Part shown: positions 1 through 64,000 of the stretch, piece after piece | Layout of the letters: the number at the start of each line of letters is the position of its first letter | How positions within the stretch are numbered: the stretch's first letter is position 1 | DNA from: Aeromicrobium massiliense JC14 | Lineage (GTDB): Bacteria; Actinomycetota; Actinomycetes; Propionibacteriales; Nocardioidaceae | Assembly: GCF_000312105.1 (NCBI RefSeq) | Contig: NZ_HE978636.1 | Coordinates: forward strand, 1,075,141 to 1,139,140 | Reading direction: 5' to 3' | DNA: 64,000 bases | Made by a program: the position numbers and the translations under genes | Notes under the pieces: generated by a model | The model's input: only the letters and a program-made list of their open reading frames with translations | Told to the model about the DNA's origin: nothing | Database searches by the model: none

Positions 1-428
1 ATCCGGCCGACCTCGCGGAAGCCGCGCCGCTCGTGCAGGCCGATCGAGAGCGTGTTGGTCGCCTCGATCATCGCCACCACGCGGTGCACCGCGTCGGCGC
101 CGTGCGCCTGCGCGACGAGGGCGTCCAGCAGCGCGGAGGCCAGCCCGTGGCCCTGGTGGCCGGGGTGGACGTACACGGAGTTCTCGACCGTGTGCCGGTA
201 GCCGGTCTTGGGCCGCCACGGTCCGTACGTCGCGTACCCGCCGACGACGCCGTCGCGCTCGGCCACCAGCACCGGGTACCCCGCCGCGGTGCGCTCGGCG
301 AACCAGGCCTCGCGGTCGGCCAGGTCGACCGGCGTCTCGTCCCAGATGGCGGTGCTGTGGGCGACCGCCTCGTTGTGGATGGCCCAGATGGCCGGGACGT
401 CGGACGCGGTCGCGGAGCGGACGGACAT
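1..428 (-). CDS. GNAT N-acetyltransferase, phosphinothricin/MnaT type (3' end outside window)
   Basis: The minus strand reads from an ATG at 428-426 to the window edge, giving about 142 residues of a GNAT acyltransferase. The N-terminus MSVRSATASDVPAIWAIHNEA and the segment TAIWDETPVDLADREAWF are typical of the PAT/MnaT (YncA) subfamily, which N-acetylates amino-acid-like substrates such as phosphinothricin or methionine derivatives. The acetyl-CoA-binding motif A is visible as VYVHPGHQGHGLASALL, with Q-G-H-G-L-A in the pyrophosphate loop. A conserved IEATNTLSIGLHERRGF segment follows near residues 120-140. The C-terminal 25-35 residues expected for the family lie beyond base 1. The gene is co-directional with and 21 bp downstream of the MFS gene, so the two may be co-transcribed. 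The substrate is not determinable. Confidence 0.85.
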   Translation of the reverse strand, partial: MSVRSATASDVPAIWAIHNEAVAHSTAIWDETPVDLADREAWFAERTAAGYPVLVAERDGVVGGYATYGPWRPKTGYRHTVENSVYVHPGHQGHGLASALLDALVAQAHGADAVHRVVAMIEATNTLSIGLHERRGFREVGR

Positions 429-449
429 GCCGTGATCCTCCCGCACGGA

Positions 450-1667
450 CTAGATGGGGGTGGACGCCGGCGAGCGTCGTGTCTGCCACACCACCAGGCC
501 CATGGCCCCGAGCGCGACGACGGTCGCCACCGCGCCGCCGACGGCGAACCCGGCCCACGCGCCCTGGGCGTCCATGGCGGCACCGGCGAGCGGGGCGCCG
601 AGCGCGCCCCCGGTCGTGAACGCGGTGCCCTGCCAGCCCATGGCCTCGCCGAGCCGGTCCGGCGGCACCAGCCGCGTGAGCCACTCGCTGGAGGCGGTCA
701 GGGTCGGTGCGCACAGGGCGCCGGCCGGGATGACCAGCAGCGCCAGGCTCCAGACGTTCTGCGCGAAGACGGCCGGCAGGGTGAACAGGCCCAGCGCCAG
801 CAGCAGGTAGGACGGCCGGATGGAGTGCGACCACGCGCCGTAGAGCAGCCCGCCGACCAGCGACGCGAGGCCCCACGTGCCGTAGACGACGCCGACCAGC
901 GCGATCTCGTCCTGCTCGCGCAGCTCGGCGATGATGCCCAGGTCGGTGCCCATGAGCGCCACCATCGAGGCGGCCGAGATGACCAGCAGCAGCACGACCT
1001 TCGGCGTGATCCAGCCGCGGACGTCGTGCAGCGTCTCCGGACCGGCCGGGTCGGTCGCGACCGCGGCGCCCGGGCGTCCGGGGCCGGAGCGCAGGTCGGG
1101 GTCGAGCACCCAGAACATGACGCCGGCCAGCACGACGCAGCAGCCGATGCCGACCAGGGCGACCGACGGGCTGTAGAACGCCGCCAGGAAGCCGCCGACC
1201 GCCGGGCCGATGATGAAGCTCGCCTCGGCCATCGTGGAGTCGGCCGCGAACGCGGTGCGTCGCTGCGACTCCGACACCTGGGCGGTGAGCGCGAGCCGGA
1301 CGATGGTGTGGATGGGGATGAGGAAGAGGCCGGCCAGGAAGGCCAGCGGCAGGAGCGCGAGGTAGGTCGGCACCAGGCCCAGGGCCGGGACGACGAGCGC
1401 GGTCACGACGATCGACGGGACGATCGCCCGCCGCAGCCCCGTGCGGTCGATGCGGCGTCCGCGCCACGGGGCGCCGATCGCGGCCCCGAGCGTCTCGCAG
1501 GTGGCGACCAGTCCGGCCTGCTTGTAGCTGCCGCCCATGCCCTCGGTGACCAGCAGCGTCAGCACGAGCGGGAGCGCCATCATCGGGATGCGGGCGAAGA
1601 ACGCGGCGACGAAGATCGTGCGCACCTGACGGTCGGCCAGCAGCAGCCGATATCCCGAGAACTCCAC
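450..1667 (-). CDS. Major facilitator superfamily transporter
   Basis: 405-aa polytopic membrane protein with about 12 hydrophobic segments and a basic intracellular loop (APWRGRRIDRTGLRRA, residues ~66-82) at the place of the MFS motif A. Paired transport halves flank a central hydrophilic linker (PDLRSGPGRPGAAVATD, ~190-210). The layout resembles drug/sugar-efflux MFS proteins (SetA-like), but the substrate is unknown. The start is GTG at 1667. A CAGGAT hexamer lies six bases upstream on the minus strand with no clear Shine-Dalgarno, consistent with a leaderless transcript. The gene precedes the GNAT acetyltransferase on the same strand; an exporter beside an N-acetyltransferase would fit detoxification, which is inference. 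Confidence 0.8.
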   Translation of the reverse strand: MEFSGYRLLLADRQVRTIFVAAFFARIPMMALPLVLTLLVTEGMGGSYKQAGLVATCETLGAAIGAPWRGRRIDRTGLRRAIVPSIVVTALVVPALGLVPTYLALLPLAFLAGLFLIPIHTIVRLALTAQVSESQRRTAFAADSTMAEASFIIGPAVGGFLAAFYSPSVALVGIGCCVVLAGVMFWVLDPDLRSGPGRPGAAVATDPAGPETLHDVRGWITPKVVLLLVISAASMVALMGTDLGIIAELREQDEIALVGVVYGTWGLASLVGGLLYGAWSHSIRPSYLLLALGLFTLPAVFAQNVWSLALLVIPAGALCAPTLTASSEWLTRLVPPDRLGEAMGWQGTAFTTGGALGAPLAGAAMDAQGAWAGFAVGGAVATVVALGAMGLVVWQTRRSPASTPI

Positions 1668-1774
1668 CGGCGCATCCTGTCACGGCCGTCCATCCCTCAA
1701 ACGCAGGGATTGACCGGACGCGTTACGGTGTGCGCGTCGAGCCACCGGGCCCGGCCAGATGAGAGGAACCCCCC

Positions 1775-4483
1775 TTGACCAGCCTCGTGATCGTCGAGTC
1801 GCCGAACAAGGTCCGCAGCATCGCGGGCTACCTCGGGGACGGCTACGTGGTGGACTCCTCGATCGGCCACATCCGCGACCTGCCGCAGGGCGCCGACCAG
1901 GTGCCCGAGAAGTTCAAGGGCCAGCCGTGGGCCCGCCTGGGCGTCGACATCGACAACGGCTTCGAGCCGGTCTACGTCGTCTCGGCCGACAAGAAGTCGC
2001 AGATCACCAAGCTCAAGAAGCTGCTCAAGGACGCCGACGAGCTCGTCCTGGCCACGGATGAGGACCGCGAGGGCGAGGCCATCGCGTGGCACCTGCTGGA
2101 CGAGCTGAAGCCGAAGGTGCCGGTCAAGCGCATCGTCTTCAACGAGATCACCAAGGAGGCGATCCAGCGCGCGATCGCCAACCCGCGTGACGTCGACATG
2201 GACCTCGTGGACGCCCAGGAGACGCGGCGCATCCTCGACCGGCTGTACGGCTACGAGATCAGCCCGGTGCTGTGGAAGAAGGTCATGAGCGGCCTGTCCG
2301 CCGGCCGCGTGCAGTCCGTCGCCACCCGCCTGGTCGTCGAGCGCGAGCGCGAGCGCATGGCGTTCCGCACCGCGTCCTACTGGGACCTCGAGGCGACCTT
2401 CGACGCCGGTGCCGGCCACGACCCGCGTCGGTTCCCGGCCAAGCTGGCCTCGGTCGACGGCGCCCGCGTCGCCACCGGATCCAGCTTCGACAACACCGGC
2501 ACGTTGACGGCCAAGAACGTCGTCCACCTCGACGAGGCCCGCGCCGGCGCGCTGGCCGACGCGGTGCGCGGCGAGACGTTCAGCGTCCGCTCGGTCGAGT
2601 CCAAGCCGTACACCCGCAAGCCGTACGCGCCGTTCCGCACCACGACGATGCAGCAGGAGGCGTCGCGCAAGTTCGGCTTCGGCGCCGCCCGCACGATGCA
2701 GGTCGCCCAGCGCCTCTACGAGGGCGGGCACATCACCTACATGCGCACCGACTCCACGACGCTGTCGCAGACCGCGATCACCGCGGCCCGCTCGCAGGTC
2801 AAGGAGCTCTACGGCGCCGACTACCTGCCCGAGAAGCCGCGCACCTACGCCTCCAAGGTCAAGAACGCCCAGGAGGCGCACGAGGCCATCCGCCCCGCGG
2901 GCGAGAAGTTCAAGACGCCCGCCCAGACCGGCCTGCGCGGCGACGAGCTGCGCCTGTACGAGCTGATCTGGAAGCGCACCATCGCCTCGCAGATGCTGGA
3001 CGCCCGCGGCACGACCGCGACCATCCGCATCGGCTCGCAGGCCGCCAGCGGCGAGGACCTCGAGTTCGTCTCGTCCGGCCGCACCATCACCTTCTACGGC
3101 TTCCTCAAGGCCTACGTGGAGTCCGGCGACGACCCCGAGGCGCAGGGCGACGACCAGCAGACCAAGCTGCCGAACCTGTCCGAGGGCGACGCCGTCACGG
3201 CCGCCGAGCTCGGCCAGGCCGGGCACCAGACCAAGCCGCCGGCGCGCTTCACCGAGGCCAGCCTGATCAAGGAGCTGGAGGACCGCGAGATCGGCCGTCC
3301 CTCCACGTACGCCTCGATCGTCGGCACCATCCAGAACCGCGGCTACGTCTACAAGAAGGGCACGGCGCTCGTCCCGGCCTGGATCGCGTTCAGCGTCACC
3401 CGGCTCATGGAGGAGCACTTCGGCCGGCTCGTCCAGTACGAGTTCACCGCCGAGCTCGAGAGCGTCCTGGACGAGGTGGCCGGCGGCCGCGAGGACCGGG
3501 TCCACGTGCTGAAGGCGTTCTGGAACGGCGAGGGCGACCGCGACACCGGGCTCAAGCGCCTGGTCGAGGACCTCGGCGACATCGACGCACGCGGCCTGGC
3601 CACGTTCGAGCTCGGCGAGGGCATCGCCGTCCGCGTCGGCCGCTACGGGCCCTACGTCGAGGGCCCGCCCCTGACGAAGGCCGACGACGGCACCGAGACG
3701 CCGACCCGGGCCAACATCCCCGAGGACCTGCCGCCGGACGAGCTGACCCTCGACAAGGCCAAGGAGCTGCTGGCCACCCCGGCCGGCGCCGAGAACGTCC
3801 TGGGCGAGCACCCCGAGACCGGACTCACGGTCACCGCGCGGAACGGCCGCTTCGGCCCGTACGTCACCGAGGCGCTGCCCGACGACGCGCCCAAGGGTGC
3901 CAAGCCGCGCACCGCGAGCCTGTTCCAGACGATGTCGATCGACACCGTCACGCTCGACGACGCGGTCAAGCTGCTGACGCTGCCGCGCGTCGTCGGCACC
4001 GACGTCGACGGCAGCGAGATCACCGCGCAGAACGGCCGCTACGGGCCGTACCTGAAGAAGGGCACCGACTCGCGCTCCCTTGAGAAGGAGGAGCAGCTGC
4101 TCACCCTCACCGAGGAGGAGGCGCGCGCGATCTACGCCCAGCCGAAGACGTTCGGCCGCAAGGCAGCCAAGCCGCCGCTCAAGGAGCTCGGCGAGGACCC
4201 GGTCAGCGGCAAGCCGATCGTGGCCAAGGACGGCCGCTTCGGTGCGTACGTCACCGACGGCGAGTACAACGCGACGCTGCGCAAGGACGACGACGTCGAG
4301 ACGCTGACGCACGAGCGCGCGGTCGAGCTGCTGGCCGAGCGCCGGGCCAAGGGGCCGGCCAAGAAGGCGGCGAAGAAGACCACCAAGAAGGCGCCGGCGA
4401 AGAAGGCCGCGGCCAAGAAGACGGCCGCCAAGAAGACCACCGCGAAGAAGACGACGGCCAAGAAGGCGACCAAGAAGTCCTGA
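1775..4483 (+). CDS. topA: DNA topoisomerase I (type IA)
   Basis: 902-aa type IA topoisomerase that relaxes negative supercoils through a 5'-phosphotyrosine intermediate. The N-terminal Toprim domain begins SLVIVESPNKVRSIAGYLG and carries the acidic metal motif TDEDREGEAIAWHL (~94-107). The catalytic tyrosine is Tyr322 in GGHITYMRTDSTTLS. After the core come four topoisomerase C-terminal repeats marked by RYGPYVEG, RFGPYVTE, RYGPYLKK and RFGAYVTD, then a Lys/Ala-rich tail (~865-902), as in other actinobacterial TopA. The start is TTG at 1775, chosen because GAGAGGA lies 8 nt upstream and the Toprim strand begins immediately. It heads a co-directional run with tmk and holB, a DNA-replication neighbourhood. 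Confidence 0.98.
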   Translation: MTSLVIVESPNKVRSIAGYLGDGYVVDSSIGHIRDLPQGADQVPEKFKGQPWARLGVDIDNGFEPVYVVSADKKSQITKLKKLLKDADELVLATDEDREGEAIAWHLLDELKPKVPVKRIVFNEITKEAIQRAIANPRDVDMDLVDAQETRRILDRLYGYEISPVLWKKVMSGLSAGRVQSVATRLVVERERERMAFRTASYWDLEATFDAGAGHDPRRFPAKLASVDGARVATGSSFDNTGTLTAKNVVHLDEARAGALADAVRGETFSVRSVESKPYTRKPYAPFRTTTMQQEASRKFGFGAARTMQVAQRLYEGGHITYMRTDSTTLSQTAITAARSQVKELYGADYLPEKPRTYASKVKNAQEAHEAIRPAGEKFKTPAQTGLRGDELRLYELIWKRTIASQMLDARGTTATIRIGSQAASGEDLEFVSSGRTITFYGFLKAYVESGDDPEAQGDDQQTKLPNLSEGDAVTAAELGQAGHQTKPPARFTEASLIKELEDREIGRPSTYASIVGTIQNRGYVYKKGTALVPAWIAFSVTRLMEEHFGRLVQYEFTAELESVLDEVAGGREDRVHVLKAFWNGEGDRDTGLKRLVEDLGDIDARGLATFELGEGIAVRVGRYGPYVEGPPLTKADDGTETPTRANIPEDLPPDELTLDKAKELLATPAGAENVLGEHPETGLTVTARNGRFGPYVTEALPDDAPKGAKPRTASLFQTMSIDTVTLDDAVKLLTLPRVVGTDVDGSEITAQNGRYGPYLKKGTDSRSLEKEEQLLTLTEEEARAIYAQPKTFGRKAAKPPLKELGEDPVSGKPIVAKDGRFGAYVTDGEYNATLRKDDDVETLTHERAVELLAERRAKGPAKKAAKKTTKKAPAKKAAAKKTAAKKTTAKKTTAKKATKKS

Positions 4484-4508
4484 GGCCCGGGCCGTCGGAC
4501 GTGCCCCC

Positions 4509-4514
4509 TAGGAT
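4509..4514 (+). promoter_or_regulatory. Leaderless -10 (TAGGAT) for tmk
   Basis: TAGGAT ends 7 nt before the ATG at 4522, so transcription would begin at or next to the start codon. No usable Shine-Dalgarno lies between. The same spacing recurs at about ten genes in this window. Confidence 0.5.
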
Positions 4515-4521
4515 CGGGGGC

Positions 4522-5175
4522 ATGGCCGACCGCTACACCTCCACCGGCGTCTTCCTGGCGCTCGAGGGCGGCGAGGGCGGCGGCAAGACCACCCAGGCCC
4601 GCCTGCTCACCGACTGGCTCGCCGGGCTCGGCCACGACGTCCTGCTGACCCGCGAGCCGGGCGGCACGCCGGTCGGCACCGAGCTGCGCCGCATCGTGCT
4701 CGACCCGGCCACCGGCGCGCTCAGCCCGCGCACCGAGATGCTGGTCTACGCCGCCGACAAGGCCGAGCACGTCGACGCCGTCGTGCGTCCCGCCCTCGAC
4801 GCCGGCCGCGTGGTGCTGACCGACCGCTACGTCGACTCGACCATCGCCTACCAGGGCGCCGGCCGGGCGCTCGACCCCGCCGACGTCGAGCAGGTCGCCC
4901 GCTGGGCGACCGCCGGCCTGCGCCCCCACCTGACGATCGTGCTCGACGTCGACCCGCGCCTGGGCCTGTCGCGCGCGGGCGCGCCCGACCGCATCGAGGC
5001 CGAGCCGCTGGAGTTCCACGAGCGGGTCCGGGCGCACTTCCTGGCGCTGGCCGGACGCGACCCCGAGCACTACCTCGTGGTGAGCGCCGACGACGACCCG
5101 CAGGCCATCCACGCCGCCATCCGCCGCGCGGTCGAGCCGCTGCTCGCCCAGGCCGTCGCGGGGGCTCGCCGATGA
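4522..5175 (+). CDS. tmk: Thymidylate kinase
   Basis: 217-aa dTMP kinase, which makes dTDP from dTMP and ATP in the cytoplasm. The P-loop is ALEGGEGGGKTTQARLL (~13-29). The substrate-binding segment is TREPGGTPVGTELRRIV, and the DR(Y/H) motif reads TDRYVDSTIAYQGAGRAL (~94-111). A short LID region follows (RAGAPDRIEAEPLEFHERVR). Length is normal for the family. ATG 4522 is preferred over an in-frame GTG at 4501: the P-loop is then correctly placed, and a TAGGAT hexamer ends 7 nt upstream, implying leaderless expression. It lies 38 bp after topA and 79 bp before holB. Confidence 0.96.
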   Translation: MADRYTSTGVFLALEGGEGGGKTTQARLLTDWLAGLGHDVLLTREPGGTPVGTELRRIVLDPATGALSPRTEMLVYAADKAEHVDAVVRPALDAGRVVLTDRYVDSTIAYQGAGRALDPADVEQVARWATAGLRPHLTIVLDVDPRLGLSRAGAPDRIEAEPLEFHERVRAHFLALAGRDPEHYLVVSADDDPQAIHAAIRRAVEPLLAQAVAGARR

Positions 5176-5180
5176 CGCGC

Positions 5181-5195
5181 GAGCGGAGCGAGCGA
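5181..5195 (+). repeat. Short intergenic repeat GAGCGnAGCGAGCGA, copy 1
   Basis: GAGCGGAGCGAGCGA starts 5 nt after the tmk stop codon. A near-identical 15-mer (GAGCGCAGCGAGCGA, 23638-23652) starts 2 nt after the pyrE stop. Similar GAGC-rich elements are common in actinobacterial intergenic DNA. Function is unknown. Confidence 0.5.
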
Positions 5196-5254
5196 GCCGT
5201 CCAGGCTCTCATCGGCCGACGTCCGTACCCTGCGCTCTTCACGGAGGTCGGCCG

Positions 5255-6409
5255 ATGACCGTGTGGGACGAGCTGGTCGGCCAGGAACCGGTGGTCGAGG
5301 TGCTGCAGCGTGCGGTCGCCGCGGCCTCCTCCGGCGGCAGCGGCATGACTCACGCCTGGCTGTTCACCGGGCCGCCGGGCTCGGGCCGCTCCAACGCCGC
5401 GCGCGCGTTCGCCGCCGCGCTGCAGTGCGAGCGCGGCACCGGCTGCGGTGAGTGCCACTCGTGCGTCACGGCCCGGGCCGGCAGCCACCCCGACATCACC
5501 CTGATCAGCACCCAGGGGCTGAGCATCGGCACCGACCAGGCCCGCGAGGTCGTGCGCGCCGCGTCGCTGCACCCGTCGTCCGGACGCTGGCAGGTGCTGG
5601 TCGTCGAGGACGCCGACCGACTCACCGACCAGGCGGCCAACGCGCTGCTCAAGGCCATCGAGGAGCCGCCGCCCGCGACCATCTGGATGCTGTGCGCCCC
5701 GGCGGTCGAGGACGTCATCGTCACCATCCGCTCGCGCTGCCGCTCGGTCGTGCTGCGCACGCCGCCGGCCGCGGCCGTCGCCCGGCTGCTCGTCGAGCGC
5801 GACGGTATCGACGCGCAGGCCGCGCGCGAGGCCGCGCAGGCGTCCCAGGGGCACGTCGGACGCGCCCGCGCCCTGGCCACCAAGGACGAGGTGCGCCGCC
5901 GCCGGCGGGAGATCCTCGAGCTGGCTGGCTCGCTGCGCACCCCCGGATCGTGCCTGCGCGCCGCGGCGACGATCCACGAGCTCGCCGCCGACCACGCCAA
6001 GGACCTCGCCGACACCGCCGACGCCAAGGAGCTGGCCGACCTGCGCGCGGGCTGGGGCGTGGAGGACCGCGGCAAGCGTCCGGCCGGCTACGCGGGCGCG
6101 CTGTCGGCGCTCGAGAAGGAGCAGAAGCGACGCCGCACCCGGCTGTCGCGCGACGCGATCGACGGCATGCTGCTCGACCTGCTGTCGCTGCAGCGCGACG
6201 TCCTGGCCGTGCAGCTGGGCTCGGTGCGCGACCCGTCCGGCCTGGTCAACGCCGACGTCGCGGGCGAGGTGCAGACCCTCGCGCGCCTGGGGACGGCGGA
6301 GTCGACCCTCCGCCGGGTCGATGCCATCCTCGAGTGCAGGGAGTCGGTGGCGGCCAACGCGGCCCCGCTCCTGTGCCTGGAGCGCATGATGCTCGCGCTC
6401 GCCGCCTGA
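5255..6409 (+). CDS. holB: DNA polymerase III clamp-loader subunit delta'
   Basis: 384-aa AAA+ clamp-loader subunit. The N-terminus VWDELVGQEPVVEVLQRAV is the typical start of delta'/tau-type loaders. The P-loop is GPPGSGRSNAARAF, with Arg in place of the catalytic Lys, consistent with delta' being a non-hydrolysing stator-like subunit. A zinc-binding cluster follows (CERGTGCGECHSC, ~55-68), then a Walker B-like VLVVEDADRLTDQAANALLK, and a sensor 1 region with SRCRSVVLRTPP. The C-terminal helical collar is retained. ATG 5255 has GGAGG 8 nt upstream. It follows tmk as in many actinobacteria. Confidence 0.95.
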   Translation: MTVWDELVGQEPVVEVLQRAVAAASSGGSGMTHAWLFTGPPGSGRSNAARAFAAALQCERGTGCGECHSCVTARAGSHPDITLISTQGLSIGTDQAREVVRAASLHPSSGRWQVLVVEDADRLTDQAANALLKAIEEPPPATIWMLCAPAVEDVIVTIRSRCRSVVLRTPPAAAVARLLVERDGIDAQAAREAAQASQGHVGRARALATKDEVRRRRREILELAGSLRTPGSCLRAAATIHELAADHAKDLADTADAKELADLRAGWGVEDRGKRPAGYAGALSALEKEQKRRRTRLSRDAIDGMLLDLLSLQRDVLAVQLGSVRDPSGLVNADVAGEVQTLARLGTAESTLRRVDAILECRESVAANAAPLLCLERMMLALAA

Positions 6410-6423
6410 CCCAGGAGACCGCC

Positions 6424-7971
6424 GTGACCCGACTGCGCCCCTACCTGCTCCCGCTCGCCGTCGTCGTGGTCGTCGGGGCGATCGTCGCGGCCCTGGTGCT
6501 CGTGCTCGAGCGCGACCGGTCCACCGCCGCGGCCCCCGAGCCCACGGGGGAGAAGGGCCCCGCCGGGCTCGAGCGGTTCTACGGCCAGCAGCCGGAGTGG
6601 ACCGACTGCGGCGACGACGACGCCCGCTGCGCCTGGATCGAGGTGCCGCTCGACTACGCCGAGCCGATCGGGAAGACCATCCGGCTGCGGGCCCGCGAGA
6701 TCCCGGCCACCGGCGACGACGTCCAGGGACACGTGGTGGTGAACCCGGGCGGCCCCGGTGGTGCGGCGCTCGACTTCGCCGGCCAGGTCGCCGCCGTGCT
6801 CGACGACGACGTGCGCGAGACGTACGGCGTCGTCGGCGTCGACCCGCGGGGTGTCGGCTCGAGCGAGCCCGCGCTGGACTGCCTGACCGACGCCGAGCTG
6901 GACGCCTGGACCCAGGTCGACTCGACCCCGGACGACGACGCCGAGGTCGAGGCACTGCGGGAGGCGTCGCTGGACTTCGGCCGCGGGTGCGTCGACCGGT
7001 CCGGCGCGCTCGCGTCGCACGTGTCGACCGTCGAGGCCGCCCGCGACCTGGACGTCGTCCGGGCCGTGCTCGGCGACGACGAGCTGACCTACTACGGCGC
7101 CTCCTACGGAACGTCGCTCGGCAGCACCTACGCCGCGCTGTTCCCGCAGAAGGCGGCCCGGCTGGTGCTCGACGGCGCGATCGCCCCCGACCTGACGCCC
7201 GCGGAGGGCGCGCTGGGGCAGAACGAGGGGTTCCAGCGGGCGCTCACCGCCTACCTGGAGGACTGCGTGGCCGACGACTGCCCGCTGGGCGACGACGTCG
7301 AGTCCGCCGAGCAGACGCTGGGCGACGCCATCGAGGAGCTCGACGCGAAGCCGCTGAAGGTCGGCGACCGCGAGCTGACGCAGACCCAGGCCTTCTACGG
7401 GGTCGCGACGCCGCTGTACGGCGAGCAGAACTGGCCGATCCTCACCGCCGCGCTCGGCCAGCTGCTCGACGGCAACGGGGCCGGGCTGCTGCAGCTGTCG
7501 GACTTCTACTTCGACCGGGGGCCCGACGGCCGCTACGCGAGCAACAGCGCCGAGTCGTTCCGGGCCATCTCCTGCCTCGACGCGACCGGGGAGCCGGCGC
7601 CGTCGCCGGACGAGGCGGAGCGCCTGGCCGACCAGCTGCGCGAGGTCTCGCCGGTCTTCGGCCCGTTCTTCGCCGGCGACTCGTCCGGCTGCGAAGGCTG
7701 GCCCGCCCGCAGCGAGGCCGCGCAGGCCGAGCTCGACGTCGCGGCGCCCGGTGCGCCGCCCATCCTGGTCGTCGGCACCACGCGCGACCCGGCCACGCCG
7801 TACGAGTGGTCGCAGCGGCTGGCCGACGCGCTCGACTCCGGCGTCCTGCTCACCCGTGAGGGCGACGGGCACACCGCGCTCGGCCAGGGCAACGAGTGCA
7901 TCGACGACGCGATCGCGACCTTCCTGCTCGACGGCGAAGCGCCGAAGGACGGGACGGTCTGCGAGGAGTAG
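6424..7971 (+). CDS. Secreted/membrane-anchored alpha/beta hydrolase, tripeptidyl aminopeptidase-like
   Basis: 515-aa protein starting at GTG 6424 with CAGGAGA just upstream. A single N-terminal hydrophobic segment (residues ~7-27, no lipobox Cys) acts as a membrane anchor or signal. The hydrolase core has an oxyanion region VVNPGGPGGAAL (~102-113) and the nucleophile elbow GASYG with Ser227. A C-terminal TAP-like domain supplies the acid in VGTTRDPATPYEW and the histidine in GDGHTALGQGNECI. Several Cys pairs in the ectodomain suggest disulfides. The family includes actinobacterial tripeptidyl aminopeptidases and the mycobacterial Hip1-type proteases; peptide cleavage is the likely but unproven activity. 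The stop abuts the convergent chorismate mutase stop without a gap. Confidence 0.88.
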   Translation: MTRLRPYLLPLAVVVVVGAIVAALVLVLERDRSTAAAPEPTGEKGPAGLERFYGQQPEWTDCGDDDARCAWIEVPLDYAEPIGKTIRLRAREIPATGDDVQGHVVVNPGGPGGAALDFAGQVAAVLDDDVRETYGVVGVDPRGVGSSEPALDCLTDAELDAWTQVDSTPDDDAEVEALREASLDFGRGCVDRSGALASHVSTVEAARDLDVVRAVLGDDELTYYGASYGTSLGSTYAALFPQKAARLVLDGAIAPDLTPAEGALGQNEGFQRALTAYLEDCVADDCPLGDDVESAEQTLGDAIEELDAKPLKVGDRELTQTQAFYGVATPLYGEQNWPILTAALGQLLDGNGAGLLQLSDFYFDRGPDGRYASNSAESFRAISCLDATGEPAPSPDEAERLADQLREVSPVFGPFFAGDSSGCEGWPARSEAAQAELDVAAPGAPPILVVGTTRDPATPYEWSQRLADALDSGVLLTREGDGHTALGQGNECIDDAIATFLLDGEAPKDGTVCEE

Positions 7972-7982
7972 CTACTCCTCGC
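7961..7982. repeat. 22-bp perfect palindrome covering two convergent stop codons
   Basis: The half-arm GCGAGGAGTAG and its exact reverse complement meet between 7971 and 7972. Both flanking genes end in Glu-Glu-TAG, which creates the symmetry. It could form an 11-bp arm cruciform or act as a compact bidirectional terminator, but no T-run follows on either strand. Confidence 0.8.
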
Positions 7983-8262
7983 GAGCGGCCTCGTGGTGGC
8001 GGATGACCTCGTCGATGATGAAGTTCAGGAACTTCTCCGCGAACGCCGGGTCGAGGTCGGCGTCCAGCGCGAGCCGGCGCAGCCGCTCGATCTGCTGGCG
8101 CTCGCGCTCGGGATCGGCCGGCGGGAGATCGTGCTCGGCCTTCAGCCGGCCCACGCGCTTGGTGCACTTGAACCGCTCGGCGAGCAGGTGCACGAGGGCC
8201 GCGTCGATGTTGTCGATGCTCGAGCGCATCTCGTTCAGGTCGGCGCGGATGTCGTCGGTCAC
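7972..8262 (-). CDS. Chorismate mutase, AroQ class (monofunctional)
   Basis: About 96-aa all-helical chorismate mutase that converts chorismate to prephenate for Phe/Tyr synthesis. The helix 1 pattern DIRADLNEMRSSIDNIDAALVHLLAERFKCTKRVGRLKAEH matches the AroQ family: the first Arg, the R-F-K-C-T-K-R-V segment and the K-A-E-H loop supply the active-site cations. The C-terminal FLNFIIDEVIRHHEAAREE completes helix 3. An in-frame GTG at 8268 would add two residues, but the minus-strand TAGGAT at 8275-8270 is only 1 nt from it. It lies 7 nt from the GTG at 8262, which I therefore prefer as a leaderless start. Confidence 0.9.
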   Translation of the reverse strand: MTDDIRADLNEMRSSIDNIDAALVHLLAERFKCTKRVGRLKAEHDLPPADPERERQQIERLRRLALDADLDPAFAEKFLNFIIDEVIRHHEAAREE

Positions 8263-8269
8263 GGGCACG

Positions 8270-8275
8270 ATCCTA
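8270..8275 (-). promoter_or_regulatory. Leaderless -10 (TAGGAT) for chorismate mutase
   Basis: The minus-strand hexamer TAGGAT ends 7 nt before GTG 8262 and only 1 nt before GTG 8268. This spacing favours the inner start codon. Confidence 0.5.
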
Positions 8276-8313
8276 GGCCGACCCCCGATTTCGGTTCCGC
8301 GAACCCCTGCGGC

Positions 8314-8319
8314 TAGACT
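8314..8319 (+). promoter_or_regulatory. Putative -10 of the tRNA-Thr gene
   Basis: TAGACT stands 37 bp before the mature tRNA 5' end. TTCGGT at 8290-8295 is a possible -35 at 18-bp spacing. This would give a short 5' leader for processing by RNase P. Confidence 0.4.
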
Positions 8320-8356
8320 CGGTGACCGGTCCGGCGGGCGATCCTCGCCAGGCCTC

Positions 8357-8432
8357 GCCGCCTTAGCTCAGTCGGCAGAGCGTCTCACTCGTAATGAGAA
8401 GGTCGTCGGTTCGATTCCGACAGGCGGCTCCA
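8357..8432 (+). tRNA. tRNA-Thr (anticodon CGT), CCA encoded
   Basis: A 76-nt cloverleaf. The acceptor stem GCCGCCT (8357-8363) pairs with AGGCGGC (8422-8428), with discriminator T and an encoded CCA at 8430-8432. The D arm GCTC...GAGC is intact. The anticodon stem TCTCA/TGAGA closes the loop CTCGTAA, giving anticodon CGT, which reads ACG threonine codons. The T arm is GTCGG-TTCGATT-CCGAC. A 14-bp hairpin follows 3 nt after the CCA. The 3' part of this gene recurs twice downstream. Confidence 0.95.
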
Positions 8433-8434
8433 CC

Positions 8435-8465
8435 CGAAGCCCTCGTCCCCAGGACGAGGGCTTCG
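8435..8465 (+). terminator. Terminator-like hairpin after tRNA-Thr
   Basis: A perfect 14-bp stem (arm CGAAGCCCTCGTCC) closes a 3-nt CCA loop and is followed by TCGTCGTT. It is repeated exactly at 8663-8693. This is a likely intrinsic terminator, with a weak T-run. Confidence 0.7.
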
Positions 8466-8475
8466 TCGTTCGTGC

Positions 8476-8544
8476 GACTGAGTCGGAGAGCGGTCCCACT
8501 CCGTCATGAGAAGGTCGTCGGTTCGATTCCGACAGGCGGCTCCA
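8476..8544 (+). pseudogene. tRNA-Thr 3' fragment, copy 1
   Basis: Bases 8506-8544 (39 nt) are identical to the real tRNA from the 3' anticodon stem through the CCA (8394-8432), so the T arm is intact. The upstream part is tRNA-like but degraded: the D stem is lost, the anticodon arm has a mismatch and an 8-nt loop, and no strand can pair with the 3' acceptor AGGCGGC. The whole 69-nt block is repeated without change at 8592-8660. It cannot fold into a full cloverleaf. It could be a remnant of tandem duplication or of attachment-site recombination at the tRNA 3' end. Confidence 0.75.
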
Positions 8545-8546
8545 CC

Positions 8547-8577
8547 CGAAGCCCCAGCCCTCGTGGCTGGGGCTTCG
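8547..8577 (+). terminator. Terminator-like hairpin after tRNA fragment 1
   Basis: A perfect 13-bp stem (arm CGAAGCCCCAGCC) closes a 5-nt CTCGT loop. It occupies the same place as the other two hairpins, but both arms differ in the upper stem, so pairing is kept despite sequence change. Confidence 0.65.
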
Positions 8578-8591
8578 TCGTGTCTGTAACT

Positions 8592-8660
8592 GACTGAGTC
8601 GGAGAGCGGTCCCACTCCGTCATGAGAAGGTCGTCGGTTCGATTCCGACAGGCGGCTCCA
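8592..8660 (+). pseudogene. tRNA-Thr 3' fragment, copy 2
   Basis: A 69-nt block identical to 8476-8544, at a 116-bp period, again ending in the tRNA T arm, acceptor 3' strand and CCA (8622-8660). It also lacks the 5' acceptor strand and a normal D arm. It is followed by a third hairpin identical to the one behind the real tRNA. Confidence 0.75.
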
Positions 8661-8662
8661 TC

Positions 8663-8693
8663 CGAAGCCCTCGTCCCCAGGACGAGGGCTTCG
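8663..8693 (+). terminator. Terminator-like hairpin after tRNA fragment 2
   Basis: Identical to 8435-8465: a 14-bp perfect stem with a CCA loop followed by TCGTCGTT. It ends the triplicated tRNA-end/hairpin unit. Confidence 0.65.
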
Positions 8694-8704
8694 TCGTTCC
8701 CGGT

Positions 8705-8723
8705 CCCTGAGCTTGTCGAAGGG
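8705..8723. repeat. CCCTGAGCTTGTCGAAGGG interspersed motif
   Basis: This 19-mer, with imperfect terminal symmetry (CCCT/AGGG-type ends), matches from memory a short element seen between genes in many high-GC bacteria. It lies in the 490-bp gene-free stretch between the tRNA and the arabinose operon. Apart from the tRNA fragments, hairpins and operators, I see no gene in that stretch. Confidence 0.4.
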
Positions 8724-8795
8724 GCGAGGCGGACCGGGCACCAGACCGGAGATCTCGTGGCGCCGTGCGGCCCCGCACGTGCGGAGATGCGGTCA

Positions 8796-8809
8796 CGTGA
8801 ACGCTCACA
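8796..8809. promoter_or_regulatory. LacI-type operator, distal site
   Basis: CGTGAACGCTCACA is an imperfect dyad with the central CG typical of LacI-family operators (core GTGAAC-GCTCAC, 10 of 12 positions symmetric). It lies 56 bp, centre to centre, upstream of a second site at 8852-8865. The probable ligand is the LacI regulator encoded at 13685-14734. Confidence 0.55.
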
Positions 8810-8837
8810 TTCGGAACGCCGATTTCCCGCAAAGGGG

Positions 8838-8865
8838 TTGACGACTCGTAATGTTAACGTTCACA
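8838..8865 (+). promoter_or_regulatory. Promoter region and proximal LacI-type operator of the arabinose operon
   Basis: A -35-like TTGACG at 8838-8843 is followed by TGTTAACGTTCACA (8852-8865). The latter is a 14-bp dyad, 12 of 14 positions symmetric, that overlaps the spacer and the place of the -10. No strong -10 stands out. A repressor bound here would block initiation. The relation to the in-operon LacI gene is inferred. Confidence 0.55.
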
Positions 8866-8929
8866 CTCGCTGGAACGTGACACCGGTCACAGTGGGCGGA
8901 GACCGCCCCTTCACCCCGAGGAGCACCCA

Positions 8930-9931
8930 GTGTTGAAGAAGACCTTGATCGCCCTCAGCGCGATCCCACTCACCGTGCTGTCGCTGACCGCGTGCGGCTC
9001 GGACTCGGACTCCGGCGACGGTGGCGGCTCGCAGGGCGGCGGCGCCATGACGATGGGCTTCGCCCAGGTCGGCGCCGAGAGCGGCTGGCGCACGGCCAAC
9101 ACCAAGTCGATCCAGGAGAGCGCCGAGACCGAGGACGTCGATCTCAAGTTCACCGACGCCCAGGGCAAGCAGGAGAACCAGATCCAGGCGATCCGCTCCT
9201 ACATCCAGCAGAAGGTCGACGTGATCGCGTTCAGCCCGGTCGTCGAGACCGGCTTCGACGCGGTCCTGCAGGAGGCGAAGGCGGCCAACATCCCGGTGAT
9301 CCTCACCGACCGCGCCGTCGACGTCGCCGACAAGTCCCTGTACAAGACGTTCCTCGGGTCCGACTTCGTCCTCGAGGGCGAGAAGGCCGGCGAGTGGCTG
9401 GTCGAGAACGCCAAGGACGCCGACGGCAACGGCGACGGCACCATCAACGTCGTCCAGCTCGAGGGCACCACCGGCGCCGCGCCGGCGATCGACCGCGCCG
9501 AGGGCTTCGCGAAGGCGATCGGCTCCGACGACACGATCAAGGTCACCGCGTCCCAGACCGGCGACTTCACCCGTGACGGCGGCAAGCAGGTGATGGAGTC
9601 CTTCCTGCAGTCCGACGACGGCATCGACGTCGTCTTCGCCCACAACGACGACATGGGCCTGGGCGCCATCGAGGCCATCGAGGCGGCCGGGCTCAAGCCG
9701 GGCGAGGACGTCAAGATCATCACGATCGACGCGGTCAAGGACGGCATGCAGGCCCTCGCCGACGGCAAGATCAACTTCATCGTCGAGTGCAACCCGCTGC
9801 TCGGCCCGCAGCTGATGGACCTGGCCCAGAAGGTGCTCGACGGCGAGGAGGTCCCCGACCGGGTCGTCACCGAGGAGACGACCTTCACCCAGGAGCAGGC
9901 GAAGGCCGCGCTCCCGGACCGCCAGTACTGA
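8930..9931 (+). CDS. Sugar ABC transporter substrate-binding lipoprotein (YtfQ/AraU-like)
   Basis: 333-aa periplasmic-binding-protein-type lipoprotein. The start is GTG 8930 with GAGGAG 6-11 nt upstream. A lipoprotein signal peptide ends in the lipobox LTAC (Cys23 would be lipidated), followed by a Ser/Asp/Gly linker. The mature part is a Peripla_BP_4 sugar-binding fold: GFAQVGAESGWRTANTKS, FTDAQGKQENQIQAIRSYI, VDVIAFSPVVETGFD, and FAHNDDMGLGAIEAIEAAG. This pattern is characteristic of the YtfQ/AraU branch (galactofuranose or arabinose importers). As first gene of an operon containing araBDA, its likely ligand is L-arabinose, perhaps the furanose form. Confidence 0.93.
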   Translation: MLKKTLIALSAIPLTVLSLTACGSDSDSGDGGGSQGGGAMTMGFAQVGAESGWRTANTKSIQESAETEDVDLKFTDAQGKQENQIQAIRSYIQQKVDVIAFSPVVETGFDAVLQEAKAANIPVILTDRAVDVADKSLYKTFLGSDFVLEGEKAGEWLVENAKDADGNGDGTINVVQLEGTTGAAPAIDRAEGFAKAIGSDDTIKVTASQTGDFTRDGGKQVMESFLQSDDGIDVVFAHNDDMGLGAIEAIEAAGLKPGEDVKIITIDAVKDGMQALADGKINFIVECNPLLGPQLMDLAQKVLDGEEVPDRVVTEETTFTQEQAKAALPDRQY

Positions 9932-9993
9932 TGAGCGGCACGTCCGGGCTCGTCGGCCGCACGTCCCCTCGTCCGAGGTGACGAGACCCGGAA

Positions 9994-10034
9994 GGCGCCG
10001 GGCCCGTCCGGACCACACGGCCGGGCCCGGCGCC
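9994..10034 (+). other. Intercistronic mRNA hairpin between binding protein and ATPase
   Basis: A perfect 13-bp GC stem (arm GGCGCCGGGCCCG) closes a 15-nt loop in the 136-bp gap after the binding-protein gene. A smaller 6-bp hairpin (CTCGTC/GACGAG) precedes it at 9968-9985. Such hairpins commonly stabilise or partly terminate transcripts so that the binding protein exceeds the membrane components. That role here is inferred. Confidence 0.65.
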
Positions 10035-10067
10035 ACCCCTGCGAGGAACCACCCAGAGAGGAACGCG

Positions 10068-11639
10068 ATGACGCAGCTGACGCGGTCGGAGTCCGTGGCC
10101 CCACCCGGGACGGATCGACAGCCCGTCATCGAGATGCGCGACATCTCGATCACCTTCGGGGCGGTGACGGCGCTCGACCAGGTGTCCGTCCGGCTCTTCC
10201 CCGGCGAGGTGCACGCGCTGATGGGCGAGAACGGCGCCGGCAAGTCCACCTTGATCAAGGCGCTCACCGGCGTCTACTCGGTGGACGCCGGGACGGTGCT
10301 CGTCGATGGCGAGCAGCACGAGTTCCACTCGCCGGCCGCGTCCCAGGCCGCCGGCATCAGCACGGTCTACCAGGAGGTCAACCTGGTGCCGAACCTGACC
10401 GTCGCCGAGAACATGATGCTCGGTCGCGAGCCCCGCCGGTTCGGCGCGATCAACGTGCGGGCGATGAACCGCAGCGCCCGCCGCACGCTGCTCGAGCTCG
10501 GCCTGGACATCGATCCCGGCTCGGTGCTGGAGGAGCACCCGATCGCGGTGCAGCAGCTGGTCGCGATCGCGCGCGCCGTCGACGTGCAGGCCAAGGTGCT
10601 CATCCTCGACGAGCCCACCTCCAGCCTCGACGCCGACGAGGTCGAGAAGCTGTTCACGGTCATGCGTCACCTGCGCGACGAGGGCGTGGCGATCGTCTTC
10701 GTCTCGCACTTCCTGGACCAGGTCTACGAGATCGCCGACCGCATGACGATCCTGCGCAACGGCCGCATGGTCGAGGAGCGGATGGTCGCCGAGACGTCCC
10801 GGCTGGAGCTGGTGCGGCTCATGATCGGCCGTGAGCTGGAGACGCTGGACCGGCTCGACCGCGCACCACGGACCGAGGCCGAGACCGGAGCCCCCGTGCT
10901 CACGGCGGTCGGGCTGGGCCGCAAGAACACGCTGCAGGCCACCGACCTGGAGCTGTTCGAGGGCGAGGTGGTCGGTGTCGCCGGACTGCTCGGCTCGGGG
11001 CGCACCGAGCTGGCCCGGCTGCTGTTCGGCGCCGACCACGCCGACACCGGCGAGGTCGCGGTCAGGTCCGAGAAGCGGCGCCTGCGCAGCCCGCGGCACG
11101 CCATCGACCGCAAGATCGCGTTCTCCAGCGAGAACCGCAAGTCCGAGGGCGTGGTCGGCGACCTCACGGTGGCCGACAACATGCTGCTGGCCCTGCAGGC
11201 CTCCCGCGGCTGGTTGCGGCCGCTGCCGCAGGCGACCCGCACCCGGCTGGTGCAGGAGTACATGGCGGCGCTGGACATCCGTCCGGCCGACCCGACGGCG
11301 CTGATGCGGAACCTGTCGGGCGGCAACCAGCAGAAGGTGCTGCTCGCCCGGTGGCTGATCACCCAGCCCGAGATCCTCATCCTGGACGAGCCGACGCGCG
11401 GCATCGACATCGGCGCGAAGGCGCAGATCCAGGCGAAGGTCGCCGAGCTTGCCGAGAAGGGGATGGCGGTCGTGTTCATCTCCGCCGAGCTGGAGGAGGT
11501 CCTGCGGCTCAGCGACCGGCTCGTGGTCATGCGCGACCGCCGCAAGATCGACGAGCGGCCCAACGACGACGTCAGCGTCCGCGACGTCCTGGAGATCATC
11601 GCGGGCGAGGCCCGTGCGGAGGGGGAGACCGATGCCTGA
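10068..11639 (+). CDS. Sugar ABC transporter ATP-binding protein, duplicated ATPase (YtfR/AraV-like)
   Basis: 523-aa protein with two fused ABC ATPase domains, as in RbsA/MglA/YtfR. Domain 1 has Walker A GENGAGKSTLIKAL, a Q-loop near YQEVNLVPNL and Walker B VLILDEPTSSLD. Its signature is the degenerate HPIAVQQLVAIARA. Domain 2 has the degenerate P-loop GLLGSGRTELARLL, a clear signature NLSGGNQQKVLLARWL, and ILILDEPTRGIDIG. This asymmetric arrangement is usual for the carbohydrate uptake CUT2 class. ATG 10068 has AGAGAGGA 7 nt upstream. The 3' end overlaps the first permease gene by 8 nt. Confidence 0.95.
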   Translation: MTQLTRSESVAPPGTDRQPVIEMRDISITFGAVTALDQVSVRLFPGEVHALMGENGAGKSTLIKALTGVYSVDAGTVLVDGEQHEFHSPAASQAAGISTVYQEVNLVPNLTVAENMMLGREPRRFGAINVRAMNRSARRTLLELGLDIDPGSVLEEHPIAVQQLVAIARAVDVQAKVLILDEPTSSLDADEVEKLFTVMRHLRDEGVAIVFVSHFLDQVYEIADRMTILRNGRMVEERMVAETSRLELVRLMIGRELETLDRLDRAPRTEAETGAPVLTAVGLGRKNTLQATDLELFEGEVVGVAGLLGSGRTELARLLFGADHADTGEVAVRSEKRRLRSPRHAIDRKIAFSSENRKSEGVVGDLTVADNMLLALQASRGWLRPLPQATRTRLVQEYMAALDIRPADPTALMRNLSGGNQQKVLLARWLITQPEILILDEPTRGIDIGAKAQIQAKVAELAEKGMAVVFISAELEEVLRLSDRLVVMRDRRKIDERPNDDVSVRDVLEIIAGEARAEGETDA

Positions 11640-12693
11640 GTCCGCGACGCTCGTCCGGCGCGCGCTGCAGCACCCGCTCGTGTGGCCGGTGCTGGCGCTG
11701 GCCGTGCTGGTGCTGGTCAACGTCCTGGCCAAGCCGACGTTCCTCAACGTGCGGATGCAGGACGGCCACCTCTACGGCAACGTCATCGACATCCTGCGCA
11801 ACAGCGCGCCGATCATGCTCGTCGCGCTCGGCATGACCCTGGTCATCGCCACCCGGGGCATCGACCTGTCGGTGGGGGCCATCGCGGCGATCGCGGCGGC
11901 CATCGCCTGCACGCGCATCGTCGGCGCCGGTGACGAGGGCGCCCTGGTCACCGCCGTCGCGGCGACGACGTACGCGCTCGTGGTGTGCCTGCTCCTCGGG
12001 GCGTGGAACGGCTTCCTGGTGTCGGTGCTGGGGATCCAGCCGATCATCGCGACGCTCATCCTCATGGTCGCCGGCCGCGGCATCTCGATGGCGATCACCG
12101 ACGGGCAGATCACCACGGTCAACAACCCGTGGTTCAGCGACCTCGCGTCCGGGTTCGTCCTGACGTTGCCGCTCGCCTTCCTGATCGCCGCCGGGATGAT
12201 GCTGCTCGCGGCCGCGCTGACCCGGCGCACGGCCCTGGGGATGCTGATCGAGGCCGTCGGGATCAACCCCGAGGCCAGCCGCCTGGCCGGCGTCCGCTCG
12301 CGGACGATCATCTGGACCGTCTACGCGTTCTCCGGTCTCTGCGCCGGCCTGGCCGGGCTGGTGATCGCCGCCAACACGAACTCGGTGAACGCCAACAGCC
12401 TCGGCCTGTGGATCGAGCTGGACGCCATCCTCGCCGTCGTCATCGGGGGCACGTCGCTCATGGGCGGCCGCTTCTCGCTCGCCGGGACGTTCGTCGGGGC
12501 GCTGTTCATCGCCACCCTGGCCCGCACGATCCCCAACATCGGCATCCCGTCCGAGGTCAACTACCTGTTCAAGGCGATCGTGGTCATCGCGGTGTGCCTG
12601 CTCCAGTCGCCGAAGGCGCGCGCGATGCTGCGCCCGCACCGTCGCGCCGCCGCTCCCCGCCCCACCACCGCGAAGGCAGGTACCCCCGCATGA
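11632..12693 (+). CDS. Sugar ABC transporter permease 1 (YtfT/AraW-like)
   Basis: 353-aa CUT2 permease with about 8-10 membrane segments. The family-defining loop is LVIATRGIDLSVGAIAAIAA (~70-89), followed by NGFLVSVLGIQPIIATL and, near the C-terminus, LDAILAVVIGGTSLMGGRFS. It pairs with the next gene as a heterodimeric channel, as YtfT pairs with YjfF. The ATG at 11632 overlaps the ATPase gene by 8 nt, implying translational coupling. The C-terminal tail is short and basic. Confidence 0.94.
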   Translation: MPESATLVRRALQHPLVWPVLALAVLVLVNVLAKPTFLNVRMQDGHLYGNVIDILRNSAPIMLVALGMTLVIATRGIDLSVGAIAAIAAAIACTRIVGAGDEGALVTAVAATTYALVVCLLLGAWNGFLVSVLGIQPIIATLILMVAGRGISMAITDGQITTVNNPWFSDLASGFVLTLPLAFLIAAGMMLLAAALTRRTALGMLIEAVGINPEASRLAGVRSRTIIWTVYAFSGLCAGLAGLVIAANTNSVNANSLGLWIELDAILAVVIGGTSLMGGRFSLAGTFVGALFIATLARTIPNIGIPSEVNYLFKAIVVIAVCLLQSPKARAMLRPHRRAAAPRPTTAKAGTPA

Positions 12694-13688
12694 GCGCCGT
12701 CACCGTCCCCCCGTCGACCTGGGACCGGGTCCGCGGGTACGCGCCGCCACCGCGCTACCTGCCCATCGTCGCCACCTTCGCGCTGTTCCTGGGCCTGTAC
12801 GGCCTGGGCGGCATCCGGTACGAGGGGCTGAGCGACCCGCAGGTGCTGCTGAGCCTGCTGCTGGACAACGCGTTCCTCATCGTGCTGGCCGTCGGGATGA
12901 CGTTCGTCATCCTCACGGGGGGCATCGACCTCTCGGTCGGGTCGGTGGTCGCGCTGTCGACGATGATCGCGGCCCGGACGCTGCAGATGGGCTGGTCGCC
13001 GTACCTGGCGATCGCCGCCGTCCTGGTCACCGGCACCCTGCTCGGCCTGCTGATGGGCGTGCTGGTCCACTACTTCGACATCCAGCCGTTCATCGCCACG
13101 CTGGCCGGGCTGTTCCTGGCCCGCGGCCTGACCTACCTGATCAGCGTCGAGTCGATCTCGATCACCGACACGACGTTCACCTCGCTCGCGTTCAAGACCG
13201 TGTACATCGGCGAGTACTACCTGCGCTGGACCGCCATCGTGGCGCTGTTGACCGTCGCGGTCGCCGCCTTCGTGCTGGCCCGCACGCGCTTCGGGCGCAC
13301 GGTCTACGCCATCGGCGGCAACGAGAGCAGCGCGATGCTGATGGGCCTGCGGGTCGCCGCGACCAAGGTGGGCGTGTACGTCATCAGCGGCTTCTGCGCC
13401 TCGCTCGCCGGCCTGCTGTTCTCGCTGTACATCCTGTCGGGCAACAGCCTGCACGCCGTCGGCATGGAGCTCGACGCCATCGCGGCGGTGGTCATCGGCG
13501 GCACGCTGCTGACCGGCGGACGCGGCTACGTCCTCGGCTCGCTGCTCGGGGTCCTGGTGCTGGGGATGATCAAGACGCTCATCTCCTTCGACGGCACGCT
13601 GAGCTCGTACTGGATGCGCATCATCACCGGCCTGCTACTGCTGGCCTTCGTCATCGTCCAGCGGTTCGCGACCAGGCGGCAGCGGTGA
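12690..13688 (+). CDS. Sugar ABC transporter permease 2 (YjfF/AraZ-like)
   Basis: 332-aa CUT2 permease. The signature loop is FVILTGGIDLSVGSVVALST (~70-89), with DIQPFIATLAGLFLARGL and the distal LDAIAAVVIGGTLLTGGRG. It begins with a 4-nt ATGA overlap with permease 1 and ends with a GTGA overlap with the LacI gene. Two different permeases in one operon place the transporter in the YtfQRT-YjfF/AraUVWZ class rather than the ribose (one permease) class. Confidence 0.94.
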   Translation: MSAVTVPPSTWDRVRGYAPPPRYLPIVATFALFLGLYGLGGIRYEGLSDPQVLLSLLLDNAFLIVLAVGMTFVILTGGIDLSVGSVVALSTMIAARTLQMGWSPYLAIAAVLVTGTLLGLLMGVLVHYFDIQPFIATLAGLFLARGLTYLISVESISITDTTFTSLAFKTVYIGEYYLRWTAIVALLTVAVAAFVLARTRFGRTVYAIGGNESSAMLMGLRVAATKVGVYVISGFCASLAGLLFSLYILSGNSLHAVGMELDAIAAVVIGGTLLTGGRGYVLGSLLGVLVLGMIKTLISFDGTLSSYWMRIITGLLLLAFVIVQRFATRRQR

Positions 13689-14734
13689 GCCGGGCCACGC
13701 CGCCGCCGTCGGCGCCGCGCAGCCCGGTCATGGCCGACGTCGCCCGTCTCGCCGGCGTCTCCCACCAGACGGTGTCGCGGGTCATCAACGGCCAGGACAA
13801 CCTGCGTCCGGCGACCCGGCAGAAGGTCGAGGAGGCCATCCGCCAGCTGGGCTACCGGCCCAACTCGGCCGCACGGGCCCTGGTGACGCGACGGTCGGCC
13901 ACCATCGGCGTGATCGGCTCCAAGAGCGGCTTCTGGGGACCCTCGACCGTGCACCGGACGATCCAGGCGGCCGGGCGGGAGGCGGGCTACTTCGTCAGCT
14001 CGGCCAACCTGCAGAGCCTCACGCGCGACGAGCTCGTCGACGCCATCGACCACCTGCGCGACCAGAGCGTCGAGGGCATCGTGCTGATCTCCGCGACCGA
14101 CGAGGCGCTCGAGGTGGCGCGGGCCCAGGAGCACCTCGGCGTCCCCGTCGTGGTGGTGGAGGGCGAGCCGGCCAAGACCCGCTGGACGGTCGGCGTCGAC
14201 CAGGTGGCCGGCGCCGAGCTGGCCACACGCCACCTGCTCGAGCTCGGCCACACGCGCATCGTCCACCTGGCCGGCCCGCCGGACTGGACCGAGGCGCGCG
14301 GTCGCCAGCTCGGCTGGCAGAACGCCATGACGGCGGCCGGGCTGGAGCCCACCGAACCCGTCGTCGGCGACTGGTCCGCGGCGAGCGGGTTCGAGGCGGG
14401 ACGCTCGATCGCCGCCCGCGACGAGGTCACCGCGGTGTTCTGCGCCAACGACCAGATGGCGCTCGGCCTCCTGCGCGCGCTCCACGAGGCCGGACGCTCC
14501 GTCGACGCGCCGGCGGGCGGCGTCAGCGTCGTCGGGTTCGACGACATCCCCGAGGCCGCGTACCTCATCCCGCCGCTCACCACGGTGCGCCAGGACTTCC
14601 AGTCCGTGGGCCGCCGGGCGATCGAGATCCTGCAGGCCGCGCTGGCGGACCAGCCGGCTCCGGAGAGGCTGATCAGCCCCGAGCTGGTCGTCCGCGTCAG
14701 CACCGCCCCCGTGGGAGAGGACCAGCGCTCATGA
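13685..14734 (+). CDS. LacI-family transcriptional regulator of the arabinose operon
   Basis: 349-aa regulator. The HTH MADVARLAGVSHQTVSRVIN (~16-35) is followed by the hinge-helix segment YRPNSAARALVTRRSATIGVI. The periplasmic-binding-like effector domain includes VGVDQVAGAELATRHLLELGH and the conserved C-terminal VVGFDDIPEAAYLIPPLTTV. It lies in the middle of the operon with 4-nt overlaps on both sides (GTG at 13685, stop at the ATGA of araB). Its likely targets are the dyads at 8796-8809 and 8852-8865, with L-arabinose or a derivative as inducer. In many Gram-positives arabinose control is by GntR-LacI hybrid AraR; this one is a plain LacI protein. Confidence 0.93.
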   Translation: MSRATPPPSAPRSPVMADVARLAGVSHQTVSRVINGQDNLRPATRQKVEEAIRQLGYRPNSAARALVTRRSATIGVIGSKSGFWGPSTVHRTIQAAGREAGYFVSSANLQSLTRDELVDAIDHLRDQSVEGIVLISATDEALEVARAQEHLGVPVVVVEGEPAKTRWTVGVDQVAGAELATRHLLELGHTRIVHLAGPPDWTEARGRQLGWQNAMTAAGLEPTEPVVGDWSAASGFEAGRSIAARDEVTAVFCANDQMALGLLRALHEAGRSVDAPAGGVSVVGFDDIPEAAYLIPPLTTVRQDFQSVGRRAIEILQAALADQPAPERLISPELVVRVSTAPVGEDQRS

Positions 14735-16431
14735 GCGACGACCGGGACGACCAGTACGTGGTGGGCGTCGACTTCGGCACCCTCTCCGGCCGGGCCGTGG
14801 TGGTGCGCGTGTCCGACGGCGCCGAGCTGGGCACGGGGGTGCACGCGTACCCGCACGCCGTGCTCGAGGACGTGCTCCCCGCGCACCTGGCGGGCGTCGA
14901 GCGTCCGCTCCCGCCCGAGTGGGCCCTGCAGGTGCCCGAGGACTACCGCGAGGTGCTGCGCGTGGCCGTTCCCGCGGCGGTGGCCGCGGCCGGGATCGAT
15001 CCGGCCCGCGTGGTCGGCATCGCCACGGACTTCACCGCCTGCACCATGGTTCCCACCCGCGCGGACGGCACCCCGCTCAACGAGGTCGACGGGCTCGCCG
15101 ACCGCCCGCACGCCTACGTGAAGCTCTGGAAGCACCACGCCGCGCAGCAGCAGGCCGACCGGATCAACGAGCTGGCACGGCAGCGCGAGGAGCCGTGGCT
15201 CGGGCGCTACGGGGGACTGATCTCCTCGGAGTGGGAGTTCGCCAAGGGCCTGCAGATGCTCGAGGAGGACCCCGCGGTCTACGACCGGATGGACCACTGG
15301 GTCGAGGCGGCCGACTGGATCGTCTGGCAGCTGTGCGGCACGTACGTCCGCAACGCGTGCACGGCCGGCTACAAGGGCATCCGCCAGGAGGGGCGGTACC
15401 CGGACCCGGAGTTCCTGGCGCAGCTGGCGCCCGGCTTCGACCGGTTCGTGGCCGACAAGGTCGAGCACCGCATCGGCGCGCTCGGCGACGTCGCCGGCAC
15501 GCTCACCGCGGAGGCGGCCCGCTGGACCGGTCTGCCCGAGGGCATCGCGGTCGCGGTCGGCAACGTGGACGCCCACGTCACAGCGCCCGCCGCCCAGGCG
15601 GTCGGACCCGGTCAGATGGTGGCGATCATGGGCACCTCGACCTGCCACGTCATGAGCGCGGAGGTCGTGCGCGAGGTGCCCGGCATGTGCGGCGTCGTCG
15701 ACGGCGGCATCGTCGCGGGCCTGTGGGGCTACGAGGCGGGCCAGAGCGGGGTGGGCGACATCTTCGGCTGGTTCACCCAGCACGCCGTCCCGCCGGCCTA
15801 CGTCGAGACGGCCGCCGCCGCGGGCGAGTCGGTCCACGAGCACCTCACCCGGCTGGCCGCGGCGCAGGAGGTCGGCGAGCACGGGCTCGTGGCGCTCGAC
15901 TGGCACTCGGGCAACCGGTCGGTGCTGGTCGACCACGAGCTCTCCGGGCTCGTGATGGGGCTGACCCTGGCGACCCGTGCCGAGGACGTCTACCGGGCGC
16001 TGCTGGAGGCGACCGCCTTCGGCACGCGGGTCATCGTGAACGCCTTCCGCGACAGCGGCGTCCCGGTCGAGGAGCTCATCATCGCCGGCGGGCTGGCGCG
16101 CAACGCGCTGCTCATGCAGATCTACGCGGACGTCACGCGGCTCCCGCTCTCGGTGATCGGCTCCGCGCAGGGGCCCGCGCTGGGCGCGGCCATCCACGCC
16201 GCCGTCGCCGCCGGCGCGTACCCCGACGTGCCCACCGCGGCCAAGCAGATGGGCCGCGTCCGCCGGCACGTGCACCTCCCGGACGAGCGCCGGTCGAGCG
16301 CCTACGACGCCCTGTTCGAGGAGTACCAGGCGCTGCACGACCACTTCGGCCGGGCCACCGGCTCGATGCGCCGGCTCAAGGGCATCCGTCGCGAGGCCGT
16401 GGCCCGCCGGCGCACGGCGCAGGCGCGGTGA
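14731..16431 (+). CDS. araB: L-ribulokinase
   Basis: 566-aa FGGY-family kinase that phosphorylates L-ribulose to L-ribulose 5-phosphate. The N-terminal phosphate-1 motif is VVGVDFGTLSGRAVVV. The conserved IATDFTACTMVPTRADGTPL and the long central region with YKGIRQEGRYP fit AraB. Nucleotide-binding segments include IMGTSTCHVM and the C-terminal IIAGGLARNALLMQIYADV followed by SAQGPALGAAIHAAV. Length equals that of E. coli AraB. ATG at 14731 overlaps the regulator stop by 4 nt. Confidence 0.96.
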   Translation: MSDDRDDQYVVGVDFGTLSGRAVVVRVSDGAELGTGVHAYPHAVLEDVLPAHLAGVERPLPPEWALQVPEDYREVLRVAVPAAVAAAGIDPARVVGIATDFTACTMVPTRADGTPLNEVDGLADRPHAYVKLWKHHAAQQQADRINELARQREEPWLGRYGGLISSEWEFAKGLQMLEEDPAVYDRMDHWVEAADWIVWQLCGTYVRNACTAGYKGIRQEGRYPDPEFLAQLAPGFDRFVADKVEHRIGALGDVAGTLTAEAARWTGLPEGIAVAVGNVDAHVTAPAAQAVGPGQMVAIMGTSTCHVMSAEVVREVPGMCGVVDGGIVAGLWGYEAGQSGVGDIFGWFTQHAVPPAYVETAAAAGESVHEHLTRLAAAQEVGEHGLVALDWHSGNRSVLVDHELSGLVMGLTLATRAEDVYRALLEATAFGTRVIVNAFRDSGVPVEELIIAGGLARNALLMQIYADVTRLPLSVIGSAQGPALGAAIHAAVAAGAYPDVPTAAKQMGRVRRHVHLPDERRSSAYDALFEEYQALHDHFGRATGSMRRLKGIRREAVARRRTAQAR

Positions 16432-17114
16432 CGACCATGACGATCCTGGCCGACGTGCAGGACGCCCTCCGCGAGCTGCGTCACGAGGTGTGCGCGCTGC
16501 ACGAGCAGCTCACCCGCTACCAGCTCGTCGTCTGGACCGCGGGCAACGTGTCGGCCCGCGTGCCGGGGCACGACCTGCTCGTGATCAAGCCCAGCGGAGT
16601 CGCCTACGACGCGCTCACCCCCGAGAACATGGTGGTGTGCGACCTGGACGGGCGGGTCCTGGAGGGCGACCACGCGCCCTCGTCCGACACCGAGGCGCAG
16701 GCCTACGTCTACCGCCACATGCCGCACGTCGGGGGCGTGGTGCACACCCACTCCACGTACGCGACCGCGTGGGCGGCGCGCGGCGAGCCCGTCCCGTGCG
16801 TGCTCACCATGGGGGCCGACGAGTTCGGCGGCGAGATCCCGGTCGGCCCGTTCGCGATCATCGGCGACGACTCCATCGGCCGGGGCATCGTGGAGACCCT
16901 GCAGGACAGCCGCTCGCCGGCCGTCCTCATGCGCAACCACGGCGTCTTCACCATCGGGCCGACCGCCCGGGCCGCGGTGAAGGCGGCGGTGATGTGCGAG
17001 GACGTGGCCCGCACCGTCCACGTCTCGCGCCAGCTCGGCGAGCCGATCCCGGTCGAGCCGCAGCACGTCGACGCCCTCTACGAGCGCTACCAGAACGTGT
17101 ACGGCCAGCGCTGA
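16428..17114 (+). CDS. araD: L-ribulose-5-phosphate 4-epimerase
   Basis: 228-aa class II aldolase-fold epimerase that converts L-ribulose 5-phosphate to D-xylulose 5-phosphate. Visible motifs are VWTAGNVSARVPGHDLLVIK, KPSGVAYDALTPENMVV, the zinc histidines in VVHTHSTYATAWA, and the third ligand in VLMRNHGVFTIG. GTG at 16428 forms a GTGA overlap with the araB stop. An in-frame ATG at 16437 is a possible alternative. Length is close to that of E. coli AraD (231 aa). Confidence 0.95.
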   Translation: MTTMTILADVQDALRELRHEVCALHEQLTRYQLVVWTAGNVSARVPGHDLLVIKPSGVAYDALTPENMVVCDLDGRVLEGDHAPSSDTEAQAYVYRHMPHVGGVVHTHSTYATAWAARGEPVPCVLTMGADEFGGEIPVGPFAIIGDDSIGRGIVETLQDSRSPAVLMRNHGVFTIGPTARAAVKAAVMCEDVARTVHVSRQLGEPIPVEPQHVDALYERYQNVYGQR

Positions 17115-17165
17115 GCCCGCCGGCACCGCCAGCGTCCACGACCCCCACCTGCGAAGGAAGTCCCC

Positions 17166-18677
17166 ATGACCACGACGTCCACGTCCGTCCCCGAGGTGTG
17201 GTTCCTGACCGGGAGCCAGGCGCTCTACGGTCCGGAGACCCTCGACCAGGTGGCGACGCAGTCGCGCGCGATCGCCGACCGGCTCGCCGAGGTGGCCGAC
17301 CTGCCGGTCTCGGTGGTGTGGAAGCCGGTCCTGCTCGAGTCGGGCTCGATCCACCGCCAGGTGCTCGACGCCAACGCCGACCCGGCCTGCGTCGGCGTGA
17401 TCGCCTGGATGCACACGTTCTCGCCGGCCAAGATGTGGATCGCCGGCCTCGAGGCGCTGCAGAAGCCGCTGCTGCACCTGCACACCCAGGCCGGCATCGC
17501 GCTGCCCTGGGCGACGATCGACATGGACTTCATGAACCTCAACCAGGCCGCGCACGGCGACCGCGAGTTCGGCTACATCCAGTCGCGGCTGGGGGTGCCG
17601 CGCAAGACCGTCGCCGGGCACGTCGAGAACCCGGCGGTCGCCGAGCGCGTCGCCGGGTGGACGCGGGCGGCGCTCGGCCGCCACGAGCTGCGCCGGCTCA
17701 AGCTGGCGCGCTTCGGCGACAACATGCGCGGCGTCGCGGTCACCGAGGGCGACAAGGTCGAGGCGCAGCGGCGCTTCGGGGTCGCGGTCGACGCGTACGG
17801 TGTCAACGACCTCGTCGCCGTCGTCGACCAGGTCGCCGACGCCGACGTGGACGAGCTCGTCACCGAGTACGCCGATCGCTACGCGGTCGCGCCCGAGCTG
17901 CTGCCGGGGGCGGAGCGCCACGAGTCGCTGCGCTACGGCGCCCGGCTCGAGCTCGGGCTGCGCGGGTTCCTGACCGACGGCGGGTTCGGCGCGTTCACGA
18001 CGAACTTCGAGGACCTCGGCGGCCTGCGCCAGCTGCCCGGGCTGGCGGTGCAGCGGCTCATGGCCGACGGCTATGGCTTCGGCGGGGAGGGCGACTGGAA
18101 GACGTCCGTGCTGCTGCGCGCGACGAAGGCGATGGCGGTGGGGCTGCCGGGCGGCACGTCCTTCATGGAGGACTACACGTACCACCTGGTGCCCGGCGAG
18201 GAGAAGATCCTGGGCGCCCACATGCTCGAGGTGTGCCCGACGATCACGACCCAGCGTCCGTCGCTGGAGGTGCACCCGCTCGCCATCGGCGGGCGCGAGG
18301 ACCCGGTCCGGCTGCGCTTCACCGCCGACCCGGGCCCCGCGGTCGTGGCCGGGCTGTCGGACCTCGGGGACCGGTTCCGGCTCACGGTCAACGAGATCGA
18401 CGTCGTCGAGCCGGACGAGGACCTGCGCCGGCTGCCCGTCGCGTGCGCCGTCTGGAAGCCTCGACCCTCGCTGTCGACGTCGGCCGAGGCGTGGCTGATG
18501 GCCGGCGCGCCGCACCACACCGTGCTCTCCCAGGCCGTGGGCGTCGAGGTGCTCGAGGACTTCGCGGAGATGACGCGGACCGAGGTCGTCACCATCGACG
18601 CCGACACGACGCCGCGGGGGTTCGGGCGCGAGCTGCGCTGGAACGCCGCCTACCACCGTCTCGCCGAGGGCCTGTGA
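17166..18677 (+). CDS. araA: L-arabinose isomerase
   Basis: 503-aa isomerase that converts L-arabinose to L-ribulose and needs Mn2+. The start [20 protein letters not shown] is diagnostic. Central motifs include [20 protein letters not shown] and [17 protein letters not shown]. The metal-site glutamates lie in [17 protein letters not shown] and [13 protein letters not shown], and a C-terminal [12 protein letters not shown] carries the last histidine. ATG 17166 has GAAGGAAG about 8 nt upstream. The gene is 51 bp after araD and overlaps the epimerase gene by 4 nt. Confidence 0.97.
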
Positions 18678-19732
18678 GCCGCGCGTCCGCCGAGCCCGAC
18701 GGGGTGCTCGGCCGACTGCCGGACGGACGCAAGGTCCGGGTGCTGCGCATCGGCAGCGAGCCGGGGCCCGTGGTCGACGTCCTGACCCTGGGCGCGACCG
18801 TCCACCGGCTCGAGGTCACCGGCGGCGACGGCGAGCGCCGCAACGTCGTCCTCGGCCACCCCGATGTGGCCGAGCGGCTGGCGAGCACCGACTACGTCGG
18901 GGGGACGATCGGCCGCTACGCCAACCGCATCGCCGCGGGCCGGTTCACCCTGGACGGCCGGGAGGTGCGGGTTGGCGCGCACGACCGGGGCAACAGCCTG
19001 CACGGGGGACCGGACGGCTTCGACCGTCGCCTGTGGGACGTGGTCGCGCACACGCCGGACGCTGTCGAGCTGCGGCTGGTCAGCCCCGACGGGGACCAAG
19101 GGTTCCCGGGCACGGTCACCGCCACCGTCCGCTACGCGGTCGAGGGTGACGCCGTGACGGTCGCCATGACGGCGGTAACCGACGCGCCCACCGTGGTGAA
19201 CCTGACCAACCACGCGTACGTGAACCTGGCCGGCGAGGGGGCCGGCACGATCGACGAGCACCTGCTCCAGGTGGACGCCGACGCCTACACCCCGGTCGAC
19301 CCCACCGGCATCCCGCTGGGCGAGCACGAGGCGGTGGAGGGCACGCCGTTCGACCTTCGGATCGCCCGGCTCGTCGGCCCGGCCGTGAGGGCGGAGCACC
19401 CGCAGGTCGCGGACGCGCGCGGCATCGACCACAGCTTCGTGGTGAGCGGCACCGGCCTGCGCCGGGCCGCCGTGCTGGAGCTCGAGCGCACGGCCACCCG
19501 GCTCGAGGTGTGGACCGACCAGCCCGGCCTGCAGGTCTACACGGGGAACTTCCTGGACGGGAGCCGGCGCTCCACGAGCGGCGGTCGCTACCGCCAGGGC
19601 GACGGGATCGCGCTGGAGCCGCAGCTCTTCCCGGACTCGCCGAACCGGCCGCAGTGGCCGTCGTCGGTGCTGCTGCCCGGCGAGACCTACCGCCATCGGA
19701 TGCAGTGGCGGTTCGGCACCCGTCGCCCCTGA
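18674..19732 (+). CDS. galM: Aldose 1-epimerase (mutarotase)
   Basis: 352-aa mutarotase that interconverts the anomers of aldoses such as arabinose. Motifs are [32 protein letters not shown], the catalytic His in [24 protein letters not shown] and the catalytic Glu in [15 protein letters not shown]. The start is GTG 18674 in a GTGA overlap with araA. As last gene of the operon it would equilibrate imported arabinose forms for the isomerase. A weak hairpin spans its stop (19722-19741, one mismatch). Confidence 0.94.
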
Positions 19733-19760
19733 GGGTGCGACGGGACCGCCCACGAGTGGC

Positions 19761-20921
19761 CTAGCGCAGCCGGGCGAGGCGGCGGACGGCTTCCTCGAGC
19801 ACCTCGGGACGCTTGCAGAACGCCCAGCGCACCAGCGGACGTCCGGCCTCGACGTCGTCGTAGAACACCTGGTGCGGCACGGCGACGACGCCGGCCAGCT
19901 CGGGCAGGCGGCGGCACAGGTCGAGCCCGTCGTCGAAGCCGAGCGGGCGCACGTCGGTGGTGACGAAGTAGGTGCCCTCGGGGCGCAGGACGCCGAAGCC
20001 GGCGGCCTCGAGCCCGTCGCACAGCAGGTCTCGCTGCGCGCGCATGCGCACCGCGTTCTCGGCGACCCACGCGTCACCCTCGTCCAGGGCGAGCGCCACG
20101 GCCGGCTGCAGCGGGGCGCCCGACGTGTAGGTCATGAACTGCTTCGCAGCGAGCATCGCGTCGACGAGCGGGGCGGGCCCGGACGCCCAGCCGACCTTCC
20201 AGCCGGTGACGGCGAACGTCTTGCCCGCGCTGGAGACCGTCAGCGTCCGCTCGGCCATGCCCGGCAACGTCGCGATCGGGACGTGCTCGACGTCGAACGT
20301 CAGGTGCTCGTAGACCTCGTCGCTGACGACGACCAGGTCGTGCTCGATCGCGACGTCGGCGATCGCCTGGAGCTCGGCGCGGGTCAGCACGGCGCCGGTC
20401 GGGTTGTGCGGGGTGTTGAGCAGGATCGCCGTGGTGCGCGGGGTGACCGCGGCGCGCAGCTCGTCGAGCGGCAGGCGGAAGTCCGGCGCCCGCAGCGTCA
20501 CGGGCACGCGCGTGGCCCCGGCCATCTGCAGGCACGCGGTGTACGAGTCGTAGTAGGGCTCGAGCACGAGCACTTCGTCGCCGGGCTCGACCAGCCCGAG
20601 CATCGCCGCGGCGATCGCCTCGGTGGCACCGGTGGACGCGGCGACCTGGGTGTCGGGGTCGAGCTCGAGTCCGTAGTGGCGGCGCTGGTGGGCGGCCACC
20701 GCGCGGCGCAGCTCGGGCACGCCGCGACCGGGCGCGTACTGGTTGCGACCGCCGGCGATCGCCTCGCGCGCCGCCTCGAGCAGCCAGTCCGGGCCGTCGG
20801 TGTCGGGGAAGCCCTGGCCCAGGTTCACCGACCCGGTGCGCTGGGCCAGCTCGGTCATCTCGGCGAACACGGTGGTGCCGAGCCCGGCCACCCGACTGCT
20901 GGACGTCCTCACCGCTGTCAC
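19761..20921 (-). CDS. PLP-dependent class I aminotransferase (DapC/YbdL-like)
   Basis: 386-aa fold-type I aminotransferase. NLGQGFPDTDGPDWLLEAA near the start is typical of the kynurenine/methionine aminotransferase YbdL branch, which in actinobacteria includes proteins annotated as N-succinyl-diaminopimelate aminotransferase (DapC). Other motifs are ASTGATEAIAAAMLGLV, LNTPHNPTGAVL and DEVYEHLTF. The PLP lysine is Lys234 in SSAGKTFAVTGWKVGW. The start is GTG 20921; no strong Shine-Dalgarno is visible. The amino donor and acceptor cannot be told from the sequence. It is convergent with the arabinose operon and divergent from the VKOR gene. Confidence 0.85.
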   Translation of the reverse strand: MTAVRTSSSRVAGLGTTVFAEMTELAQRTGSVNLGQGFPDTDGPDWLLEAAREAIAGGRNQYAPGRGVPELRRAVAAHQRRHYGLELDPDTQVAASTGATEAIAAAMLGLVEPGDEVLVLEPYYDSYTACLQMAGATRVPVTLRAPDFRLPLDELRAAVTPRTTAILLNTPHNPTGAVLTRAELQAIADVAIEHDLVVVSDEVYEHLTFDVEHVPIATLPGMAERTLTVSSAGKTFAVTGWKVGWASGPAPLVDAMLAAKQFMTYTSGAPLQPAVALALDEGDAWVAENAVRMRAQRDLLCDGLEAAGFGVLRPEGTYFVTTDVRPLGFDDGLDLCRRLPELAGVVAVPHQVFYDDVEAGRPLVRWAFCKRPEVLEEAVRRLARLR

Positions 20922-20964
20922 TGTAGTCAGGGCGGGAACCGATGTCCCGGCTCGTTCGTCTGCC

Positions 20965-20970
20965 TAGGAT
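20965..20970 (+). promoter_or_regulatory. Leaderless -10 (TAGGAT) for the VKOR gene
   Basis: TAGGAT ends 6 nt before GTG 20977. It directly abuts the in-frame GTG at 20971, which is therefore the less likely start. Confidence 0.5.
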
Positions 20971-20976
20971 GTGCCC

Positions 20977-21576
20977 GTGACGACCCTCGAGACCTCCGCC
21001 GACGAGCGCGAGGTCGTGCCTCCCGCCCGACCCCTCGCCCTGGCCTGGCTGCTGCTGGTCGGCGGCGCGATCGGCCTGGCCGCCTCGTTCACGCTCTCGC
21101 TGGAGAAGATCCGCCTGCTGGAGCAGAAGGACTACGTCCCCAGCTGCAACTTCAGCGTGATCTTCAACTGCCTCAACATCATGAAGACCGACCAGGCGTC
21201 GCTGTTCGGCTTCCCGAACCCGTTCATCGGGCTCATGGGCTTCGCGGTGGTCATCACGCTCGGCGTCGTGCTGCTCTCCGGGGCCCGCCTGCCCGAGTGG
21301 ATCTGGGCCGGCCTGCAGGTCGGCGCCACGCTCGCCTTCGCCTTCGTGTGCTGGCTGCAGTACGAGAGCCTCTACGTCATCGGCTCGCTGTGCCCCTGGT
21401 GCATGGTCGTGTGGGCGGTCACCATCCCGATCTTCTGGTACGTCACGCTGCGCAACCTCGGCACGTGGGCGCCGGGCAGCCGCGTCGTGTCGTTCCTGCG
21501 TGACTGGCACGCGCTGATCCTGGCGCTGTGGTTCATCGGCCTGGCGACGCTGATCTTCTTCCGCTTCTTCGCCTGA
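20977..21576 (+). CDS. Vitamin K epoxide reductase (VKOR) family membrane protein
   Basis: About 199-aa integral membrane protein with five hydrophobic segments. It carries the four cysteines of VKOR: a loop pair Cys57 and Cys65 (CNFSVIFNC) and the CPWC active-site pair Cys139/Cys142. In actinobacteria such proteins reoxidise DsbA-like thiol oxidases using menaquinone, so they support disulfide formation outside the membrane. No fused thioredoxin domain or neighbouring DsbA is present. GTG 20977 is chosen over GTG 20971 because a TAGGAT -10 ends 6 nt upstream of it. Confidence 0.9.
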   Translation: MTTLETSADEREVVPPARPLALAWLLLVGGAIGLAASFTLSLEKIRLLEQKDYVPSCNFSVIFNCLNIMKTDQASLFGFPNPFIGLMGFAVVITLGVVLLSGARLPEWIWAGLQVGATLAFAFVCWLQYESLYVIGSLCPWCMVVWAVTIPIFWYVTLRNLGTWAPGSRVVSFLRDWHALILALWFIGLATLIFFRFFA

Positions 21577-21634
21577 GCCGCCCCGCCTGAGCCCCGCGTC
21601 GGCCACACTGTGGCCGACGACTAGGAGCCAGGCC

Positions 21635-22855
21635 ATGAGCGACCCCCGTACCGCCGCGCTGCGCCCGACCCGGGTCGCGGTGTCGACCGGGTTCCTGCTG
21701 CAGGGCCTGGTGATCTCCTCGATCCTCACCCAGGCGCCCCGGCTGATCGACAAGCACGACGTCGGCGACGGCACCTTCACGACCGTGCTCGTGCTCGTCG
21801 CCGTGCTCTCGGGCGTCGGCAGCGTCGCCGCCGGACGGGTGGCCGAGCGTCGCACCAGCGCCACCGCCCTGCGCCGCGGCCTGTGGGGCATCGCGCTGGG
21901 TGCCGCGGTCATCGGGCTCGCGCCGACCACGGCCACGCTGATGATCGCGTTCGCGGTCTACGGCATCGGGCTCGGCGCGGTCGACGCGAGCATGAACATG
22001 CAGGGCGTGCGGGTGCAGGCGCTCTACGGACGCAGCCTGATCAACGGCCTGCACGGGCTGTGGAGCGTCGGCGGCATCCTCGGCGCCGGCTACGCGTCGC
22101 TGTGCGCCTGGCTGGACGTGCCGGTCGCCGTGTCGCTGCTCATGGTCGCGGCCGTCGCGGTGGTCGCGTGCGAGACGGTCCAGGCCCACTTCGTCCCGGC
22201 GGTCGAGCAGGAGGTGAGCCTGGTCCAGACGGACGGGCCGCGCGTCCCGTGGCGTCCGGTGCTGGTGCTCGGCCTCGTGGTGCTCGTCTTCTTCGCCAGC
22301 GACACCGGCATCCTCACCTGGTGCACGCGCTACCTCGAGGACGCGCTCGGGGCCAGCGACGAGCTCGCGCCGCTTGGGTACGGGGCCTACCAGGTGGGTG
22401 CCCTCGTCTCGCGGCTGAGCGCGGACCTGCTGGTGCGCCGCATCGGCGCCGTGCGCGTGGTCGTGGCCGGCGTGGCCACCGGCCTGGTCGGCCTGGGCAT
22501 GGTCGTCGCCTCCGGCACCACGGCCCCGGCCGTCGTCGGGCTCTTCCTGACCGGTCTGGGCCTGGCCGTCCTGGCCCCGCTGTCGTTCGCCGCGATCGCC
22601 GGCGCGGTGCCGCCGGGCACCACCGACGTCGCGATCGCGCGGCTCAACCTGGCCAACTACGTGGGGGCGATCCTGGGCGGCGGGCTCATCGGGGCCGTGG
22701 CCGAGGGGTGGGACCTGCGCTGGGCGTTCGTCGTGCCGCTGGTGCTCGTGCCGTTCGTGCTCGTGGCCCTGCGCGACCTCGCCGCGGCGGACCCCGGACA
22801 TGGAAGACCGCGCCGCTCTTCTCGGGGGGTTAAAGAGCGACGCGGTCAGGGATGA
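21635..22855 (+). CDS. Major facilitator superfamily transporter
   Basis: 406-aa, 12-segment MFS protein. Features are the N-half loop GRVAERRTSATALRRGLWG (motif A position), the helix AVYGIGLGAVDASMNMQGV and the loop RSLINGLHGLWSVGGILGAG. This combination is typical of FucP/YbjJ-like MFS proteins, whose substrates are often unknown. The C-terminal ~20 residues are basic and hydrophilic. ATG 21635 has AGGAG 8 nt upstream. It lies 58 bp after the VKOR gene. Confidence 0.82.
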   Translation: MSDPRTAALRPTRVAVSTGFLLQGLVISSILTQAPRLIDKHDVGDGTFTTVLVLVAVLSGVGSVAAGRVAERRTSATALRRGLWGIALGAAVIGLAPTTATLMIAFAVYGIGLGAVDASMNMQGVRVQALYGRSLINGLHGLWSVGGILGAGYASLCAWLDVPVAVSLLMVAAVAVVACETVQAHFVPAVEQEVSLVQTDGPRVPWRPVLVLGLVVLVFFASDTGILTWCTRYLEDALGASDELAPLGYGAYQVGALVSRLSADLLVRRIGAVRVVVAGVATGLVGLGMVVASGTTAPAVVGLFLTGLGLAVLAPLSFAAIAGAVPPGTTDVAIARLNLANYVGAILGGGLIGAVAEGWDLRWAFVVPLVLVPFVLVALRDLAAADPGHGRPRRSSRGVKERRGQG

Positions 22856-22904
22856 ATCTACCGGTTCAATCCCGTGCGGACCAAAGAACGGGCGAAATCA
22901 CCCG

Positions 22905-22924
22905 GGTGTGAGGTGCGTCACACC
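22905..22924. promoter_or_regulatory. 20-bp inverted repeat upstream of pyrE
   Basis: GGTGTGA-GGTGCG-TCACACC has perfect 7-bp arms. It lies 46 bp before the pyrE -10 (TAGGCT at 22970-22975). Its place suggests an operator for an unidentified regulator. Confidence 0.45.
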
Positions 22925-22969
22925 GCACGTCGGGTCGGTCGGGCCCGCGGGGCCGGGGAGGCGGGGTCC

Positions 22970-22975
22970 TAGGCT
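22970..22975 (+). promoter_or_regulatory. Leaderless -10 (TAGGCT) for pyrE
   Basis: TAGGCT ends 6 nt before GTG 22982, and there is no Shine-Dalgarno between. Confidence 0.5.
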
Positions 22976-22981
22976 GGCCCC

Positions 22982-23635
22982 GTGACCGGCCTCCAGGACC
23001 ACCAGCGTGCCTTCATCGACCTCGCCCTCTCCCAGGGGGTCCTGCGCTTCGGGGAGTTCACGCTCAAGTCGGGGCGCACGTCCCCCTACTTCTTCAACGC
23101 GGGGCTGTTCAACACCGGCAGCCGTCTGGCCGGCCTCGGCCGCCACTACGCGGCGACGATCGCCGGCAGCGACCTGGCCTACGACGTCCTGCTGGGCCCG
23201 GCCTACAAGGGCATCCCGATCGCGTCCGCGACCGCGGTGCAGCTGGCCGAGCAGCACGGTGTCGACGTGCCGTGGTGCTTCAACCGCAAGGAAGCCAAGG
23301 CGCACGGCGAGGGTGGCACCATCGTGGGCGCGCCGCTGGAGGGCCGCGTGCTCGTGGTCGACGACGTCATCACCGCGGGGACGGCGATCCGCGAGGTCGC
23401 CGCGATCGTGGAGCAGGCCGGGGCCGAGCTGGCCGGCATCGTCGTGGCCGTCGACCGCCAGGAGCGGGGCACCGGCGAGCTGTCGGCCATCCAGGAGGTC
23501 GAGCGCGACTTCGGCGTGCCGGTGCTGCCGATCGTCACGCTGGCCGACGTGGTCGCCCACCTGCGCGAGACCGGCCAGCACGCCGAGCACCTCGACGCGA
23601 TCGAGGCCTATCGGCAGACCTACGGCGTCGCGTGA
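22982..23635 (+). CDS. pyrE: Orotate phosphoribosyltransferase
   Basis: 217-aa type I PRTase that makes orotidine 5'-monophosphate from orotate and PRPP in pyrimidine synthesis. The N-terminal [16 protein letters not shown] loop and the Lys-rich flexible loop [14 protein letters not shown] are characteristic. The PRPP-binding motif is [17 protein letters not shown] (~122-138). Length is standard. The start is GTG 22982, six bases after a TAGGCT hexamer, so leaderless expression is likely. A 20-bp dyad further upstream may be an operator. Confidence 0.95.
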
Positions 23636-23637
23636 CC

Positions 23638-23652
23638 GAGCGCAGCGAGCGA
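23638..23652 (+). repeat. Short intergenic repeat GAGCGnAGCGAGCGA, copy 2
   Basis: GAGCGCAGCGAGCGA starts 2 nt after the pyrE stop. It matches the element behind tmk (5181-5195) at 14 of 15 positions. Confidence 0.5.
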
Positions 23653-23711
23653 ACGATGAAGGGTGTCGCGGGCGGCTCTGCGTATCGTCGGTTCTTCACG
23701 CAGGGACGTCC

Positions 23712-24362
23712 GTGACCGAGCTGGGCGAGCCCGACGCGGCCGGGCCGTACGAGCGGCCGGACGAGGTCGGGGTCGGCGCGTGGCCGGGGGAGTGGCCCGA
23801 CGACCCGCGCTACGACCCGGCGCTGCTGGCCGAGGGCGACCGGCGCAACGTCGTCGACCACTACCGCTACTGGACGGTCGAGGCGATCCGTGCCGACCTC
23901 GACACCCGCCGCCACCCGCTGCACGTCGCGATCGAGAACTGGCAGCACGACCTGAACATCGGCTCGGTCGTGCGCACCGCGAACGCGTTCAACGTCGCCG
24001 CCGTGCACGTCGTGGGCAAGCGGCGCTGGAACCGGCGGGGGGCGATGGTGACCGACCGCTACCTGCACGTGCAGCACCACCCGGACGTCGACGACCTGGC
24101 CGCCTGGGCGGACGCCGAGCGGCTGCCGCTGCTGGGCATCGACAACACCGAGGGGTCGGTGCCGATCGAGACCGCCGACCTGCCGCGGGCCTGCGTGCTC
24201 GTGCTCGGCCAGGAGGGCCCGGGCCTCACGCCGGCGGCCCGGGAGGCGTGCGCGACCACGCTCTCGATCGCCCAGTTCGGGTCCACCCGCTCGATCAACG
24301 CCGGGGCCGCGGCCGCCGTCGCGATGCATGCGTGGGTCCGGCAGCACGCCGGGCGCGGCTAG
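23712..24362 (+). CDS. TrmH-family (SpoU) RNA 2'-O-methyltransferase
   Basis: 216-aa SPOUT methyltransferase. Motif 1 is LNIGSVVRTANAFNV, which holds the catalytic Arg. Motif 2 is LVLGQEGPGLTPAARE, and motif 3 is LSIAQFGSTRSINAGAAAAV, which forms the SAM-binding knot. An N-terminal extension of about 70 residues precedes the fold. The target nucleotide (tRNA or rRNA) cannot be assigned. The start is GTG 23712. The stop codon TAG at 24360-24362 forms the first bases of the -10 hexamer of the next gene. Confidence 0.88.
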   Translation: MTELGEPDAAGPYERPDEVGVGAWPGEWPDDPRYDPALLAEGDRRNVVDHYRYWTVEAIRADLDTRRHPLHVAIENWQHDLNIGSVVRTANAFNVAAVHVVGKRRWNRRGAMVTDRYLHVQHHPDVDDLAAWADAERLPLLGIDNTEGSVPIETADLPRACVLVLGQEGPGLTPAAREACATTLSIAQFGSTRSINAGAAAAVAMHAWVRQHAGRG

Positions 24363-24365
24363 GGT
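24360..24365 (+). promoter_or_regulatory. Leaderless -10 (TAGGGT) embedded in the upstream stop codon
   Basis: TAGGGT begins with the TAG stop of the methyltransferase gene and ends 7 nt before ATG 24373. Confidence 0.45.
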
Positions 24366-24372
24366 CGGGCGC

Positions 24373-25755
24373 ATGGACCGTCTGCTCGTGATCGGCGGTG
24401 ACGCCGCGGGCATGACGGCCGCGTCCACCGCGAAGCGCCTGGCCGGCGACGCCCTCGAGGTCGTCGTGCTCGAGCGGGGCGACTGGACGTCGTACTCGGC
24501 CTGCGGCATCCCCTACTGGATCGCCGGGGACGTGAAGGACCACCACGACCTCGTCGCCCGCACGCCCGCCGAGCACCGCGCCCGGGGCATCGACGTGCGC
24601 ACCCGGACGACCGCCGTCGCGGTCGACCTGGACGCCCGCACGGTGACCGCCCAGGACGAGCACGGCACCGAGTCGACGCTCGGCTTCGACCACCTGCTGG
24701 TGGCCACCGGCGCGCAGCCGGTGCGCCCGCCGCTGCCCGGCATTGACGCCGACGGGGTGCTGGGGGTCCAGACCCTCGACGACGGCGTGAAGGTGCTGGC
24801 CGAGCTGGAGCGCGACCCGGAGCGCGTCGTCGTGGTCGGCAGCGGCTACGTGGGCCTGGAGATGGCCGAGGCGTGCCTGCGCCACGGCTCGCAGGTGACG
24901 GTGCTCGAGCGCAGCGCCGAGCCGATGGGGCTGCTCGATCCCGACCTCGGCGAGCAGGTCGCCGCGGCCGTCCGCGGCCTGGGCATCGAGCTCGTCGCCG
25001 GCACCACCGTGACGGGGTTCCGCACCGGGCCGGACGGCCGCGTGACCGGCGTCGAGACCGAGTCCGGCGTGCACGACGCCGACCTCGTCGTGCTGGGCCT
25101 GGGCGTCACGGCTCGCAGCGAGCTCGTCGCGGACGCCGTCGAGCTCGGCGCGAGGGGCGGCATCGTCGTCGACGAGCACCAGGCCGTGCCGGGCCGCGAC
25201 GGCGTGTGGGCGGCCGGCGACTGCGTCGTGACGCAGCACCGCCTGACCGGCGAGCTGGTGCACGTCCCGCTCGGCACGCACGCCAACAAGCAGGGCCTCG
25301 TGGCCGGACGCGCGATCGCCGCCGCGGTCACCGGCGACGCGTCCCTGCGCGGCGAGCCGTTCCCCGGCGTCATCGGCACCGCGATCACGAAGGTGTGCGA
25401 CCTGGAGATCGCGGTGACCGGGCTCAGCGAGTCGGCCGCCCGCGACGCCGGGTTCGACCCCGTGGTCGCCACGATCGAGTCCACCACGTCCGCCGGCTAC
25501 TTCCCCGGCGCCGAGCAGCTGACCCTGCGGCTGGTCGCCGACCGGGCCAGCCGGCTGCCGATCGGCGCGCAGATCGTCGGACGCCAGGGCGCGGGCTGGC
25601 GCATCGACACCCTGGCCATGGCGCTGTGGACGTCCACGACCGTCGACGACCTGGCCATGACCGACCTGGCGTACGCCCCGCCGTTCTCGTCGGTGTGGGA
25701 CCCGGTGCAGGTCGCCGCCCGCGTCGCGGCGAGGCGGCTCGGCACTATGGTGTGA
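24373..25755 (+). CDS. FAD-dependent disulfide oxidoreductase, CoA-disulfide reductase/NADH oxidase type
   Basis: 460-aa flavoprotein of the pyridine nucleotide-disulfide family. The FAD Rossmann motif is LLVIGGDAAGMTAASTAKR. The single redox Cys lies in YSACGIPYWIAG, the hallmark of CoA-disulfide reductase/Nox/NADH-peroxidase enzymes. The NAD(P)H-binding fold is VVVVGSGYVGLEMAEACLR, the second FAD segment is GVWAAGDCV, and the C-terminal dimerisation domain follows. Physiological role is probably low-molecular-weight thiol reduction or oxygen/peroxide handling. ATG 24373 is preferred to upstream in-frame GTGs because the Rossmann fold starts there. Confidence 0.88.
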   Translation: MDRLLVIGGDAAGMTAASTAKRLAGDALEVVVLERGDWTSYSACGIPYWIAGDVKDHHDLVARTPAEHRARGIDVRTRTTAVAVDLDARTVTAQDEHGTESTLGFDHLLVATGAQPVRPPLPGIDADGVLGVQTLDDGVKVLAELERDPERVVVVGSGYVGLEMAEACLRHGSQVTVLERSAEPMGLLDPDLGEQVAAAVRGLGIELVAGTTVTGFRTGPDGRVTGVETESGVHDADLVVLGLGVTARSELVADAVELGARGGIVVDEHQAVPGRDGVWAAGDCVVTQHRLTGELVHVPLGTHANKQGLVAGRAIAAAVTGDASLRGEPFPGVIGTAITKVCDLEIAVTGLSESAARDAGFDPVVATIESTTSAGYFPGAEQLTLRLVADRASRLPIGAQIVGRQGAGWRIDTLAMALWTSTTVDDLAMTDLAYAPPFSSVWDPVQVAARVAARRLGTMV

Positions 25756-25798
25756 TCGACGCAACCCCGCCGAGCGAGAACCGCACAGAGGAGCCCTC

Positions 25799-26818
25799 AT
25801 GCCCGTCGCCACCCCTGAGATCTACGCCGAGATGCTCGACAAGGCCAAGCGCGAGAAGTTCGCGTACCCGGCCATCAACGTCTCCTCGTCGCAGACCCTG
25901 AACGCGGCCCTGGCCGGGTTCGCGGAGGCCGAGAGCGACGGCATCATCCAGATCTCCACCGGGGGCGCCGAGTACCTCTCCGGCCCGACGGTCAAGAACA
26001 TGGTCTCGGGCTCGCTGGCGTTCGCCGCGTTCGCGCAGGAGGTGGCCAAGAAGTACCCGGTCAACGTCGCGCTCCACACCGACCACTGCCCCAAGGACAA
26101 GCTGGACGGCTTCGTCCGCCCGCTGCTCGCCGCGTCGACCGAGCGCGTCCAGGCCGGCGGCCTGCCGTACTTCCAGTCGCACATGTGGGACGGCTCGGCC
26201 GTGCCGCTGGAGGAGAACCTGCAGATCGCCGAGGAGTTGCTGGCGGCGGCCGCGGCGGCCAAGGTGATCCTCGAGGTCGAGATCGGCGTCGTCGGCGGCG
26301 AGGAGGACGGCGTCGAGGGCGGCATGGGCGAGCACCTGTACACGACGGCCGAGGACGCGCTGGCGACCGCGGCGGCGCTCGGCGTCGGCGAGAAGGGCCG
26401 CTACCTGACCGCGCTCACGTTCGGCAACGTCCACGGCGTCTACAAGCCGGGCAACGTGAAGCTGCGCCCCGAGATCCTCAAGCAGGCCCAGGACGTCGTC
26501 GGCGAGAAGCACGGCGTCGACCGTCCGTTCGACCTGGTCTTCCACGGCGGCTCGGGCTCGCTGCCCGAGGAGATCGCGGCGGCGGTCGACTACGGCGTCA
26601 TCAAGATGAACGTCGACACCGACACCCAGTACGCGTTCACCCGCCCGGTCGCCGGTCACATGCTCGCCAACTACGACGGCGTGCTGAAGATCGACGGCGA
26701 GGTCGGCAACAAGAAGGCCTACGACCCGCGCGCCTGGGGCAAGGCCGCCGAGGCCGGCATGGCCGCCCGCGTCGTGGAGGCCTGCCAGGCCCTGCGCTCG
26801 TCGGGCACCAAGCTCTGA
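25799..26818 (+). CDS. fba: Fructose-bisphosphate aldolase, class II
   Basis: 339-aa zinc-dependent aldolase that cleaves or forms fructose 1,6-bisphosphate in glycolysis and gluconeogenesis. Metal and substrate motifs are NVALHTDHCPKDKLDGF (His/Asp), EVEIGVVGGEEDG, TFGNVHGVYKPGNVKL (zinc His), FHGGSGSLPEEI and GVIKMNVDTDTQYAFTRP. Length fits the actinobacterial class II-A type. ATG 25799 has GAGGAG 6-11 nt upstream. A 13-bp hairpin terminator follows the stop. Confidence 0.97.
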   Translation: MPVATPEIYAEMLDKAKREKFAYPAINVSSSQTLNAALAGFAEAESDGIIQISTGGAEYLSGPTVKNMVSGSLAFAAFAQEVAKKYPVNVALHTDHCPKDKLDGFVRPLLAASTERVQAGGLPYFQSHMWDGSAVPLEENLQIAEELLAAAAAAKVILEVEIGVVGGEEDGVEGGMGEHLYTTAEDALATAAALGVGEKGRYLTALTFGNVHGVYKPGNVKLRPEILKQAQDVVGEKHGVDRPFDLVFHGGSGSLPEEIAAAVDYGVIKMNVDTDTQYAFTRPVAGHMLANYDGVLKIDGEVGNKKAYDPRAWGKAAEAGMAARVVEACQALRSSGTKL

Positions 26819-26832
26819 CCCACGCCTGACGC

Positions 26833-26861
26833 ACGGCCCCGGGAGTCTCTCCCGGGGCCGT
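26833..26861 (+). terminator. Terminator hairpin after fba
   Basis: A perfect 13-bp stem (arm ACGGCCCCGGGAG) with a TCT loop lies 14 nt after the fba stop. It also lies downstream of the convergent glycosylase gene, so it could serve both strands. No T-run is present. Confidence 0.75.
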
Positions 26862-26971
26862 CGTGCGTCCCCTCCCCGCTGGGCGTGACGTTCTGCACGC
26901 GACACGCCGCGCGGGGCGAGCACAACGTCACGCCCAGCGCCTGGGTGACCGGCGCCAGCGCATGGGACCGG

Positions 26972-27778
26972 CTAGGCCTGCTCGGCGGAGCACCACCAGG
27001 TCGTGCGGCCGCCGACCGTGCCGCGCACCATCTCGGCGCCGCAGCGCGGGCAACGGCCACCGGCCCGGCGGTGCTCGATCACCTCGCCGGTGTGGGCGCC
27101 GCCGTGCCGGATCGCGTCACGCACCGCCTTGCGCAGGTGACGGCGCAGGTCGTCGAGGGTGTCGGCGTCCAGGTCGCCGGCCGGACGCCGCGGGGACAGG
27201 CCGGCCTGCCACAGCGTCTCGTCGGCGAGCAGGTTGCCGACACCGGCCACGACCGACTGGTCGAGCAGGCGCGCCTTGAGCGGGGCCCGGCTGCCGCCGA
27301 CGCGGGCGCGGAACTCCTCGCGTCCGACCTCGGCGGCGTCCGGGCCGAGCGCGTCGAGGTCGGGGTCGAGCCGGGCCCGGCCCAGCCGGCGCGGGTCGAC
27401 CAGGTGCAGCGTGCCGCCGTCGTCGAACGTGATCGAGAAGCGCGAGAACCGCTCGGCGGTCGGGACCGGACGCCCCGTGCCCACGTAGTCGCCGCCGGAG
27501 TCGTCGCCGACCAGGATGCGTCCGCTCATGCCCAGGTGCAGGCCCAGCACCGGGCCGGGCGTCTCGTCGCCGTCGCGCCCGGACGTCTCGCACCACATCG
27601 ACTTGCCCCGCCGGTGGGCGGCCGTCAGCGTGCGGCCCACCAGGGCGTCGCGGATCTCGCCGGGCGCGTGCGGACGGCACTCGTAGGAGTCGGAGTCGTC
27701 GACGTCGGCGATGCGCCGGTGCAGCGCGGACCGCTCGACGACGGCGCGGGCGGACTCGACCTCGGGCAGCTCGGGCAC
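26972..27778 (-). CDS. Fpg/Nei-family DNA glycosylase with an incomplete zinc finger
   Basis: 268-aa base-excision glycosylase/AP lyase. The mature N-terminus after Met is PELPEVESARAVV, giving the catalytic Pro2 and Glu3. Lys59 (RRGKSMW) matches the beta-hairpin lysine. The H2TH region is LLDQSVVAGVGNLLADETLW. The C-terminal zinc finger reads CPRCGAEMVRGTVGG...WWCSAEQA: only three of the four Cys are present and the fourth position is Glu, four residues from the end. The substrate (oxidised purine or pyrimidine) is unclear. The start is GTG 27778, chosen because PELPEVE must be N-terminal; an upstream in-frame ATG at 27964 would bury it. It is divergent from the DUF3151 gene. Confidence 0.9.
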   Translation of the reverse strand: MPELPEVESARAVVERSALHRRIADVDDSDSYECRPHAPGEIRDALVGRTLTAAHRRGKSMWCETSGRDGDETPGPVLGLHLGMSGRILVGDDSGGDYVGTGRPVPTAERFSRFSITFDDGGTLHLVDPRRLGRARLDPDLDALGPDAAEVGREEFRARVGGSRAPLKARLLDQSVVAGVGNLLADETLWQAGLSPRRPAGDLDADTLDDLRRHLRKAVRDAIRHGGAHTGEVIEHRRAGGRCPRCGAEMVRGTVGGRTTWWCSAEQA

Positions 27779-27818
27779 CCGGCCAGTCTGCCGAAGCCCG
27801 GCCCGCTCGGCGCGTCGG

Positions 27819-27824
27819 TAGGGT
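27819..27824 (+). promoter_or_regulatory. Leaderless -10 (TAGGGT) for the DUF3151 gene
   Basis: TAGGGT ends 6 nt before ATG 27831. Confidence 0.45.
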
Positions 27825-27830
27825 CGCGGC

Positions 27831-28238
27831 ATGACGAACCTGCTGGGCGAGCCGCCCGAGACCCTGCTGCCCGAGGACCCGGCCGCCGAGCGCCTGGCCG
27901 CCGGCGACCCGCTCGAGGACGTCGTCCGCGAGCACCCGTCGTCCACGCTGGCCTGGTCGCTCATGGCGCAGGCCGCGCTCGACGAGAACCGCGACGTCGA
28001 GGGCTACGCGTACGCCCGCACCGGCTACCACCGCGCGCTCGACCTGCTGCGCCGCAACGGCTGGAAGGGCCACGGCCCGGTGCCGTGGGCGCACCAGCCC
28101 AACCGCGGCTTCCTGCGCTCGCTGGCCGTGCTGGCCACGGCGTCCGAGCGCCTGGGCGACGAGCCCGAGGCCCACCGCTGCCGCGAGTTCCTGCGCGAGT
28201 CCAGCCCGGAGGCGTACGCCGAGCTCGTCCAGGCCTAG
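27831..28238 (+). CDS. DUF3151 family protein
   Basis: 135-aa soluble, largely helical protein of the actinobacterial DUF3151 family, whose function is unknown. The conserved core is visible as STLAWSLMAQAALDENRDVE, YAYARTGYHRALDLLRRNGW and VPWAHQPNRGFLRSLAVLA, a TPR-like pattern of paired helices. In other actinobacteria this gene is often found near fba. Here it lies about 1 kb downstream of fba, separated by the glycosylase gene on the other strand. TAGGGT 6 nt before the ATG implies a leaderless message. Confidence 0.85.
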   Translation: MTNLLGEPPETLLPEDPAAERLAAGDPLEDVVREHPSSTLAWSLMAQAALDENRDVEGYAYARTGYHRALDLLRRNGWKGHGPVPWAHQPNRGFLRSLAVLATASERLGDEPEAHRCREFLRESSPEAYAELVQA

Positions 28239-28240
28239 GG

Positions 28241-29881
28241 GTGCACGACGCGCGACCCCGCCTCACCGAGTGGCTGCTGACGCGTGAGGGGCGGGGCAAC
28301 CCGCACACGCGCCTGGACGACCGCCACCCCGACGGGGTCGCCTGGTCCACCGGCAACCTCGCCCGCCCGCTCGTGCACGGTGCGACCTACTTCGCGGCCC
28401 TCGCCGACGTGCTGGACGGCGTCGGCGAGGGTGACCTCGTCTGCTTCACCGACTGGCAGGGCAACCCCGACGAGCGGCTGCGCGGCACGCCGGGCAGCGA
28501 GCTGGTCGAGGTGCTCGGCCGCGCCCTGGACCGGGGTGCGGACGTGCGGGCCCTGGTGTGGCGCTCGCACGCCGGACGACTCGGCTACGCGGTCGACGAG
28601 CACCGCGACCTGGGCCGGCTGCTGCAGGCCCGCGGCGCGGACGTGCAGCTCGACATGCGCGTGCGCGCGTCCGGCGCCCACCACCAGAAGTTCGTGGTGG
28701 TGCGCCACGGCGACGACCCCGCCCGCGACGTCGCCTTCGTCGGGGGCCTGGACCTGTGCCACACCCGCCGGGACGACGCCCGGCACCTCGGCGACCCCCA
28801 GGGCGACCCGATCGCGCACGAGTACGGCGAGCGTCCGCCCTGGCACGACGTGCAGCTGGAGCTGCGCGGCCCGGCCGTGCATGACGTCGAGACCGTCTTC
28901 CGGGAGCGCTGGGAGGACTCCACGCCTCTGACGCGCAGCCCGGTGCGGCGGGTGCGCGACCGGCTCGACCGGCTCGACGACGAGCGGCGCCGGCTGCCCG
29001 AGCAGCGTCCGGCGCCCGACGAGCTCGGCCCGCACACCGTCCAGCTGCTGCGCACCTACCCGAGCCTGGGCCCCGGGTGGAAGCACGACTTCGCGCCGCG
29101 CGGCGAGCGGTCGGTCGCCCGCGGGTACACGCAGGCGATGCGCCGGGCCCGCTCGCTGGTCTACATCGAGGACCAGTTCCTGTGGGGCCGCGCGATGAGC
29201 CAGGTGTTCGTCGAGGCGCTGCGCGCGAACCCCGACCTGCACGTCGTGGCGGTGCTGCCGCGGGTGCCGGACCAGGACGGCTGGTTCGCCCGCGACCCGC
29301 AGGTGCTGGGCCGGATGCGCGCCATCGCCCGCGTCACCGCCGCCGCGCCGGACCGCGTCGCGCTCTACGCGCCGGAGAACCAGGCCGGCACGCCGGTCTA
29401 CGTCCACGCCAAGGTCTGCGTGATCGACGACGTCTGGGCCAGCGTCGGCTCGGACAACTTCTGCCGCCGCTCCTGGACGCACGACTCCGAGCTCTCGGCC
29501 GTCGTCGTCGACACCGACAGCGAGGACGGCAGCAGCTCGTACGGCCGCCGGCTGCGGCTCGCCCTGGCCGGCGAGCACCTGGACCGGGTCGACGTCGACG
29601 CGCTCGGACCGATCGGACCCGAGGCGGACGAGCACCTGCTCGACGTGATGGCCGACTGCGTCGGCGGTCGCGAGATGTTCGAGCGGCTGGCCGCGAGTGC
29701 GGACGCGCTGGAGGCCTGGCACGCCGGCGGTCGGCAGGGCCTGCGCCCGCCCGGTCGCCTGCGCCGGCTGCCGACCCCTCGGCTCCCGTGGCCGCGGCGG
29801 CTGCTCGCCGCCCCCTGGTACGCGCTGCTGCACGACCCCGACGGGCGCCGCTGGACCGACCGGCTCCGCCGCCGGCTCTAG
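28241..29881 (+). CDS. Phospholipase D-family protein with two HKD domains
   Basis: About 546-aa phosphodiesterase of the PLD superfamily. HKD1 starts His148-Gln-Lys150 (HHQKFVVV) and leads to AFVGGLDL, but the canonical Asp four residues on is Arg, and an insert RHGDDPARD intervenes. HKD2 is canonical: His389-Ala-Lys in VHAKVCVIDD followed by SVGSDNFC. A Trp-rich WGRAMSQVF and basic C-terminus (LPTPRLPWPRRLL) suggest membrane or phospholipid contact. No signal peptide is seen. The start is uncertain; GTG 28241, 2 nt after the DUF3151 stop, is chosen because homology-like content begins there (LTEWLLTREGRGNP). The activity may be phospholipase D or transphosphatidylation. Confidence 0.85.
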   Translation: MHDARPRLTEWLLTREGRGNPHTRLDDRHPDGVAWSTGNLARPLVHGATYFAALADVLDGVGEGDLVCFTDWQGNPDERLRGTPGSELVEVLGRALDRGADVRALVWRSHAGRLGYAVDEHRDLGRLLQARGADVQLDMRVRASGAHHQKFVVVRHGDDPARDVAFVGGLDLCHTRRDDARHLGDPQGDPIAHEYGERPPWHDVQLELRGPAVHDVETVFRERWEDSTPLTRSPVRRVRDRLDRLDDERRRLPEQRPAPDELGPHTVQLLRTYPSLGPGWKHDFAPRGERSVARGYTQAMRRARSLVYIEDQFLWGRAMSQVFVEALRANPDLHVVAVLPRVPDQDGWFARDPQVLGRMRAIARVTAAAPDRVALYAPENQAGTPVYVHAKVCVIDDVWASVGSDNFCRRSWTHDSELSAVVVDTDSEDGSSSYGRRLRLALAGEHLDRVDVDALGPIGPEADEHLLDVMADCVGGREMFERLAASADALEAWHAGGRQGLRPPGRLRRLPTPRLPWPRRLLAAPWYALLHDPDGRRWTDRLRRRL

Positions 29882-29897
29882 CCCGTCCGGCCGACCC

Positions 29898-29931
29898 CGC
29901 GGGCCCCGCGACGACTGTCGCGGGGCCCGCG
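29898..29931 (+). terminator. Terminator hairpin after the phospholipase D gene
   Basis: A perfect 15-bp stem (arm CGCGGGCCCCGCGAC) with a GACT loop begins 16 nt after the stop codon. Confidence 0.8.
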
Positions 29932-30037
29932 TGCGTCCACTCGGTGACGTTTCGGCTAACCCGGCGCCCGGCGCCGTGGGGCGGTCCTAGGGTCTCGGCT
30001 GTGCGCCCGCGCGGGCGCCGTCCCGGAAAGGACCTCA

Positions 30038-33000
30038 GTGAACCTCTTGCGTCGCAGGACGGCCATCGGCGTGGCCGCCCTCCTCAGCTGCGGCGGCCTC
30101 GCGGTCGCCTCGCCGGCCCACGCGGCCGACCCCGTCACCGTGAACCTCATCGACGTCAACGACTTCCACGGGCGCATCGACGCCAACACCGTGAAGGTGG
30201 CCGGCACCGTCGAGCAGCTGCGCGCCGCCGCCGGTGACGCGAACACGCTGTTCCTGTCGGCCGGCGACAACATCGGCGCCAGCCTGTTCGCGTCGTCCTC
30301 GCAGAAGGACGAGCCCACGATCGACGTGCTGGACGCGCTGGACCTGGCCGTCTCGGCGGTCGGCAACCACGAGCTCGACGGCGGCGAGGCCGACCTCGCC
30401 GGACGCGTCGAGGGGGCCGCGGACTACCAGCACGTGGCCGCGAACATCTACCGCAAGGGCACCACCGACCCCGTGCTCCCGGCGTACGAGACGTTCACCG
30501 TCGCCGGCCAGGACGTGGCGGTCATCGGCGCGACCACCGAGGAGACCGCCTCGCTCGTCTCGCCCGCCGGCGTGGCGAACCTGGAGTTCGGCGACCCGGT
30601 CGAGGCCGTCAACCGCGTCGCGCGCCAGCTCGAGGCCTCCGCGGACAAGCCGGACGTCATCGTCGCGTCGTACCACGAGGGCGCCGGCTTCAAGACGCCC
30701 GGAAGCACGACGCTGGAGCAGGAGGTCGCCGACGGTGGCGCCTTCGCCGACATCGTCACCAAGACCGACCCGGCGGTGGACGCGATCTTCACCGGCCACA
30801 CGCACAAGGAGTACGCCTGGAACGCGCCGGTCCCCGGCGTCGCCGGCAAGACCCGTCCGGTCGTCCAGACCGGCAGCTACGGCGAGCGCATCGGCCAGGT
30901 GCAGCTGAAGGTCGACCCGGACACCGGCGAGGTCGTCTCCTACACCGCCGGCAACGTGGCCCGCACGACCGCCGCCGACGACACGCTGGCCGCGACCTAC
31001 CCGCGCGTCGCCGAGGTCAAGACGATCGTCGACGACGCCCTGGCGAAGGCCAAGGCGCTCGGCGAGCAGCCGGTCGCGACCATCAGCGCCGACATCACGA
31101 CCGCCTACACGGGATCGACCCGGGACGACCGGGCGAACGAGTCCACCCTGGGCAACCTCGTGGCCGACGCCGTCCTGGCCCAGGTCTCGCAGCTCGAGGT
31201 CGGCGCCGACCTCGGCATCGCCAACCCCGGCGGCCTGCGCGCGGAGCTGATCCACGCCGGCTCGACCGGCGCCGACGCCGCCGTGAACAAGGACGGCGTC
31301 GTCACCTTCGCCGAGGCCAACGCGGTGCTGCCGTTCAACAACACGCTCAGCTCTGTCAGCCTCAAGGGCTCGTCCCTGAAGAAGGTCTTCGAGCAGCAGT
31401 GGCAGACCAACCCCGACGGCTCCGTGCCGACGCGCGCCTACCTGCAGCTGGGCACGTCCGCGAACGTCCAGTACACCTACGACGACACGCGGGAGCGGGG
31501 CGACCGCATCACCAGCCTGACCATCGACGGCGATCCGCTCGACCCTGACAAGACCTACCGGGTCGCGACGTTCAGCTTCCTCGGCGCCGGCGGCGACAAC
31601 TTCCGGGCGTTCACCGAGGGCAGCAACTTCGACACCGGCCTGCAGGACTACCAGGCGTGGATGGACTACCTGAAGGCCGAGTCCCCGGTCGCGCCGGACT
31701 ACCGCCGCCACGCGGTGAAGGTCGCCGGCGACCGGGACGTCGTCCTGGGCGAGGCGCTGGACCTCACGTTCCCCAAGCTCGACCTCACCTCGCGCGGCGT
31801 CCCGGCCACGACCTCGGTCTCCGCGTCGCTCGTCCTGGACGGCACGACGACCGACCTCGGCACGTTCCCGGCCGCGGCCGGCTCGGCCCGCGTCACCGTG
31901 CCGGCCACGACCGTGGCGGGCACCGGCACGGTGCGGGTCACCGCGCAGCCGACCGGCGCCACGTTCGAGGTCCCGGTCTCGGTGGGCAAGGTCGAGAGCA
32001 CGACGACCGCGCAGGGCCCGGACACGGTCGAGCGCGGCGAGCAGGCCGTCGTGGACGTCGAGGTGACGACCGAAGGCGACCTCGTGCCGTCCGGCCGTGT
32101 GGACGTCCTGTCCGGCTCGACGGTCGTCGGCACGGCGACCCTCGACCAGGGTGTCGTGTCCGTCGACGTGGACACCACCGGCCTGGCGGTCGGCACCCGG
32201 ACGCTCACCGTCGCCTACGCGGGCGACGACTCCGTGCAGGCCTCCACCAGCACGGTCGACCTGAAGGTCGAGCGGGGCGCGTCCGCGGTCACCGTGGGCC
32301 AGGTCGCGAAGGCCCCCGTCACCGGCGTCCTGTCGGTCCCGGTCACGGTCACGTCGGCCACCGGCGTCACCCCGACCGGTCAGGTCGAGGTGCTCGGCAA
32401 CGAGCGGGTCGTCGGCACCGCCGACCTCGCGTCGGGACGCGCGACGGTGCGGGTCCCCGCCGGGGCCCTCGGCGTCGGCGTGCACGAGCTCGACGTCCAG
32501 TACGTCGGCGACCTCCAGCACGAGGCCGCCACGGCGTCGGCCTCGGCCACGGTGACGGTCGCGCCCACCGCGCTCAAGGCGACCGGCTACGCCGGCACGT
32601 ACGGCAAGGTCGGCACGGTCGTCGTGACCGGTCCGGCGGCTGCGACCGGCACGGTCACGGTCACGCGCGGCTCGACCCGCCTGGGTGTGTCCTACCTGGA
32701 CAAGGGGCGCGCGGTCGTCCAGGTCGCGGGCACGGCGCTGAAGCCGGGCGCGCACACGCTGACCGTGACCTACCCCGGCAACGGCACCTACGCCGGTGCG
32801 CGGACGACCGTCCGCGTCACGGTGGCCAAGGCCCGCACGTCGGTCACCGCGAAGGTGACGACGCGCAAGGTCGTCGTGAAGAAGACGCGGGCGAAGGTCG
32901 CGGTGACGGTGCGCGCGTACGGCGTCCCGGTCACCAGCGGCACCGTCGGGGTCTACCAGGGCTCGAAGCGCGTCGGCACCGCCACGGTGCGTGACGGCAA

Positions 33001-33124
33001 GGCGACCGTCCGGCTGGCGCGCCTCACCAAGGTGGGCACGCAGCGACTGACGGTGAAGTACGCCGGTGCCTCGCTGTTCTCCGGCTCGACGACGACCGTG
33101 AAGGTCAAGGTCGCGCGCCGCTGA
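30038..33124 (+). CDS. Secreted 5'-nucleotidase/metallophosphoesterase with Ig-like repeats
   Basis: 1028-aa exported protein. A signal peptide with an RRR n-region is cleaved near AHA-A (~residues 28-30). The calcineurin-like phosphoesterase domain has NLIDVNDFHGRI, LFLSAGDNIGAS, SAVGNHELDGG, ASYHEGAGF and FTGHTHKEY, which together bind two metals. The 5'-nucleotidase C-terminal domain follows (ESTLGNLVADAVL, NPGGLRAELI, LPFNNTLSSV). Residues ~560-1028 hold tandem Ig-like repeats, each closing with a pattern such as TVAYAGDDS, DVQYVGDLQ, TVTYPGNGT or TVKYAGASL. No LPXTG or transmembrane tail is seen. It likely releases phosphate and nucleosides from extracellular nucleotides. GTG 30038 is preceded by GGAAAGGA; a TAGGGT -10 lies near 29990. 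Confidence 0.92.
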   Translation: MNLLRRRTAIGVAALLSCGGLAVASPAHAADPVTVNLIDVNDFHGRIDANTVKVAGTVEQLRAAAGDANTLFLSAGDNIGASLFASSSQKDEPTIDVLDALDLAVSAVGNHELDGGEADLAGRVEGAADYQHVAANIYRKGTTDPVLPAYETFTVAGQDVAVIGATTEETASLVSPAGVANLEFGDPVEAVNRVARQLEASADKPDVIVASYHEGAGFKTPGSTTLEQEVADGGAFADIVTKTDPAVDAIFTGHTHKEYAWNAPVPGVAGKTRPVVQTGSYGERIGQVQLKVDPDTGEVVSYTAGNVARTTAADDTLAATYPRVAEVKTIVDDALAKAKALGEQPVATISADITTAYTGSTRDDRANESTLGNLVADAVLAQVSQLEVGADLGIANPGGLRAELIHAGSTGADAAVNKDGVVTFAEANAVLPFNNTLSSVSLKGSSLKKVFEQQWQTNPDGSVPTRAYLQLGTSANVQYTYDDTRERGDRITSLTIDGDPLDPDKTYRVATFSFLGAGGDNFRAFTEGSNFDTGLQDYQAWMDYLKAESPVAPDYRRHAVKVAGDRDVVLGEALDLTFPKLDLTSRGVPATTSVSASLVLDGTTTDLGTFPAAAGSARVTVPATTVAGTGTVRVTAQPTGATFEVPVSVGKVESTTTAQGPDTVERGEQAVVDVEVTTEGDLVPSGRVDVLSGSTVVGTATLDQGVVSVDVDTTGLAVGTRTLTVAYAGDDSVQASTSTVDLKVERGASAVTVGQVAKAPVTGVLSVPVTVTSATGVTPTGQVEVLGNERVVGTADLASGRATVRVPAGALGVGVHELDVQYVGDLQHEAATASASATVTVAPTALKATGYAGTYGKVGTVVVTGPAAATGTVTVTRGSTRLGVSYLDKGRAVVQVAGTALKPGAHTLTVTYPGNGTYAGARTTVRVTVAKARTSVTAKVTTRKVVVKKTRAKVAVTVRAYGVPVTSGTVGVYQGSKRVGTATVRDGKATVRLARLTKVGTQRLTVKYAGASLFSGSTTTVKVKVARR

Positions 33125-33138
33125 GCCGCACCCCAGCA

Positions 33139-33173
33139 CGAGGCCCCCGCGAGCAGCGCTCGCGGGGGCCTCG
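33139..33173. terminator. Bidirectional terminator between the 5'-nucleotidase and lipid kinase genes
   Basis: A 16-bp perfect stem (arm CGAGGCCCCCGCGAGC) with an AGC loop sits between two convergent genes, 15 nt after one stop and 12 nt from the other. Confidence 0.85.
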
Positions 33174-33184
33174 TCGCGTCCGCG

Positions 33185-34090
33185 TCAGTCGTGGGCGGGC
33201 GCGGGGCTGCGCGGGAGCAGCATCGTCAGGACCCCGGGCTCGACGTGCCAGGCGTGGGACGAGCGTGCGTCGTCGATCTCGCCGTCGAGGTTGCCGCGGG
33301 TCTCCTCGCCGACGACCGTCACCTCGCGGCCGCGCAGGTACTCGACGTCGTCGCGGTACGGGTGGCGGCCCTTGCGCAGGCGCCACGCGTACGCGACCCG
33401 GCGCAGCCGCGGGTTCGACCACGACACCGACACGTCCAGCAGGCCGTCGCCCGGGTCGGCCTCGGGCAGCAGCGGGGCGCCGCCGCCGATGTAGCGCCCG
33501 TTGCCGACGGCCACCTGGATCATCCGGCCGCGGCGACGGATCTGCCGGCCGTCGACCGTCACCTTGGCCCGGAACCCCTTGTGCTTGACGCCCGAGATGA
33601 CCGCACCGACGGCGTAGCCGACCGGACCGAGCCTCGCCTTGTACGGCTTGGCCTCGACCGCCGCCTCCGCCCCGATGCCGACGTGGACGGCGTTGACCAC
33701 GACACGGCCGCGGTCGTCGCGCACCAGGTCGAGCGTGCAGGGCTCGGAGTCGAGCACCTGCTCGGCCGCCTCGAGCGGGTGGTCGCGGCGCATCCCGATC
33801 GTGCGGGCGAAGTCGTTGCCGGTGCCCATCGGCACGAGTGCGACCTGGACGTCGGGGAGCAACCCCAGGTCGTCCAGCACCTTCACCACGGCGTGCAGCG
33901 AGCCGTCGCCGCCGAGCACCACGACCAGCCGGCCGGACGCCTCGGCGAGGGCCTCGCGCAGGTCGTCCTCGCCCTCGGTGTGGGCCAGCCGGACGTCGGT
34001 GCGCTCGCGCAGCCGGGCGACGACCTCCTCCACCGCCTCGGTCTCGCTGCTGCCGGCCTGGGCGTTCGCGATCGCGATGACGGGTCTCAT
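33185..34090 (-). CDS. Diacylglycerol/lipid kinase family protein
   Basis: 301-aa DAGK catalytic-fold kinase (DgkB/YegS type). The nucleotide-binding motif is VVVLGGDGSLHAVV, with Ser instead of Thr in GGDGT. It is followed by VPMGTGNDFARTIGM, the conserved lipid-kinase segment. The second lobe has VNAVHVGIGAEAAVE and GNGRYIGGGAPLLPEADPGD, then GEETRGNLDGE. It probably phosphorylates diacylglycerol or a related lipid at the membrane surface. ATG 34090 is preceded on the minus strand by TAGGGT with 8 nt between, consistent with leaderless expression. Confidence 0.9.
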   Translation of the reverse strand: MRPVIAIANAQAGSSETEAVEEVVARLRERTDVRLAHTEGEDDLREALAEASGRLVVVLGGDGSLHAVVKVLDDLGLLPDVQVALVPMGTGNDFARTIGMRRDHPLEAAEQVLDSEPCTLDLVRDDRGRVVVNAVHVGIGAEAAVEAKPYKARLGPVGYAVGAVISGVKHKGFRAKVTVDGRQIRRRGRMIQVAVGNGRYIGGGAPLLPEADPGDGLLDVSVSWSNPRLRRVAYAWRLRKGRHPYRDDVEYLRGREVTVVGEETRGNLDGEIDDARSSHAWHVEPGVLTMLLPRSPAPAHD

Positions 34091-34098
34091 GGGTCGTC

Positions 34099-34104
34099 AC
34101 CCTA
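34099..34104 (-). promoter_or_regulatory. Leaderless -10 (TAGGGT) for the lipid kinase gene
   Basis: The minus-strand TAGGGT ends 8 nt before ATG 34090. Confidence 0.45.
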
Positions 34105-34133
34105 GGCGCCGCTCCGATAGGCTGTCGCGGTAA

Positions 34134-35465
<1,332 letters not shown>

Positions 35466-35540
35466 GCTGTTCCGCCCTCCCCGCGGCGGCCTGCGTGAGA
35501 CGGTGAGTCCTCTCGCGACATGACCGGGCGAGGAGGTCCC

Positions 35541-36050
35541 ATGCGCCGAGCAGCCCTGATGGTGGTGGCGGTGGCCGTGGTCGTGCTGCTGCCCGCGTCG
35601 CCGGCCGCGGCTGACACCTGCACCGCGCTGGAGGGCACGGTCGACGCGCCGGTCGTCCTGGTCGGCACCGTCGAGGCCGCCTGGTCCGAGCACGCGCGGC
35701 TCGCGGTCGACGAGGTCTGGGCCGGGCCTGACCTGGCACCCGTGGTGTGGGTCGAGGCCGCCGAGGGCGATCTCGGTGGTGACTACCTCGTGCCGGGCGA
35801 GCGCTACGTCGTCGCCGCGGACGAGGGCTTCCGCACCGACCTGTGCGGCGTCGCCGCCGTCTCTGACGTGAACCGGCCGGCCGAGGTCCGCGAGCCCGTC
35901 GCGGACGGCGCGACCGGCACCGACGCGCCCCGCTCGGCCGCCGAGACCCTGGCCTGGAGCGCAGGTGCGGCCGGTCTGGTCGCCGCCGCCGGCGCGCTCG
36001 TCCTGCTCGTCAGGCGGCGCCGTGGCCGGGTGGTGGCCGGACGCCGTTAG
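35541..36050 (+). CDS. Secreted, C-terminally membrane-anchored protein of unknown function
   Basis: 169-aa protein not confidently recognised. It has an N-terminal signal peptide (MRRAALMVVAVAVVVLLP...AAA), an ectodomain of about 90 residues starting CTALEGTVDAPVVLVGTV, and a C-terminal transmembrane helix (AGAAGLVAAAGALVLLV) with a basic stop-transfer RRRRGR. Two ectodomain Cys (in TCTAL and DLCGV) could form a disulfide. The strand pattern VGTVEAAW...ARLAVDEVWAG followed by PGERYVVAAD resembles the NTR/TIMP-like beta-barrel region in some actinobacterial exported proteins; this is pattern inference. ATG 35541 has GGAGG upstream. The stop TAG is part of the purD -10. Confidence 0.7.
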   Translation: MRRAALMVVAVAVVVLLPASPAAADTCTALEGTVDAPVVLVGTVEAAWSEHARLAVDEVWAGPDLAPVVWVEAAEGDLGGDYLVPGERYVVAADEGFRTDLCGVAAVSDVNRPAEVREPVADGATGTDAPRSAAETLAWSAGAAGLVAAAGALVLLVRRRRGRVVAGRR

Positions 36051-36053
36051 GCT
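36048..36053 (+). promoter_or_regulatory. Leaderless -10 (TAGGCT) for purD, overlapping the upstream stop
   Basis: TAGGCT starts with the TAG stop of the preceding gene and ends 8 nt before GTG 36062. Confidence 0.45.
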
Positions 36054-36061
36054 CGGGGTCC

Positions 36062-37309
36062 GTGAAGACCCTCGTGATCGGCACCGGAGGCCGCGAGCAC
36101 GCGCTCGCCCTCGCCCTGTCCCGCGACCCGCACGTCAGCGAGGTGCACGCCGCACCGGGCAACCCGGGCATCGCCGCGTTCGCCACGCTGCACCCCGTCG
36201 ACCCGATGGACGGCGCCGCCGTGGCCGCGCTGGCCACCGAGCTGGGCGCCGAACTGGTCGTGGTCGGCCCCGAGGCGCCGCTCGTCGCGGGCGTCGCCGA
36301 CGCCGTCCGCGAGGCCGGCATCGCCTGCTTCGGACCGAGCAAGGAGGCCGCGCAGCTCGAGGGCTCCAAGGCGTTCGCCAAGGACGTCATGGCCGCCGCC
36401 GGCGTCCCCACCGCCATGGCCCACGTGTGCACCACGCGCGAGCAGGTCGAGGCGGCACTGGACGCGTTCGGCGCCCCCTACGTGGTCAAGGACGACGGCC
36501 TCGCCGCCGGCAAGGGCGTCGTCGTCACCGACGACCGCCAGGCCGCGCTCGACCATGCGCTCGCCTGCGAGCGGGTGGTCATCGAGGAGTTCCTCGACGG
36601 CCCCGAGGTCTCGCTGTTCGCGATCACCGACGGCGAGACGGTGCTGCCGCTGCAGCCCGCCCAGGACTTCAAGCGCGCGCTCGACGACGACGCCGGCCCC
36701 AACACGGGCGGCATGGGCGCCTACACCCCGCTGCCGTGGGCGCCGGACGACCTCGTCGAGGACGTCTGCCGCCGCGTGCTCGTCCCGACCGTCAAGGAGA
36801 TGACGCGTCGCGGCACCCCGTTCCAGGGCCTGCTCTACGCCGGGCTCGCGCTGACCTCGCGCGGCACCCGCGTCGTGGAGTTCAACGCCCGCTTCGGCGA
36901 CCCGGAGACCCAGGCGCTCATGGCCCTGCTGCAGACCCCGCTGTCGACGCTGCTGCACGGCGCGGCGACCGGTGAGCTCGGCCGCGTCGGGCTGCCGCAG
37001 TGGCGCACCGGCTCGGCGGTCACGGTCGTCGTGGCGTCCGAGGGGTACCCCCAGTCGCCGCGCACCGGCGACGTCATCGAGGGCGTCGACGCCGCGAACG
37101 CGCTCGAGGGCGTCGACGTCATCCACGCCGGCACCGCGCTGGACGCCGAGGGCCGCCTCGTGACCGCCGGTGGCCGGGTGCTCGCGGTGACCGCCTCGGG
37201 CGACGACCTGGTGCAGGCGCGCGAGCGGGCCTACGCCGGCGTCGACGCGTTGAGCATCCGCGGCGCCCACCACCGCGGCGACATCGCGCTGAAGGCGTCG
37301 CAGGGCTGA
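36062..37309 (+). CDS. purD: Phosphoribosylamine-glycine ligase (GAR synthetase)
   Basis: 415-aa ATP-grasp ligase that forms glycinamide ribonucleotide in purine synthesis. The N-domain begins VKTLVIGTGGREHALALAL. ATP-grasp features include KAFAKDVMAAAGVPTA, VVKDDGLAAGKGVVVTD, VIEEFLDGPEVSLFAITDG and the metal-binding EFNARFGDPETQAL. The conserved GPNTGGMGAYTPLPW is also present. Length is normal and the protein is not fused to PurM or PurN. GTG 36062 follows a TAGGCT hexamer by 8 nt. Confidence 0.96.
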   Translation: MKTLVIGTGGREHALALALSRDPHVSEVHAAPGNPGIAAFATLHPVDPMDGAAVAALATELGAELVVVGPEAPLVAGVADAVREAGIACFGPSKEAAQLEGSKAFAKDVMAAAGVPTAMAHVCTTREQVEAALDAFGAPYVVKDDGLAAGKGVVVTDDRQAALDHALACERVVIEEFLDGPEVSLFAITDGETVLPLQPAQDFKRALDDDAGPNTGGMGAYTPLPWAPDDLVEDVCRRVLVPTVKEMTRRGTPFQGLLYAGLALTSRGTRVVEFNARFGDPETQALMALLQTPLSTLLHGAATGELGRVGLPQWRTGSAVTVVVASEGYPQSPRTGDVIEGVDAANALEGVDVIHAGTALDAEGRLVTAGGRVLAVTASGDDLVQARERAYAGVDALSIRGAHHRGDIALKASQG

Positions 37310-37360
37310 CCGCGCCCCGTGCGCGGGAGTAGCGTCCGGGTCAGACCCGTGGAGGCTCCC

Positions 37361-39466
37361 GTGCGCATCCTGTCCCGCGTCCTGACCGCCGTCGGGGTGC
37401 TCGTGCTGCTGGCCGGCCTCGTCTCGGTCCACGTCGACCGCCAGGTGCTGGACGCAGACCGGTTCGCCGGGCACGTCGAGGCGGTCCGGTCCGACGGCGA
37501 CGTGTCGCGGCTGCTCGGCGTCGAGATCAGCGACCGGGTGATCGAGGTCGACCCCGAGCTCGTCGCGCTGCGTCCGCTGCTGGAGTCGGTGGGCGACAGC
37601 CTCGTCTCCAGCCCGGCGCTCGAGCCGGTGGTGCGAGCCGCCGTCCGCCCGCTGCACGACGCGCTGGTCTCCGGCGGCGACGGGGGCGACCAGCTGGTGC
37701 TTCAGTTCGCCGACATCGGGGCGCTCGTCGTCGCCGCGGTCACCACGGTCGCGCCGGACGTGGCCGCGTCCCTGCCCGACGACCTGGACGTGCGCCTGGC
37801 CGAGATCGGGTCGGGCAGCGCGACGAACCGCTTCGTCGAGCAGGCGCACCTCGTCGGCACGCTGTCGTGGACGCTGCCGCTGCTCGGGCTGGCGCTCGTG
37901 CTGGCCGGCGCGTGGCTCGACGGGCGGCGCGGCCGACGGCTGGCGGACGCGACCGGGCAGGGCCTGCTGCTCGCCGGCGGCGGCCTGGCCGGTCTCGCGC
38001 TGACCGGCGGCTTCGCCGCGTCCGTGCTCGATCCGTCCACGCTCGCCCGCGCCCTGACGACGGCCGCGTGGAACAGCCAGGACACCAGCCTGTGGGCGCT
38101 CGTCGCGTTCGTCGCGGGGTCCGGCTACGTCGTGCGCGTCGCCGCGGCGATCGACCCGGACGCCGACCTGCGCGACGTCGGGCACCGGGTGCGCGAGCTG
38201 GCCCTCGTCCGCCGCGACCCGCAGGCGTACCTGGTGCGCGGCGCGGTGCTGGTCGGCGTGGCCGTGCTCGCGCTGGTGCGGCCGCTGCAGACCGTCCGGC
38301 TCGCCGTGGTGGCCCTGGCCTTCGTCGCCCTGGTGCACGGGCTGCGCCAGCTGGCGCACGGCCTCACGCGTCGCCGGCCCGACGCCGGCCGGGTGGCCCG
38401 GTGGGTGCTGGCGCACGTGCGCGTCCCGGTCGCCGCCGGGCTCGCGGTCGCGCTGGTCGGGCTGGTCGTCGTCGTGGCCGTGTGGCCGCGCGAGGGCTCG
38501 ATCGCCGGCTGGGTCGGCGGCGGCGGCGGCAAGGACCCCGCCGGGTGCAACGGGCGCGTCGCGCTGTGCGACCGGCCCTACGACCAGGTCGCCCAGCCGG
38601 CGACGCACAACTCGATGTCGGCCGGCGACGAGCCGGGCTGGTTCCTGGCCGAGCAGCCCACCGGCGTGATGGGTCAGCTGCGCGACGGCGTCCGGGTGTT
38701 CCTCATCGACACCTGGTACGGCCGCGAGACCGACCGGGAGGGCGTCGTCGCCACGTCGGGCCGCGCGCGCGAGGAGGCGCTCCGCCAGGCGACCGAGGCC
38801 TACGGCTCGGCGATCGTGGCCAGCGCGCTGCGGGTGCGGGACGCGCTCGGGGCCGTGCCGCGCGGGCCGGAGCGGGTGTACCTGTGCCACGCCCTGTGCG
38901 AGCTCGGCGCGACCGAGCTGGGACCCCTCCTGCGCGACGTGCGCGGCTGGATGGACGATCACCCGCGCGAGGTCGTCACCCTGTTCGTCCAGGACGAGGT
39001 CACGCCGGGCGACCTCGCGGCCCTGGTCGACGACGCCGGCCTCCTGCCGATGGTGCACACCCAGCGGACGGGCGAGCCCTGGCCGACGCTGGGGGAGATG
39101 GTCGACTCGGGCCGCCGCCTGGTCGTGCTGCAGGAGAACGTGGGCGGCGGCGACACCTACCCGTGGATGCTCGACGGCTTCGCCTGGGTGCAGGACACCC
39201 CGTACGGCTTCCGCAGCGCCGACGAGATGAGCTGCGCCCCGAACCGCGGCCCGGCGGACGCGTCGCTGCTGCTGATCAACCACTGGCTGAGCAACTACTC
39301 GTCGCGGGTGAGCGACGCCGAGCGGGTCAACGCGCGCGACGTGCTGCTGCCGCGGCTGCTGCGCTGCCGCGACGAGCGGGGGCGGCTGCCCGCGTACGTG
39401 GCCGTCGACAACTACGACCGCGGCGACCTCTTCGGGGTCGTGGACGTGCTGAACGGCGTCGACTAG
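37361..39466 (+). CDS. Polytopic membrane protein with a PI-PLC X-like extracellular domain
   Basis: 701-aa protein starting at GTG 37361 with GGAGG 5 nt upstream. An N-terminal membrane helix (~7-25) is followed by a 160-residue exported segment, then several helices between ~165 and ~385. The C-terminal ~300 residues form a PI-specific phospholipase C-like domain. The first catalytic His is His416 in QPATHNSMS, the second is His510 in YLCHALCELGA, and an acidic site sits in VFLIDTWYGR. Similar TM-plus-PLC-X proteins occur in actinobacteria with unknown substrates. Cys residues in CNGRVALCDR and CHALC suggest disulfides outside the cell. Confidence 0.8.
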   Translation: MRILSRVLTAVGVLVLLAGLVSVHVDRQVLDADRFAGHVEAVRSDGDVSRLLGVEISDRVIEVDPELVALRPLLESVGDSLVSSPALEPVVRAAVRPLHDALVSGGDGGDQLVLQFADIGALVVAAVTTVAPDVAASLPDDLDVRLAEIGSGSATNRFVEQAHLVGTLSWTLPLLGLALVLAGAWLDGRRGRRLADATGQGLLLAGGGLAGLALTGGFAASVLDPSTLARALTTAAWNSQDTSLWALVAFVAGSGYVVRVAAAIDPDADLRDVGHRVRELALVRRDPQAYLVRGAVLVGVAVLALVRPLQTVRLAVVALAFVALVHGLRQLAHGLTRRRPDAGRVARWVLAHVRVPVAAGLAVALVGLVVVVAVWPREGSIAGWVGGGGGKDPAGCNGRVALCDRPYDQVAQPATHNSMSAGDEPGWFLAEQPTGVMGQLRDGVRVFLIDTWYGRETDREGVVATSGRAREEALRQATEAYGSAIVASALRVRDALGAVPRGPERVYLCHALCELGATELGPLLRDVRGWMDDHPREVVTLFVQDEVTPGDLAALVDDAGLLPMVHTQRTGEPWPTLGEMVDSGRRLVVLQENVGGGDTYPWMLDGFAWVQDTPYGFRSADEMSCAPNRGPADASLLLINHWLSNYSSRVSDAERVNARDVLLPRLLRCRDERGRLPAYVAVDNYDRGDLFGVVDVLNGVD

Positions 39467-39512
39467 CGGCGCTGTTGCCGCGCCGCGGGCCGGGTGCGAG
39501 AGACTAGGGCCC

Positions 39513-40934
39513 GTGACCACGCCGAACGTCCTCGCCTCCCGCTACGCCTCGCCCGAGCTCGCCGCCATCTGGTCGCCCGAGCACAAGGTCGTCCTGGAGC
39601 GCCGGCTCTGGATCGCGGTCCTCCGCGCCCAGCGCGACCTCGGCGTCGAGACGCCCGACGGCGTCATCGAGGCCTACGAGGCCGTCGTCGACCGAGTCGA
39701 CCTCGGCTCGATCGCCGACCGCGAGCGCGTCACCCGGCACGACGTGAAGGCCCGCATCGAGGAGTTCGCGGCGCTGGCCGGCACCGAGCACATCCACAAG
39801 GGCATGACGTCGCGCGACCTCACCGAGAACGTCGAGCAGCTGCAGGTGCGCGCCTCGCTCGAGCTGCTGCGCGACCGCGGCGTCGCCGCCCTCGTGCGCC
39901 TCGGCCGCCTGGCCGCCGAGAACGCCGAGCTGGTCATGGCCGGCCGCAGCCACAACGTCGCCGCCCAGGCCACGACGATGGGCAAGCGGTTCGCGACGGC
40001 GGCGGACGAGCTGATGGTCGCGCTCGAGCGGCTGGAGAACCTGGTCGAGCGCTACCCGCTGCGCGGCATCAAGGGCCCGGTCGGCACCGGCCAGGACATG
40101 CTCGACCTGCTCGGCGGCGACGAGGGCAAGCTGGTCGAGCTCGAGCGCCGGGTCGCCGAGCACCTGGGCTTCACTCGCACGTTCACGTCCGTGGGCCAGA
40201 TCTACCCGCGCTCGCTCGACCTGGACGCGATCACCGCGCTCGTGCAGCTGGTCGCGGCGCCGTCCAACGTCGCCACGACCATCCGGCTCATGGCCGGCAA
40301 CGAGCTGGTCACCGAGGGCTTCAAGCCCGGCCAGGTCGGCTCGTCGGCGATGCCGCACAAGATGAACACCCGCTCGTGCGAGCGGGTCAACGGCCTGGCC
40401 GTCGTCCTGCGCGGGTACGCCTCGATGATCGGCGAGGTCGCCGGCGACCAGTGGAACGAGGGCGACGTCTCCGAGTCCGTCGTCCGCCGCGTGGCCCTGC
40501 CCGACGCCTTCTACGCCGCCGACGGCCTGTTCGAGACCTTCCTGACCGTGCTGGACGAGTTCGGCGTCTTCCCGGCCGTCGTCCAGCGCGAGCTCGACCG
40601 CTACCTGCCGTTCCTGTCGACCACCAAGGTGCTCATGTCGGCCGTCCGCGCCGGGGTCGGCCGCGAGCAGGCGCACGAGGCGATCAAGGAGCACGCGGTC
40701 TCCGTCGCGCTGGGCATGCGCGAGCAGGGCACTGCCGACAACGACCTGTTCGAGCGCCTGGGCGCCGACGAGCGGCTCGGGCTCACGGCGGACGACCTGC
40801 GCTCGCTCGTCGCGGAGCCGCTGTCGTTCACCGGCGCCGCGGTGTCGCAGGTGGCCCAGGTCGTGGCGCAGGTCGAGCAGTGGGCGACGCGCCACCCGCA
40901 GGCGGCCGCCTACGCGCCCGGCGCGATCCTCTAG
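39513..40934 (+). CDS. purB: Adenylosuccinate lyase
   Basis: 473-aa fumarase/aspartase superfamily lyase acting at two steps of purine synthesis (SAICAR and adenylosuccinate). The N-terminal LASRYASPELAAIWSPEHKV is typical. GKGMTSRDLTENVEQ-type substrate motif appears as HKGMTSRDLTENVEQ, and the catalytic serine flexible loop reads GSSAMPHKMNTRSCERVNGL. The start is GTG 39513. The stop TAG shares the CTAG at 40931-40934 with the stop of the convergent Lrp gene. Confidence 0.96.
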   Translation: MTTPNVLASRYASPELAAIWSPEHKVVLERRLWIAVLRAQRDLGVETPDGVIEAYEAVVDRVDLGSIADRERVTRHDVKARIEEFAALAGTEHIHKGMTSRDLTENVEQLQVRASLELLRDRGVAALVRLGRLAAENAELVMAGRSHNVAAQATTMGKRFATAADELMVALERLENLVERYPLRGIKGPVGTGQDMLDLLGGDEGKLVELERRVAEHLGFTRTFTSVGQIYPRSLDLDAITALVQLVAAPSNVATTIRLMAGNELVTEGFKPGQVGSSAMPHKMNTRSCERVNGLAVVLRGYASMIGEVAGDQWNEGDVSESVVRRVALPDAFYAADGLFETFLTVLDEFGVFPAVVQRELDRYLPFLSTTKVLMSAVRAGVGREQAHEAIKEHAVSVALGMREQGTADNDLFERLGADERLGLTADDLRSLVAEPLSFTGAAVSQVAQVVAQVEQWATRHPQAAAYAPGAIL

Positions 40935-41833
40935 GCCTGGGTCACGACGCCGAGCTGGCCCAGCGCGTACGACTCCTTCACGACGCGCAGGTGGGTCCAG
41001 CTGTCGACCTCGTGCACCTGGGGCAGGGCGCGCAGCGACTCCACGGCGTCCACCAGCTGGGCGGTCGAGGGTCCGCGCATCGAGACGAGCAGGTCGAAGC
41101 GGCCGAGCGTGCGGGCCACGAACGTCACCGTCGGCATCGCGCTCAGGGCGGCGACCACCTCGCGCTGGTCGCCGTGCAGCCGCAGCCCGACACCCATCGC
41201 GCTGCGGCCGTCCTGGCCGGTGGGTCGCACCAGCGCGCCGACCCGGACGACCTGGGCCTGCAGCATCCGCAGCACCCGGCGCCGGGCCCCGGCGGCCGAG
41301 ATGCCGGCGAGGGCCGCGAGCTCGACGAAGGACGCCCGGCCGTCGTCCTGCAGGGCGCGCAGCAGGGCGAGGTCGGTCGCGTCGACCGCGTGGTCGACCG
41401 CGCCGACCGGTCCCACCACGTCGCGCGCGACCTCGACGTACACGAGCGTGTCGACGCCGTGGACGTGGTCGAGCGTGCGCAGCTGGGCGATCGCCTCGTC
41501 GACGGCCAGCGGCGACTCGGCCCGCAGCTCGGCCACGACGCCGTGCCGGCCCGTGGTGAGCGAGACGAAGGCGACGTCGTCACGCTCGGCCACCGCCTCG
41601 GCGACCGGCGCGGCCGGCCCGTGCACGGCCAGCGCGACGTAGGCCAGCGAGCCGCGGCCCAGCACGGCGGGGTGGACGACGCCGCGCACGACCACGCGTC
41701 CGGAGCCGATGAGCCGCTGCACGCGCGATGCGGCGGCCGAGCGCGACAGGCCCACCGCGCGGGCCACGTCGCCATGGGTCAGGCGTCCGTCGGTCTCCAG
41801 CAGCGCCACGATCGCCTCGTCGAGCTCGTCCAC
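40931..41833 (-). CDS. Tandem-domain Lrp/AsnC-family transcriptional regulator
   Basis: 300-aa protein containing two Lrp units in one chain. Unit 1 has the HTH VDELDEAIVALLETDGRLTH through VARAVGLSRSAAASRVQRLI (~1-45) and an AsnC-type ligand domain to ~145. Unit 2 restarts with ATDLALLRALQDDGRASFVE (~155) and a second ligand domain ending near WTHLRVVKESYALG. Single-unit Lrp proteins are about 150 aa. GTG 41833 is preceded on the minus strand by AGGAG; the longer reading frame upstream contains no recognisable domain. It is divergent from the permease-ureohydrolase-dehydrogenase genes, its likely targets. Confidence 0.88.
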   Translation of the reverse strand: MDELDEAIVALLETDGRLTHGDVARAVGLSRSAAASRVQRLIGSGRVVVRGVVHPAVLGRGSLAYVALAVHGPAAPVAEAVAERDDVAFVSLTTGRHGVVAELRAESPLAVDEAIAQLRTLDHVHGVDTLVYVEVARDVVGPVGAVDHAVDATDLALLRALQDDGRASFVELAALAGISAAGARRRVLRMLQAQVVRVGALVRPTGQDGRSAMGVGLRLHGDQREVVAALSAMPTVTFVARTLGRFDLLVSMRGPSTAQLVDAVESLRALPQVHEVDSWTHLRVVKESYALGQLGVVTQA

Positions 41834-41977
41834 GACCGCTCCTGCCCGTAGTTTTTTCCGCCGGGTCGAGCGTGCGCATCCGTCAGCGCAGCCGCTCGTC
41901 GAGACGCGATCGTACACGCACGTCCGGTCCCGTCGGACAGATCGTTCACCGCGGCCGGTCGTCCGCGAACGAAGTGC

Positions 41978-42007
41978 TTGTCGGCTGCGTCGCGCCGTCC
42001 TTACAGT
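41978..42007 (+). promoter_or_regulatory. Putative promoter of the guanidino/polyamine catabolic operon
   Basis: TTGTCG (41978-41983) and TACAGT (42002-42007) are separated by 18 bp, 34 bp upstream of ATG 42042. The 208-bp divergent gap holds this promoter and, near 41845-41855, a T6/A6 run close to the regulator start, a possible Lrp contact region. Confidence 0.5.
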
Positions 42008-42041
42008 GACGCCCAGCACAGTCCGAGCGAGGAGAACGCCG

Positions 42042-42440
42042 ATGAGCACGCTGACCACCGAGGCCGTCCTGGCGGCGGCCGACCGGCTCGTGGCCGCGTT
42101 CACCGCGACCGACACCGAGGCGTACTTCGGCTGCTTCGCGCCGGACGCCACCTTCGCGTTCCACACCGAGCCCGCCCTGCTCGCCGACCGCGCCGCCTAC
42201 GAGGCGACCTGGGCCGGCTGGCTGGCCGAGGGCTGGCGCGTCGAGGCGTGCACCAGCACGGACCGCCTGGTCCAGCTGCTCGGCGACGTCGCCGTCCTGA
42301 CCCACGCGGTCGAGACGACGACGAGCACCCCGGGGGGAAGCACCACCACGCGCGAGCGTGAGTCCATCGTGTTCGCGCTGGACGGCGACCGTGTCGTCGC
42401 CGTGCACGAGCACCTCTCGCCGGTCCCCGCCGGCCTCTGA
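42042..42440 (+). CDS. NTF2-like (SnoaL-type) small protein
   Basis: 132-aa alpha+beta protein with an NTF2-like cone-fold pattern: helix [20 protein letters not shown], then [29 protein letters not shown], then strands to [21 protein letters not shown]. Proteins of this type can be small enzymes or ligand-binding accessories, often for amines or cyclic substrates. It is first in the operon, 11 bp before the NCS1 permease gene, with GAGGAGA 9 nt before its ATG. Its role in the pathway is unknown. Confidence 0.75.
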
Positions 42441-42451
42441 AGGAGCTGCCC

Positions 42452-43996
42452 ATGTCCGTCCCCACGACGACGCCGCCGCCGAAGGTCACCGAGGTCGAGG
42501 TCCACGGCGTCGAGCCGATCCCCGACGCCGAGCGCACCGCGCGTCCGTTCGACCTGTTCCGGCTCGTGTTCGGCGGCGCCAACACGTTCGCCACGGTCGT
42601 GCTGGGCACCTTCCCGATCCTGTTCGGCCTGGGCTTCTGGGACGGCCTGCTGGCCACCGTGGCCGGGCTGCTCGCCGGCGCGCTGATCCTGGCGCCGATG
42701 GCCGTCTTCGGCCCGCGCACCGGCACCAACAACGCCGTCACCTCCTCGGCGCACCTGGGCGTGCACGGCCGCGTCGTCGGCTCGTTCCTGTCGCTCCTGA
42801 CCGCGTTCGCGTTCTTCTCGATCTCGGTCTGGAGCTCGGGCGACGCGCTCGTCGGCGGCGCCAACCGCGCCGTCGGGCTGCCGCAGAACGACCTCACGCT
42901 CGCGGTCGCGTACGGCGTCTTCGCCGCGCTGGTGCTGACCGTGTGCATCTACGGCTTCCGCTTCATGCTGCTGATCAACAAGATCGCCGTCGTCGCCGCG
43001 ACGCTCATGTTCGTGCTGGGCGCGTTCGCCTTCGCCGGCGCCTTCGACGCCGGCTACGGCGGGTCGCTCGACCCGGGCACGCTCGGCTACTGGCCGGCCT
43101 TCGTCGGCGCGATGCTCGTGGTGATGTCGAACCCGGTCTCGTTCGGCGCGTTCCTGGGCGACTGGGCCCGCTACATCCCGCGCGAGACGCCGTCGTGGCA
43201 GGTCATGACCGCCGCGTTCGCCGCGCAGGTCGCCACGATCGTCCCGTTCCTGTTCGGCCTGGTGACGGCCACGATCGTCGCCACCGAGGCGCCCGACTTC
43301 CTGGCCGACAACAACTACGTCGGCGGCCTGCTCGAGGTCTCGCCCGGCTGGTACTTCCTGCCGGTCTGCCTCATCGCGCTCATCGGCGGCATGTCGACCG
43401 GCACCACCGCGCTGTACGGCACCGGCCTGGACTTCTCCAGCGTCTTCCCGCGCTTCAGCCGTGTGCAGGCCACGATCTTCATCGGCGCCATCGCGATCGC
43501 GTTCATCTTCGTCGGCCGCTTCGCCTTCGACGTCGTCACCAGCATCTCGATGTTCGCCACCCTCATCGTCACCTGCACGGCGCCGTGGATGGTCGTCATG
43601 ATGATCGGCTGGTTCGTGCGCCGCGGCTGGTACGACTCGGACTCGCTGCAGGTCTTCAACCGCCGCCAGACCGGCGGCCGCTACTGGTACGGCCACGGCT
43701 GGAACTGGCGCGGCCTGGTCGGCTGGCTCGTGCCCGCCGCGCTCGCCCTGGCGTTCGTGAACCTGCCCGGCCAGTTCGTCGGCCCGCTCGGCGAGCTCGC
43801 CAACGGCGTCGACCTGTCCATCCCCATCGGCATCGGCCTGGCCGCGCTGCTCTACCCGGCGCTGCTGTTCGCCTTCCCCGAGCCGCGGGACGCGTACGGC
43901 CCCGAGGGATCGCGGATCGTGCCGACCGCCCCCGCCGCCGAGCACCCGATCGTCGACGAGCGCACCGGACGTCCGGCCGCCTCCGTCACCGCCTGA
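42452..43996 (+). CDS. NCS1-family purine/cytosine-type permease
   Basis: 514-aa, 12-helix nucleobase:cation symporter-1. Family landmarks are [22 protein letters not shown] (helix 1), [21 protein letters not shown] (~88-108) and [18 protein letters not shown] in the middle loop. NCS1 proteins carry purines, pyrimidines, hydantoins, thiamine and allantoin. Next to a ureohydrolase and an aldehyde dehydrogenase, this one may import a guanidino or ureido compound; that is context inference. ATG 42452 has AAGGAG upstream. Confidence 0.9.
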
Positions 43997-44010
43997 CCCG
44001 GAAGGACCCC

Positions 44011-44991
44011 ATGAGCACCATCGGACCGATCGACAGCTCGCTCACCCCGCGCTACGCCGGGCCGGCCTCGTTCGCGCGGCTGCCGCGGCTGGAGCAGGTC
44101 GAGCGTGCCGACATCGTCGTGGCGGGCATCCCGTTCGACACCGGCGTCTCGTACCGCCCGGGCGCCCGCTTCGGGCCGACGCACGTCCGCGAGGCCTCGC
44201 GCCTGCTGCGGCCGTACCACCCGGCGCTGGACGTCGCGCCGTTCGACGTCGCCCAGGTCGCCGACGCCGGCGACGTGGCGGTCAACCCGTTCTCGATCGA
44301 CGAGGCGGTCGACACGATCCAGGCCGCGGCGCTCGACCTGACCGCCGACGGACGCACCCTGGTGACGATCGGCGGCGACCACACCATCTCCCTGCCGCTG
44401 CTGCGGGCCGCCGCCGAGCGGCACGGCCCGGTCGCGCTCGTCCACTTCGACGCCCACCTGGACACCTGGGACACCTACTTCGGCGCCGAGTACACGCACG
44501 GGACGCCGTTCCGCCGCGCCGTCGAGGAGGGCATCCTCGACACCGAGGCGCTCAGCCACGTCGGCACCCGCGGCCCGCTGTACGGCAAGAAGGACCTCGA
44601 GGACGACCGCCGCTTCGGCTTCGGCATCGTCACGTCCGCGGACGTCTACCACCAGGGCGTCGTCGAGGTCGTCGACCGGCTGCGCCAGCGCCTGGGTAGC
44701 CGTCCGGTCTACGTCTCGATCGACATCGACGTGCTCGACCCGGCCCATGCGCCGGGCACCGGCACGCCCGAGGCGGGCGGCATCACGAGCCGCGAGCTGC
44801 TGGAGATCCTGCGCGGCTTCCGCGGGTTGAACGTCGTCGGCGCGGACGTCGTGGAGGTCGCCCCGGCCTACGACCACGCCGACATCACGGGCGTCGCGGC
44901 GTCGCACGTCGCGTACGACCTCGTGTCCCTGCTGGCGCTCCGGCACGAGACTGGTGCAGGCTCGTCGCACCAGACCAAGGAGGCGCGATGA
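44011..44991 (+). CDS. Agmatinase/guanidinobutyrase-type ureohydrolase
   Basis: 326-aa Mn2+-dependent ureohydrolase of the arginase/agmatinase family. Metal motifs are [29 protein letters not shown] and [22 protein letters not shown]. The substrate loop [13 protein letters not shown] and N-terminal [18 protein letters not shown] are of the SpeB type. The substrate could be agmatine (giving putrescine and urea) or 4-guanidinobutyrate (giving 4-aminobutyrate and urea). The coupled dehydrogenase gene, overlapping by 4 nt, favours the latter branch or an aldehyde formed from it. No transaminase is present in the window. Confidence 0.9.
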
Positions 44992-46337
44992 GCACGATCT
45001 ACGCGGTGACCGACCCCGCCACGGGAGAGGTCGTCCAGGAGTACCCGACGGCGACGGCGCAGGACGTCGAGCAGGCGGTGGCCTCGGCCCACGCCGCGGC
45101 GTCCCGCTGGGGCCGCACGACCACGGTGGCCGAGCGCGCGGCGCTGGTGCGCCGCGTCGGCGAGCTGCACACCGAGCGGCGCGACGAGCTGGCGGCGATC
45201 ATCGTCCGCGAGATGGGCAAGCCGCTCGAGGACGCCCTCGGCGAGGTCGACTTCAGCGCCGAGATCCACGCGTTCTACGCCGACAACGCCGAGCGCCTGC
45301 TGGCCGACGAGCCGGTCGAGCTGCTCGGCGGCGAGGGGTCGGCGCTGGTGCGTCGCAGCCCGGTCGGCGTGCTGCTCGGGATCATGCCGTGGAACTTCCC
45401 GTACTACCAGGTTGCCCGCTTCGCGGCGCCGAACCTGGCCACCGGCAACACGGTCGTGCTCAAGCACGCCCCGCAGTGCCCGGAGTCGGCCGCGGCGATC
45501 GAGCAGATGTACCGCGACGCCGGATTCCCCGAGGGCGCGTACGTCAACGTCTACGCCACCAACGAGCAGGTCGCCGACATCATTGCCGACCCGCGCGTGG
45601 CCGGCGTCTCGCTGACCGGCTCGGAGCGGGCGGGTGCGGCGGTCGCCGAGATCGCCGGCCGTCACCTCAAGAAGGTCGTGCTCGAGCTGGGTGGCTCGGA
45701 CCCGTTCATCGTCCTGGGCGCGAGCGACCTGGACGAGACGGTCGAGGCCGCCGTCGTGGCGCGCCTGGACAACACCGGACAGGCCTGCAACGCCGGCAAG
45801 CGGTTCATCGTGGCCGCGGACCTCTACGACGACTTCGTCGAGAAGTTCACCGCCGGCATCCTGGCCTCGGCCGAGGGCCTCGCCCCGCTGTCGTCGGAGC
45901 AGGCCGCGGCGAACCTGGAGCAGCAGGTGCAGCGCGCGGTCGAGCAGGGCGCCGAGCTGAAGAGCGCCGGCGAGCGTCGCGGTGCGCACTTCCCGCCCGG
46001 CGTCCTCACCGGCGTGAAGCCCGGCGACGAGGTGTTCCACCAGGAGCTGTTCGGCCCCGTCGCGATGGTCTTCAAGGCCGCCGACGAGGACGAGGCGGTC
46101 GCGCTGGCCAACGACACCCCCTACGGCCTGGGCTCGTACGTCTTCACCGACGACGCCGACCAGGCCGCCCGCGTCGCCGACCGCCTGGAGACCGGCATGG
46201 TCTTCGTCAACGGCGTCGGCGCCGAGGGCGCGGAGCTGCCGTTCGGCGGCGTCAAGCGCTCGGGCTTCGGCCGCGAGCTCGGCCGCTTCGGCATGGACGA
46301 GTTCGTCAACAAGAAGCTCATCCGCACCGTGCGCTGA
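44988..46337 (+). CDS. NAD(P)-dependent aldehyde dehydrogenase, succinate-semialdehyde dehydrogenase-like
   Basis: 449-aa ALDH. The N-terminal region [17 protein letters not shown] and [20 protein letters not shown] are typical of the YneI/GabD2 branch. Catalytic Glu lies in [13 protein letters not shown] and catalytic Cys in [12 protein letters not shown]. The usual GDP...GP segment after the Cys domain is shortened to GLAPLSSEQ. The C-terminal motif is [13 protein letters not shown]. It probably oxidises succinate semialdehyde or 4-guanidinobutyraldehyde made from the ureohydrolase pathway. ATGA overlap with the preceding gene indicates coupled translation. Confidence 0.9.
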
Positions 46338-46351
46338 GCGTCCTTCAGACC

Positions 46352-46437
46352 GGCGGCTCGCCCCGTCCCCCCGATCGGGGGCGGGCCGCCCACCAGCGGC
46401 GGCCGGCCCAGGTTCCCCCGAGCCCGGGCCGGCCGCC
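46352..46437 (+). terminator. Two consecutive GC hairpins after the aldehyde dehydrogenase gene
   Basis: Hairpin 1 (46352-46390) has an outer GGCGGC.../...GCCGCC stem and an inner CCCCCGA/TCGGGGG palindrome. Hairpin 2 (46398-46437) has a perfect 12-bp stem (arm GGCGGCCGGCCC) and a 16-nt loop. Both lie in the 193-bp gap before purC and probably end the catabolic transcript. Confidence 0.7.
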
Positions 46438-46518
46438 TTCCACGTCTCAGCGCGGACGTGCGCGGCTCGGCGCGGACGTGCGCGCGAGACGCTCGTGAGG
46501 CCGGCGGCGCCGCGCCAC

Positions 46519-46524
46519 TAGGCT
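46519..46524 (+). promoter_or_regulatory. Leaderless -10 (TAGGCT) for purC
   Basis: TAGGCT ends 6 nt before GTG 46531. Confidence 0.5.
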
Positions 46525-46530
46525 GACGCC

Positions 46531-47391
46531 GTGCCTCTCGACATCCCCGGCGCCACCCACCTGCACTCGGGCAAGGTGCGCGACCTGTACGAGCTCGCCG
46601 ACGGCAACCTGCTGATGGTCGCCTCGGACCGCATCTCGGCCTACGACTTCTCGCTGGAGCCCGGCATCCCGGACAAGGGCGAGATCCTCACGCGCATGTC
46701 GCTGTGGTGGTTTGACCAGCTGGCCGACCTCGTGCCCAACCACGTCGTTTCGACGGACGTCCCGGAGTCCGTCCGCGGACGCGCCCTCGTGGTCGAGAGG
46801 CTCGACATGTTCCCGGTCGAGTGCGTCGTGCGCGGCTACCTGACCGGCTCCGGCCTGGAGGACTACCGGGCCACCGGCGAGGTGTGCGGCGTCCGGCTGC
46901 CCGCCGGCCTCGTGGACGGCGACCGGCTGCCCGAGCCGATCTTCACCCCCGCGACGAAGGCCGCGATCGGCGAGCACGACGAGAACGTCTCGTTCGAGGC
47001 CGTCGTCGACACGATCGGTCGCGAGCACGCCGAGCGCCTGCGCGAGCTGAGCCTGGCCGTCTACGCCCGCGCCGAGTCTGTGGCCCGCGAGCGCGGCATC
47101 GTCCTGGCCGACACCAAGCTCGAGCTCGGCCGCCGCCCCGACGGCACGATCGTGCTGGGCGACGAGGTGCTGACCCCGGACTCCTCGCGCTTCTGGCCGG
47201 CCGACTCCTACGCGCCCGGACGCGCCCAGGCGTCGTTCGACAAGCAGTACGTCCGCGACTGGCTCACCCAGGAGAGCGGCTGGGACCGCCGCGGCGAGGA
47301 GCCGCCGCCGCGCCTGCCCGACGAGGTCGTCGAGCGCACGCGCGCCCGCTACGTCCAGGCGTACGAGCAGCTCACGGGCCGGACGTTCTGA
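46531..47391 (+). CDS. purC: SAICAR synthetase
   Basis: 286-aa ligase that joins CAIR and aspartate in purine synthesis. Visible motifs are HLHSGKVRDLYELADGNLLM, VASDRISAYDFSLEPGIPDKG, VVRGYLTGSGLEDYRATG, LADTKLELGRRPDG and DEVLTPDSSRFWPADSY. Length is standard for the bacterial long form. The start is GTG 46531 with a TAGGCT -10 ending 6 nt upstream. Confidence 0.97.
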   Translation: MPLDIPGATHLHSGKVRDLYELADGNLLMVASDRISAYDFSLEPGIPDKGEILTRMSLWWFDQLADLVPNHVVSTDVPESVRGRALVVERLDMFPVECVVRGYLTGSGLEDYRATGEVCGVRLPAGLVDGDRLPEPIFTPATKAAIGEHDENVSFEAVVDTIGREHAERLRELSLAVYARAESVARERGIVLADTKLELGRRPDGTIVLGDEVLTPDSSRFWPADSYAPGRAQASFDKQYVRDWLTQESGWDRRGEEPPPRLPDEVVERTRARYVQAYEQLTGRTF

Positions 47392-47469
47392 CACCACCGT
47401 CAGATGTGTGGTGCCCGCCACTAGAGTGAGTGCGACGACGGTCACACTCACCACGAGGGAGCACCATCC

Positions 47470-49023
47470 ATGACCAACCTGGCGACCCTGCTCGACGATG
47501 CCACCGCGAGCTACCCCGACCGCACCGCGATCGTCTTCGGCGACACGACCCTGAGCTATCCCCAGGTGAACGGCGCGGCCAACCAGGTCGCCAACCTGCT
47601 GGTGTCGCGCGGCATCGAGCCCGGCGACAAGGTCGCCCTCTCGTGCCCGAACCTGCCGTACTTCACGATCATCTACTTCGGCATCCTCAAGGCCGGCGCG
47701 ACGGTCGTCCCGCTGAACATCCTGCTCAAGGGTCGCGAGGTCGCCTACCACCTGGCCGACTCCGACGCGAAGGCCTACTTCGCCTTCGAGGGCACGCCCG
47801 ACCTGGCCATCGGCGACGAGGCGTGGGCCGGCTTCCAGCAGGCCGAGGCCTGCACCGAGTTCTTCCTGATCAAGCTCGACTCGGCCGCCCCGGCGCCGCT
47901 CGTGGGTCCCGAGCACTACGCGCCGCTCGTCGCCGAGCAGCCGCCCACGTTCGAGACCGTCGAGCGCGACGACGAGGACACCGCGGTGATCCTCTACACG
48001 TCCGGCACCACCGGCCAGCCCAAGGGCGCCGAGCTGCGCCACCGCAACATGCGCGACAACGCCACGTCCGGTGCCGCGCTGTTCAACGCCGACGCGACGA
48101 ACCCGGACACGTACCTGTGCGTGCTGCCGCTGTTCCACTCCTTCGGCCAGACCGTCATCCAGAACGGCTCGATGGCCTACGGCGGCACGGTCGTCATGCT
48201 GCCCCGGTTCGAGGCGGCCCCGGCGATCGGCCTCATGCTGCGCGAGAAGGTCACCTTCTTCGCCGGCGTCCCGACGATGTACTGGGGCCTGCTGACCGCG
48301 CTGGACGACACCGTTGACGTCGACTCGCTGGCCAAGAACCTGCGGGTGGCCGTGGCCGGTGGCGCCGCGCTGCCCAAGGAGATCCACCACCAGTTCCGCG
48401 AGCGCTTCGGCGTGACGATCCTGGAGGGCTACGGCCTGTCCGAGACGTCGCCGGTCGCCTCGTTCTCGCGCTACGGCGAGGAGCCGCGGGTCGGCTCGAT
48501 CGGCGTCCCGATCCCCGGCGTCGAGATGAAGCTGATCAACCCCGACTGGTCCGACGTGGCCGACGACCCCGACGCGGTCGGCGAGATCGCCATCAAGGGC
48601 CACAACGTCATGAAGGGCTACTACAACCGGCCCGAGGCGACGGCCGAGGCGATCCAGGACGGTTGGTTCCGCAGCGGCGACCTGGCCAAGAAGGACGCCG
48701 ACGGCTTCTACTACATAGTCGACCGCTCCAAGGACATGATCATCCGCGGCGGCTTCAACGTGTACCCGCGCGAGATCGAGGAGGTGCTGATGACGCACCC
48801 GGCGGTCTCGCTGTGCGCCGTCATCGGCGTGCCGCACGAGTCGCACGGCGAGGAGATCAAGGCGTTCGTGGTGCCCATCCCGGGCACCGAGGTCGACCCC
48901 GCCGAGATCGTCGCGTGGAGCAAGGAGCAGCTGGCGGCGTACAAGTACCCGCGCGTGGTCCAGGTCGTGGACTCCCTGCCCATGACGTCCACGGGCAAGA
49001 TCCTCAAGCGCGAGCTGTCCTAG
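47470..49023 (+). CDS. Fatty-acid/aromatic acyl-CoA ligase (ANL superfamily)
   Basis: 517-aa AMP-forming acyl-CoA ligase. The A3 P-loop is ILYTSGTTGQPKGAELRH. Later core motifs are LEGYGLSETSPVASF, GWFRSGDLAKKDADGFYYIVDR, IIRGGFNVYPREIEEVL and the C-terminal catalytic lysine in STGKILKRELS. The N-terminus TLLDDATASYPDRTAIVFGD fits medium/long-chain fatty-acid ligases. Chain-length specificity is not readable. ATG 47470 has GAGGGA upstream and a TAGAGT -10 near 47423. It stands alone between purC and purS and ends in a strong hairpin. Confidence 0.9.
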   Translation: MTNLATLLDDATASYPDRTAIVFGDTTLSYPQVNGAANQVANLLVSRGIEPGDKVALSCPNLPYFTIIYFGILKAGATVVPLNILLKGREVAYHLADSDAKAYFAFEGTPDLAIGDEAWAGFQQAEACTEFFLIKLDSAAPAPLVGPEHYAPLVAEQPPTFETVERDDEDTAVILYTSGTTGQPKGAELRHRNMRDNATSGAALFNADATNPDTYLCVLPLFHSFGQTVIQNGSMAYGGTVVMLPRFEAAPAIGLMLREKVTFFAGVPTMYWGLLTALDDTVDVDSLAKNLRVAVAGGAALPKEIHHQFRERFGVTILEGYGLSETSPVASFSRYGEEPRVGSIGVPIPGVEMKLINPDWSDVADDPDAVGEIAIKGHNVMKGYYNRPEATAEAIQDGWFRSGDLAKKDADGFYYIVDRSKDMIIRGGFNVYPREIEEVLMTHPAVSLCAVIGVPHESHGEEIKAFVVPIPGTEVDPAEIVAWSKEQLAAYKYPRVVQVVDSLPMTSTGKILKRELS

Positions 49024-49036
49024 CGGCGGCCCCGTC

Positions 49037-49077
49037 GGGGCAGCAGGCTCGTCTCGGTACGATGAGCCTGCTGCCCC
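49037..49077 (+). terminator. Terminator after the acyl-CoA ligase gene, with a promoter-like hexamer in its loop
   Basis: A perfect 14-bp stem (arm GGGGCAGCAGGCTC) closes a 13-nt loop that contains TACGAT (49058-49063), a plausible -10 for purS. A T-containing CCTCGTCTT follows. The terminator and the purS promoter therefore seem superimposed in the 76-bp gap. Confidence 0.75.
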
Positions 49078-49099
49078 CTCGTCTTCCTAGGAGCGCCCC

Positions 49100-49348
49100 G
49101 TGGCCCGTGTGATCGTCGACGTGATGCCCAAGCCCGAGATCCTCGACCCCCAGGGCAAGGCCGTGCACGGCGCGCTGCCGCGCCTGGGCTTCACCGGGGT
49201 CACCGACGTCCGCCAGGGCAAGCGGTTCGAGCTCGAGGTCGAGCAGGCCGACGAGGCCACGCTCGCCGAGATCGACCGCATCGCCGGCACCCTGCTGAGC
49301 AACCCGGTCATCGAGGACTACACGGTCCGGGTCGAGGTGGACGCGTGA
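49100..49348 (+). CDS. purS: Phosphoribosylformylglycinamidine synthase subunit PurS
   Basis: 82-aa small subunit of the three-part FGAM synthase. It shuttles ammonia between PurQ and PurL. The sequence [19 protein letters not shown] followed by [20 protein letters not shown] is characteristic. GTG 49100 has AGGAG 6 nt upstream. The stop overlaps the purQ GTG by 4 nt. No purL follows in this window. Confidence 0.95.
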
Positions 49349-50016
49349 AGATCGGCGTCGTCACCTTCCCCGGCTCGCTCGACGACGTCGACGCGCAGCG
49401 CGCCGTCCGCCTGGCCGGTGCCGAGCCGGTCGCGCTGTGGCACGGCGACCACGATCTCAAGGGCGTCGACGCGGTCATCCTGCCCGGTGGCTTCAGCTAC
49501 GGCGACTACCTGCGCTGCGGCGCCATCGCCCGCTTCGCCCCGGTCATGACCGAGGTGATCGAGGGCGCGAGCAAGGGCATGCCGGTGCTGGGCATCTGCA
49601 ACGGCTTCCAGATCCTGTGCGAGTCGCACCTGCTGCCCGGCGCCCTGATCCGCAACGACCACCGCACGTTCGTGTGCCGCGACCAGGAGCTCGTCGTCGA
49701 GAACGCCGGCACCGCCTGGACGCAGGCGTACGAGCAGGGCCAGCACGTCACGGTGCCGCTCAAGAACGGTGAGGGCGGCTTCGTGGCCGACGCCGAGACG
49801 CTCGACCGGCTCGAGGGCGAGGGACGCGTCGTCGTCCGCTACGTCGGCGCCAACCCGAACGGCTCGCTGCGCGACATCGCCGGCGTCACCAACGAGCGCG
49901 GCAACGTGGTCGGCCTCATGCCGCACCCCGAGCACGCGGTCGAGGACCTCTGCGGTCCGGGCACGGACGGGCTGGGCTTCTTCGCCTCCGCCGTCCAGGC
50001 CCTCGCCGCGGTCTGA
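49345..50016 (+). CDS. purQ: Phosphoribosylformylglycinamidine synthase glutaminase subunit PurQ
   Basis: 223-aa class I glutamine amidotransferase. The nucleophile Cys is in [14 protein letters not shown] and the catalytic His/Glu pair in [13 protein letters not shown]. The N-terminus [20 protein letters not shown] and [20 protein letters not shown] are typical of PurQ. It supplies ammonia from glutamine to PurL via PurS. GTG 49345 overlaps the purS stop. Confidence 0.97.
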
Positions 50017-50028
50017 CCCGCACGCACC

Positions 50029-50071
50029 GACGCCGCCGGCCGCTGCCCCGAGGGGCGCGACCGGCGGCGTC
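50029..50071. terminator. Bidirectional terminator between purQ and the AAHS transporter gene
   Basis: An 11-bp outer stem (arm GACGCCGCCGG) and a 5-bp inner stem (GCCCC/GGGGC) form a 43-nt structure 12 nt after the purQ stop and 12 nt from the convergent gene's stop. Confidence 0.8.
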
Positions 50072-50083
50072 GTCGTTCCTGGC

Positions 50084-51328
50084 TCAGGCCTCCTCGGCCG
50101 CGGTGCCGCGCGGCAGGGTCGCCACGGCGGCCACGGCCAGCACGCCCACGAGGGCGAAGAAGTAGAAGCCCCACGGGTGGCCCCAGCCGGCCGCCACGAG
50201 CGCGCCGGTGATCGTCGGTCCGACGATCGAGCCGAGGCGCCCGATGCCCGAGGCCGAGCCGAGGGCGGTGCCGCGGATGTCGGCGGGGAAGTAGTTTGTC
50301 ACGTAGGCGTAGACCAGCACCTGCGCGGAGAACACGAACACGCCGGTGAAGAACACCACGACGCTCAGCACCAGGTCGCTGTCCATCTTGATGCTGAGCA
50401 GCGCCAGCATGACCGCGGCGACGGCGAACCAGACCAGCGCGGTCCACTTGATGCCGCGGCGGTCGGCGACGAAGCCGCCGACGACCAGGCCGACGATGCC
50501 ACCGGCGTTGAGGATCAGCAGCTGGGTGACGGCCTCGGGCACCGCGTAGCCGGCCGAGCGCATGAGCTGCGGCAGCCAGGTGTTCAGTCCGTAGACGAGC
50601 AGCAGGCCCATGAACGAGGCGATCCAGACGCCCACGCACGCGCGCAGCAGGGCGGGCTTGAGCAGGTCGGTGTACGGCACCTTCTTGCGCTCGCCGCCGT
50701 TGGACGCGGCCAGGAACGCCTCGGACTCGGGCAGCTTGAACCACTGGATGACGGCGATCACCAAGCCGACGGCGCCCAGCACGTAGAACAGCCACTGCCA
50801 GTGGCTGGCGAACTGCAGCGCCAGCAGGGACGTGATGACGGCACCGGTGTGGTAGCCGGTCATGGTCAGCGTGCTGGCCCGGGCACGCTGGCGCGCGGGC
50901 AGGCTCTCGGCCATGAGCGTCAGCGACACCGGCATGCAGGCGCCCAGGCCGAGACCGGCGATGAACCGCAGCGCCGCGAACATGGTGATCGAGTCGGCCC
51001 ACGGCACCGCGATGGTGAACAGCGAGAACAGCACGACCGAGCTGATCAGCAGCTTGCGCCGGCCGAAGCGGTCGCTCAGCGGGCCGACCGAGATCGCGCC
51101 GATCGCCACGCCGACCAGCGACAGCGTCGCGACGGTCGTCGCGTCGCCCGCCGTGAAGCCGAGGTGCTGGGTGTCGAGCAGGGTCGGGATGATCGCGCCC
51201 AGCACGACCAGGTCGTAGCCCTCGAGCATGACCGTGATCCAGCACAGCGCGACCGTCCAGGGGTCGACGCGTCGCGCGGGGCTCGTGCCGTCGGGCGCGA
51301 GCGCCTCCGGGCGGGTTCCGGGTGCCAT
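50084..51328 (-). CDS. MFS transporter, aromatic acid:H+ symporter (AAHS) family
   Basis: 414-aa, 12-helix transporter. The helix 1 motif MLEGYDLVVLGAIIPTLL, with its Asp, and the 2-3 loop GPLSDRFGRRKLLI match AAHS members such as PcaK and BenK. The 8-9 loop is GGFVADRRGIKW and the C-terminal half includes YFPADIRGTALGSASGIGRLG. It sits 50 bp downstream of the benzoylformate decarboxylase gene on the same strand and probably imports mandelate, benzoylformate or a related aromatic acid. ATG 51328 is preceded by GGAGG; the reading frame extends upstream but without homology-like content. Confidence 0.9.
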   Translation of the reverse strand: MAPGTRPEALAPDGTSPARRVDPWTVALCWITVMLEGYDLVVLGAIIPTLLDTQHLGFTAGDATTVATLSLVGVAIGAISVGPLSDRFGRRKLLISSVVLFSLFTIAVPWADSITMFAALRFIAGLGLGACMPVSLTLMAESLPARQRARASTLTMTGYHTGAVITSLLALQFASHWQWLFYVLGAVGLVIAVIQWFKLPESEAFLAASNGGERKKVPYTDLLKPALLRACVGVWIASFMGLLLVYGLNTWLPQLMRSAGYAVPEAVTQLLILNAGGIVGLVVGGFVADRRGIKWTALVWFAVAAVMLALLSIKMDSDLVLSVVVFFTGVFVFSAQVLVYAYVTNYFPADIRGTALGSASGIGRLGSIVGPTITGALVAAGWGHPWGFYFFALVGVLAVAAVATLPRGTAAEEA

Positions 51329-51378
51329 GGTTGCCTCCGTGGTGGGGGAGGGGACGGTGCCCCTCGCTGGGCGGTGGG

Positions 51379-52962
51379 TCAGGAGCTGGGGGTGGTGAGG
51401 ACGGTGTCGACCTGCACCAGGCGCGGGCCGTCGTGCGGGGTCGCGAGCACCGAGCGCAGCTCCTCGACGGAGCCGGCGTGCACGGCGGGGACGCCGTAGC
51501 CCTCGGCGATGCGGGTGAAGTCCAGGCCCGGGACGTCCAGGCCGGGCGCGTCCGGGACGCCGAGCAGGTCGCCGAACCAGCGCAGCGCGCCGTAGGTGCC
51601 GTTGCGCAGCAGCACGACGGTCAGCGGGACCCGGTGCTGGGCGGCGGTCCACAGCGCGGTGATGCCGTAGTTGGCCGAGCCGTCACCGATGACGCCGACG
51701 ACCGGGCGTCCGGGCTGGCCGAGGGCCACGCCGACCGACGCGGGCAGGCCGTAGCCGAGGCCCCCCGCGGCCGGGAAGTAGTACGAGCCGGGCCGGCGCA
51801 GGTCCATCTGGCGCCACCACGAGCCGGTGGTCGAGGTGGACTCCACGACGTACGACGTGTCGGCCGGCTGGGTGTCGCGCAGGGCCGCGAACACCTCCTC
51901 GGGGTGCAGGCGGCCGGCCTCGCCGGCGCGCGGCGCCGGGGGAGGCGTCGGCTCGAAGATCGTCCCGACGGGACGGTCGAACGCCTTGGCCAGCAGCTCC
52001 AGGGCGGACGCCGGGTCGGCCACCAGCGTCTCGCCGACCGGGGCGCGGGCCGCGGCGCTCGCGTCGTCGGTGACGTGCACGAGTCGGGCGCCGTCCGGGA
52101 GGTAGCGCCCGGGCTGGTGCTCGTGGTAGCGGAAGACCGGCGCGCCCACGACCAGCACGACGTCGTGCCCGGCCAGGGCGTCGGACACGGCGGAGATGCC
52201 GGCGGGCAGCACCCCGCGGAACAGCGGGTGGCGGTTCGGGAACGGCAGCCGGAACTGCGACGGTGCCGCCCACACCGGGGCGCCGAGCCGCTCGGCCACG
52301 TCGACGGCGCGGTCGAACAGGCCCTGCGTGTCGACGTCGCCGCCGAGCACGACCGCGGGGCTCGTCGCGGAGGTGAGCTGGTCGACCAGCCAGCGTCCCT
52401 GCTCGTCGTCGAGCGCCCCGGCCCGGCGGACGGCCCGGTCCAGCACGCCGGCGACCGCGTCGCCGACCGGCACGGTCCAGTCGTCGTACGGCACCGACAC
52501 GTAGGTGGGGCGGCGCTGCAGGGTGGCCTCGAACAGCGCCTGGGCCATGGCCCGGGGCACGTCCTCGGCGCAGGCCGGCTCGGTCGCGAAGCCGACGAGC
52601 GGGCGCATGAGGGCCGTGGCGTCGACGTTGGCCAGGTTCGCCTCGACGCCGATCGCCGACCGCACCTGCTGGCCGGCCATGACCACGAGCGGCGTCCGGG
52701 CAGCCACCGCGTTGGTCAGCGCACCCATGCCGTTGCCCGAACCGGACGCGGCGTGCACGTTGACCAGCACCGGACGTCCGGTGGCCTGCGCGTAGCCGTC
52801 GGCCATCGAGACGACCGCGCCCTCGTGCAGGCCCAGGACGTAGCGGAAGCCGTCGGGCAGGTCGGCCAGGAACGGCAGCTCGTTCGACCCCGGGTTGCCG
52901 AAGATCGTGGTCATCTCGTGGCGCTGCAGCAGCTGGTGGACGGTGTCGCGGACGGTCGGCAC
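51379..52962 (-). CDS. mdlC: Benzoylformate decarboxylase (ThDP-dependent)
   Basis: 527-aa thiamine-diphosphate enzyme, close in length to Pseudomonas putida MdlC (528 aa). Residues known to be catalytic in that enzyme are in register: Ser26 (FGNPGSNELPF), Glu47 (LGLHEGAVVSMADGYA), His70 (LVNVHAASG) and His280 (FRYHEHQPGRYL, equivalent to His281). The ThDP/Mg motif is GVIGDGSANYGITALWTAA. It would convert benzoylformate (or a ring-substituted analogue) to the aldehyde and CO2. No mandelate dehydrogenase or benzaldehyde dehydrogenase is adjacent. The start is GTG 52962 with GAGGAG upstream. It is divergent from a LysR regulator gene. Confidence 0.93.
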   Translation of the reverse strand: MPTVRDTVHQLLQRHEMTTIFGNPGSNELPFLADLPDGFRYVLGLHEGAVVSMADGYAQATGRPVLVNVHAASGSGNGMGALTNAVAARTPLVVMAGQQVRSAIGVEANLANVDATALMRPLVGFATEPACAEDVPRAMAQALFEATLQRRPTYVSVPYDDWTVPVGDAVAGVLDRAVRRAGALDDEQGRWLVDQLTSATSPAVVLGGDVDTQGLFDRAVDVAERLGAPVWAAPSQFRLPFPNRHPLFRGVLPAGISAVSDALAGHDVVLVVGAPVFRYHEHQPGRYLPDGARLVHVTDDASAAARAPVGETLVADPASALELLAKAFDRPVGTIFEPTPPPAPRAGEAGRLHPEEVFAALRDTQPADTSYVVESTSTTGSWWRQMDLRRPGSYYFPAAGGLGYGLPASVGVALGQPGRPVVGVIGDGSANYGITALWTAAQHRVPLTVVLLRNGTYGALRWFGDLLGVPDAPGLDVPGLDFTRIAEGYGVPAVHAGSVEELRSVLATPHDGPRLVQVDTVLTTPSS

Positions 52963-52985
52963 GGAGCTCCTCGGACGTGATGGGG

Positions 52986-53064
52986 GTGACCCGCGTCACG
53001 CTAGGCGTCCCACCCGTCCCGTACCAATAGATGTTCCGCGACGTCGACATAGAGTGCGTCTATG
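52986..53064. promoter_or_regulatory. Divergent operator region between mdlC and the LysR gene
   Basis: Two dyads occupy the 99-bp gap: GTGAC-CCGC-GTCAC (52986-52999), near the mdlC start, and CATAGA-GTGCG-TCTATG (53048-53064), which overlaps the LysR start codon. ATAGAT also occurs at 53027-53032. The second dyad suits autorepression by the LysR protein; the first suits control of mdlC. Confidence 0.5.
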
Positions 53065-53994
53065 AAGGACTTCGACCTCAACCTGGCCCGGGTCTTCGTC
53101 CTGCTGTACGAGACGGGCAGCGTCACGGTCACCGCGGACGCGCTGCGGGTGACCCAGCCGACCGTGAGCTACAGCCTCGGGCGGCTGCGGCGGCACTTCG
53201 ACGACGAGCTGTTCCGCCGCACGGGCCGCGGGCTCGTGCCGACGGCCACGGCCCAGCGCATGTACGAGCCGCTGCACCGCGCCGTCGCCGAGATCGACGG
53301 GGTGCTCAGCCAGGCGGGCGGCGGGTTCGACCCCGATCAGACGCCGGCCCGCTTCTCGATCGCGCTCTCGGACCTCGGCGAGGTCACCCTGCTGCCGCGC
53401 CTGGCCGCGGCCGCGCGCGAGGCGGCGCCGCAGGTCTCGTTCACGGTGCGTCCGCTCGACGTGGACGACGTGGAGCGCCAGCTCGCCCGCGGCGAGGTGG
53501 ACGCGTTCGTCGCCACGCCGGTGATGACGTCGCACCGCACGGTGCGCATCCCGCTGTTCCGCGAGCGCTACGTCGCCATGGTCGCGCAGGACCATCCGCG
53601 CGTCGGCCGCGGCGCGGTGCCGCTCGAGCGGCTCGGCGAGGAGCGCCATGCCATCGTCGTGGGGCCCAGCGGGCACGCGGCGCCCCGCGAGCTGCTGGCC
53701 CAGCACGACCTGCTGGACCGCGTGGCGGTCGAGGTCAGCCGCTTCTCGGCGCTGCCGTACCTGCTCGAGTCGACCGACCTGGTCGCGATCCTGCCCGAGT
53801 ACGTGGCCGAGGTGTTCGCGGCGTCGCACCGGCTGCGCCCCGTGCCGCTGCCGTTCGAGACCGAGCCGATGGAGGTGGCGGCCTACGCGCGCCACGAGGC
53901 GTCACGCACGCCGGCTCAGCGCTGGCTCGTGTCGTTCCTGGTCGGCGTGCTCGGCGAGCAGGTCTCGCCGGCGCAGCTGCCCGTGGTGCCGTAG
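53062..53994 (+). CDS. LysR-family transcriptional regulator
   Basis: 310-aa LysR regulator. The winged HTH is DLNLARVFVLLYETGSVTVT followed by RVTQPTVSYSLGRLRRHFDD and LFRRTGRGLVPTATA (~3-60). The C-terminal effector domain runs from ARFSIALSDLGEVTLLP to ~300, with VVGPSGHAAPREL and YLLESTDLVAILPEYVAE typical of NodD/NahR-like members that sense aromatic acids. It is divergent from mdlC, the usual arrangement for a LysR activator and its target. The ATG overlaps a perfect 6-bp-arm dyad. Confidence 0.92.
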   Translation: MKDFDLNLARVFVLLYETGSVTVTADALRVTQPTVSYSLGRLRRHFDDELFRRTGRGLVPTATAQRMYEPLHRAVAEIDGVLSQAGGGFDPDQTPARFSIALSDLGEVTLLPRLAAAAREAAPQVSFTVRPLDVDDVERQLARGEVDAFVATPVMTSHRTVRIPLFRERYVAMVAQDHPRVGRGAVPLERLGEERHAIVVGPSGHAAPRELLAQHDLLDRVAVEVSRFSALPYLLESTDLVAILPEYVAEVFAASHRLRPVPLPFETEPMEVAAYARHEASRTPAQRWLVSFLVGVLGEQVSPAQLPVVP

Positions 53995-53997
53995 CCG

Positions 53998-54345
53998 TCA
54001 GCCCTGGGAGGGGGCGACGTCGAACAGCAGGCCGTCGGGGTCGCTCAGCGTGATCCACCAGAAGGAGTCGTCGCCGAGGCGGCCGTGACGGGTGGCGCCC
54101 AGGCCCTCGAGCCGCGTGGCCTCGGCCTCCGGGTCGTCGGCGGTGAAGTCGTAGTGCAGACGGTTCTTGCCCGGCGTGGGCTCGTCGACCTGCTGGAAGC
54201 CGAGCATCGTGCCACCGGGCAGGGCGAGGGCGGCGAAGCCGTCCATCTCGTGGGCGATCTCGGCGCCGAGCGCCTCGGACCACCAGCGGGCGGAGGCGAG
54301 CGGATCAGTGGAGTCGGTCGTGATCATGGCGAGTGAGAGGTTCAT
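53998..54345 (-). CDS. VOC-superfamily (glyoxalase-like) protein
   Basis: 115-aa protein with a single vicinal-oxygen-chelate domain: LAMITTDSTDPLASARWWSEALG, then EMDGFAALALPGGTMLGFQQV, then HYDFTADDPEAEATRLEGLG and ending FWWITLSDPDGLLFDVAPS. The His/Glu pattern differs from classic glyoxalase I, so it could be a resistance-type binding protein or an isomerase. Its stop is 3 nt from the convergent LysR stop. Function unassigned. Confidence 0.82.
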   Translation of the reverse strand: MNLSLAMITTDSTDPLASARWWSEALGAEIAHEMDGFAALALPGGTMLGFQQVDEPTPGKNRLHYDFTADDPEAEATRLEGLGATRHGRLGDDSFWWITLSDPDGLLFDVAPSQG

Positions 54346-54385
54346 GGACCGACGGTAGGACCGGCCACCGACAGCGTCCAGGGCC

Positions 54386-55093
54386 CTACGGCAGGAGGGC
54401 GCGAAGCTCGCGGGCCGCCTCGACGACGTCCGGCGCCGTGCGCCGCGCGGAGTCCTCGTCGAACAGCGACAGCCCGATCGCCGCGGACGGCGTGGTGCGC
54501 CCGCTCGGGATGCCCACCGAGACGCCGACGGTGCTGGGCACGACCTCCCCGGCGGAGATGGCGTAGCCGTCGCGGCGGGCCTGCCCGACCTCGGGCCGTT
54601 CGCCGTCGAGCACCGGCTCCGTGGCCAGGATCGCCATGGCCGCCGAGCCGCGCGGCATCTCGATCGGCTGGCCCGGCTGGAAGGCGATGTGCATCGGGGC
54701 GCGGCGCGGCTCCACCACGAGCAGCACGCGCGCCTGGGTCTCGGTCTCGCGGACGACGAGGTGGGCCGTCGCCTGCGTCGTCTCGGCCAGGCGCTCCAGC
54801 ACCGGCAGGGCGACGGTGCGCAGACCGTGCTCGACCGACTCGGCGAGCGAGACCAGGCCGGTGCTGAGGCGCACGCGCTTGTGCTCGTCGCGACGGACGA
54901 GCCGGTGCGCCTCGAGCGTGCGGAGCAGGCGGTGGGCGACCGTGCGGTGCACGCCGACGGCGTCGGCCACCTCGGTGACCGTCAGCCCCTCCGGCCGGCG
55001 CGCGAGCTCCTCGAGGATCACCAGGCCGTGGTGCAGCGTCTTCGACATCCCGGCGTCCAGCTCCACGCCGGTCAATCTAGGGAACTCGGGCAT
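54386..55093 (-). CDS. IclR-family transcriptional regulator
   Basis: 235-aa IclR regulator. The winged HTH spans ~18-75 (LVILEELARRPEGLTVTEVA, VGVHRTVAHRLLRTLEAHRL). The GAF-like effector domain includes LPVLERLAETTQATAHLVV, PGQPIEMPRGSAAMAILA and GEVVPSTVGVSVGIP. The start ATG 55093 has AGGAGGT 9 nt upstream. It is divergent from the five-gene catabolic operon beginning at 55212. The tandem dyads at 55161-55196 are its probable operators. Confidence 0.92.
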   Translation of the reverse strand: MPEFPRLTGVELDAGMSKTLHHGLVILEELARRPEGLTVTEVADAVGVHRTVAHRLLRTLEAHRLVRRDEHKRVRLSTGLVSLAESVEHGLRTVALPVLERLAETTQATAHLVVRETETQARVLLVVEPRRAPMHIAFQPGQPIEMPRGSAAMAILATEPVLDGERPEVGQARRDGYAISAGEVVPSTVGVSVGIPSGRTTPSAAIGLSLFDEDSARRTAPDVVEAARELRALLP

Positions 55094-55131
55094 CGGCCGT
55101 CACCTCCTGTGACCCGTGTCGCACCCCGCGG

Positions 55132-55160
55132 TTGACGGTGTGACGCGGCGCACGTAGTGT
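55132..55160 (+). promoter_or_regulatory. Promoter of the IclR-linked catabolic operon
   Basis: TTGACG (55132-55137) and TAGTGT (55155-55160) are separated by 17 bp, an orthodox sigma-70-type spacing. Transcription would start near 55167, inside the first operator. Confidence 0.6.
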
Positions 55161-55196
55161 GTGCGTTTGTCGCACGGTGTGTGCGATTAACGCACA
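55160..55196. promoter_or_regulatory. Twin IclR-type operators
   Basis: Two dyads with 5-bp spacers are 20 bp apart centre to centre: GTGCG-TTTGT-CGCAC (55161-55175) and TGTGCG-ATTAA-CGCACA (55180-55196). Two helical turns of spacing put both on one DNA face. They directly follow the -10, so a bound regulator would block initiation. Confidence 0.7.
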
Positions 55197-55211
55197 GAGG
55201 GAGCGTAGCGG

Positions 55212-55634
55212 ATGAGCCCGACGACCGACCCGCGGACCGCGGCCGCCGTCCACGCCCTCTACGCCCGGCAGAGCCACCTCATCGACGGCGGCGACGCCGC
55301 GGGGTGGGCCGCGACCTTCACGGCCGACGGCGTCTTCGCCTCGCCGAGCTACCCCGCCCCGGTCGAGGGCGTCGACGCGCTGGCCGCGTTCGCCGCGCGC
55401 TTCGCCGAGGCCGGACGCGCCACCGGCGACGTGCAGCGCCACGTCGTCACCAACGTCGACGTCGTCGACGCGGCGCCGGACGCCCTGACCGTGCGGGCGT
55501 ACCTGCAGATCGTCGGCACCCGCCCGGGCGAGGACGCCCGGCTCGTCCGCCTCACCACGCTGCACGACCGGCTCGTGCCCGACGGCGACGGCTGGCTCGT
55601 CGCCCGCCGCGACGTCGTCCGCGACCACGCCTGA
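55212..55634 (+). CDS. NTF2-like/SnoaL-like protein, first gene of the IclR-linked operon
   Basis: 140-aa cone-fold protein: helix VHALYARQSHLIDGGDAAGW, then FTADGVFASPSYPAPVEGVDALAAFAARFAE, then VQRHVVTNVDVVDAAPD and C-terminal strands with RLTTLHDRLVPDG. Similar folds include ketosteroid isomerase, scytalone dehydratase and small accessory subunits. In an operon with two SDRs and a flavin dehydrogenase it may isomerise or dehydrate a cyclic ketone. The catalytic residues cannot be assigned by eye. ATG 55212 has GGGAG upstream. Confidence 0.8.
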   Translation: MSPTTDPRTAAAVHALYARQSHLIDGGDAAGWAATFTADGVFASPSYPAPVEGVDALAAFAARFAEAGRATGDVQRHVVTNVDVVDAAPDALTVRAYLQIVGTRPGEDARLVRLTTLHDRLVPDGDGWLVARRDVVRDHA

Positions 55635-55695
55635 CCCCGAGACCCTGCGCCGCCACCGCCGCCGGCGCGCCACCCCGCCTGGAGGAGAGCACCCC

Positions 55696-56526
55696 ATGAC
55701 CACCGTCGACGAGAACCCCGGCCGCACCAACACCGCCACGATCCGCGCCATCTACCCCGAGATGCCCGGCAAGGTCGCCGTCGTGACCGGCGCCGCCCGC
55801 GGCATGGGCGCGCAGTTCGCCAAGGGCCTGGCGGCCCGCGGCGTGCACGTGGTCGGCGGCGACGTCGACGACGTGGCGATGAAGGCCACCGCCGAGCGGA
55901 TCAACGCCGAGCTCGCTACCGACGCGCTGGTCGACCAGCCCGGCCGCGTGACCGGCGCCCGGGTCGACGTGACGGTCGCGACCGACCACGAGGCGCTCGC
56001 CCAGGTCGCGCTCGCCGAGCACGGCCGGCTGGACTACTGGATCAACAACGCCGGCATCTTCCCCTTCGCGCTGGCCGAGGAGATCAGCCCCGAGCAGATC
56101 TCGGCGACGCTCGACGTCAACGTCGAGGGCGTCCTGTTCGGTGCCCAGGCGGCGGCCCGGCACCTGGGCGAGGGCGGCGCGATCGTCAACATGTCGTCGG
56201 TCTCCGCGCTGCGGGTGCGTCGCGGCCGCGGCGCGTACTGCGCGTCCAAGGCCGCCGTGCACCACCTCACCGAGTCGCTGGCGTTCGAGCTGGGCGACAA
56301 GGGCATCCGGGTCAACCAGATCGCGCCGGGCTTCATCGACACCGAGATGACGCAGTGGATCAAGGGCGACCCCGAGGCCCTGGCCAAGGCGCTCGACAAC
56401 GTCCCGCTGCACCGCTTCGGGGCCCCCGAGGAGGTGCTCGGCGCGATGCTGTTCCTGCTCTCGGACGCCGCGCGCTACGTCACCGGCAACTCGATCTCCG
56501 TCGACGGCGGCTCGCGCCATGTCTGA
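55696..56526 (+). CDS. Short-chain dehydrogenase/reductase 1
   Basis: 276-aa classical SDR with a roughly 20-residue N-terminal extension before the fold. The cofactor motif is [20 protein letters not shown] (TGxxxGxG), the structural NNAG is in [13 protein letters not shown], and the catalytic tetrad uses Ser in [10 protein letters not shown] and YCASK (Tyr/Lys). The acidic residue after strand 2 (GGDVDDVA) favours NAD+. The C-terminus ends ...[13 protein letters not shown]. Strong GGAGGA lies 9 nt before ATG 55696. It overlaps the next SDR by 8 nt, so the pair is translated together. Confidence 0.92.
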
Positions 56527-57295
56527 GTCCTACCCGGACGTCGTCCTGGTCACCGGCGCCGCGGCCGGCATGGGCGCCAACCACGCCCGTGCGCTCGCGG
56601 CGGCCGGCAGCCACGTCGCCGTCGCCGACGTGGCGGACGCCTCCGACGTCGTCGGTGCGATCGCCGCGGCCGGCGGGAGCGCCTCGGCCCACGAGCTCGA
56701 CGTCACCGACGCTGCGGCCTGGGCCCGCGTGGTCGACGAGGTCCGCGGCGAGCACGGCGAGATCGGCGGGCTGGTCAACAACGCCGGCATCTCGCGCCGG
56801 CTGGCCTTCCTCGACACCCCGGACGACGTCTGGGAGCTGACCATGCGCATCAACCTGTTCGGCCCGTTCTACGGCATGAAGGCCGTGGCGCCGTCCATGC
56901 GCGCGAACGGCGGCGGCTCGATCGTGAACATCTCGTCGATCTCGGGCCAGATCGGCTACTTCTCGCCGGCGTACTCGTCGAGCAAGTGGGGCCTGACCGG
57001 GTTGTCGAAAGCCGCGGCCGGCAACTTCGCCGAGTGGGGCGTCCGGGTCAACTCCGTGCACCCCGGTCTCGTGGGCACCGCCCTGCTGGAGGGCTCGGAC
57101 GGCTTCGTCCGGTCGGCGGTCGACTCGATCCCCCTGGGCCGGATGGCCACGGTCGACGAGGTCACCGACGCCGTGCTGTTCCTGCTGTCGGACCGGTCCA
57201 CCTACATGACGGGCAGCGAGGTCACCGTCGACGGCGGCCTGGTCTCCAACGGCCTGTACCACCGCATCGTCCAGGAGTCGGGAGGAAGCCTGTGA
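56519..57295 (+). CDS. Short-chain dehydrogenase/reductase 2
   Basis: 258-aa classical SDR. Motifs are [28 protein letters not shown] (Asp after strand 2, NAD+ preference), [32 protein letters not shown] (catalytic Ser, Tyr, Lys) and a C-terminal [13 protein letters not shown]. It is only moderately similar to SDR 1, so the two probably act on different hydroxyl or keto positions of one substrate. The start overlaps SDR 1 by 8 nt and the stop overlaps the flavoprotein gene by 4 nt. Confidence 0.92.
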
Positions 57296-58737
57296 GCACC
57301 GAGGAGGACGTCGTCGACGTCGTCGTGGTCGGAGGAGGCGGGGCCGGGCTGGCCGCCGCCGTCTCGGCCGCCGAGCAGGGCGCGAGCGTGCTGCTGCTCG
57401 AGTCGCAGAAGGAGCTGGGCGGCTCCACGCAGCTGTCCGCCGGCCTGTTCACCGCCGCCGGCACGTCCGTGCAGCGCGGCCTGGGCGTCGAGGACTCGGC
57501 CGAGAAGTTCTTCCAGCACTACATGGACCTCAACCAGTGGCTGCTGGAGCCGGGCCTGGTCAAGGCGTTCTGCGACAACGCCGGGCCGACGCTGGAGTGG
57601 CTGCTCGAGCTCGGCGTCGAGATCCCCGCGGTCGTCTCGGCCAGCGCCCACGAGCCCGGCCTGTGCCGGGCCGGCGTCGAGGACGTCTGGCGCGGCCACG
57701 TGCCGAAGGACCAGGGCTACGGGCTCGTGCAGACGCTCGACGCCGCCCGCAAGAAGCACGGCGTCGAGGCGGTGCTGAACGCGCGGGTGCAGCGCCTGCT
57801 CGTCGAGGACGGCGAGGTGCGCGGCGTCGTGGTGGACGACATCGAGGTGCGCGCGCACGCGGTCGTCGTCGCCTCCGGCGGCTTCGCGCAGAACCCCGCG
57901 CTGCTCGAGCAGCTCTACCCGACGGTGCTCGAGGCCGGCGACGACCTGTTCGTCGTCGCCGCCGAGGGCTCGCAGGGCGACCACCTCGCGTTCGGCGAGC
58001 AGGTCGACGCGGCCGTCGTCGGGCACGACTGGGGCCTGCTCATGCCCACCGTCTACTTCCAGCGCCTGCACCACTGGCAGTCCGGCTTCCCGCCGCGCTC
58101 GCGCGTCCACGTGAACCCGCAGGGCCGCCGTTTCATGGACGAGGACGCCTCGTACGCGGTGTCCGGCGGACTCATCGACCTGCAGGGCGGGCCGTGCCAC
58201 GTCGTCTTCGACGAGAAGGCCCGGCTGAGCCTGCCGGCCGGCTACGCGCACTGGGACGCCGAGCACGTGCTCGCCGAGGCCGAGGCCGGACGCACGCTGC
58301 GGGCGGACTCGCTCGAGGAGCTCGCCGGGCTCATGGGCGTCCCGGCCGACGCGCTCGTCGCGACGGTCGAGCGCTGGAACACGCAGCTTCCGCAGGGGGA
58401 GGACCCCGACTTCCTGCGGCACGTCTCGCTGGCCGCCAAGGGCGTCAGCGAGCCCCCTGCCCCCATCGCGGACGGGCCGTTCTACGCGGCCCGCATCCGT
58501 CCTGCCGAGCTGGTGTGCACCCACGCCGGCCTGCAGATCGATGGCTCGGCCGCCGTGGTCGACCGGGTCGGTGACACCGTCCCCGGTCTGTTCGCGGCGG
58601 GAGAGGCGGGCGCCGGAGTGCTCGGCGCCCGGTACGTCGGCGGCGGCAACGCCGTCGCCAACGCCCTGACCATGGGCCGCATCGCCGGTCTCGGAGCGGC
58701 CCGTGCGGCCGTCGCCAGGACCACCACCACCGTGTGA
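57292..58737 (+). CDS. FAD-dependent oxidoreductase, fumarate reductase/ketosteroid-dehydrogenase type
   Basis: 481-aa FAD_binding_2 flavoprotein. The Rossmann motif is [20 protein letters not shown], followed by [18 protein letters not shown]. The second FAD segment is [12 protein letters not shown], and the C-terminal FAD loop is [20 protein letters not shown] with [16 protein letters not shown]. The family includes fumarate/urocanate reductases and 3-ketosteroid dehydrogenases that form or reduce a C=C bond next to a carbonyl. With two SDRs it may desaturate a cyclic ketone. No signal peptide or heme domain. GTG 57292 overlaps SDR 2 in a GTGA. Confidence 0.88.
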
Positions 58738-58802
58738 ACGGTGGACGCGGGACGATCTTGTCCAGAGCCCGGCCCGCGCCCACCCCCGACTAGGAGACTC
58801 TC

Positions 58803-60143
58803 ATGGGAGCACCTGACCGCGACACCGTGTCGCAGGCCGAAGGCCAGGCGATCGTGCGCAAGATCTCTGTGCGCATCATCCCGATCGTCATGCTGCTGTA
58901 CATCTTCAACTACATGGATCGCACCAACATCAGCTACGCGCAGCTGACGATGGGCGAGGAGCTCGGCATCACGACGGCCGCGTTCGGCCTGGCGTCGTCG
59001 ATCTTCTTCCTGGCGTACGTGGTCTTCGAGGTCCCCTCGAACATGGCGCTCAAGAAGTTCGGCGCCCGCGTCTGGCTGGCGCGCATCGCCATCTCGTGGG
59101 GGCTCGTGACGATCCTCATGGGCTTCGTGCAGAGCCTCAACCAGCTGTACGGCGTGCGCATCCTGCTCGGCATCGCCGAGGCCGGCCTCTACCCGGGCCT
59201 GTTGCTGTACCTGACGCTCTGGTTCCGCCAGGCCGACCGCGGCCGCGCGATCGCGATGATGGCGATGGCGCAACCGATCGCGATGATCGTCGGCTCGTTC
59301 ACCGGCGGCCTGATCCTGGACCACGTCTCGTGGTTCGACCTGAGCGGCTGGCGCTGGGTGTTCATCCTGCAGGGCGCGCCCACGGTGCTGCTCGGCATCG
59401 CGGTGCTGTTCCTGCTGCCCTCGCTGCCCAAGGACGCGAAGTGGCTCAGCAAGCGCGAGGCGGACTGGGTCGACAGCTCGATCAAGGCCGAGTACGACGA
59501 GCCCGAGGACGCCGACGGGTGGCGCGAGCTGCTCAAGGCGGTCAAGAACCCGCGCGTGCTGCACCTGGCCGTCGCGAACTTCTTCGCCGCGTGCGGACTG
59601 TACGGCTACACGTTCTTCGTGCCGCAGATCATCAAGCAGATGAACCCGGACTACTCGTCTACCAACATCGGCTTCCTGGGCGCGCTGCCGTTCATCGTCG
59701 GCGCGATCGGCATGTTCCTCATCGCCCGGCACAGCGACCGCACCGGGGAGCGCCGGTTCCACACGATGGGCGCGCTGTCGCTCGCCGCGGTCGGCCTGCT
59801 CGGCACGATCCTGACCGTCGACACCGCGCAGGTGGCGCTGATCTTCCTGTCGATGACCGCGATCGGCGTGCTGGGCTACCTGGCGCCGTACTGGGCGCTG
59901 GCCAGCCAGGTGCTGACCCGGGCCGAGACGGCCGTCGGCCTGGCCGCGATCAACACGATCGCCGCGCTGGGCGGGTTCGCCGCGCCGTACGTCATCGGCA
60001 AGAACGCCACGGCCGACGACGTGACGATCGGGCTGTACTTCCCGATCGCCTGCCTGGTGGTCTCGGTCGTCATGCTCGGCCTGGTGAAGGTCCGCGAGGG
60101 CGAGCAGAAGCGCACCCCGCGCGTCAGCGAGCCGGTCGCGTGA
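58803..60143 (+). CDS. MFS transporter, anion:cation symporter (phthalate permease-like)
   Basis: 446-aa, 12-helix transporter of the ACS family. The helix 1 region IPIVMLLYIFNYMDRTNISYA and the following SSIFFLAYVVFEVPSNMALKKFGARVW are diagnostic. RILLGIAEAGLYPGLLLYLTLWF is also typical of phthalate, tartrate or hydroxyphenylacetate permeases. It probably imports the anionic substrate of the IclR-linked enzymes. It starts 65 bp after the flavoprotein gene and ends at a hairpin (60150-60180). Confidence 0.9.
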   Translation: MGAPDRDTVSQAEGQAIVRKISVRIIPIVMLLYIFNYMDRTNISYAQLTMGEELGITTAAFGLASSIFFLAYVVFEVPSNMALKKFGARVWLARIAISWGLVTILMGFVQSLNQLYGVRILLGIAEAGLYPGLLLYLTLWFRQADRGRAIAMMAMAQPIAMIVGSFTGGLILDHVSWFDLSGWRWVFILQGAPTVLLGIAVLFLLPSLPKDAKWLSKREADWVDSSIKAEYDEPEDADGWRELLKAVKNPRVLHLAVANFFAACGLYGYTFFVPQIIKQMNPDYSSTNIGFLGALPFIVGAIGMFLIARHSDRTGERRFHTMGALSLAAVGLLGTILTVDTAQVALIFLSMTAIGVLGYLAPYWALASQVLTRAETAVGLAAINTIAALGGFAAPYVIGKNATADDVTIGLYFPIACLVVSVVMLGLVKVREGEQKRTPRVSEPVA

Positions 60144-60149
60144 CCCGGG

Positions 60150-60180
60150 GGACCGGGGTCGCCCCGCGCGGCCCCGGTCC
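60150..60180 (+). terminator. Terminator hairpin of the IclR-linked operon
   Basis: A 9-bp stem GGACCGGGG/CCCCGGTCC with a 13-nt GC-rich loop starts 7 nt after the transporter stop. Confidence 0.65.
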
Positions 60181-60198
60181 CGCCGGCGTCCGGGCCGG

Positions 60199-60204
60199 TA
60201 GCCT
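60199..60204 (+). promoter_or_regulatory. Leaderless -10 (TAGCCT) for the MarR gene
   Basis: TAGCCT ends 7 nt before ATG 60212. Confidence 0.4.
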
Positions 60205-60211
60205 GACGCCC

Positions 60212-60736
60212 ATGTCCGCCACCGAGGACCTCGACTACTGGTCCTTCGTCGAGCTGGCCTCGCGCCGGCTGAGCGCGCGGGTCGGCGACCACGACGCGGC
60301 GGCCACCCGGGTGCTGCTGAGCCTGAACCGGGCGTCCGACGTGGTCACGTACGACCTGGAGGCGGCCATCCACCGTCCGCGTGGACGCTCGTGGTCGGCC
60401 TACCGGCTGGTGTTCGTCGTCTGGCTGGCCGGGCCGATCGAGCCCAAGACCGCGGCCCTGCTGACCGGCATGAGCCGGGCGGCGGTGTCGAACCTGGCCA
60501 AGCCGCTGGTCGACGACGGGGTGCTGCTGCGCACGCCCGACCCCGAGGACGGCCGCTCGGTCCGGCTCGAGCTGTCCGACGCCGGCCGGGAGGCCATCGA
60601 GGAGACGTTCCGCGCCCAGAACGAGCGCGAGGCGGCTTGGGTGGACGTCCTCACCCCCGACGAGCAGGAGACGCTCGTCGGCCTGCTGAACAAGCTGGTC
60701 ACCGCGCGCGACTTCGGCGTGCGGGACCGCCGCTAG
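60212..60736 (+). CDS. MarR-family transcriptional regulator of the homogentisate genes
   Basis: 174-aa winged-helix regulator. The recognition region is LLTGMSRAAVSNLAKPLVDD, followed by the wing RTPDPEDGRSVRLELSDAGR, typical of MarR. The C-terminal helix forms the dimer interface. It is directly upstream of hmgA on the same strand, with a 79-bp gap that carries an AT-rich promoter and a partial dyad, and is the likely regulator of hmgA-fahA. Inducer unknown; homogentisate or a precursor is plausible. The longer reading frame upstream is only a shadow of the transporter gene. Confidence 0.9.
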   Translation: MSATEDLDYWSFVELASRRLSARVGDHDAAATRVLLSLNRASDVVTYDLEAAIHRPRGRSWSAYRLVFVVWLAGPIEPKTAALLTGMSRAAVSNLAKPLVDDGVLLRTPDPEDGRSVRLELSDAGREAIEETFRAQNEREAAWVDVLTPDEQETLVGLLNKLVTARDFGVRDRR

Positions 60737-60756
60737 ACCCCGAGCCGAGAACGTGG

Positions 60757-60796
60757 TTGTCGTCACGTCGGCATGTAGTTAAGGTATTTATCAACT
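60757..60796 (+). promoter_or_regulatory. hmgA promoter with AT-rich candidate MarR operator
   Basis: TTGTCG (60757-60762) and TAAGGT (60780-60785) are 17 bp apart. They overlap an AT-rich 20-mer (60777-60796) bounded by AGTT and AACT, which has partial dyad symmetry. It stands out from the GC-rich surroundings. GAGGAGG follows at the hmgA ribosome-binding site. Confidence 0.5.
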
Positions 60797-60815
60797 CGAA
60801 CGAGGAGGCCAGACC

Positions 60816-62006
60816 ATGGCGCACTACCGCTCGCTCGGCCACGTCCCGCCGAAGCGTCACACCCAGCACCGCGACCCCGAGGGCAACCTCTACTACGAGG
60901 AGCTCATGGGCGAGGAGGGCTTCTCCTCCGACAGCGCGCTGCTCTACCACCGCCACATCCCGTCGGCGATCGTCGAGTCGACCGAGTGGGTGCTGCCCGA
61001 CCAGACGCTCACCCCGAACCATCCGCTGCGCCCGGTGCACCTGCGCCTGCACGACCTGTTCCCGGAGGACTCGTGGGACGGGACCGACGTCGTCACCGGC
61101 CGCCGCCTCGTGCTGGGCAACGCCGACGTGCGCATCCACTACGCCGTCGCCCGCAAGGCGTCCCCGCTGTACAAGAACGCGTACGGCGACGAGATGGTCT
61201 ACGTCGAGTCCGGCACCGCCCGGGTCGAGACCGTGTTCGGCGCGCTCGAGGTCGAGTCCGGCGACTACGTGATGATCCCGATGTCGACGGTGTCGCGCTG
61301 GATCCCGACCGGCGACGAGCCGCTGCGCGCGTACGTCATCGAGTCGTTCAGCCACATCGAGCCGCCCAAGCGCTTCCGCTCGCGCTTCGGCCAGCTGCTC
61401 GAGAACGCGCCGTACTGCGAGCGCGACATCCACGGCCCCACCGAGACGCTGCTCGTCGACGAGACCGACGTCGAGGTGCTGGTGAAGCACCGCACCAGCC
61501 GGGGCGTCGTCGGCACCCGCTTCGTCGTGCCGCACCACCCGTTCGACGTCGTCGGCTGGGACGGCTGCCTGTACCCGTGGAAGTTCTCGGTGCACGACTA
61601 CGAGCCGCTCACCGGGCGCATCCACCAGCCGCCGCCGGCGCACCAGGCCTTCGAGGGGCACAACTTCGTCATCTGCAACTTCGTGCCGCGCAAGGTCGAC
61701 TACCACCCGCTCGCGGTGCCGGTGCCGTACTACCACTCCAACGTCGACTCCGACGAGGTGATGTTCTACTGCGGCGGCGACTACGAGGCGCGCAAGGGCT
61801 CGGGCATCGGGCAGGGCTCGATCTCGCTGCACCCCGGCGGCCACGCCCACGGCCCGCAGCCCGGTGCCATGGAGGCGAGCCTGGGCGCGGAGTTCTTCGA
61901 CGAGCTCGCCGTCATGGTCGACACCTTCCGTCCGCTGGAGCTGGGGGAGGGAGCGCTCGCCACCGACGACGGCACGTACTACCAGTCGTGGGCGCGCAAC
62001 CGATGA
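60816..62006 (+). CDS. hmgA: Homogentisate 1,2-dioxygenase
   Basis: 396-aa Fe(II) dioxygenase that opens the ring of homogentisate to maleylacetoacetate in tyrosine and phenylacetate catabolism. The active-site region is VPYYHSNVDSDEVMFY (His307, Glu314) and LHPGGHAHGPQPGA (His343/His345). The upstream DVVGWDGCLYPWKFSVHDYE is also conserved in HGD proteins. At 396 aa it is shorter than the ~430-440-aa proteobacterial and human forms and has a distinct N-terminus (MAHYRSLGHVPPKRHTQHRD). ATG 60816 is preceded by GAGGAGG. The stop overlaps the next gene by 4 nt. Confidence 0.93.
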   Translation: MAHYRSLGHVPPKRHTQHRDPEGNLYYEELMGEEGFSSDSALLYHRHIPSAIVESTEWVLPDQTLTPNHPLRPVHLRLHDLFPEDSWDGTDVVTGRRLVLGNADVRIHYAVARKASPLYKNAYGDEMVYVESGTARVETVFGALEVESGDYVMIPMSTVSRWIPTGDEPLRAYVIESFSHIEPPKRFRSRFGQLLENAPYCERDIHGPTETLLVDETDVEVLVKHRTSRGVVGTRFVVPHHPFDVVGWDGCLYPWKFSVHDYEPLTGRIHQPPPAHQAFEGHNFVICNFVPRKVDYHPLAVPVPYYHSNVDSDEVMFYCGGDYEARKGSGIGQGSISLHPGGHAHGPQPGAMEASLGAEFFDELAVMVDTFRPLELGEGALATDDGTYYQSWARNR

Positions 62007-62881
62007 GCCTGTCGCCGCTGGTCTCGGGCCTGTACGACGACGCGTCGCTCTTCCCGCCGGGGAACGCGCCACTGCCCGAGGCCCTGGCCGCGCACGCCGT
62101 GCACGAGCGCGCGCCGCACGCGGACCTGGTCGGCACGTTCGTCCTGCCCGCCGCGCGCGTGGGCGAGCTGGCCGCCGAGCTGGCCGAGCGGCCGTTCCCG
62201 GGCGACCTGGTGCTCAGCCTGACCGTGCCGGACGTCGCACTGGCCGACGAGACGGTCGCCCGGGCCACCGCGCTGCCGGCGGTCTCGGTGGCCGCGGTCG
62301 AGGTGGTGGTGCCGCCGGGCCAGGACGTCGTCACCCTGCTCGCCGGGCTGGACGCGCTCGCGTCCCGCCGCCCGGGCCTGGACGTCTACGTCGAGGTGCC
62401 GCGCGACGAGCGTCGTCCGGCCGTCGTGGACGCCCTGGCCGGCACCCGGTACCGCGCGAAGCTGCGCACCGGCGGCGTCGTCGCGGACGCCCATCCCGAC
62501 GAGCGCGAGCTGGCGTCCGTCATCGACCTGCTGGTGCGCCGCGGCGTCCCGTTCAAGGCCACCGCGGGCCTGCACCACGCGGTGCGCCGCACCGACCCCG
62601 ACACCGGCTTCGAGCAGCACGGGTTCCTCAACGTGCTCGCGACCGTGGCCGCCGCGCAAGCCGGCGCCGACGTCTTCACGCTGACCGGCCTGCTGGCCGA
62701 GCGTGACGGCCGGGTGCTGGTCGAGCGGCTGACCGCGCTCGACGCCGAGGCGGCCGCCCGCCTGCGCGACGGCTTCCGCTCGCTCGGGTCGTGCAGCGTG
62801 GCCGAGCCGCTCGACGACCTGCTCGCGCTCGGCCTCGTGCCCGACTCGATCCCCCCGATCCCCGAAGGACGGCTCGCATGA
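62003..62881 (+). CDS. Protein of unknown function between hmgA and fahA
   Basis: 292-aa cytoplasmic protein that I do not recognise. It has no signal peptide, membrane segment or obvious nucleotide-binding loop. Alternating short strands and helices (e.g. PGDLVLSLTVPD, AVSVAAVEVVVPPGQ, GLDVYVEVPRDE, YRAKLRTGGVVAD, GVPFKATAGLHHAVRR, GFLNVLATVAAAQAGADV) suggest a TIM-barrel-like fold. Candidate functional residues are the KLRTGG lysine/arginine, KATAGLHH and a later QHG. It overlaps hmgA and fahA by 4 nt each (ATGA on both sides), so it is translated together with the pathway. It occupies the place expected for maleylacetoacetate isomerase; a role in that step is inference only. Confidence 0.75.
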   Translation: MSLSPLVSGLYDDASLFPPGNAPLPEALAAHAVHERAPHADLVGTFVLPAARVGELAAELAERPFPGDLVLSLTVPDVALADETVARATALPAVSVAAVEVVVPPGQDVVTLLAGLDALASRRPGLDVYVEVPRDERRPAVVDALAGTRYRAKLRTGGVVADAHPDERELASVIDLLVRRGVPFKATAGLHHAVRRTDPDTGFEQHGFLNVLATVAAAQAGADVFTLTGLLAERDGRVLVERLTALDAEAAARLRDGFRSLGSCSVAEPLDDLLALGLVPDSIPPIPEGRLA

Positions 62882-64000
62882 CCCGCATCGACATCCCGGA
62901 CGGCTCGTTGTTCGGGCTCGACAACCTGCCCTACGGCGTCTTCTCGACCGACGGCTCACATCCCCGCGTCGGCGTCCGGCTGGCCGACCGGGTCGTCGAC
63001 CTGGCCGTGCTGCTCGGTGACGACGTGTTCGCGTCGGCCTCGCTCAACGCGTTCATGGCCCAGGGCCGGTCGCGCTGGGACGCCGTCCGCGCCGACCTGG
63101 TCGCGCGCCTGGCCGGCGACCTGCCGGACGAGGCCGTGCACGCGCTGGCCGACGTCCGCCTGCACCTGCCGATCGAGGTGGCCGACTACGTCGACTACTA
63201 CGCCTCCGAGCACCACGCCTCGAACCTCGGCCGGCTGTTCCGTCCCGACTCCGAGCCGCTCATGCCCAACTGGAAGCACCTGCCGGTCGGCTACCACGGT
63301 CGCTCGTCCACGGTGGTCGTGTCGGGCGTCGACGTCGTGCGACCGTGCGGCCAGCGCAAGGCGCCGAGTGAGGACGCCCCGACGTTCGGCCCGTCGCGCC
63401 GGCTCGACATCGAGGCCGAGCTCGGCTTCGTCGTGGGCGCCGGCACCCAGATGGGCGAGGCCATCGGCACCGACGACTTCGCCGACCACTGCTTCGGCGT
63501 CGTGGTGCTCAACGACTGGTCGGCCCGCGACGTCCAGGCCTGGGAGTACGTGCCGCTCGGCCCCAACCTGGGCAAGTCGTTCGCCACGTCCATCTCGCCG
63601 TGGGTCGTGCCGCTCGCCGCGCTCGAGGCCGCCTGGATCCCGACGCCCGAGCAGGAGCCAGAGGTGCTGCCCTACCTGCGGGCCGAGCAGGCCTGGGGCC
63701 TGGACGTCGACCTCGAGGTCGAGTGGAACGGCGACGTCGTCAGCCGTCCGCCGTACGCGCAGATGTACTGGTCGCCGGCGCAGATGCTGGCCCACATGAC
63801 GGTCAACGGCGCCACCAGCCGCACCGGTGACCTGTTCGGCTCGGGCACCGTCTCGGGCCCCGAGAAGCACCAGCGCGGCGCGTTCATCGAGCTCACCTGG
63901 GGCGGCGCGGAGCCGGTCACGGTTTCGGGCGAGTCGCGCACCTTCCTCGAGGACGGCGACGAGGTCGCGATCTCGGCCACCGCGCCGGGCGTCGACGGCG
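62878..64000 (+). CDS. fahA: Fumarylacetoacetase (3' end outside window)
   Basis: 374 residues are visible, and the stop lies beyond base 64000. The enzyme hydrolyses fumarylacetoacetate to fumarate and acetoacetate, the last step of homogentisate degradation. Motifs are YVDYYASEHHASNLGRLFRP, NWKHLPVGYHGRSSTVVVSG (catalytic His region), LDIEAELGFVVGAGTQMGE and VVVLNDWSARDVQAWEYVPLG (metal-binding acids), and FATSISPWVVPL. The start ATG 62878 overlaps the preceding gene by 4 nt. Little more than the C-terminal end of a ~400-aa protein should be missing. Confidence 0.96.
   Translation, partial: MTRIDIPDGSLFGLDNLPYGVFSTDGSHPRVGVRLADRVVDLAVLLGDDVFASASLNAFMAQGRSRWDAVRADLVARLAGDLPDEAVHALADVRLHLPIEVADYVDYYASEHHASNLGRLFRPDSEPLMPNWKHLPVGYHGRSSTVVVSGVDVVRPCGQRKAPSEDAPTFGPSRRLDIEAELGFVVGAGTQMGEAIGTDDFADHCFGVVVLNDWSARDVQAWEYVPLGPNLGKSFATSISPWVVPLAALEAAWIPTPEQEPEVLPYLRAEQAWGLDVDLEVEWNGDVVSRPPYAQMYWSPAQMLAHMTVNGATSRTGDLFGSGTVSGPEKHQRGAFIELTWGGAEPVTVSGESRTFLEDGDEVAISATAPGVDG

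Follow-up and report, generated by a model that had tools for sequence, protein, structure and literature searches.

A conserved actinobacterial operon of Aeromicrobium massiliense JC14 and its possible role as a route from an alicyclic carboxylate into the homogentisate pathway

The window, the whole stretch of 64,000 nucleotides of Aeromicrobium massiliense JC14 DNA that was analysed, carries a five-gene operon on the plus strand and, divergent to it, the gene of an IclR-family regulator (54386-55093, minus strand; PF09339, 50.2 bits). The operon codes for a SnoaL_4 (NTF2-like) protein (55212-55634), the classical short-chain dehydrogenase SDR1 (55696-56526; PF13561, 209.8 bits), a second short-chain dehydrogenase, SDR2 (56519-57295), a flavoprotein of the Pfam family FAD_binding_2 with a GTG start codon (57292-58737) and an MFS transporter of the ACS type (58803-60143). 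The IclR and SnoaL_4 genes are separated by 118 bp, the SnoaL_4 and SDR1 genes by 61 bp, and the flavoprotein and transporter genes by 65 bp; SDR1 and SDR2 overlap by 8 bp, SDR2 and the flavoprotein gene by 4 bp. The operon and its divergent regulator are genuine. The positions of the six genes in the first-pass annotation were reproduced, and Pfam backs each family label. Two associated genes on the plus strand lie outside the operon, namely a MarR-family regulator (60212-60736) with weak matches to MarR-type models and a divergent homogentisate 1,2-dioxygenase (60816-62006).

Related loci were found by means of the flavoprotein, with the first residue of the query set to M, and the best 80 of 107 matches were compared; the flavoprotein is thus present in all 80 by construction, and some of the loci are closely related to each other. 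The module recurs in this neighbourhood search, which had been suggested with the first-pass annotation. Among the best 80 of 107 loci, tblastn detected orthologues of IclR, SnoaL and SDR2 in 78 each and of SDR1 in 79. Orthologues of SDR2 were counted by position, with less than 60% identity in 16 of the 78 loci, and the gene is absent from locus L052. The distance from SDR1 to SDR2 is between -30 and 60 bp in 57 of 76 measured loci, and that from SDR2 to the flavoprotein gene likewise in 62 of 78. A divergent relative (flavoprotein 58% identical) retains the genes for SDR2, SnoaL, SDR1 and the flavoprotein in shuffled order, and in the divergent locus L177 the exact operator is absent and the IclR gene lies some kilobases off. 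The flavoprotein of locus L178 (45% identical) was rejected as an orthologue, as neither a SnoaL nor an IclR gene adjoins it. Loci from many actinobacterial genera share the gene arrangement, which is therefore beyond chance, and the operon is a widespread actinobacterial module. Searches of open-licence papers gave no description of it. The families of open reading frames compiled across the loci undercount genes, since antisense frames are sometimes chosen in GC-rich DNA; families 14, 24 and 25 resemble such antisense shadows.

The operator region between the IclR and SnoaL genes (55160-55196) consists of two adjacent palindromes, TGTGCG-N5-CGCACG/A, the facing halves of which form the conserved site 55167-55189 (TTGTCGCACGGTGTGTGCGATTA). 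The palindrome has two matches against 0.62 expected, a number also reached by 13 of 100 shuffled sequences, so that the case for an operator rests on conservation. A predicted palindromic operator stands beside IclR in all 78 loci that contain the IclR intergenic region, a count that is partly circular because the 58 seed sites of the matrix come from the same regions that were later scored. Less circular are the relocated SnoaL genes, eight of eight being preceded by a weaker operator copy, and the genome-wide scan, where the strict form of the operator picks out the operon in 20 of the 21 genomes covered (hand-picked, several since their site fits the strict form), with one stray match overall and none in the reversed control. 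In Rhodococcoides fascians A44A (G545) the strict form has a second match, which was not accepted as a sign of another regulon member: it falls within a coding frame (L176, 4858-5322) that we take to be IspF-like, and is therefore probably due to chance. In the window's genome the looser palindrome (at most one mismatch) occurs at seven places, of which the operon accounts for two, compared with two in the reversed control, and is thus not decisive in this genome alone. A sigma-70 promoter scan gave no match. The conserved regulator gene and its operator are in line with the IclR control proposed earlier, and the operon is predicted to have in IclR a regulator of its own. Together with the tight spacing and the conserved gene set, the operator also supports the view of a single co-regulated catabolic module.

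Both dehydrogenases possess the complete catalytic motifs of classical SDRs (TGxxxG(M/L)G, NAG/NVG and YxxxK), which were found in 76 of 77 (SDR1) and 77 of 77 (SDR2) extracted orthologues of at least 230 aa. The top NCBIfam match of SDR2 is the trans-4-hydroxycyclohexanecarboxylate dehydrogenase ChcB1 (209.6 bits, below the cut-off of 400). The SnoaL protein exceeds the gathering score of PF13577 (70.6 against 24 bits), and its residues Y17, D25, R76-H77 and R113 are invariant in 29 aligned sequences, a hand-picked set of the window protein and 28 of 76 extracted proteins from which L056 and L064 were dropped for their odd length. Aln2 and ActVI-ORFA, which belong to polyketide biosynthesis, are among the closest solved structures identified by Foldseek for the AlphaFold model of the SnoaL protein (pLDDT 94.8; TM by query 0.79-0.84). 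They share the NTF2-like fold with it at profile E-values of 4.5e-12 and 1.3e-14, but the identity is just 25-28%. The SnoaL_4 protein is predicted to be an isomerase or dehydratase.

In a MAFFT alignment of the flavoprotein with six KstD-like proteins encoded by R. jostii, with numbering tied to 4c3x, Y287, Y447 and G451 (numbered from codon 57295) correspond to Tyr318, Tyr487 and Gly491 of KstD. The respective codons are located at 58153-58155, 58633-58635 and 58645-58647, and the three residues are invariant in 31 of 31 aligned flavoproteins (the window protein and 30 of 79 extracted orthologues). KstD Tyr119 has no equivalent in this alignment; it falls in a segment that is absent from the flavoprotein, which also scores 168.7 bits against the KstD model NF005882 with its cut-off of 788. 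The position of Arg402, the catalytic residue of fumarate reductase, is occupied by Tyr in a HMMER alignment to 1d4c. The retained Tyr318, Tyr487 and Gly491 equivalents and the Tyr at the fumarate reductase Arg position suggest that the flavoprotein desaturates a cyclic ketone in the manner of KstD. Of the earlier description as a KstD/fumarate-reductase-type enzyme that adds a C=C bond beside a carbonyl, the chemistry thus appears plausible from key residues closer to KstD, and the resemblance to KstD stops short of Tyr119.

The window dioxygenase exceeds the Pfam cut-offs of HgmA_N and HgmA_C (PF20510 and PF04209; 37.5/20.2 and 29/21 bits), scores 63.1 bits against the equivalog TIGR01015, far under its cut-off of 510.75, and is the only HgmA_C match in the genome. 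In the passages covered of the account of the R. ruber Chol-4 hmg cluster (MarR-type hmgR, hmgA, hmgB), the genes match those downstream of the operon, the MarR gene of the window taking a position like that of hmgR; an IclR-SnoaL-SDR-SDR-FAD unit is not mentioned in these passages. Among the best 80 of 107 loci a homogentisate dioxygenase gene lies inside 47, and it is present in the genomes of all other 33; the homogentisate genes are conserved company of the operon. The upstream benzoylformate decarboxylase gene, to which a role had also been ascribed, was rejected as a member of the system; it is not a conserved neighbour and recurs in only one of the 80 loci, that of the near-identical Aeromicrobium L009. 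Quinate-like or terpenoid acids had been named as substrates, and no result of the analysis points to either; since the link to homogentisate genes recurs, a route of the quinate-to-protocatechuate type is disfavoured.

We read the operon as a peripheral catabolic route from an alicyclic carboxylate into the homogentisate pathway, and give this reading a probability of roughly 0.5. After import of the alicyclic carboxylate by the transporter, the two SDRs would turn two hydroxyl groups of the ring into ketones. The KstD-type flavoprotein would introduce one C=C bond beside a carbonyl of the ring, and SnoaL_4 would enolise the product or remove water to give the aromatic ring. IclR would sense the substrate or an intermediate at its dedicated operator. 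The conversion of a saturated 1,4-diol to a hydroquinone takes exactly three dehydrogenations. In the simplest balancing scheme, with substrate, reaction direction and exact product all presumed, 2,5-dihydroxycyclohexylacetate would be converted by two SDR steps to 2,5-dioxocyclohexylacetate, by the flavoprotein to a cyclohexenedione and by SnoaL tautomerisation to homogentisate, which the neighbouring dioxygenase and fumarylacetoacetase would cleave. Such an oxygenase-free aromatisation of a cyclohexyl- or cyclohexenyl-acetic acid diol, by a pair of SDRs, a desaturase that would form a new sub-family of the KstD type and a SnoaL aromatase, under an IclR regulator whose operator is all but unique in each genome, is proposed only tentatively. 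A comparable case is the Chc pathway (SDRs ChcB1 and ChcB2, desaturases ChcC1 and ChcC2), in which an SDR and a KstD-like FAD desaturase convert the alicyclic acid cyclohexanecarboxylate to an aromatic compound, and to which the top match of SDR2 also leads. Unlike the Chc pathway, the operon has one flavoprotein instead of two, an additional SnoaL protein and a homogentisate dioxygenase as companion, and its proteins stay below the equivalog cut-offs of ChcB1, ChcC1 and ChcC2 (flavoprotein: 138.3 of 1000 bits for ChcC1, 158.7 of 900 bits for ChcC2).

The product of a cyclic acid oxidised or aromatised by the operon might instead enter another pathway, the adjacency of homogentisate genes being an effect of a catabolic island; we regard this as unlikely. 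A separate MarR gene belongs to the dioxygenase cluster, and no IclR operator site scoring 13 bits or more was found there, so that the operon and the cluster are not one regulon. A dioxygenase gene was not placed within about 20 kb for 25 of the 80 loci, some contigs ending early, and the enzyme is common (158 of 393 genomes). As it also serves tyrosine, and a 4-hydroxyphenylpyruvate dioxygenase is present elsewhere in the window's genome, co-occurrence could reflect general aromatic catabolism. On the other hand, operon and dioxygenase are linked in several arrangements, and no other ring-cleavage dioxygenase occurs among the Pfam-tested families of open reading frames in at least four of the 80 loci (suspected antisense families left out). 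The dioxygenase is present in all genomes with the flavoprotein that were checked: 11 of 11 in the class sample against the above background (hypergeometric P 3.6e-5), or 10 of 10 once the 45%-identical non-orthologue is left out (P 9.3e-5), relatedness being ignored in both tests.

It is improbable that the substrate of the flavoprotein is a small acyclic acid, similar to tricarballylate or urocanate, and that the operon serves to process an acyclic polyhydroxy acid. The top general matches of the flavoprotein include flavocytochrome c (TIGR01813, 221 bits, cut-off 285.45) and the tricarballylate dehydrogenase TcuA (NF006130, 190.8 bits), and urocanate and fumarate reductases head its structure list by Z. 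The structure comparison with KstD and these reductases, envisaged earlier, does not tell the folds apart. This structure list, the weakness of the predicted flavoprotein model around its active site and the missing Tyr119 count against the proposed homogentisate route. The transporter, annotated earlier as ACS, is of an organic-acid type; its top match is the ACS model TIGR00893 (298.1 bits, cut-off 395), with HpaX at 277 bits, also below its cut-off, and PF07690 above. Across loci the transporter is swapped between two sub-families (34 ACS and 45 MHS among the best 80 of 107), and the alternative MHS type resembles TcuC and the shikimate carrier. Against an acyclic substrate speak the Tyr in place of the catalytic Arg, the conserved KstD-type Tyr/Gly pair and the score for TcuA, well below 369.

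Formation of 2-hydroxyphenylacetate or another monohydroxyphenylacetate, followed by a hydroxylase such as CYP116B leading to homogentisate, is very improbable. CYP116B enzymes convert 2-hydroxyphenylacetate to homogentisate, and the origin of this substrate in R. globerulus has been called unclear (PMC11889516). A CYP116B-type P450-reductase fusion adjoins the operon, on either strand, in seven of the best 80 of 107 loci, which also speaks for the main reading of a route into homogentisate, and two further groups of FAD_binding_3 hydroxylase-like genes occur in four loci each. This CYP116B/OhpA route is likewise a peripheral entry to homogentisate, but employs a monooxygenase on an aromatic ring. 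Among 50 genomes (the window's and 49 of the 80), 15 have a P450 of that type with at least 70% identity and another has one with 51%; none of at least 50% was found in the other 34, and none at E <= 1e-100 in the window's genome, so that it was rejected as an obligatory partner. Least probable is the degradation or detoxification of a terpenoid or steroid-like ring compound, to which 3-alpha,20-beta-hydroxysteroid dehydrogenase as closest solved relative of SDR2, a weak match of SnoaL to KSI (E 0.02) and the KstD-type residues could point, but no protein of the window's genome reaches the KstD family cut-off, the Tyr119 segment is missing and the homogentisate link would be left unexplained.

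The proposed route from an alicyclic carboxylate to homogentisate would belong to an operon that is conserved, with its own operator, in many soil actinobacteria, common species of Rhodococcus among them. A new way into the homogentisate pathway, widespread among actinobacteria, is a possibility, although still a doubtful one. If homogentisate is formed from an alicyclic acid, this would be an oxygenase-free entry into a central aromatic pathway and would indicate an overlooked natural soil substrate, an abundant alicyclic homogentisate precursor so far unrecognised. The flavoproteins would then represent a new class of small ring desaturases, and a single-operator IclR biosensor would be at hand.

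The operon occupies the forward strand and comprises a SnoaL_4 gene (55212-55634), SDR1 (55696-56526), SDR2 (56519-57295), a flavoprotein gene (57292-58737) whose GTG start overlaps the SDR2 stop, and, 65 bp behind it, an MFS transporter gene (58803-60143); the IclR gene (54386-55093) is divergent on the reverse strand. Gene order, families and coordinates of the first-pass annotation were all confirmed. The host genome has a size of 3.3 Mb, and its flavoprotein shares 97% identity with the one from Aeromicrobium sp. IC_218.

A flavoprotein-based scan of genome contigs gave 107 confirmed loci, and the companions of the flavoprotein were found to recur. In the best 80 of these 107, tblastn with the window proteins, counted by position, detected IclR in 78, SnoaL in 78, SDR1 in 79 and SDR2 in 78; contig ends truncate, or almost truncate, L023 and L084, and SDR2 is absent from L052. 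In 16 of the 80 loci SDR2 is less than 60% identical and is not located between SDR1 and the flavoprotein. All titles are actinobacterial and include Aeromicrobium, Rhodococcus, Prescottella, Amycolatopsis, Nocardia, Prauserella, Pseudonocardia, Streptomyces, Nocardiopsis, Nocardioides and others. The transporter is of the ACS type in 34 loci and an MHS-type carrier in 45 (both in one, neither in two); the carrier is thus swapped while the enzymes remain together. The MHS-type carrier scores 372.5 bits with TIGR00883, 259.3 with the shikimate transporter and 250.9 with TcuC, all below the cut-offs. Flavoprotein matches occur in 6 of 149 sampled genomes of the family at E <= 1e-60, one of them with 42% identity, and in 11 of 393 of the class at E <= 1e-100, a patchy distribution as would be expected for a gained catabolic trait. 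In the divergent locus L177 (flavoprotein 58% identical) the order is MHS carrier, SDR2, SnoaL, SDR1 and flavoprotein, followed by a second SnoaL_4-like gene (about 6560-7046); its IclR is 44% identical and several kilobases away, and the exact operator was not found there. Such a second SnoaL_4-like gene also lies near the operon in 19 of the 80 loci (e.g. L011 10854-11342, +) and was not found anywhere in the 64 kb window.

The 118 bp IclR-SnoaL gap contains two palindromes side by side, at 55160-55176 and 55180-55196, but two matches were also reached in 13 of 100 shuffled versions of the window, so that the window alone is little proof of an operator. Across the loci the equivalent place carries TAATCGCAC-N5-GTGCGATTA; TCGCA-N7-TGCGA is exact in 58 of 78 IclR-SnoaL regions, and a matrix derived from those sites scores at least 21 bits in all 78. 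Among 21 whole genomes the strict motif is single in 19 and double in one, Rhodococcoides fascians A44A, where the extra hit is inside a coding frame; the operon's own site is among the hits in 20/20 hit-bearing genomes (sequence check), the window's own genome misses the motif by one base, and the reversed motif gave no hits in the same 21 genomes. Eight Rhodococcus and Rhodococcoides loci with SnoaL split from SDR1 (L044, L046, L048, L049, L030, L031, L033 and L039) all have a second site of 13.4-26.3 bits, mostly a weaker operator copy, 38-62 bp ahead of the SnoaL match. These relocated genes are a natural test of the regulon. The only further site of at least 13 bits in the 80 loci (13.4 bits, L080) is beside a second IclR gene, and none at this threshold precedes homogentisate dioxygenase. 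Judged by these sites, the predicted IclR regulon is local and dedicated, SnoaL included.

Downstream of the operon a MarR gene is followed by a divergent homogentisate dioxygenase gene and by F7 (62003-62881, +); fumarylacetoacetase, above its cut-off, was read after F7 in the near-identical sister locus L009. That the flanking homogentisate genes could serve as outlet, as suggested at first pass, is supported by their linkage: the dioxygenase lies inside 47 of 80 loci in several arrangements (79 parsed: 31 downstream, 7 upstream, 7 downstream with inverted F7, 1 downstream with F7 not seen) and is present in the genomes of the remaining 33/33, abutting the locus in six and lying about 12 and 19 kb off, on contigs of equal length, in two more, a total of 55/80 within about 20 kb. 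In the class sample it occurs in 158 of 393 genomes and in 11/11 with the flavoprotein (P 3.6e-5, relatedness ignored), or 10/10 without the genome of a 45%-identical flavoprotein (P 9.3e-5, relatedness ignored). No other ring-cleavage dioxygenase was seen among Pfam-tested representatives of ORF families in at least four loci. The window's genome has no HgmA_C match apart from this dioxygenase, and it encodes a 4-hydroxyphenylpyruvate dioxygenase elsewhere. According to PMC6498646, R. ruber Chol-4 grows on homogentisate and not on tyrosine, so homogentisate may have non-tyrosine sources in such bacteria.

The dioxygenase (60816-62006, +) scores only 63 bits against an equivalog cut-off of 510, although the 158 class genomes contain close relatives of it; it represents a divergent sub-family, which automatic annotation may miss. 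Homologues of F7, with many invariant residues, occur in 45 of 80 loci; F7 itself matches nothing in Pfam or NCBIfam, and profile comparison with the PDB gave no hit at E <= 1. It occupies the expected place of maleylacetoacetate isomerase, and since glutathione is not known from actinobacteria, a new isomerase is conceivable.

The predicted SnoaL model (pLDDT 94.8) is nearest to Aln2, Rv3472, ActVI-ORFA and Caci_6494; Tyr17, Asp25, Arg76, His77 and Arg113 do not vary among 29 sequences, and in related dehydratases and isomerases Tyr, Asp and His residues of this kind serve in catalysis. Both SDRs have full SDR motifs and an Asp after the second strand, usually indicative of NAD, so that NAD use is likely, which fits oxidation. 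SDR2 has ChcB1 of cyclohexanecarboxylate aromatisation (Chc) as best family model, below cut-off, and a hydroxysteroid dehydrogenase as best match among solved structures. The Chc set follows a similar logic, but operon proteins reached none of three tested Chc cut-offs. Conversion of a 1,4-dihydroxycyclohexane to a hydroquinone requires three dehydrogenations and one tautomerisation, exactly the steps that a pair of SDRs, a desaturase and a SnoaL protein could provide. The simplest balancing substrate would be 2,5-dihydroxycyclohexylacetate; equally possible is a ring with an extra hydroxyl, removed by SnoaL-catalysed dehydration. We give a probability of about one half to the view that an alicyclic acid is turned into homogentisate or its direct precursor; that the route is direct and oxygenase-free seems less probable.

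If the product were instead 2-hydroxyphenylacetate, a CYP116B-like enzyme would be needed. CYP116B enzymes convert this compound to homogentisate, and its source in R. globerulus is described as unclear (PMC11889516). P450-reductase fusions, assigned to this type by their combination of P450 with 2Fe-2S and by a match of 86% in the genome of R. globerulus, lie near the operon in 7/80 loci (e.g. L012 13710-16076, -; L065 10966-13290, +). However, 16 of 50 genomes tested encode one with at least 50% identity, and no match in the window's genome reached E <= 1e-100, so operon and CYP116B look like parallel routes to homogentisate. Genes resembling FAD_binding_3 hydroxylases also lie near the operon, in two groups of four loci each (L030 11533-13185, +; L011 315-2231, +), and possibly encode other peripheral hydroxylases. 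The benzoylformate decarboxylase gene (51379-52962, -; 703.7 bits, equivalog cut-off 493), the other outlet initially suggested, adjoins the operon in just one of the 80 loci, the near-identical one of Aeromicrobium, and was dropped.

The operon is genuine and widespread, and no prior description was found among open-licence papers. Its neighbourhood is a possible native context of the CYP116B enzymes used in biotechnology.
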